A DNA stretch of 23,725 nt. Source: a virus. A program made the position numbers and the translations under genes. A model generated the notes under the pieces. It made no database searches. It was not told the DNA's origin and saw only the letters and a program-made list of their open reading frames with translations. Where the stretch lies: the IMG/VR virus record IMGVR_UViG_3300025927_000028, positions 1 to 23,725 of that record; one strand, written 5' to 3'. Below are positions 1 to 23,725 of the stretch, in pieces (position 1 is the stretch's first letter; the number at the start of each line of letters is the position of its first letter).

Positions 1-946
1 GCGCGTTGAAAGAAGCGTCTGACTCTCCCTCATTCCTTGTCAGCTCCTCTTTACTACCACCATCGACATAACCATCCAAGCGATTCCACCCCGAGTTCGT
101 TCCCGGAACAGCGTCCGGATCCGTGTAATAGTGATCTCTTGGATCCCCGTCTACAAACGCACCAGTCATCAGATTTTCGCTTGACTGGAGGTACGTAGGT
201 TCATCAAGATGTCCAGCCTTCCAACTGAACACTACTCTTGCCGAAATATCCCGTCCGTTGTAGAAGTCGAATCGTAGATCATCGATGTTTGCTACGGTGT
301 CCGTATTGAACGTTCCGTCTGCATCGATGTGAACTTTGCGACCCTTGGTGCCATTGGGACGGATGATGCGAATTCCATACTTACCCGACTGGAGGAATGT
401 TTGCATCTGACTGTAGACATCTCCGTTTTGAACCTTACGCTCAAGATTCGGGCCGTCGCCCGACGGGGGGATCGAGTCTGTTACAATCACATTTGGAAGA
501 AGATTCGCGGCAGGATATGACTTGTCTGTGATGATCCTGTCGTTACCGCTTCCATTACAAATGGCATTCCAGACCCAGGTCTCAACTGCTTGCCTGGTGC
601 TGTACTTCTTTGCCATTGCGTGCTTCTTGCCGTACGGAGCATTAGTCCAGATCCTGCGCATGAGAATCCAGTCTAGAGTCCGTCCTTTGATGACGAGTTC
701 ATCTACGCCATCGTCGTTCTCATCAACCTCGTGCGAGTCCACCCACATGACCTCGTTCGAGTCACGGAGCGTACACATACTACGCTCCGGGAGCAGCTTC
801 TTGACACCGGTAACGTTCTGCGTGTGAATTTCAATCCCGCCAACCGGCTGAAACCTCTCGGTCCAGATCAAAGTGTCAGTCTTCCAGTCAAGCTCGACCA
901 TTTTCCCTATGGAAAAGTCCTTGCGATTCACCGTCACAAGATCCAT
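1..946 (-). CDS. Gp37-like tail tip / baseplate protein (partial, runs off window)
   Basis: Reading down from the ATG at 944-946, the frame stays open for 315 codons to the window edge, so the C-terminus is missing. The start shares one base with the distal-tail stop (TGATG) and has a GGGGTG ribosome site just upstream. The N-terminus (MDLVTVNRKDFSIGKMVELD, then a segment with DTLIWTERFQPVGGIEIH) resembles the Siphovirus ReqiPepy6 Gp37-like family: a short beta-rich lead, 'W..RF...G.FE', then a part with KGRTLDWILMRRIW near residues 88-100. These proteins follow the distal tail protein in actinophages and probably form the tip hub or carry fibres. The position right after tape measure and Dit agrees with a Tal-like hub. 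The family call is from recalled patterns; the role is inferred from family and synteny. Confidence 0.72.
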   Translation of the reverse strand, partial: MDLVTVNRKDFSIGKMVELDWKTDTLIWTERFQPVGGIEIHTQNVTGVKKLLPERSMCTLRDSNEVMWVDSHEVDENDDGVDELVIKGRTLDWILMRRIWTNAPYGKKHAMAKKYSTRQAVETWVWNAICNGSGNDRIITDKSYPAANLLPNVIVTDSIPPSGDGPNLERKVQNGDVYSQMQTFLQSGKYGIRIIRPNGTKGRKVHIDADGTFNTDTVANIDDLRFDFYNGRDISARVVFSWKAGHLDEPTYLQSSENLMTGAFVDGDPRDHYYTDPDAVPGTNSGWNRLDGYVDGGSKEELTRNEGESDASFNA

Positions 947-1848
947 CAGGCACCCCAGTAATGGTGCGTGAAACTCAGCTTGCCCGACCAGTTCCACAGC
1001 GTGGTCTTTGGAGGAACCAAGAAGTGATTATGGCCTGGATGCAACTGAATCCATTCGGAGGTTTCTTTGAGAATGCCAAGCTTGTTTTGCACCTTCTTGC
1101 GATGGGGCTTCACATGAATATACTTCTGCCCCGGAATGGTTGATACAGTCAACAGATCGCCGGAGTGGAAAACCATATCAAATTCCATTCCTACGGCTTG
1201 ATGATCTGCTTGCTTGATGTACCAACTATTCATAGTTCCAGTGAAGTTCACTCCGAATTGGAAACCCGTTTCTGCTGTTCCCAGATTGTAAATATCCGGA
1301 GCGGTCTCGCTGAGATCTGCTGGGTCATACCCAACTGGAGAGTACGCTCTGAACGTGGGGTTCAGACACGTGAATGTGATCTGAACCGCCGGATTCGCAT
1401 CGAAGATTGAGGCTTCAAAGTTAGAAACGTATGCGTACTCGTGACACAGAGGGAAGACCCCCGCGTAGAGCTGAATGTCCACGCGGGGGTCATAACCCGT
1501 ACTGAGCATCGTGTACAGTTCATCGCGAAGCATCTTTGGAGTTTCTCCGGCATCCCAATCAGGATTCAACCCGATCAGAACTACAACTTCGCGATCTTCT
1601 GACGTCTTGCCTTGGAAAACACCCCCGGAGGCAGAACGCGCGATTGCCACATTCTGCGGAGGAGGTTCTAAGCCGTCTACCGACTTGACGTAGTACTTGT
1701 CTTCGTTCTCGGCGAGCAACTGAGGAAATTGCTCATCAAATCCCGGAAGTGCATCAAAGAAATGGGAGCGGAAGGGCAAGGTCAAGTTGTCCAAGCCCAC
1801 AAAATTCACAGATGTGATCTGCGGTGGCTTTGCTGTCAGTACTGTCAC
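946..1848 (-). CDS. Distal tail protein (Dit-like)
   Basis: A 300-residue protein starting at GTG, which overlaps the tape-measure stop as GTGA. Its ribosome site, AAGGAGGTGA, lies inside the last codons of the tape-measure gene, so the two are probably translationally coupled. The N-terminal half (VNFVGLDNLTLPFRS, then a region with REVVVLIGLNPDW and RDELYTMLSTGYDPRVDIQL) has the pattern of siphophage tail-component/Dit proteins, which form the hexameric ring joining the tube to the tip hub. At 300 residues it has room for a C-terminal galectin-like or carbohydrate-binding domain, but I see no motif that proves one. Gene order tape measure, Dit, Gp37-like is the usual siphophage order and is the strongest support. 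Confidence 0.78.
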   Translation of the reverse strand: MTVLTAKPPQITSVNFVGLDNLTLPFRSHFFDALPGFDEQFPQLLAENEDKYYVKSVDGLEPPPQNVAIARSASGGVFQGKTSEDREVVVLIGLNPDWDAGETPKMLRDELYTMLSTGYDPRVDIQLYAGVFPLCHEYAYVSNFEASIFDANPAVQITFTCLNPTFRAYSPVGYDPADLSETAPDIYNLGTAETGFQFGVNFTGTMNSWYIKQADHQAVGMEFDMVFHSGDLLTVSTIPGQKYIHVKPHRKKVQNKLGILKETSEWIQLHPGHNHFLVPPKTTLWNWSGKLSFTHHYWGA

Positions 1849-4800
1849 TTACCCTTCACCTCCTTAAAGAGTGCAATCTGAGATTTGGTTCCCCGATAGG
1901 CCTTCACATGATTGACCGGCTTGGGGCTGTAGATGTTTTGAACGAACTCGTAACTGTCTCCCCCAGAATCTGGGCCTCCGGAGCCATGTCGAGCCATGTG
2001 TTCTGCTGCGATGTCTCGAGCTTGACGACGCGAGAGATCTGCCTTTACAGAATGTCTTCCCATTTTGGCTGAAATCTGCGTTGCATCCTTCTCGAGTTGA
2101 GTTAGATCCAGAACGGGTGTCACCTTTGGTTGAAGATCCATCAAATCACTAGAAGCATTCCTAGAATTCTTGAATGTCATCTTCAAAGCTTCAAGACTCT
2201 TATCAGCCAGATCTTGAGCTGACTTTTCAGCCATATGTGCCTTTGCGTTGATACCTACAGCAGCACCCTCGCTGAAATACCCTCCCAGTTCTTGCGTTAC
2301 CTTGGAGGGAGACAGAATCTTCCACGCCTTACCTAGAGCATCCTTAGCCTTATCAGCAAGACCCTTAGCTGCATTACCAATGTCGCTAAGAGCATCTGGA
2401 CTGATAAGCCCCTTGACCAATCCCTTCACCAGATCGACGGCGATTGCCTTGCCTTCTTCGATGATGGGTTGTTCATACTTGAGGATGGCCTTATGAATGC
2501 CATGCAAGAAGTCAAGAATTGCCTTGCCTGTGGCATCGGCGATCTTGACCGCGTTCTTGGAAAGCCCCTTAATGACTCCGATGATCAAATCGGTTCCTGC
2601 TTTGATCATCTTGGGAATGCCGTTGGACATGGCCCTGAGCATCCCAACAATGAACTTGATCATAGCTTTAGCTGCTGCTACTTGGTTTGCTACAATCGTG
2701 TTCAGAATCACTCGAACGAGCTTCTGAATCAATGCACCGACCTTTGGTAGCACATTGGTCAGAGCCTGAAGAAGAATTTCCAACAGCTTTCCAATAGCCT
2801 TCGTCAAAGGACCAGCAGCCTTCACTAGTCCCGTGAAGAACGAAACAACCATCTCACCCATTGCTTCGCCGAGCTTCGGAAGGAATGCCAGCAACTGATC
2901 TGCGCCGTCGACAAGTGCCTGGAATGCCGCAGGACCGACAACAGCAAGAATTCCCATTGCCGCAGCGAACATAAAGACGCCTGCGCCAGCCAAGAACAAC
3001 GCTCCACCAACCGACAACAAAGCAACACCCAAAGCCAGAATCAACGGACTTAGCGACGAAAGAGCTGCCGCTGTTCCTGCAATGAGAAGAATGGCTGCAA
3101 CAATGGCAACCATCCCCTTGAAGATGTCTCCTCCTGGAATTTTAGCCAGAATGTCGAGCGACTTAGCCAAGATGAAGATTGCTGCTGCCATAATGATGAA
3201 TCCTGCGGCACTAGCGGGATTTGAAACTTCAGCTAGACCAGCCATAGACACCATCAGAATGTCCAACATCAGAACCATTGCAAGAAGCTTCTTACCGTCA
3301 ATTGACGAAAGCAAGATCAGAGCATCAGTAATCACCTTCAAAGCTTCTGAAATGATCACCATACCTATGGCACCACTAATGGCTCTCTTCCCTTGGAAGA
3401 TTTGCATAGCAGCACCGATAGCCAGAATCACCAAAGCGGCTTTGCCTCCACCGTTAGTGATAGTGCTAATATCCAAGCTTTCGTAGAGTTTCATCACACC
3501 CACAAACGCTGTTAGCGCAGCAGATAGAATCAACAATGCGGTAGCAGTAGCCAAGATGGTTCCTCCACCGCCCGTTTTTCCAAGAATGGCGGTTGCCGCT
3601 ACAATGCCTGCTACAATGGCACCAACACCCTCCAAACCCTGTTGCATGGTTTTGGGATCGAGCTTGCCCATGATAGCCACAGCACCTGACAGAATCAGAA
3701 CTGCGGTCGAGAAAGCTACCATAGCACCACTCAACGCAACTATCTGGCCAGTCTGCTTAGCCATAGTTTTGGCGTCAGGCATCTTCTTACCACCGCCAGC
3801 GGTCAACAAACGCATTGAACCAACTAGGGTCACCATCAAGCCACCGATAGCAGCAAGAGCTGTTGTAAGCTTCTTAGTGTCGACACTTGCCAACAGAACT
3901 GCTGAACCAGCAAGCACAGCTACAGCGATAGCGATGTTCATGAGAGCCTTTGCACGGATCTCGTTCTGCATCGACTTCAGGTTGTTCTTGAATTGATCGA
4001 GAACACCACTTGCGCTACCAAAGACCGCCGACAAGTTGTTTGTCAAATTACCAAACGTATCGACAAACCGCTTGAACATCAACACAAGACCTAGGAACAG
4101 TCCCGAATTGATAGTGTCCAGAACATCGCTGTAGCTGATGTTCTCCACAGCCCACTTCATAGCCTGCCCAAGACCAATGAAAATCTTCTGCATGACCTTG
4201 ATCAGACCTTGCGCCGCTGAGGTGAGACCCTCCGCGATGCCCTGAATGATGTTCACGCCGATCGGGACCATTGTGGATGCAGGAGAGTGAATACCCAACG
4301 CGTCCTTGATCCACGTAATCCAGCTGTTAGCCAGATCCACCGCAGCTTTCTCGAGTTGTTGTGCGTCGAGACCGTAGATCCAACCATCAATCAGATTTCC
4401 AGCAATCGAAGCACCTTGGTTGAACTGATCTCCGATCACAGACCCAAGCTTCTTGAATATATCAAGAAGGGGCGCCATAGCCTTGATGAGACCAGTGATG
4501 GGCACCTTGAGTTTGTTGATCAAAAGACCGAACGTCGTGAATCGAACGTTCATATCGCCCATGGGACTTGTCAGTTTGACAAGCCATCCAGTGAACGTGG
4601 CCAGGAAAGAAGTGAACTTAGCCAGACCAGATCCAGCCTTGCCCGTACTCGGCAGAAGCATCTGGAACAAGGAGATAACCGGGTGAATCAAGTTACCCAG
4701 GATCTTGAAGATGTTGCCGACAGTCGCCCAGAGATCTTCGAAACCTCCGAGCTTTCTCCAACCAACAAGCATCTTGTCGATAGAACCGAAGACCTTACCC

Positions 4801-5903
4801 ACACCACCGGTGATGGTATTTGTAACTCCGGTCCAAAGCTTTGTCGCCTCCTTGAAGTTACCAAACAGATCCTGGAAGATCTTTGACCAACCAGAACCGA
4901 TAGATTCCTTCACAACATCGATCATCTGCGTGAAAGTCTTGACCTTCGTAGCAGAGTCGATTGCAGCAGACGAAAGCTTGTTCAGATCCTTAGCGGCTTG
5001 CAGAGAATATCCCATCCCCTGAAGCTGCTTGACCGAGAAGGCGACAGTCTTACCTGCCTTGTTGGTCTGACCCGCCATGACCTTCATCGTCTTTGTGAAG
5101 GTTTCGGCATTCAACCAACCCGCTTGAAGAGAGTCTCTGAAGCTGCCCTGATCCTGGATCGCTGCTTCCATAGCAGCACCGTGATCGCCCAAAGTCTTGT
5201 TAGTAGCCATAAGGGCTTCTCGGATGTTCTTGCCGCCCATTCCCGCGTTCGCCAGAGAGTTCCAGTCCATTAGACGGATAGTACCCGTCGAAAGCGCCTG
5301 GCTCATTTGGTACATGGCCGTATTCAGTTGGTCAACGCTTGAACCCGATAGAGCGGCCGAGTTAGCCATACCCTTGATCGCATCTGTTGCGTTAGGAAGA
5401 TTCACACCAGCAGCAGTGAATTTACCGATGCTATCGGCCATCTGACCGAAGTTGTAGATCGTCTGGTCCGAGTAATGGTTCAGATCGCCCAGGTACTGTC
5501 CAACAATCTTGACGCTCTTGCCGGTATTGGCCATGATCGTTTGAGTCGAGTTCAGGTTCTTCTCGTACTCTTGGAAACCTTGAGTAATCGGATCGATAGT
5601 GAAGCTCTTCGCGAGCTGGATACCCGAATCCACTACCTTGTTGGTGATGTTTGAGATGGCCGTAATAGCAACCGTTGTTAGACCCAACCACATCTTAGAG
5701 ACGCCCTGGATCGAATTGGCCATGGGGTTCAGGTTGAAACCTTGGGCTGCCTTGTTTACATCTGCCAGACCTTTACCGGCGTCGGGAAAGGCAAGCGAAG
5801 ACTTCAGCTTGTCCATAGTTCCCAGAGAAGTGGCGACACCGGATTCGAACTGCTTGTTGTCGAACTTCATTGAGACGATGTTGTCTTCAATGTTGTTGCT
5901 CAT
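1845..5903 (-). CDS. Tail tape measure protein
   Basis: A 1352-residue protein, the longest gene in the window. I chose ATG 5903 (MSNNIEDN) over a GTG seven codons earlier, because the GGAGG lies inside that longer reading, 10 nt before the ATG, and the ATG overlaps the previous stop as ATGA. Residues about 95-270 match the conserved tape-measure domain (FTIDPITQGFQEYEKNLNST; LMDWNSLANAGMGGKNIREA at about 211-230). The middle holds a series of long hydrophobic Ala/Gly/Ile/Leu segments. Two 'SPS' modules typical of tape measures are seen: GIHSPASTMVPIGVNIIQG in the middle and ILSPSKVTQELGGYF near the C-terminus. Tape measures set tail length and help DNA entry; at the usual 0.15 nm per residue this predicts a tail of about 200 nm. 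Confidence 0.95.
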   Translation of the reverse strand: MSNNIEDNIVSMKFDNKQFESGVATSLGTMDKLKSSLAFPDAGKGLADVNKAAQGFNLNPMANSIQGVSKMWLGLTTVAITAISNITNKVVDSGIQLAKSFTIDPITQGFQEYEKNLNSTQTIMANTGKSVKIVGQYLGDLNHYSDQTIYNFGQMADSIGKFTAAGVNLPNATDAIKGMANSAALSGSSVDQLNTAMYQMSQALSTGTIRLMDWNSLANAGMGGKNIREALMATNKTLGDHGAAMEAAIQDQGSFRDSLQAGWLNAETFTKTMKVMAGQTNKAGKTVAFSVKQLQGMGYSLQAAKDLNKLSSAAIDSATKVKTFTQMIDVVKESIGSGWSKIFQDLFGNFKEATKLWTGVTNTITGGVGKVFGSIDKMLVGWRKLGGFEDLWATVGNIFKILGNLIHPVISLFQMLLPSTGKAGSGLAKFTSFLATFTGWLVKLTSPMGDMNVRFTTFGLLINKLKVPITGLIKAMAPLLDIFKKLGSVIGDQFNQGASIAGNLIDGWIYGLDAQQLEKAAVDLANSWITWIKDALGIHSPASTMVPIGVNIIQGIAEGLTSAAQGLIKVMQKIFIGLGQAMKWAVENISYSDVLDTINSGLFLGLVLMFKRFVDTFGNLTNNLSAVFGSASGVLDQFKNNLKSMQNEIRAKALMNIAIAVAVLAGSAVLLASVDTKKLTTALAAIGGLMVTLVGSMRLLTAGGGKKMPDAKTMAKQTGQIVALSGAMVAFSTAVLILSGAVAIMGKLDPKTMQQGLEGVGAIVAGIVAATAILGKTGGGGTILATATALLILSAALTAFVGVMKLYESLDISTITNGGGKAALVILAIGAAMQIFQGKRAISGAIGMVIISEALKVITDALILLSSIDGKKLLAMVLMLDILMVSMAGLAEVSNPASAAGFIIMAAAIFILAKSLDILAKIPGGDIFKGMVAIVAAILLIAGTAAALSSLSPLILALGVALLSVGGALFLAGAGVFMFAAAMGILAVVGPAAFQALVDGADQLLAFLPKLGEAMGEMVVSFFTGLVKAAGPLTKAIGKLLEILLQALTNVLPKVGALIQKLVRVILNTIVANQVAAAKAMIKFIVGMLRAMSNGIPKMIKAGTDLIIGVIKGLSKNAVKIADATGKAILDFLHGIHKAILKYEQPIIEEGKAIAVDLVKGLVKGLISPDALSDIGNAAKGLADKAKDALGKAWKILSPSKVTQELGGYFSEGAAVGINAKAHMAEKSAQDLADKSLEALKMTFKNSRNASSDLMDLQPKVTPVLDLTQLEKDATQISAKMGRHSVKADLSRRQARDIAAEHMARHGSGGPDSGGDSYEFVQNIYSPKPVNHVKAYRGTKSQIALFKEVKGK

Positions 5904-6289
5904 ACCGATGACACCTCCTTCCACACATCTTCTTTGATCTGGTCAAATATCCCTTTGAGTGCGGGGTTGATAAAATCTCTTCCGATCACATAACCGCCAT
6001 TTCTAGTAGCGTGACCGTACTGAATGAGAATCACTACTGGAGTTCCTCCAACCATGTTGCTGTTGTGGAAATCTATCCAGTATTGACCGTCTTTTGCGCC
6101 TACTGTGTAGTACCAAGAAGCTCTTGTAAGTCCAGTATCCGTAGGTGTAGCCGCTTGAAGTGTTGCTACACCAGCAGAACCGTGTTTGTTGAGAACCGTT
6201 AGAATATGGTTCCCTTTCAACTTCTGTAGGTAGGCTGTGGTCTTATTGAAGTGTCCGGTCGTGCTAAACGTGATCGGTCCTCTAGCCAC
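5900..6289 (-). CDS. HK97 gp10-like tail component
   Basis: A 129-residue protein starting at GTG, with GGAGGTAGGCT just upstream. The C-terminal half (IDFHNSNMVGGTPVVILIQY, then GHATRNGGYVIGRDFINPAL) is a strongly conserved pattern in siphophage proteins annotated as HK97 gp10-family or minor tail proteins. HK97 gp10-type proteins act at the neck or during tail completion. Here the gene lies directly before the tape measure (4-nt overlap), not next to the tail terminator, so its exact role could differ. Family similarity is recalled, not searched. Confidence 0.68.
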   Translation of the reverse strand: MARGPITFSTTGHFNKTTAYLQKLKGNHILTVLNKHGSAGVATLQAATPTDTGLTRASWYYTVGAKDGQYWIDFHNSNMVGGTPVVILIQYGHATRNGGYVIGRDFINPALKGIFDQIKEDVWKEVSSV

Positions 6290-6302
6290 AGCCTACCTCC
6301 CT

Positions 6303-6599
6303 TCATTCTAGATCCTTTTCTAGCTTGTCTGGGTTGAAAACTCCCTTGATTGTCCACAGTAGGATGAACACCACAAGGAAAATCGCCCCACTTGGTCGAG
6401 CATGGCGATACCAAAGCTCGATGTTGCCTTCAGCCGCAGCAACCGTCCACAAGAACAGAACGAGCCAAATATCCCGAGTCTTACTCGTCCACCGATGTTT
6501 TCTGTCTCTCCTAACGATCCACAAACTCCACATAGCGAGGAAACTGAGAAAAATCACCAAGAGGCGGAAGAGTTGACCGAATGAAAACGGATCATCCAT
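6303..6599 (-). CDS. Small membrane protein, function unknown (holin-like candidate)
   Basis: A 98-residue protein starting at ATG 6599, five bases after AAGGAG; an in-frame TTG one codon earlier is less likely. It shows three hydrophobic segments: about residues 9-28 (LFRLLVIFLSFLAMWSLWIV), 44-60 (DIWLVLFLWTVAAAEGN) and 70-90 (PSGAIFLVVFILLWTIKGVF). The first two are separated by a basic stretch (RRDRKHRWTSKTR), and the C-terminus is charged. Size and three segments would fit a class I holin, but the place, between virion genes and far from the lysin-like gene, is unusual. It could also be a virion-associated or superinfection-exclusion membrane protein. I do not recognise the family. Confidence 0.7.
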   Translation of the reverse strand: MDDPFSFGQLFRLLVIFLSFLAMWSLWIVRRDRKHRWTSKTRDIWLVLFLWTVAAAEGNIELWYRHARPSGAIFLVVFILLWTIKGVFNPDKLEKDLE

Positions 6600-6611
6600 C
6601 AATTCTCCTTA

Positions 6612-7274
6612 TCAAATCGGATCGTAAACGAACCGAAGTCCCATACCATTCAGAACAATCGCTCTGGGTTCAGCAGGATATGGGGGCGAAGGAATCACAG
6701 CAAACCATTTAGTTATTCGCCATTGAGAAGCGAAATGATCGTTATCAAGACTGAAAGGTTCTCCACATTCAATCCAATCCGCCGGTTCAGACGTCGGGAA
6801 ATCATCAAAGACTCTGCTCGTCCCACTATGCACGTCTGCGAAATACGGAGATTTCGTAGGAGCCGGTAGATAACCCCAACTCGAAGTGTCTTCTGTGATG
6901 ACATCTGGAGCCCCGCCAGTCATATGAGCCTTCAGAATGAATCGAATTTCAGTCAAGGCGTATCCATCCGGCGTATCAGGAACGAAACCGTCTGAACCGC
7001 CGATCGTTATTCCGTCCCAATCGACAGGATTAATAACGGTTCCACCAAGATGTGTATACGTCGGATCGCTCCACCGATTGTATTCCATTGTCTCAGGCCA
7101 AGAAGCCGGATAGTCATGAAATTCGTCGGTAGAAGAACCATCCTCTTCCGTTCTTTGAACACGACCCCTTGTGAGAGGAACATCGATAAACAAAGTCGTA
7201 GCAGGAGGTTCTTCATCGTGGCAATGCACCTGGATCTTCGCGTTGTCAATGACAACCTCAAATGTATTAGCCAA
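6612..7274 (-). CDS. Hypothetical virion protein, tail region
   Basis: A 220-residue protein of unknown family. The start is TTG at 7274, preceded by GGGGTGAG; the next in-frame ATG would lose about 60 residues of good coding sequence, so TTG is preferred. It overlaps the stop of the preceding tube-like gene by 8 nt, suggesting coupled translation. The sequence is rich in Asp, Pro, Thr and aromatic residues, has no membrane segment or signal peptide, and looks beta-rich (for example FEVVIDNAKIQVHCH at the N-terminus and IVLNGMGLRFVYDPI at the end). Between tube-like protein and tape measure it is probably a minor tail protein. No catalytic motif is visible. Confidence 0.65.
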   Translation of the reverse strand: MANTFEVVIDNAKIQVHCHDEEPPATTLFIDVPLTRGRVQRTEEDGSSTDEFHDYPASWPETMEYNRWSDPTYTHLGGTVINPVDWDGITIGGSDGFVPDTPDGYALTEIRFILKAHMTGGAPDVITEDTSSWGYLPAPTKSPYFADVHSGTSRVFDDFPTSEPADWIECGEPFSLDNDHFASQWRITKWFAVIPSPPYPAEPRAIVLNGMGLRFVYDPI

Positions 7275-9042
7275 AGCTCACCCCATAGAATCCAGCGTGG
7301 AAGGTCACTTGACACAAGGGATCCTTGCCACTCGAATCGATGACTTGAGTCATCAACGACAACGACGCATTGTTCCTTGCAACCAATTTGAATGTGGTAC
7401 TTTCCCACCCAACATCGAGTTGAGCACGATACCAAACATTGGTTTCCAGAATGTAGCTATTTGTAGGAGAAACAGTCGGAGGTTCATAAACAGACAGGAT
7501 CGGATTTCCATCGACATCCAATTCGAGTCGAATAAGAGCCGGTCCACCGTCTTCAGAATCCTCATACGACATGATGTCTACTACATCGCCACCAGAAGCA
7601 GGATCGTATGTGATTTCCTTCAATTCGAAATCGACATACGACGTATGTGCTGCTCGCATAGGTGAACTTGCGTCGTTGATCAACAATTCAGTACTGCCTT
7701 GAGTTTCTTGATCGACTGGTCTCAAGTACAGACCCTGATCCGTGCCGTTCAGCATTACGACAGATGCTTCGTATACCCGAACTTCCGGAGTTGTGTTTGT
7801 GTTGTTGTTAGTAACACCAACAACATTCAAATATGCCCCAGCCTCAAGAGCTTCGATAACGTCCGCGATCGTCGTGTCGACCCATGCATTCATAGCTAAC
7901 GGCACAACGTAATCAACGGGATTACCGTCGACATCAGACAATGCGAAGCCCATTCCTTCATCTTCTCCATCAGAGAAACCACCAATGTTGATGTCTCCTG
8001 TGGCATCAGTGGAAATATGAACTTGCGCATCTGCGTCTAGGTTGTCTGGATCATCCGGATTCACACCGCCAGTGATGGACATGCGAATATGGAGTTCTAG
8101 AGTGCAACCTTCAACATAACCTACCAGCGGTGGGAGCGCGACGGTGTAACCCAGGTCGCCATCAGCCGAAGTGATGTAGGTCGCGTCGTCGCCATCAGCG
8201 AGAATATCGCCGGTGCCGACCTCTGATGCAGCCGAATCATTGGCGGCATATGCTCCCACCGCTGGAAGCACTGTGATGTCCAAACCGTTGTTGATCAGAC
8301 CGTTGTCTGTGATTTGAGTGTCGAGAATTGCGTCAACCACTACGTCATCGACAACAACCTGTCCCGGAATGAAGCTCTCAAAATCTTCAATAAGCTTTGC
8401 GCAACCAAGATCAGGATCTGTTGATCCTCCACCACCGCCTCCTCCTGGAGGAAGTCCCAGTCCCGAAAGTTCCCAACACTTGGGGAGATCTCCCGCATAA
8501 AGACGAGCTTCGAGAGCGGAAAGATCTCCTTCTCGAGAGTCATATGTGAAATATGAATCTCTTCCACAAGCAGGCGTTGTTGTAATAACGAACGATCGAA
8601 GATCTGGTGTGGTGTTGTCTGAAATCGTTTGATAACTACGTGCAGAAGGCTGAACAAGACAATTGTAAGCGATGTGAATCTTATAGCCAACCGACTGACC
8701 AGAGTCACTACCAATTTCAGTACGCCAAGCCATGTGGAACTTGTCCCGCTTGTTGAAGTGTGTTTTCAAACCGTTTTGGATGCTCTTAACTCCCTCGCAA
8801 GCTTCAAATTCACGAGGAGTAGAAAGTGCCTGAACCGTCCCTTGAAAGTCCTCGGCAAGTACACGATCCATGTACTTGATACCGTCGAAGAAGTAGTGTT
8901 CGGATTCCCCGCCTGAAGGATCTATAGATACTGAAACCAATCCATTCCACGGAACGCCTGTCGAACCATCGATCGGAAAGAAGATGGCCTTAGAGACACC
9001 GGTTTCGTAGTAACGAGTCCCTACTTCGTCCCAAACCAACAT
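7267..9042 (-). CDS. Second tail-tube-like protein fused to large beta-rich C-terminal domains
   Basis: A 591-residue protein starting at ATG 9042 behind GAGGAGG. Residues 1 to about 190 are clearly related to the tail tube protein two genes upstream: WDEVGTRYYETG versus WDAAGTRKYETG, then PWNGL versus GWNGL, FQGTVQALSTPREFEACEG versus FGGTVEAYMCPDEFLECDG, and matching YRT/WRT...SxxGxKxHxxY segments. A run of seven glycines (residues 200-206) separates this from about 380 further residues. That part begins GCAKLIEDFESFIPGQVV, has an Asp-rich beta region (NPDDPDNLDADAQVHIS) and ends in a lectin-like sandwich (VWYRAQLDVGWESTTFKLVA). The N-terminal half could occupy a ring of the tube and the C-terminal half project outward, perhaps binding host surface sugars; this role is inferred. 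Confidence 0.85.
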   Translation of the reverse strand: MLVWDEVGTRYYETGVSKAIFFPIDGSTGVPWNGLVSVSIDPSGGESEHYFFDGIKYMDRVLAEDFQGTVQALSTPREFEACEGVKSIQNGLKTHFNKRDKFHMAWRTEIGSDSGQSVGYKIHIAYNCLVQPSARSYQTISDNTTPDLRSFVITTTPACGRDSYFTYDSREGDLSALEARLYAGDLPKCWELSGLGLPPGGGGGGGSTDPDLGCAKLIEDFESFIPGQVVVDDVVVDAILDTQITDNGLINNGLDITVLPAVGAYAANDSAASEVGTGDILADGDDATYITSADGDLGYTVALPPLVGYVEGCTLELHIRMSITGGVNPDDPDNLDADAQVHISTDATGDINIGGFSDGEDEGMGFALSDVDGNPVDYVVPLAMNAWVDTTIADVIEALEAGAYLNVVGVTNNNTNTTPEVRVYEASVVMLNGTDQGLYLRPVDQETQGSTELLINDASSPMRAAHTSYVDFELKEITYDPASGGDVVDIMSYEDSEDGGPALIRLELDVDGNPILSVYEPPTVSPTNSYILETNVWYRAQLDVGWESTTFKLVARNNASLSLMTQVIDSSGKDPLCQVTFHAGFYGVSFG

Positions 9043-9053
9043 GATGCCTCCTC

Positions 9054-9593
9054 TCAGCCCTTGGAACCCAACTCAGCGCGCCGCTGAGCATTGATACGTG
9101 CGATGTCCATCTGACGATTGCGACGACTCTGAGGCGTCGGCTTGTTATCTTGCTTAACACTGAAGACCTGAATCAGTGTTAAAAGTCTGCTGAGATTCCA
9201 GTATTGCGATTCCCAATTGATGTTGAAACTGCTCATCCAGAAGTAGATAAGTTCGGCTGTAATTGTTTCTCCACTTCGAGCTTGGGGCTGATTACTGAAC
9301 CATGTAGCTGTGTGTTTCGTCTCGAGATAGTCCGAAATTTGAGTTTGTTGCTCCTCAGTTAGTTTGTAGAGAATCTCCGGAGTCACATCAGGAGTCAAAC
9401 ACATACACATGAGGTAGTCAATGTTCATTTCTTCTGTCTTGTCTTGCGTTGACAAAAGGGGAATTTTCCATTTCTCTTCCCATTTTGACAGAGAAGCCAG
9501 AGAATGCTCTAGCTCAATGTCGATAGTCTCAACGACGATTCGATTTGTCTCTTCGTTGAACTTTTCCGACAGAATTACCTTGAGTTTGAGCAT
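9054..9593 (-). CDS. Tail assembly chaperone (Gp15-like)
   Basis: A 179-residue protein behind a GGGAGG ribosome site, between the tube gene and a tube paralogue. The motif set SLASLSKWEEKWKIPLLS, KTEE..IDYLMCM, a conserved HTATWF and then ITAELIYFWMSSFNINWE with LSRLLTLIQV is typical of siphophage tail assembly chaperones, which bind the tape measure and recruit tube protein. The C-terminus is basic (SRRNRQMDIARINAQRRAE). Many phages make two chaperone forms by programmed frameshift; here both usual parts are in one frame and I see no need for slippage. The product is not expected in the virion. Confidence 0.78.
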   Translation of the reverse strand: MLKLKVILSEKFNEETNRIVVETIDIELEHSLASLSKWEEKWKIPLLSTQDKTEEMNIDYLMCMCLTPDVTPEILYKLTEEQQTQISDYLETKHTATWFSNQPQARSGETITAELIYFWMSSFNINWESQYWNLSRLLTLIQVFSVKQDNKPTPQSRRNRQMDIARINAQRRAELGSKG

Positions 9594-9615
9594 TCTCTGG
9601 CCTCCCTTCTAGCTG

Positions 9616-10500
9616 TCAGTACTTGAACGTCCAGGTGTCGTCGCCGACAATGTTGTTGCCGGACGTAGCAACCGCCGTGACGGTAGCCGTCTGACCAGCG
9701 GTCAGAGCAGGCTGAGCACCAGGTGCCTTGTTGACACCGTTGATCTTCCACTGAACACCAGTGACCGTCGGCAGAGTGACCACGTGGGTCGACCCGTCGT
9801 ATGTCGGCTGGTTGGTCTCCTCGACCAAGTCGACATCGGTCAGACCGGTGCCGCCCATGGCCGCAAGAACCTCGTCGGGGGTGGGCATACGCGGATCGTC
9901 CACGTCGGTGCCCTGGACGATGTCCAGCAGATCGGCCAGAAGTGCCTGGTCGACCAGTGGGCTGGTGCTGTCGATCGTGAGAAGCGAGGTCGGCTTGAGG
10001 TCCGAGTACTCGTCTTCGACGAAAGACACCGGGTTGGACTCGAACTCCCAGCTGAGGGCCGTCATCTCGGGGCTGTCGTTCACCGTAGCGAAGGACTTCT
10101 CCGAGGGAGACGTGGTCAGGCCGTAGCCGAAGTGATGCTTGAAACCCGCTTCCGGATCCTGATCGTTGCCGACGATCGTACGGTAGTACAGATCGAACGG
10201 CTTGCGAGGCTGCTGACCAACGGCAACGCCGTTGACGAGCTTCATGCCATCGCATTCCAGGAACTCGTCGGGGCACATGTACGCCTCGACCGTGCCACCG
10301 AAGGTCTCGGCAGCGCGAATCGCGCCGTACACGATGTTGTCTGCGTACGTCTTGGTGTTGTCGGCACCCGCAGGCGTTTCCGTGACGTTGGTCAGGCCGT
10401 TCCAGCCCACCCCGTCGCCATCCTTCGGAAACAGGATGCCGTGGTCACAGCCGGTCTCGTACTTGCGAGTTCCGGCAGCATCCCATTGAATCGCTGTCAT
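9616..10500 (-). CDS. Major tail tube protein with C-terminal Ig-like domain
   Basis: A 294-residue protein preceded by TAGGAGGAAGA directly before the ATG. Position (terminator, tube, chaperone) and the fold-like N-terminus (WDAAGTRKYETGCDHGILFP, FGGTVEAYMCPDEF) mark it as the major tail tube protein, which polymerises as stacked rings around the tape measure. Residues about 231-294 form a separate Ig-like module (VVTLPTVTGVQWKINGV, then QTATVTAVATSGN...TWTFKY) close in sequence to the end of the capsid protein. The module probably decorates the outside of the tail. The gene is visibly more GC-rich than its neighbours, as expected for a very highly expressed virion gene with host-like codons. 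Confidence 0.9.
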   Translation of the reverse strand: MTAIQWDAAGTRKYETGCDHGILFPKDGDGVGWNGLTNVTETPAGADNTKTYADNIVYGAIRAAETFGGTVEAYMCPDEFLECDGMKLVNGVAVGQQPRKPFDLYYRTIVGNDQDPEAGFKHHFGYGLTTSPSEKSFATVNDSPEMTALSWEFESNPVSFVEDEYSDLKPTSLLTIDSTSPLVDQALLADLLDIVQGTDVDDPRMPTPDEVLAAMGGTGLTDVDLVEETNQPTYDGSTHVVTLPTVTGVQWKINGVNKAPGAQPALTAGQTATVTAVATSGNNIVGDDTWTFKY

Positions 10501-10508
10501 TCTTCCTC

Positions 10509-10811
10509 CTAGAAGAAGATCGTGAAAACATCGTGGTTGAGGTTGTCTGCCGGGAACGATCTGTCATGAACACACCTGGGCAGATCAGCCAACACTTCGT
10601 AAAGGCCTGGATCAGGGTCCTTTGCGATAGCAGTCAGCGAGTACCGCTTCTGATGGCGGTGAACTAAGTTGTCAGCGAACGCGGTGTTTCCTTGAGCACG
10701 ACTGATCGTGATACAAGGAAATTCCATCTCCATTCCCGCAGGAGGTTGGATGTACACCTTCTTGATTGAGTCTCCAAACAATTCCGCGAGGAATATCTGA
10801 AGCTCATCCAT
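10509..10811 (-). CDS. Tail terminator / tail-to-head joining protein
   Basis: A 100-residue protein. I chose ATG 10811 because GGGGGT lies about 8 bases before it; a GTG three codons earlier falls inside that ribosome site. It overlaps the previous stop by 8 nt. The sequence MDELQIFLAELFGDSIKKVY, followed by PPAGMEMEFPCITISR, KRYSLTAIAKDPDPG and DNLNHDVFTIFF, has the pattern of small siphophage tail terminator proteins, which cap the finished tube and present it to the head. Place directly before the tube gene supports this. The family is recalled from pattern; no enzyme activity is expected. Confidence 0.72.
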   Translation of the reverse strand: MDELQIFLAELFGDSIKKVYIQPPAGMEMEFPCITISRAQGNTAFADNLVHRHQKRYSLTAIAKDPDPGLYEVLADLPRCVHDRSFPADNLNHDVFTIFF

Positions 10812-11118
10812 GGTATACACCCCCTAACCTGAGGAGCAGGCGGACGCCTTGTTGTTCCACATTGGGAACTTTCCACTTGGCGCCCGCCCACTCCACATAG
10901 CGAATGGCAAATATGTTGTCGCTGGCATATGAATCTGCGACGATCTCGATGGTGTTCTCAACGACAATATCGTCGTTGACTTTGTCCACAGTGTTCGCCT
11001 GACGTGCCGATCGACGTACATCTCCGTAGTATTGCCTCACGGTAATGATGTCTTCGAACACGCCAGGGCGAACCTCTGTCGAGACGCCGAATCCGACGTT
11101 GCCCGCGAACCTTGCCAT
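10804..11118 (-). CDS. Head closure / head-tail joining protein
   Basis: A 104-residue protein immediately after the capsid gene (12-nt gap). The ATG at 11118 has no convincing Shine-Dalgarno sequence (upstream is CCTTCATAGCTA), so translation may depend on ribosomes finishing the capsid ORF. The N-terminus (MARFAGNVGFGVSTEVRPGV, then YYGDVRR) and C-terminus (RYVEWAGAKWKVPNVE...LLLRLGGVYHG) match a family found between capsid and tail genes in many siphophages and usually assigned to neck or head-closure proteins, which plug the portal after packaging. The assignment rests on recalled pattern and position. Confidence 0.65.
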   Translation of the reverse strand: MARFAGNVGFGVSTEVRPGVFEDIITVRQYYGDVRRSARQANTVDKVNDDIVVENTIEIVADSYASDNIFAIRYVEWAGAKWKVPNVEQQGVRLLLRLGGVYHG

Positions 11119-11130
11119 TAGCTATGAAGG

Positions 11131-13353
11131 TCAGTCGCGGGTGAAGTTCCAGGTCGCGTCGAAGTTGTGCGGGAAGTAGTGACCCGAGGTCGGGTATGCC
11201 CGCACGTACACCGAAGCGCCAGAAGCGATCGCCGTCTGAGCACCAGCACTCAGAACCGCATTGGTCTCGTCGTTGCGGTACTCGACACCGGTGACCGTCG
11301 GGACCGTCAGAACACCGGTGCCGGTGTTGAAGGTCGGGATGTCCGGAGTTACCTCGGTGCCATTCGCACGCAGCAGAGCCAGCGCAGCCTTGTACTTGGT
11401 CAGAGAACCCGAGATCCGGGTCTCCATCAGGTACTTGTACTGGTTGTAGTCGATGTCGAAGTCGTCGAACAGGCCGATCTGGGCGCCCTTGTCGGCACCG
11501 ACCGTGTAGTCGATCAGGTTGACAATGAGCCCGAAGAGCTCGCCGTCGTCCGTCTGGACGCCCTCCATGACCTCGACGGTCACGATGTTCTTCACGCGAA
11601 GCGCAGTGGCCACGTCCGCCTCGGTCGGGTAGAGCCTACGGCCCATCCGGTCCTGCTCGAGGAGGAAGTCGGTCAGAGCGTCGTCGGTCGTGTACAGGGT
11701 GGGCGAACCCGAGCCCTTGTAGTACTTCCGAGCACGGAGGATGTACTCCACCTTGTCGCTCACGGTCGCGTTGGCCGGGCAGAGCACCTTGTGGGTGTAG
11801 ACGTCGTCGTCGAAGGCGATCGGACGGATGCCAGCGCCGTCACCGGCGGTCGGCGGCTCCTTGATCTTGTCCTCGTCGTCGATCTCGCGGCCGTCGCCGA
11901 TGAGGATCGCGCGCGCGATCTCCTCGTCGAGCATCATCCGCATCTCGACCTTCATCCACGCCACGACATCCATGTCCGTGATGTCCAGGATGTCGTCTCG
12001 ATCCAGCTTCTGCTTCTTGTAGATGGTGGCCGGAGAAGTGACGCGCTTCGAGAGCGTGAACCACTCGTCCTTCTTCAGGTTGCCCTTCTGGTAACCCTTG
12101 GCTCGTGCCTCGTCGGCCGTGATGTCGGCGAAGTAGGTCTTCACGCGGCTGAACGGCGAGTGCCGAACCCCGGTGAGAACCCCGTCGACCCACTCGACGC
12201 GGCGCATGATGAACTCCGGCGAGTCCTGGACCGGACGGGCGTCCGGGAACAGGTAGTCGATGTTCTCGATGCCGTACTCGACGTCGTGACCGAGGTGGTC
12301 AGCGGCCGCGCTGAGGATGTGCTCACGAAGGCTCCGCACACCGCTTCCGGGACGAGAGACGTCCCCCATGGCGCTGTGGAGGAGCTGGGATGCGGTCTGC
12401 CGATCCCAACGCTTGGTGAGATCCAGACCGCTGTGCTGAAGCGAGACGCTCTTGCCGGGGTTCTGGGTCTCGAAGACGTTTCGAGTGGTCATTTCTTCCT
12501 CGTTTCCTTCCTGGGTGTGAATGAGGTCGCCCTCGGGGTCTTGCTCGTCGGAGTGTGTCGCGGAGTCAGTGCCCTCGAGGGCCACTCCGATCATCACCCG
12601 AACAGCTGCCTGCTGGTCCGGGGTCATGCTTTCCCAGGCCTCGGCCACGCTAGCGTGCTCGAGATCCTCGTCGCCTGCCTCGTCCTCTACGGACTCTTCG
12701 GTAGACGTCTCTTCTGTCTCTTCTGCCTCTGCTGCATCTTCTGTCTCTGCTGCATCCTCGGAACCCTCTTCACTGGACTCCTCGGCCTCATCGGTCGGCT
12801 CGTCAGCGACGGGCTCCTCCGAGGGGACTGCGTGCTCGAGAGGCTGCCCCATGCGAATGAAGGCCTCGTCGGGCAGGGTCTGGATGCCCTGAGGGTCATC
12901 CGGGTCATCAGGATCGTCGCTATGAGCGATCTTGATGTTGTCGATCTTCGCACCTGAGTTCGCGCCCGCAAGAGCGAGAGACACTTCCTTGATGCCGCCA
13001 CCGAGAACGTGACGAACACCTGCGGAGATCTTCTCCTTCAGATCGTTCGCCCAGATGGACATCGAGTTGAGATCGCCGTGGTCGACGGTCTCCTTGGCGT
13101 GCTTGCCCTTGGCGGTCTTGTTGCAGTAGACGTAGCCGTACATTCCGTCGGGTCGCTTCTCCAGAAGCACGTGTCCGAGGACGTTTTCGACGTCCTTGTG
13201 ACCGTGCTGCCAGACGAACGGGACGACTTCGCCGTCCTGGTGCTCGAAGGCCTTGGCGTCAATCATCCGGCCGTCGGTGCACACGATCCCCGCCTTGGTC
13301 ACGTAGCCACTGAAGTCAGGCTCGCGATCGATCTGGGTAGTATTACTTCCCAT
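11131..13353 (-). CDS. Prohead protease - acidic linker - major capsid protein fusion with C-terminal Ig-like domain
   Basis: One 740-residue ORF, ATG behind AAGGAGAA. Residues 1 to about 145 are an HK97-type (U35) prohead protease: FVWQHGHKDVENVLGHV gives the His (H50 or H52) and GGIKEVSLALAGANSGA gives the Ser (S125). Residues about 145-287 are a very acidic, low-complexity linker rich in Glu/Asp/Ala, probably playing the part of the HK97 delta scaffold. From M288 the sequence is an HK97-fold capsid protein (MTTRNVFETQNPG; DDILDITDMDVVAWMKVEMR; DEEIARAILIGDGR). Residues about 669-740 are an Ig-like decoration domain (GVLTVPTVTGVEYR). The mature capsid protein must be released by cleavage in or near the linker, or made separately from the M288 start. 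Strikingly GC-rich (43 of 60 bases at 12181-12240). Confidence 0.93.
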   Translation of the reverse strand: MGSNTTQIDREPDFSGYVTKAGIVCTDGRMIDAKAFEHQDGEVVPFVWQHGHKDVENVLGHVLLEKRPDGMYGYVYCNKTAKGKHAKETVDHGDLNSMSIWANDLKEKISAGVRHVLGGGIKEVSLALAGANSGAKIDNIKIAHSDDPDDPDDPQGIQTLPDEAFIRMGQPLEHAVPSEEPVADEPTDEAEESSEEGSEDAAETEDAAEAEETEETSTEESVEDEAGDEDLEHASVAEAWESMTPDQQAAVRVMIGVALEGTDSATHSDEQDPEGDLIHTQEGNEEEMTTRNVFETQNPGKSVSLQHSGLDLTKRWDRQTASQLLHSAMGDVSRPGSGVRSLREHILSAAADHLGHDVEYGIENIDYLFPDARPVQDSPEFIMRRVEWVDGVLTGVRHSPFSRVKTYFADITADEARAKGYQKGNLKKDEWFTLSKRVTSPATIYKKQKLDRDDILDITDMDVVAWMKVEMRMMLDEEIARAILIGDGREIDDEDKIKEPPTAGDGAGIRPIAFDDDVYTHKVLCPANATVSDKVEYILRARKYYKGSGSPTLYTTDDALTDFLLEQDRMGRRLYPTEADVATALRVKNIVTVEVMEGVQTDDGELFGLIVNLIDYTVGADKGAQIGLFDDFDIDYNQYKYLMETRISGSLTKYKAALALLRANGTEVTPDIPTFNTGTGVLTVPTVTGVEYRNDETNAVLSAGAQTAIASGASVYVRAYPTSGHYFPHNFDATWNFTRD
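12490..12505 (-). promoter_or_regulatory. Possible internal ribosome site and start for free capsid protein
   Basis: Within the protease-capsid ORF, codon 288 is an ATG at 12490-12492, preceded at five bases by GAGG (12498-12501). This is exactly where sequence typical of capsid N-termini begins (MTTRNVFETQNPG). It could let ribosomes make a 453-residue capsid protein without the protease, giving the excess of capsid subunits an icosahedral head needs. The Glu codons of the acidic linker could also produce this purine run by chance. Confidence 0.45.
12707..12757 (-). repeat. Degenerate short tandem repeats encoding acidic linker
   Basis: The plus strand repeats variants of TCTTCTGTCTCT and TGCTGCATC, coding on the minus strand for Glu/Ala/Thr-rich sequence (AAETEDAAEAEETEETS). 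The repeats lie in the linker between protease and capsid domains, so length can vary without changing frame when units are multiples of three. Confidence 0.6.
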
Positions 13354-13379
13354 TTTGACGGTTCTCCTTCCGTTTCATC

Positions 13380-13988
13380 TCAACGGCCGTTCGATGCCGT
13401 TTGGTTTCGAGCTAGATCCTTTGCAGCTTTCAGTTTCGACTCGACATCGCTGATAACAGCTCTGGTCTTGTCGATCTGCTCTTGCAACGATGGTGCTGTC
13501 TTCGTTTCGTCCTTCTTGTCGGGCGTTGCCTTTTGTTCTTTGGCACGTTCCTTCTGTGCCTTAGCCAACGCATCCTTCGCAGCGGCCTTCTGAGCGGCAG
13601 TCTTTGGCTTACTGTCGCCCTTGGTGCCTCCTCCAGACTTCGAAGACGTGGAGTCGCTGCTTTTTGAATCACTACTCGATCCGGCCTCGGCCTTCTGCTT
13701 AGCGAGTAGTTCATTCAAGTGCTTCTTCAGCGTACCCAGACGTCCTTCAATCTGGGAAACCTGCCTTGCTGCTGAAGCGGCTTGAATAGCTTGTGTTCTG
13801 TTGGCGTGCACATTCGAAGCGGCATTGCCTCCTTCGACCACCCTTGACCCCACACCAGCCTTTGGTGCCGGGATCGGCTGTACCGACCCATTTCGACCCT
13901 TGAGCTGACGTGTCTTGAGATAGCGCTCTCGGCGAGCAACAGGATCGTAGGCCGCGTGTTGAATCACGTCGTCTACGCTACGGGGCAT
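13380..13988 (-). CDS. Putative scaffold-like capsid assembly protein
   Basis: A 202-residue protein between portal and protease-capsid genes, the usual scaffold position. I chose ATG 13988 (MPRSVDD) over an ATG two codons earlier, because the GGGGGTGG ribosome site directly abuts the earlier one; it overlaps the portal stop by 11 nt. The N-terminus SVDDVIQHAAYDPVARR, followed by YLKTRQLKGR, resembles a region found in phage proteins that carry the GVKGMKWGVR motif. The middle is helical coiled-coil-like (ASAARQVSQIEGRLGTLKKH), the next part is Ser/Asp/Lys-rich, and the end is again charged and helical (LQEQIDKTRAVISDVESKLK). High charge, coiled coils and lack of enzyme motifs fit a scaffold. 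Function is inferred. Confidence 0.68.
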   Translation of the reverse strand: MPRSVDDVIQHAAYDPVARRERYLKTRQLKGRNGSVQPIPAPKAGVGSRVVEGGNAASNVHANRTQAIQAASAARQVSQIEGRLGTLKKHLNELLAKQKAEAGSSSDSKSSDSTSSKSGGGTKGDSKPKTAAQKAAAKDALAKAQKERAKEQKATPDKKDETKTAPSLQEQIDKTRAVISDVESKLKAAKDLARNQTASNGR

Positions 13989-15351
13989 TCTCATCCACCC
14001 CCAGATCCTTGAAAGCCTTGTCGAGAATGGAATTCATCTCATCGAATAGCGGCTGAGTGGCATCAGGAGCAACTCCTGTCCCATCAACCGCAGGATCAAC
14101 AATCGGATCGCCATTCTGGTCCAACGCAGCATTGTTTCCTCCAGGCATGTTACTGTTGGAAAGCTTATTTGCATTCGGATCAGGATGTGGCTTGAAACCG
14201 ATCTTCGGACGAATCTCATTTGCCGTGATGACTTCGTTTCGAAGAAGTGCGTTGATGAGATTAGCCATCTCTGACAACGGAATGAACTGCCACTGATCCC
14301 AGTACGTCAGGATCGATTGTCCTTGAGTTCGAGCAGTCTTCGTCAAGAAAGAACGAATCATTCCTTCTTTGACTGCCTTTACAAGAGGACCAACGGTTCG
14401 GTTCATGTACTGAAGCATCGTCTTCTCGTCAGCAGAACCATCCATGATCTCGGGCTTGAGTCCGAGCTGACTGTACAACAGGTTCACGAGGTATTCGACT
14501 TGACTCATGAGACTGTTGTCCACAGGCCTGTTGAGCTGAATGACCTTGTCGTTGGCATCGATGTATCCGATGCCCAACGGACTGTCCTTCAACTGACTTT
14601 CGAGGAAGGAACGACGCTCTTCTGCCTGATTCTGCTTGGTCTGTCCACGAACCGTGTAAGGCAGCTGAATCAGAAGATCCAACTTTCCGTTCACAGACTT
14701 CTCGTCAAGAGTGTCGAGAATCGCCAGCTTGCGAACAAGTCGCTGAAGAACACTGGCCCCGTCATTCATGACCTCGTGGAATGGGTTGTAGATGATAGCT
14801 ACGGAATTCTTAGGAACTGTAAGTTCCTTCCGTTGACCATCGGTCTCGTCATAGGCAGAAAGCTTTACATGCTGTGGATACCATTGCAGAATTTCCGCAA
14901 CACGCATCTTGAGAACGTCCCAACCCCCACTAATGTCGGGATTGATAGTAGTGTCCGTAGGAAGAATCGCGATACATCCATTGTCAAACATGGACATGTA
15001 GACATCGAGGAAGAAAGCCAGAGGCGCCTGATCAATGTTCGCTTCGACAGTCAAGCAATTGTTCAGATTGCTGGGAATATCTTCCTTGTACTGATCATCG
15101 TCGTCAAGCCTTACGTGACGAAAGTCAACGCTGGCCGCGTCAAGAGCCATACGAACGTAGATCGCAGTCAAGAGCGTCTTGTCGTTGGCATAACGAAGAC
15201 TGACCGATCCGGAACTACGTCCTGAAGACTGCCCATAGAAACGCGAGTACTGGTTTTGCTTCGCAAACGACTGAGTTTCTCTGTCAGAGACGAAAGCATT
15301 CCAAGCGTGACGAAGTGACTTACCGATTCGTGTACGCCGTGGTTCTGCCAT
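13978..15351 (-). CDS. Portal protein
   Basis: A 457-residue protein behind GGGAGGTGAC, directly downstream of terminase. The sequence has the pattern of HK97-type portals: a helical N-terminal arm, YANDKTLLTAIYVRMALDAA, a beta-rich wing, NSVAIIYNPFHEVMNDGASV, the stem region LVNLLYSQLGLKPEIMDGSA followed by DEKTMLQYMNRTVGPLVKAV, and the late NEVITANEIRPKIGFKPHPD that is typical of siphophage portals. The Asp/Asn-rich C-terminal tail may lie inside the head. Portals form the dodecameric ring through which terminase pumps DNA. Length is normal for the family. Confidence 0.93.
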   Translation of the reverse strand: MAEPRRTRIGKSLRHAWNAFVSDRETQSFAKQNQYSRFYGQSSGRSSGSVSLRYANDKTLLTAIYVRMALDAASVDFRHVRLDDDDQYKEDIPSNLNNCLTVEANIDQAPLAFFLDVYMSMFDNGCIAILPTDTTINPDISGGWDVLKMRVAEILQWYPQHVKLSAYDETDGQRKELTVPKNSVAIIYNPFHEVMNDGASVLQRLVRKLAILDTLDEKSVNGKLDLLIQLPYTVRGQTKQNQAEERRSFLESQLKDSPLGIGYIDANDKVIQLNRPVDNSLMSQVEYLVNLLYSQLGLKPEIMDGSADEKTMLQYMNRTVGPLVKAVKEGMIRSFLTKTARTQGQSILTYWDQWQFIPLSEMANLINALLRNEVITANEIRPKIGFKPHPDPNANKLSNSNMPGGNNAALDQNGDPIVDPAVDGTGVAPDATQPLFDEMNSILDKAFKDLGVDENAP

Positions 15352-15371
15352 TAGTCACCTCCCTTCCTGTG

Positions 15372-17120
15372 TCATTCGAACATCTCCTTGTTGAGTTTCC
15401 AAGCAACGAAAGCATCTAGAGCCGCCGATACGTTGTCGATCTTTTCTTCGTAGCGTTTCTTCATGAGCTTTCTGTTGTAGTTCGTGTCCTCCTCGACAAC
15501 CGCATTACCCATGCAGTACTGCATGAGAAGCTCATCGAAGAGAAGGAGACGTTCTTCGGACAGGTTCTTGAGTTCGCCGAGTGGGACCGACTCGGTTCTT
15601 GCCCCCTGAATGACTCGTTCCATACCGTAAGGACCATTCATCTGCTTCCACTTTTCAACGAAAGCATGAGCACCGTAAAGGTCATAGCCAAAGGTACGTA
15701 CATCGTAGTCACAGGTCTGAATGTGTGCATCGAGATCATCGAAGATCTGACCATCGACATCCAAGATAGTTCCAGGCATGACATGAAGGCTGCCTTCATC
15801 AATGAACTCGTCATACTTGGACCGAGTAGATCCAGGAAGTCGACCCATGGTTCGTTCTGTGATGTAGCTACGAACCTTTACTCCAAATTTTCCGTTTGGG
15901 AGGGGAAACAAAAAGGTGAATGCGCAGAAGTCATCACCCTGCGACAGGTCGGCACCCAAAGAACAAGGGAGTCCCCAGAACTTACGCTTACGATGGGGCA
16001 GAGTTTCTTCGTATGTGAAGAAGTATGTGAATCCTGCCATCGGAATGCCAAAGCGCTTTGCCAGGATGTCATTACGTTGTGAGGGCGACTTTTCTGCACG
16101 CTCTACCGCCTTGTGGTAGGTAGAATATGACACGGTCTTAGCAAGATTCGGCTGTGCCTTGACCCACATGTCCGGATTCTTGATCTCTTCAAGCTCATCC
16201 AACTTGTAATGCCAGATAGAAATCTCAGGAGCAATATAGTCACCCTTGAGAATCTCCTGAAGAGTCAGCTTGATGTTGTCACCAGCACCGTTTCGAACTG
16301 TTCCTTCTGAACTGACTGCTACAATGAGCCAATCATCGACCTTTTCCGCTCCCTGTCGAATAGCCTCAACAACATCCTCACGAATATCGCCTGACAGCCA
16401 CTCATCCACCGTGTTGTACTTGGACCGAAGTCCTTGAAGCTTGTCAATCGACATGGGTCGTACTTCAAGCAAGGAGCCGGTCAGAAAGTTCTCGACTCCC
16501 TTCTTAGTGGGAACCAACTTCTGTCTGAGAGCTCGTGACCCCGTAGTGTTTTGAAGTGAACCCTCCGTCAGAAACTTGAAGTACGGCCCTCGCGCACGGG
16601 TGATGGAAGTGCGAATAGGACCGATGATCTCTTCGGCTTGTTTCATCGTTGGAGCGGTAGTGATCTGATGGGTAGTATGTCGATCGCAGTTCAGACCATA
16701 GTTCTGAATGCACGACTCATAGAGCGATTTAGCCGCACCACGAGCCACGATCAGATACTGGATGTTGGTAAGACGCTTCTTGACTGTCTTACGCTCCCAG
16801 TGACCTCCGCGACCGTCTTCATTCTTGACGTAGTCGTCAAACTCTTCGAAGAACCACCATCCGAACACTTGTTCCGACCACACCTTGAAGGTGTCGAGCA
16901 GAACTAAAGGCTCTCCGTCAGTAAGCGTAAGCTCATCTTCGCAGAACCTGACAAAGCCTTCTACCTTGGACCCGTCGTAGTAGACGCGCGGGCTGGCGAT
17001 GAGCGCTTCAATGCGATCCATCTCCATGAGGATCTCCCGGCAAACCGGAATTTCCTTTTGGAGAACCAAATCGCGGAACTCCTCGTAGTACACGGGCACT
17101 GCCCGATTACTCAAACTCAT
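15372..17120 (-). CDS. Terminase large subunit
   Basis: A 582-residue protein. ATG 17120 is preferred to a TTG two codons earlier because GGAGG lies seven bases before it. The ATPase half shows a terminase-style deviant Walker A (ARGAAKS, residues 126-132), the TTAPTMKQAEEI segment and Walker B ending in D239-E240 (YNTVDEW). The C-terminal nuclease half shows GADLSQGDD with D391, FGYDLYGAHAF near 477-487 and DNVSAALDAFVAW with late acidic D562 and D569. It therefore cuts concatemeric DNA and drives packaging through the portal encoded 20 bases downstream. Length is usual for Terminase_1-type proteins. No large insertion or inactivating change is seen. Confidence 0.95.
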   Translation of the reverse strand: MSLSNRAVPVYYEEFRDLVLQKEIPVCREILMEMDRIEALIASPRVYYDGSKVEGFVRFCEDELTLTDGEPLVLLDTFKVWSEQVFGWWFFEEFDDYVKNEDGRGGHWERKTVKKRLTNIQYLIVARGAAKSLYESCIQNYGLNCDRHTTHQITTAPTMKQAEEIIGPIRTSITRARGPYFKFLTEGSLQNTTGSRALRQKLVPTKKGVENFLTGSLLEVRPMSIDKLQGLRSKYNTVDEWLSGDIREDVVEAIRQGAEKVDDWLIVAVSSEGTVRNGAGDNIKLTLQEILKGDYIAPEISIWHYKLDELEEIKNPDMWVKAQPNLAKTVSYSTYHKAVERAEKSPSQRNDILAKRFGIPMAGFTYFFTYEETLPHRKRKFWGLPCSLGADLSQGDDFCAFTFLFPLPNGKFGVKVRSYITERTMGRLPGSTRSKYDEFIDEGSLHVMPGTILDVDGQIFDDLDAHIQTCDYDVRTFGYDLYGAHAFVEKWKQMNGPYGMERVIQGARTESVPLGELKNLSEERLLLFDELLMQYCMGNAVVEEDTNYNRKLMKKRYEEKIDNVSAALDAFVAWKLNKEMFE

Positions 17121-17138
17121 CGCCAACCCTCCCTTCTA

Positions 17139-18317
17139 CTACTTGCCCTTCTTGGGGGCCATGCGCTTGGAAACCTCTACAAGAGCCTTACCGGCATCAA
17201 GGTTTGACGGCAGCTTCTCTTTAGGATCGAAATGCTTGGAGCTCTTGTGCAGCTTAAGTCCTGTAGCTAGAACCGCTTGCTCCATAGCAACGTCAAGCGC
17301 CTTGTTCACAACACGGTCAATTTGTCGACTGCCCTGACTCTTGATGAACCTCTTGATGAAACCATCGGTCTTGGCCTTGGTAGCCACCGATTGCTCAGAA
17401 AGAGCCTTGTTGACGTCCTTCTCCAGCTGAAGTCGACGCGTGTAGGACTGAAGCTCTGTGTTCGACAGAGAATGAATCCCGTTCGTGTCGATCTTCTTCT
17501 GAATCCGATCCTGGGCGATCTGATCGGCAGAACCCGTGCGAGGCTTCAAGCCCGTCGAAACCGGCTCCGAAGATGCCTTCTTTCCGACCACTCGAGAGAC
17601 TAGTCCCGATGAACCGACAGGACGACGGACGCCCCACTTCTGACCCTTGATGCCGTGGTGAGCGAGAACCTCATCTACAGCATCACTATGCGCTGCCGAT
17701 CCCGGCAGGCCCGTTCCGCTTGCCAAGAAAAGCACCACCGATCTTTCAGTAGGAGTCATAGAGGCCCAACCATCTTGTACGTCAGGATCGTCTGCAAACT
17801 CAACACCCTGAGTTGCATCCTCGATCAGAAGATGCGCAGAAAGCTTCTGCTTGGGTGTGAGAGCGTTGTATACCTGCTCGACGGTTGGATCGCTTGGACC
17901 GTCTGCGTGAGCTACCGAAACTACACGAGCCTTGGCTCGCTTTGCATAGCTAATGTAGTTCTGAACATATGCTGCTCGAGTGGCGACAGTTGCTGCCAAA
18001 GCAACCTTTGCCGAAAGAACCGTAGTTCCTCCGGCCGCGGCTACTACTGCTGCTGGAAGTAGACCCGGTGCAAGACCAGCGGCAGCGATCCCTAATACTG
18101 AGAGACCTGCGATTTGAGCCGATCTCTTCGCATAGGCATGATCTACCAGAACCTGCTTTGCCTTAGCCGCTCCAGCAGCTGCTCGAGGACTTTCTGAAGA
18201 GCTAGCCTTTGCCGAGGCAGTTCCAGAAGAACTACCAGACGTTGCGGCTTTCCGGACGCCCCACTTTTGACCCTTTACGCCGTGATGTTCAAGCACTTCG
18301 TCTACAGTCTTCTTCAT
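17139..18317 (-). CDS. Protein with two HHG(V/I)KGQKWGVR motifs, likely head-assembly protein
   Basis: A 392-residue protein starting at ATG 18317 behind AAAGGAGG; a longer reading upstream would run back into the LamG gene. The motif VDEVLEHHGVKGQKWGVRK occurs at residues 5-23 and again as VDEVLAHHGIKGQKWGVRR at 214-232. This GVKGxKWGVR motif is widespread in phage structural proteins, function not settled. Residues about 70-125 are hydrophobic (VLGIAAAGLAPGLLPAAVVA) and could insert in a membrane. Two helical modules follow (VYNALTPKQKLSAHLLIEDA; GWASMTPTERSVVLFLASG), then AHSD. The C-terminal half is basic and helical, with LSNTELQSYTRRLQLEK as in related phage proteins. Position before terminase and motifs shared with the protease-capsid ORF suggest a head assembly role. 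Confidence 0.75.
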   Translation of the reverse strand: MKKTVDEVLEHHGVKGQKWGVRKAATSGSSSGTASAKASSSESPRAAAGAAKAKQVLVDHAYAKRSAQIAGLSVLGIAAAGLAPGLLPAAVVAAAGGTTVLSAKVALAATVATRAAYVQNYISYAKRAKARVVSVAHADGPSDPTVEQVYNALTPKQKLSAHLLIEDATQGVEFADDPDVQDGWASMTPTERSVVLFLASGTGLPGSAAHSDAVDEVLAHHGIKGQKWGVRRPVGSSGLVSRVVGKKASSEPVSTGLKPRTGSADQIAQDRIQKKIDTNGIHSLSNTELQSYTRRLQLEKDVNKALSEQSVATKAKTDGFIKRFIKSQGSRQIDRVVNKALDVAMEQAVLATGLKLHKSSKHFDPKEKLPSNLDAGKALVEVSKRMAPKKGK

Positions 18318-18330
18318 GGAGCCTCCTTTC

Positions 18331-19068
18331 CTAGCGAATGCCGACTCCAGCATTGTAGAGATCGACGATGTCCGTGCCCTTGAGTGTTGAACCCAAGAAA
18401 GCCACCTCATCGAGGAAGTGGTTCTGGATGCTCCATGTTCCGGCCTGATAAGAACCAAGACTCATGTCGCCGGTTCCTGTGTCGATGTTGCCCGAAGCCG
18501 CGAGACTACCGACCTCGTTGTCGTTGACATAGCCACGAAGCGTTGTGCCATCGAAGGTAGCAGACAACATGGTCCATACACCTAGCTGAGGCCAGTTGAT
18601 GGAAACAGACTTTGCCGTTCCACCAATCATGATTCGAAAATCAATACCGCTCGCCGTATTGAACCAATGCAACCACGAAGCAACACCTCCTCCGCCATTC
18701 TGATAGCGAGAGAATATGCCCGCGTTATTCGCGTTGAAACCGGACTTCATCCACCAAACCCAAGATGCATGGTTCGTCACATTCATCCACGATCCCGTAG
18801 GGATGAGAATATGCGTTGCTGAACCAGTTAGCTTCACTGATTTGGCGCCCGGATCTGTGTTGTTGATTGCACCTGGTTGATTCAGAAGAAAGTTGGACCC
18901 AGTGATGGTTCCGTTTCGACCATTTCCAGATGAGTCAAACGCCGTCGTTCCAGACGTTTCATCAAGACGCCAGTACCCTAGAGGAGCAAACCCCAGCATT
19001 CGCGCCTTGTAGCCTCCGCCGGTACGAGGAGCCCGATCTCTCTGAACTCCCTGCCGACGTACACTCAT
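18331..19068 (-). CDS. LamG-like (concanavalin A-like) lectin-fold virion protein
   Basis: A 245-residue protein whose ATG overlaps the previous stop (ATGA). After a basic N-terminal segment it has the full pattern of a LamG/laminin G-3 jellyroll: GYWRLDETSGTTAFDSSGNG, then RNGTI, KSVKLTGSATHILIPTGSW, WTMLSATFDGTTLRGYVND, a GDMSLGSY strand and FLDEVAFLGSTL at the end. Such domains bind sugars or proteins, and in phages usually sit on fibres or tips. The gene ends a coupled series with a collagen-like fibre, so it is likely part of a receptor-binding or adsorption structure. There is no signal peptide or catalytic motif. Confidence 0.85.
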   Translation of the reverse strand: MSVRRQGVQRDRAPRTGGGYKARMLGFAPLGYWRLDETSGTTAFDSSGNGRNGTITGSNFLLNQPGAINNTDPGAKSVKLTGSATHILIPTGSWMNVTNHASWVWWMKSGFNANNAGIFSRYQNGGGGVASWLHWFNTASGIDFRIMIGGTAKSVSINWPQLGVWTMLSATFDGTTLRGYVNDNEVGSLAASGNIDTGTGDMSLGSYQAGTWSIQNHFLDEVAFLGSTLKGTDIVDLYNAGVGIR

Positions 19069-19394
19069 GTCAGCTCCGCTCCAGACAGATTGAAGGACAC
19101 GTTGGTCGTGTTTGAACGCACCGTCACAACATCAGTTGCCGCTAAAGACAACCCTAACGTAAGTGAATCACTAGAGTTAGGAGGCAACATTACATCGTAC
19201 TCGATGTAATGCTTGGTTGCGATGGCTGCGCCAGCAGGACGAACCGCCACACGATATGTGATGTTCGTAGCGTTCTGGTTACAGATCACCAGGGTCGAGA
19301 CGACAGTCTGAGTGCTTCCCGGAACCGTATACAGATCGGTATCCGTGTTTGCCGACGGAGCGACCTGACCCAGAACCTTGTACGTAGTTGTCAT
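19065..19394 (-). CDS. Small virion-associated beta protein
   Basis: A 109-residue protein with GGGAG six bases before its ATG. Its sequence (MTTTYKVLGQVAPSANTDTD, then LYTVPGSTQTVVSTLVICNQ, RVAVRPAGAAIATKHYIEYD and LGLSLAATDVVTVRSN) matches a small family I recall from tail-fibre neighbourhoods of many actinobacterial and other phages. It is almost entirely beta-strand by pattern and could form a trimeric spike, cap or decoration. Its stop overlaps the LamG start and its start lies just after the collagen-like fibre gene, so it probably works with these two. The exact function is not known. Confidence 0.75.
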   Translation of the reverse strand: MTTTYKVLGQVAPSANTDTDLYTVPGSTQTVVSTLVICNQNATNITYRVAVRPAGAAIATKHYIEYDVMLPPNSSDSLTLGLSLAATDVVTVRSNTTNVSFNLSGAELT

Positions 19395-19395
19395 G

Positions 19396-20307
19396 TCATG
19401 CTCCCATCAGTAAGAAAGCGTCAATCGCAGATCCACCGCCTGCTGACCCAGCAGGACCTGTAGCACCGGTGGCACCAGTAGGACCTAAGAGACTGCCCGC
19501 AACAGATCCCCAAGCTCCAGAGGCCTTGGGACCGTAATAGTCACCGTTCGAACGAAGATAGAAATCTCCGTTAGCTCCAGTTCCATTTGAAGGAGCACCA
19601 GATCCTGTGTACCACTTGGATCCGTCTGCTCCTGCCGGTCCGGTCGAACCCGTAGGTCCAGGAACGGTAGAGTCAGCTCCATCGGCTCCTACAAGACTCT
19701 CTAGCCACTCTGCTTCCGTGCCCGAGAAACCGTTGTTGACGGCAACTTCGTACGCGCTGTCGCCATCCGCACCGTCGGAACCTGGTGGTCCAGGTACGGT
19801 CGAATCTGCGCCGGGATCTCCCGTATCTCCCTTATCACCCTTGTCGCCCTTGGGGCCCGGAACTGTGGAGTCAGCACCATCGGTGCCTGGGGGACCGGGA
19901 ACTGTAGACGCTGCACCCTCTGGCCCTTCCGGACCCTCAGGTCCGACAAGGCTATCGAGCCATTCAGCCTCTGTGCCAGTGAAACCATTGCTGACTGCAA
20001 CCTCATAAGCGCTCGGGCCATCTTCTCCAGGAGGTCCCGGCACCGTCGAATCAGCTCCGGCGTCACCTGTATCTCCCTTATCGCCTTTGTCGCCCTTGGG
20101 GCCCGGAACTGTGGAGTCAGCGCCTGGATCTCCCGTGTCGCCTTTGTCACCCTTGTCTCCCTTCGGACCAGGGACTGTCGAATCAGCTCCATCAGAACCA
20201 GAAGGACCCTGAGGGCCACGTCCTTGATCAACAGTCATGTGAATTGGAGTCGGAAGCTCTAGCTGAATCGTGTCTCCATCACGAAGCTCAAGGATCATCT
20301 CACTCAT
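19396..20307 (-). CDS. Collagen-like tail fibre protein
   Basis: A 303-residue protein overlapping the preceding stop by 4 nt; GGAGA lies upstream of the ATG. A short N-terminal head (MSEMILELRDGDTIQLELPT) probably anchors it to the virion. Then come long Gly-X-Y collagen-like stretches with three exact STVPGPKGDKGDKGDTGD copies, broken by two copies of an AYEVAV(S/N)NGF(T/S)GTEAEWL module. Next is a fibre-tip module (WYTGSGAPS..TGANGDFYLRSNGDYYGP, GAWG) and a last Gly-rich part ending in AIDAFLLMGA. Collagen-like triple helices give long trimeric fibres. It is likely a receptor-binding fibre or fibre stalk; the chaperone or cap may be encoded next door. Confidence 0.92.
   Translation of the reverse strand: MSEMILELRDGDTIQLELPTPIHMTVDQGRGPQGPSGSDGADSTVPGPKGDKGDKGDTGDPGADSTVPGPKGDKGDKGDTGDAGADSTVPGPPGEDGPSAYEVAVSNGFTGTEAEWLDSLVGPEGPEGPEGAASTVPGPPGTDGADSTVPGPKGDKGDKGDTGDPGADSTVPGPPGSDGADGDSAYEVAVNNGFSGTEAEWLESLVGADGADSTVPGPTGSTGPAGADGSKWYTGSGAPSNGTGANGDFYLRSNGDYYGPKASGAWGSVAGSLLGPTGATGATGPAGSAGGGSAIDAFLLMGA
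19687..20190. repeat. Collagen-like coding repeats and two 72-bp fibre modules
   Basis: The DNA encodes three STVPGPKGDKGDKGDTGD blocks (near 19812-19875, 20058-20120 and 20127-20190) plus two 72-bp modules (19687-19758 and 19942-20013) that encode SAYEVAV(S/N)NGF(T/S)GTEAEWL(D/E)SLVG. The DNA copies have diverged at third positions, so they are not recent exact duplications, but they would still allow length change by recombination. Confidence 0.85.
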
Positions 20308-20696
20308 CGCGTCACGTCTCCAGAAGGCTTAGCCGGACCGGCCATGAGTGTCAGGGGGTCACCCTCAGGGTCGGTCAACTGGAGATCCCAGCTAGCGCTG
20401 TTTGTTCCACGAAGCTTCTCAGACTCGTCTGGAGATAAATATGCAGCGATCACACCACTCCCATCGAGAGTGTTGAACTCGAATTCGGCCAGAAGTACAG
20501 AATCCGGCTTTGCGTTCTTTCGAATCTGTGATGCTGCTACGTATCCCGTGAGATTTCGAGGAATCATCACGGGATTCTCCGGATCTGGTGAATCTGGGTC
20601 AGGATCTACGATCGTCAACGTGAAACGAAGCGCATCACCAGCCACCCAGATCAAAGAGACCTCTTGAGGCCGTTGCGCAATTTCCAAAGTTGTCAC
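20304..20696 (-). CDS. Beta-sandwich protein preceding fibre (BppU N-terminal-like)
   Basis: A 130-residue protein starting at GTG in a GTGA overlap with the preceding connector gene. Its sequence (VSLIWVAGDALRFTLTIVDP, NLTGYVAASQIRKN, GVIAAYLSPDESEKL, SWDLQLTDPEGDPLTLMAGP and a final DVTR) follows a pattern I recall from small phage proteins encoded just before tail fibre or baseplate upper proteins. These are predicted beta-sandwiches that attach fibres. The Asp/Pro-rich run (DPDPDSPDPENP, residues about 33-44) is an insertion-like loop. Coupling with the collagen-like gene supports a fibre attachment role, which is inferred. Confidence 0.68.
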   Translation of the reverse strand: MTTLEIAQRPQEVSLIWVAGDALRFTLTIVDPDPDSPDPENPVMIPRNLTGYVAASQIRKNAKPDSVLLAEFEFNTLDGSGVIAAYLSPDESEKLRGTNSASWDLQLTDPEGDPLTLMAGPAKPSGDVTR

Positions 20697-21061
20697 TGCT
20701 CAACCGCCTCTCGATCTAGATCCTCTTGCATGGCCTTGAGACGCCATGCCTTCTCTTCCAGCTGATCCTTCATCATCTGCTGACCGAAAGAGGTCGGCAG
20801 AGGGTCGAAGAATGTACGGACGTGGAGTGCGATGTAAGTCTTCACGCCGTCTCGGAGATGACTTGAGGGGAGATAGTCGTCCCACTCATCATTCTCGTCC
20901 TCGACGCTGAAGCCCTCAGTAGGACCGATGCCCAGTTGGACGAGATCCGAGAGCGCGCCGTTGATCCACATGACAAAGTCATCATCGAATGCCGTGTAGT
21001 CCTGCGGAACACTGTTCAGCTTCTTAATGCTCAGCAGAATACTGTCCATTACCTCGGGCAT
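20693..21061 (-). CDS. Head-tail connector (gp6-like adaptor)
   Basis: A 122-residue protein starting at ATG 21061 behind AAGGAGGTG; a longer in-frame reading upstream is Lys/Arg/Pro-rich antisense-like sequence of the neighbouring gene and is rejected. The pattern ILLSIKKLNSVPQDYTAFDD, DFVMWINGALSDLVQLGIGP, W.DYLPSS...VKTYIALHV, then FFDPLPTSFGQQMMKDQLEE is that of gp6/gp15-type head-tail connector proteins, mainly helical proteins that form the ring below the portal. Usually this gene lies just after the capsid gene; here it is between a Lys-rich protein and fibre genes, upstream of terminase. A neck role is likely but the position leaves some doubt. Confidence 0.78.
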   Translation of the reverse strand: MPEVMDSILLSIKKLNSVPQDYTAFDDDFVMWINGALSDLVQLGIGPTEGFSVEDENDEWDDYLPSSHLRDGVKTYIALHVRTFFDPLPTSFGQQMMKDQLEEKAWRLKAMQEDLDREAVEQ

Positions 21062-21074
21062 GGTCACACCTCCT

Positions 21075-21320
21075 TCAGGACTTCTTGGTTGTCTTCTTTG
21101 CGGTGGCCTTCTTGGCCGTCGCAGACGTCTTTGGTGCATCCTTCTTGGCAGCAGACGTCTTCTTGGCAGTCTTCTTGGCGGGCTTGGTCTTCATAGCCGC
21201 CTTCTGCTCCTCTGCCATGTCGTTTCCGACGCCCTGTCGGGCCAGAGAAGCAATCGAACCGAATCGGCTGCGCCTGCGCGCTTCTCGAAGCTGGTTCTCC
21301 TTGTCGACTGTGTAGCTCAT
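21075..21320 (-). CDS. Small protein with Lys/Ala-rich basic tail
   Basis: An 81-residue protein with a strong ribosome site (GGGAGGTGA) seven or eight bases before ATG 21320. The first about 35 residues are mixed and charged (KENQLREARRRSRFGSIASL). From about residue 45 the sequence is a histone H1-like series of KK(T/A)-type units (TAKKTSAAKKDAPKTSATAK, then KATAKKTTKKS). Such tails bind nucleic acid non-specifically or contact acidic surfaces. A role in DNA packaging, head filling or virion assembly is possible, but no family is recognised. It lies between the lysin-like gene and connector gene with a 13-nt gap to the latter. Confidence 0.72.
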   Translation of the reverse strand: MSYTVDKENQLREARRRSRFGSIASLARQGVGNDMAEEQKAAMKTKPAKKTAKKTSAAKKDAPKTSATAKKATAKKTTKKS

Positions 21321-21367
21321 CGTGTCACCTCCCTCAAGATTGACTTTCGATTTTGAGCTTTTGTGAA

Positions 21368-21928
21368 CTACTTCCGCTTCAGATGAGTCGGAAGAGACTT
21401 CAGTGAAGCGATGACTCGATCGAGAACCGTGTCTCGATGAGTTCCGTCTGCACTGTGCTTCTCCGCTCGAATCAAACGATTCAGAGCACGGTCAACTCGC
21501 CATCCACGAGTGTTCTTGTCCCTGGGGATCGGCACACCATCCATGGTCGTCGACCATCCGGCGTAGGTCAGCCCCCAGTTCTTCTCGGGAAAGTCCAGTG
21601 GTACAGTAGCCACCCGGCCAGTCCCCCCAGCATCAGTGCTGCGAATGTGCGTGACTCCATTGATCCGCCCCGCACTGAGAGCCCTGTGTCCGTTGTCCTT
21701 GCTACCTCCCAAGTAAGTAACGGGATAGCCCGCAGGAGGGTTTCGGTCGAAGCGTCGGGCCGAGCCCGGTTCCTTCTTCCACCCATCTTCAGCGTCAGCT
21801 GCACCGTCACCATCGAAGTCTCCAGCACTCGGGGCATCGAGCCATCCTCGGGTTACGAATTGGCACATGCCGGGAACGTTGTTCACGGTAAGCATTGCGG
21901 CGTGCAATGCTTGGCTTGGTGTCCTCAT
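21368..21928 (-). CDS. Cys/His peptidase-like lysin (CHAP/NlpC-like) with EF-hand-like loop
   Basis: A 186-residue protein. ATG 21928 (MRTPSQ) is chosen because GGAGG lies nine bases before it; an upstream in-frame ATG directly touches the GGAGG. It resembles actinophage proteins annotated as endolysins: GMCQFVTRGWL with C22, NGHRALSAG with H81, and a later NWGLTYAGWSTTMDGVPIP. C22 and H81 would form the catalytic dyad of a CHAP or NlpC/P60-like peptidase or amidase that cuts peptidoglycan. Residues 37-48 (DFDGDGAADAED) match an EF-hand calcium loop, with D37, D39, D41, G42 and D48 in the expected places. A basic C-terminal region (about 140-186) could bind the cell wall. There is no signal peptide, so export would need a holin. 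Confidence 0.68.
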   Translation of the reverse strand: MRTPSQALHAAMLTVNNVPGMCQFVTRGWLDAPSAGDFDGDGAADAEDGWKKEPGSARRFDRNPPAGYPVTYLGGSKDNGHRALSAGRINGVTHIRSTDAGGTGRVATVPLDFPEKNWGLTYAGWSTTMDGVPIPRDKNTRGWRVDRALNRLIRAEKHSADGTHRDTVLDRVIASLKSLPTHLKRK

Positions 21929-21942
21929 GATTGTCATCCTCC

Positions 21943-22350
21943 CTACCACAATGTGGTATCGCCAGGACTACGTTCAGCGAAGAGCCGGGGGAGCTGCCCT
22001 TCGTCGGAGTAGTGAATAGCGTTGTGTGTCTTGAGTGAACAGCAAATTAGCTGGTCCACATCCAGGATTCTCGGATCTCCTTGTGAGATGTCCGCAGCTT
22101 CCATTGGATTCATATGGTGCACGATGATTCCTGAGTGGAGCTCTCGCCCCTCAATCCCGAGATCACAACCAAGGTCTCGAACAATCACGTCTCTTCGTGC
22201 TTTCTTCCATTCATAGCTGCTGTAGAACTTCTGGTTGGCGAATCGTTCCCAACCAAACGTTCTTTCCCCCACTACACCTCGAAGACGCAGGTAACGAAAG
22301 CGCTCATCGAAGTCTTCTATCTGTGCGAGCTCGGAGTAAGTTCTAATCAT
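21943..22350 (-). CDS. HNH endonuclease, terminase-associated type
   Basis: A 135-residue protein starting at ATG 22350, which overlaps the previous stop by 8 nt; longer upstream readings belong to the other frame. It shows the HNH fold: FYSSYEWKKARRDVIVRDLG, GCDLGIEGRELHSGIIVHH, the HHMNP motif at residues 78-82, then CSLKTHNAIHY with N110 and H113, and a conserved end ERSPGDTTLW. This HNH type lies next to terminase genes in many siphophages and is thought to help terminase in specific DNA cleavage during packaging. Here terminase is about 5 kb further on, separated by lysin, connector and fibre genes. All active-site residues seem present. Confidence 0.88.
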   Translation of the reverse strand: MIRTYSELAQIEDFDERFRYLRLRGVVGERTFGWERFANQKFYSSYEWKKARRDVIVRDLGCDLGIEGRELHSGIIVHHMNPMEAADISQGDPRILDVDQLICCSLKTHNAIHYSDEGQLPRLFAERSPGDTTLW

Positions 22351-22678
22351 CGTGTTCGTCGTTACCCTCACCCGTGTAAGTCCGGAAAGCTTCAAGAGCT
22401 GCCTCGATTGAGGCCTCCATCCGCTTGGCTGCTTCCAGACCATCAATGCGAGCATTCAGGAGACGATTCTCGTTTCGGAGTTTCTCGTTCTCCAACTCTG
22501 CTCGACTGCTACCGTCTCTCAGAAGCATAGATATGATCTGAGACGATGCGGTTCCTCGTTCCAGCTGCTTCTCGGCAAGGTCGTATGCCATGTTTTGAAG
22601 CTGCTTGGCTCTTTCCTCGGGAGTGCTGGCAGTCTTGCGTCGCCTCTTTGGTGTTCCCGAGGGTTCGGCCTCTGCCAT
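22343..22678 (-). CDS. Coiled-coil protein, possible small terminase subunit
   Basis: A 111-residue protein behind GAGGAGGTG. After a basic start (PKRRRKTAS) it has ERAKQLQNMAYDLAEKQLER, GTASSQIISMLLRDGS and then a long charged helix (RAELENEKLRNENRLLNARI, then DGLEAAKRMEASIEAALEAF) ending RTYTGEG. This pattern, with 'LAEkql..GTASsqvi..fLk.GS' and the coiled coil, is familiar from proteins next to HNH and terminase genes in many siphophages. A helix-turn-helix-like N-terminus plus oligomerising helix would fit a small terminase subunit that recognises packaging-start DNA. No other small terminase candidate is visible in the window. Family role is inferred. Confidence 0.65.
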   Translation of the reverse strand: MAEAEPSGTPKRRRKTASTPEERAKQLQNMAYDLAEKQLERGTASSQIISMLLRDGSSRAELENEKLRNENRLLNARIDGLEAAKRMEASIEAALEAFRTYTGEGNDEHDD

Positions 22679-22689
22679 GACACCTCCTC

Positions 22690-23004
22690 TTAGTTAGCAG
22701 ACTTCCATACCCCGTTCTGTATCCATCCGTGATTTGAACAACCACCCTCGCAAGCTAAGGACGGATGCAGAGTCAAGGGATCTACTTGAAGGACCTTGTG
22801 TCTGCCACATTGCGCCAACGTCCAGCGATGCACACCGTCTTTTGGAGTATGCCAATGCCAGATCCAGACGTTTTCCGCAGAGCCACCTACTTCGATACCA
22901 TCTCCCAGTATCGCATAGTAGATACCGCCGCCAACACTCTTGATCTTATCAAACAGAGGATGATCGGTCCATGTATCGGGTGGCTTTGACTGTGGCTTAT
23001 GCAT
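22690..23004 (-). CDS. DUF6527-like protein
   Basis: A 104-residue protein seven bases after the stop of the nuclease-like gene. The C-terminal half has HRWTLAQCGRHK, then LTLHPSLACEGGCSNHGWIQ and NGVWK, close to the DUF6527 pattern ('L.PSl.C..C..HGfI..G.W'). Residues C66, C85, C89 and H92 could bind zinc. The N-terminal part is aromatic (YYAILGDG, VWIWHWHTP). DUF6527 genes are common in phages and have no established function. No RNA- or DNA-binding motif is obvious beyond the possible zinc site. Confidence 0.7.
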   Translation of the reverse strand: MHKPQSKPPDTWTDHPLFDKIKSVGGGIYYAILGDGIEVGGSAENVWIWHWHTPKDGVHRWTLAQCGRHKVLQVDPLTLHPSLACEGGCSNHGWIQNGVWKSAN

Positions 23005-23011
23005 CGATCCC

Positions 23012-23650
23012 TTAGAACCTTTCGTACTTGACGAGAACGCCGTTGTGATCCGACAATGTCTCGAAGGTTGTGACGACGGCAGACTTCTTCACAGTCCACA
23101 CACCGTCAATGGTCTCTCCACCAGGTCCTGTTGGCAACTTGGGCTGCCCATCCCAGCAACTGACAAGTCCCTGGAGATGGTCTGCGCCATTCCCGTCCAT
23201 GAAGACCATAGGAATGTAGCCTAGTGTTTTGGCTTCACGACTCCAAGCTTCGATGTGGGTGATGGCTACCTTGAACGCAGCACGGTATGCTGGCTTGTCA
23301 TGGTGAGCCATTGGATGCGTGTTCAGAACGGCGACGTGTGTTCCGAATCGGTTCTCGAAGAAGACCTCTGTGCCAGGAGTTGGGCGACCGCCTGGAAAAT
23401 CCTTGGCAAGAATCAGACTGTCGACCTTGTGAACTTTCTTGACGTAGGGCTTCTTCAGAAGAACAGGCAAGCCCTTTGCCGATGCCGTGTAGACGGCGTA
23501 GTCCTTCAGCCCCTTGAGGATCATCGCGTTGTCAGGATTGAATTCCTGGAACGCCGCGATGTGTGGTCGAGACTTGAGAGCCTTGGTAACCACAGATATG
23601 GCATCCCGTAATTCCAAGTCGACTAATACGTTGTGTGTAACGGCTTTCAT
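23012..23650 (-). CDS. Endonuclease/exonuclease/phosphatase (EEP) family protein
   Basis: A 212-residue protein. ATG 23650 (MKAVTHNVL) is chosen because GGGGAGGA lies just before it; a longer reading adds 12 residues upstream of that site. The conserved metal and catalytic residues of the EEP (exonuclease III/DNase I-like) fold are all visible in order: N7 in THNVL, E36 in AAFQEF, H112 in LNTHPMA, D152 and N154 in MDGNGAD, and D201-H202 in SDHNGV. It should be a Mg-dependent phosphodiesterase acting on nucleic acid or another phosphate ester; the substrate cannot be told. It is a little shorter than usual family members. As first gene of this run it may be early or accessory rather than virion-related. 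Confidence 0.85.
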   Translation of the reverse strand: MKAVTHNVLVDLELRDAISVVTKALKSRPHIAAFQEFNPDNAMILKGLKDYAVYTASAKGLPVLLKKPYVKKVHKVDSLILAKDFPGGRPTPGTEVFFENRFGTHVAVLNTHPMAHHDKPAYRAAFKVAITHIEAWSREAKTLGYIPMVFMDGNGADHLQGLVSCWDGQPKLPTGPGGETIDGVWTVKKSAVVTTFETLSDHNGVLVKYERF

Positions 23651-23699
23651 AGAGTTCCTCCCCGGTTTCCCAATACGTAAAAGCACTTTGTCCCTCGGG

Positions 23700-23722
23700 A
23701 ATTTTCCTCCGGGGAATTTTTT
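23700..23722 (+). terminator. Hairpin with T-run at right edge
   Basis: AATTTTCC at 23700-23707 can pair (with two G-T pairs) with GGGGAATT at 23711-23718, followed by TTTT to 23722. This looks like a weak rho-independent terminator reading on the plus strand, although no plus-strand gene is seen. On the minus strand it lies about 50 bases before the first gene and could be a leader structure instead. Confidence 0.25.
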
Positions 23723-23725
23723 AGG

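Follow-up and report, generated by a model that had tools for sequence, protein, structure and literature searches.

The question raised by this locus is whether the short strings that recur in a viral prohead protease, in its linker and in neighbouring head-region proteins form an assembly or cleavage code. In the window, by which we mean the whole stretch of 23,725 nucleotides analysed here, a preliminary description had pointed to the string V-D-(D/E)-V-(L/I)-x-H in a 392-aa and a 202-aa protein, to a second module, (Y/W)xx(L/M)TP, occurring twice in the 392-aa protein and also in the linker between protease and capsid protein, and to several A-H-(S/A)-D-like strings, and it proposed that they serve as cleavage signals for the protease or as a common docking element. 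All quoted strings could be located, all of them on the minus strand, and their occurrence is far beyond chance. Rather than a single shared code, they represent three separate elements: a tag, a set of Phi-x-H sites (Phi, aliphatic) and the TP module (Table 1).

Table 1. Features of the head-gene region, grouped by protein, with positions in the window
Feature	Position	Strand	Remark
Prohead protease and major capsid protein fusion, 740 aa	11131..13353	-	phrog_3270 and HK97-fold capsid matches
Protease domain, residues 1-141	12931..13353	-	weak Pfam S78 match below cut-off; ordered in structure model
Phi-x-H site I-A-H(S-D)	12922..12930	-	end of protease domain
Phi-x-H site L-E-H(A)	12832..12840	-	disordered linker
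Phi-x-H site L-E-H(A-S)	12655..12663	-	immediately ahead of TP module
TP module of fusion linker	12571..12654	-	helices 236-241 and 245-260
Phi-x-H site A-T-H(S-D)	12553..12561	-	past TP module
Phi-x-H site L-I-H(T)	12517..12525	-	
Phi-x-H site L-Q-H(S)	12433..12441	-	
Phi-x-H site L-L-H(S)	12376..12384	-	His326 nearly invariant
Phi-x-H site L-G-H	12286..12294	-	immediately ahead of conserved YGIEN-IDYLFPDA start of capsid part
204-aa protein, N-terminal block YDPVARRERYLKTRQLKGR	13380..13994	-	phrog_12541
Phi-x-H site I-Q-H(A-A-Y-D-P), 204-aa protein	13956..13964	-	
Portal protein	13978..15351	-	Pfam Phage_portal 9.8e-12
Phi-x-H site L-R-H(A-W-N-A-F)	15307..15315	-	near portal N-terminus
Terminase large subunit	15372..17126	-	control: Phi-x-H absent from first 35 residues
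392-aa protein	17139..18317	-	two DUF7211 tags, hydrophobic segment, two TP modules, conserved C-terminal LSNxELQ region
DUF7211 tag 1, N-terminal, VDEVLEHHGVKGQKWGVRK	18249..18305	-	above Pfam cut-off
Phi-x-H site V-A-H(A-D)	17907..17915	-	ahead of both TP modules
TP module copy 1, DPTVEQVYNALTPKQKLSAHLLIED	17817..17891	-	13.9 bits vs profile of linker modules; modelled helical
TP module copy 2, DVQDGWASMTPTERSVVLFLASG	17715..17783	-	8.0 bits vs profile of linker modules; modelled helical
Phi-x-H site A-A-H(S-D)	17688..17696	-	immediately ahead of internal tag
DUF7211 tag 2, internal, VDEVLAHHGIKGQKWGVRR	17622..17678	-	above Pfam cut-off
LSNxELQxxxxRxxLE region	17400..17468	-	conserved in 1706-orf7-like protein

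The fusion protein matches the Lactococcus 1706-like fusion profile phrog_3270 over its full length (residues 11-695, E 1.2e-207), and its score against the Pfam S78 caudovirus prohead protease family is 18.1 bits (E 0.0032), below the cut-off of 21. In the predicted structure, the C-terminal part adopts an HK97 fold that matches the HK97, T5 and GTA capsids with a TMt of about 0.6; by sequence, neither the fusion nor the tag matched any of the solved structures. The model, whose alignment rows come from the window and contig loci only, leaves residues 142-231 and 262-325 disordered, with Phi-x-H sites at the boundaries of the protease domain and of the TP helix.

In the linkers and N-arms of 77 non-redundant fusions, [LIVMFA]xH[SAGT] was observed 395 times, where shuffling within each protein gave 54 (z about 52), and when the His position was swapped for each of the 20 residues only His stood out, the next being Tyr with a z of 7.3. 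The gp21 site of phage T4 is of the (L/I)-x-E form; in the same linkers and N-arms Phi-x-Glu shows no enrichment comparable to that of Phi-x-His, which speaks against a T4-type aliphatic-x-Glu rule. At position -2, an aliphatic residue or Phe is found for 93% of the His residues in linkers (bacterial prophages, 92%), compared with 53% and 43% elsewhere. The A-H-(S/A)-D-like strings prove to be instances of Phi-x-H-[S/A/G/T]-[D/E], a pattern found at 5.4 per 1000 aa in the fusions, whereas the remaining ORFs of those phages have 0.15. Phi-x-H[SAGT] is also 9-fold enriched ahead of internal tags (p 3e-10), although p-values here count over homologous sequences and are too optimistic because such sequences are not independent; only 16 occurrences are involved, and many internal tags are without one. 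An N-terminal Phi-x-H is present in 9 of 9 genes of the 204-aa type, in 12 of 13 portals of the family and in 50 of 212 other genes, and in 0 of 13 terminases. Such a distribution of Phi-x-H-[S/A/G], in mostly disordered linkers, at domain borders and before internal tags, together with Phi-x-H near the N-termini of expected procapsid proteins but not near that of terminase, is what protease sites would be expected to show, in line with the cleavage proposal.

The second element, HHG(V/I)KGQKWGVR, corresponds to Pfam DUF7211 (PF23847), against which the two tags score 41.0 and 39.5 bits (curated cut-off 27). The Pfam entry gives its function as unknown, and our literature search for DUF7211 and for the two tag strings found no paper. 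The gene of the two-tag, 392-aa protein lies directly upstream of the terminase gene, and its product is an orthologue of Lactococcus phage 1706 orf7, which is deposited as a structural protein; its structure model is weak (mean pLDDT 57) and was used for helix placement only. The string thought to be common to this protein and the smaller one is real, and SVDDVIQH begins the latter (204 aa counted from the first ATG, 202 aa from the second), but its match to the tag stops after the front half. Relatives have a matching front half (VENFLAHY, DDFIAHY), then a different conserved block, YDPVKAxEYYLRTRxLKGR.

Across phages, DUF7211 is an N-terminal or internal tag, with a shared part of 20-25 residues, on otherwise dissimilar proteins that include GNAT acetyltransferases, 2H phosphoesterases, papain-fold deamidase-like domains and one portal. 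Each phage carries 1-9 copies, mostly clustered between the lysis genes and the portal; some tags lie outside this region. Among 50,697 phage records the tag was found in 245 and the protease-capsid fusion in 244, with nearly identical host breakdowns; 25 of 25 records with the fusion carry the tag, and the fusion is present at each of the 44 bacterial tag loci in which a portal was detected. Part of this co-occurrence reflects a jointly inherited head module. The hosts are Actinomycetota and Bacillota, and tag loci also occur on contigs assigned to other phyla. This is the distribution that would be expected of a docking or loading signal, so that the idea of a common docking element appears to apply to the tag.

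Both proposed TP modules of the 392-aa protein are likewise real, as none of 5000 shuffles of the protein reached 13.9 bits and none gave two hits at 8. The module was found in the linkers of the examined fusions, with 1 to 5 copies each, but among 140 tagged ORFs the only convincing match is the 392-aa protein (with a duplicate in record L016); a general role of the module in tagged proteins was therefore rejected. There is no clear DNA similarity between the TP copies, and a recent duplication was therefore rejected as their origin. The number of tags tracks the number of TP modules (r 0.49, p 0.005 after phylogenetic correction).

We think it fairly probable that the fused prohead protease cuts at Phi-x-H-[S/A/G] and that DUF7211 is a tag for loading into the procapsid; jointly these make the best explanation, one that parallels the cleavage motif and capsid-targeting sequences of T4 but with other sequences. 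It draws on sequence, conservation, statistics, genomic linkage and fold prediction, from which we infer cleavage and the bond at which it occurs, as well as loading, ejection and the partner of the tag. An unlikely alternative is that the linker Phi-x-H and the LxHxGxxGxxWG tag only dock, like encapsulin cargo peptides, onto a common partner such as the capsid inner face, the portal or the TP helices, and are not protease sites. Docking would agree with the parallel numbers of tags and TP modules, with tag conservation extending well past the His, and with tags being more alike within phages than between them (similarity 0.63 versus 0.52, with no difference in the next 22 residues; body-similar pairs left out). 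The parallel numbers and the within-phage likeness of tags also speak for the preferred reading. Part of this within-phage similarity is duplication, with 0.42 at 4-fold sites versus 0.315 expected. What speaks against docking alone is that the sites of a linker, which number from 4 to 14, are mostly located at domain borders in regions predicted to be disordered, where redundant points of cleavage would be expected. In addition, His144 at the edge of the protease is invariant, and the small +1 residue agrees with a preference at P1'. In the tag, by contrast, the residue after His is Y, F or H. Since the conserved GxxGxxWG sits C-terminal to the tag His, most of the tag would stay attached to the protein after a cut at this point, in contrast to T4; the tag itself may be uncut by the protease.

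Common descent could also explain the sharing, if the tag were an ordinary N-terminal piece of one large minor-head-protein family diversified by duplication. Several tagged bodies do group into clusters that recur, the largest with 65 members, many have a weakly similar C-terminal region, and there is some excess synonymous identity within phages. Single-linkage grouping of the bodies at E 1e-3 gave no information, owing to chaining. We regard such head-gene mosaicism as quite improbable, since 137 of 301 tagged ORFs are left after a length and redundancy filter, the bodies range from enzymes of unrelated fold to a portal, and the residues past the tag are without within-phage similarity. That low-complexity linkers, which appear acidic and repetitive, and short simple motifs yield these strings by chance has hardly any probability left, being refuted for Phi-x-H and for the tag, as shuffles give far fewer sites and every other residue falls far short of His in that position.

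On the preferred reading, the fused protease most likely recognizes Phi-x-H-[S/A/G], with P1 probably His. It would release itself with a cut following I-A-H144, cleave the disordered linker surrounding the TP helix and trim the capsid N-arm near residues 326-356; the L-G-H site is a candidate mature capsid N-terminus. The two-tag protein would be cut between VAH and AD and between AAH and SD, leaving its second tag N-terminal, and the portal and the 204-aa protein would perhaps be trimmed too. DUF7211 most likely targets a variable set of accessory proteins to the prohead in this lineage of phages, and ejection into the host may follow for some of these proteins. More tentatively, and with rather less than even expectation, we speculate that DUF7211 is a portable loading tag of a broad phage lineage for interchangeable effector-like proteins, that its receptor is the linker TP helix, whose copy number follows cargo number, and that a protease of unusual His specificity frees cargo and shell at Phi-x-H. 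These readings suggest a function, open to testing, for a Pfam family that has none, predict a cleavage rule for a widespread prohead protease and would allow probable virion cargo to be listed directly from the sequences of hundreds of phages and prophages, while a short loading tag would serve as a tool by which marker proteins are packaged in capsids.

Parts of this arrangement resemble known systems. In T4, variable internal proteins carry short N-terminal signals cut by the prohead protease, and Alt and the IPs are ejected (PMC9026906); DUF7211 is similarly a short N-terminal signal common to dissimilar head-region proteins. However, T4 cuts after Glu with the targeting residues before the cut, whereas in this phage the residue would be His, the conserved tag runs past it, and protease and capsid protein form a fusion. 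In phiKZ and SPN3US, propeptides hold several redundant motif copies, those of portal and capsid are cut, and the SPN3US protease prefers Ser at P1' (PMC9026906, PMC10052503). The redundancy of motif copies is shared, but phiKZ cleavage follows S/A-x-E. In MuF polymorphic toxins and polyvalent proteins, phage proteins believed to be packaged or delivered carry enzyme domains that vary, GNAT and 2H among them (PMC5512222), much as the tagged proteins have variable GNAT and 2H bodies. The part that tagged proteins share, however, is the tag, and no MuF domain is seen among the 25 Pfam families most often matched by 105 tagged proteins (30 matched in all) or in the window proteins scanned with Pfam. 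Finally, as in HK97-type systems with a protease and a delta-domain capsid protein, the capsid part has the HK97 fold, a prohead protease precedes it and a removable N-terminal region is expected. Unlike in those systems, protease and capsid protein form one polypeptide here, and the delta-like region is a linker, largely disordered, that contains TP helices as well as Phi-x-H sites.

On gene calls and profile matches, the window holds the head-module part of a phage genome, read on the minus strand (table). Among cultured phages, its closest kin are the 1706-like group, named for a Lactococcus phage, with Arthrobacter, Streptomyces, Gordonia, Rhodococcus, Microbacterium, Curtobacterium and Lactococcus as hosts. 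The preliminary description had linked repeated motifs of the head proteins as one possible assembly or cleavage code. Every string that it quoted is located in the window, but they split into three elements: a tag, a short site and a helical module. The 392-aa protein carries the tag twice, as VDEVLEHHGVKGQKWGVRK and VDEVLAHHGIKGQKWGVRR, both belonging to DUF7211 (PF23847), a Pfam family without an assigned function, and a longer record of 43.9 kb with an identical protease-capsid fusion has the same two tags and none further.

Features of the window in minus-strand order, with further features and compared contig loci below
Feature	Position	Strand	Remark
LamG-like protein		-	
392-aa protein	17139-18317	-	two DUF7211 tags
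Terminase		-	
Portal		-	
204-aa protein	13380-13994	-	strongly conserved YDPVKAxEYYLRTRxLKGR block near N-terminus; no Pfam family above cut-off for the block
740-aa protease-capsid fusion	11131-13353	-	phrog_3270
Tail genes		-	follow the fusion
Collagen-like GxY repeats, repeated ADSTVPGP units	19396-20307	-	probably tail fibre
C-terminal domain of fusion	11131-11334	-	~64 residues, similar to next
C-terminal domain of putative major tail protein	9616-9849	-	39% identity to previous, E 1e-10; perhaps an Ig-like surface domain
Portal, Erysipelotrichaceae contig	L145:4372-6069		DUF7211-like tag at N-terminus
Internally tagged proteins	L010:3552-5144; L011:8092-9801		long N-terminal regions before the tag, by eye resembling 2H phosphoesterase (RNA ligase-like) domains of tagged proteins

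Many different proteins of the relatives begin with this tag, nine of them in Arthrobacter phage Paella and eight in Rhodococcus phage ReqiPepy6. Across 151 tags from 59 records the H, G, G, W and G of HxGxxGxxWG are invariant, partly by construction since the profile that gathered the tags started from this motif. In 248 of 301 tagged ORFs, whose starts are partly guessed, an in-frame ATG is found no more than 25 residues from the tag, and several others look like GTG or TTG starts. DUF7211 was matched in 100 of 105 tagged proteins sampled, mostly picked for dissimilarity. Their bodies are mostly unknown; the remainder include papain-fold deamidase-like domains (5), GNAT acetyltransferases (4), 2H phosphoesterases (2) and single cases, one being a portal from a Bacillota contig. 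GNAT and 2H domains also turn up repeatedly in phage proteins whose delivery into the host is presumed (PMC5512222), and orf7 of Lactococcus phage 1706, an orthologue of the 392-aa protein, is annotated in its record as a structural protein. In many prophages, mostly on Bacillota contigs, a second body type has (K/R)NGPPYPL or close right after the tag (loci L103, L114, L118, L128, L135, L137, L138, L154), and for some of these genes the surrounding stretch has neither terminase nor portal. A variant tag, (D/E)(D/E)ILMHYGVKRRSGRYPWGSG or close, starts other prophage proteins, again mostly on Bacillota contigs (loci L103, L104, L107, L114, L123, L125, L148, L149), one of which has 921 aa and a C-terminal helix-turn-helix.

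With proteins of similar bodies excluded, tag similarity is 0.63 within one phage versus 0.52 between phages; when this test was first run, shuffled labels never gave a difference as large as the observed one, and the 22 residues after the tag show no within-phage excess. Fourfold-degenerate sites of within-phage tags are only partly alike (0.42 identity versus 0.315 expected), so recent copying explains part of this likeness, not all. Tag and fusion also occur together. Searching 50,697 phage records by tblastn gave 244 with the fusion and 245 with the tag. The totals are equal for every host genus except Rhodococcus (4 versus 5), the extra record likely being a tagged 3.1-kb Rhodococcus fragment. 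Both were present in all 25 whole records tested. On bacterial and archaeal contigs, 44 of 64 tag loci have a fusion within reach, exactly the 44 where a portal was detected; no portal was found at the remaining 20, which are short contigs or stretches, several sharing a contig or genome with a fusion-bearing locus.

The helical module, (Y/W)xx(L/M)TP, is conserved in one to five copies in the linkers of the fusions. Its two copies in the 392-aa protein, already pointed out, are significant and modelled as helices, but it was found in no other tagged protein among those searched. Module number increases with tag number (Spearman 0.57; contrasts r 0.49, p 0.005), a correlation that permits, rather than shows, a reading of the modules as receivers of tags.

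The A-H-S-D strings, previously suggested as protease signals, generalise to a site, Phi-x-H-[S/A/G], with Phi aliphatic: IAHSDD, ATHSDE, VAHADG and AAHSDA all match it, whereas the copies in the tag have Y, F or H after the His. The linkers and capsid N-arms of 77 non-redundant fusions contain 395 copies of [LIVMFA]-x-H-[SAGT] versus 54 in shuffles, which were made within each linker or protein and do not model evolution, and the compared sequences are kin, making p-values too optimistic; no other residue put in the His position gave comparable enrichment. Position -2 holds an aliphatic residue or Phe for about 93% of the histidines in linkers, whether from phages or from bacterial prophages, versus about half of histidines elsewhere in the fusions, and a longer form with D/E is ~36-fold commoner per 1000 residues in fusions than in other ORFs. 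In the predicted structure the protease domain reaches ~141 and is followed by disorder up to 231; after the TP helices (236-260) disorder returns as far as 325, where the HK97-fold capsid part takes over, and sites at 142-144, 231-233, 265-267 and 324-326 coincide with these borders; His144 is invariant in 49 sequences. A site lies at most 15 residues upstream of 65% of TP modules, a modest excess over the 42% under random placement. Beyond the fusion, Phi-x-H falls within the first 35 residues of 9/9 proteins of the 204-aa type and 12/13 portals (as [LIV]xH[AGS]WNxF or close), compared with 50/212 other genes and 0/13 terminases. Followed by a small residue, it has a ninefold higher density in the 30-residue stretch ahead of internal tags than in other parts of tagged proteins; in the window the stretch is AAHSD-AVDEVLAHHG, and a cut at AAHSD would expose the second tag.

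All of this evidence is comparative. We consider it probable that the linker is cut at Phi-x-H-[SAG], and slightly less so, though still favoured, the combined reading in which Phi-x-H would be the prohead-protease site and DUF7211 a procapsid-loading tag. Cleavage inside the tag seems rather unlikely.

The gp21 protease of T4 cleaves at (L/I)-x-E. In T4, this protease cuts capsid-targeting sequences, which are short and sit at the N-termini of variable internal proteins (PMC9026906); phiKZ propeptides carry several sites each, of the form S/A-x-E, and in SPN3US the residue after the cut is preferably Ser (PMC9026906, PMC10052503). T4 offers the model for this phage. Here, the protease forms one polypeptide with the capsid protein and its site would be Phi-x-His. 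In the tag, Y, F or H takes the place of the small residue that follows the His of linker sites, and the conserved part lies beyond the His; the tag may thus be a docking element, itself uncut.
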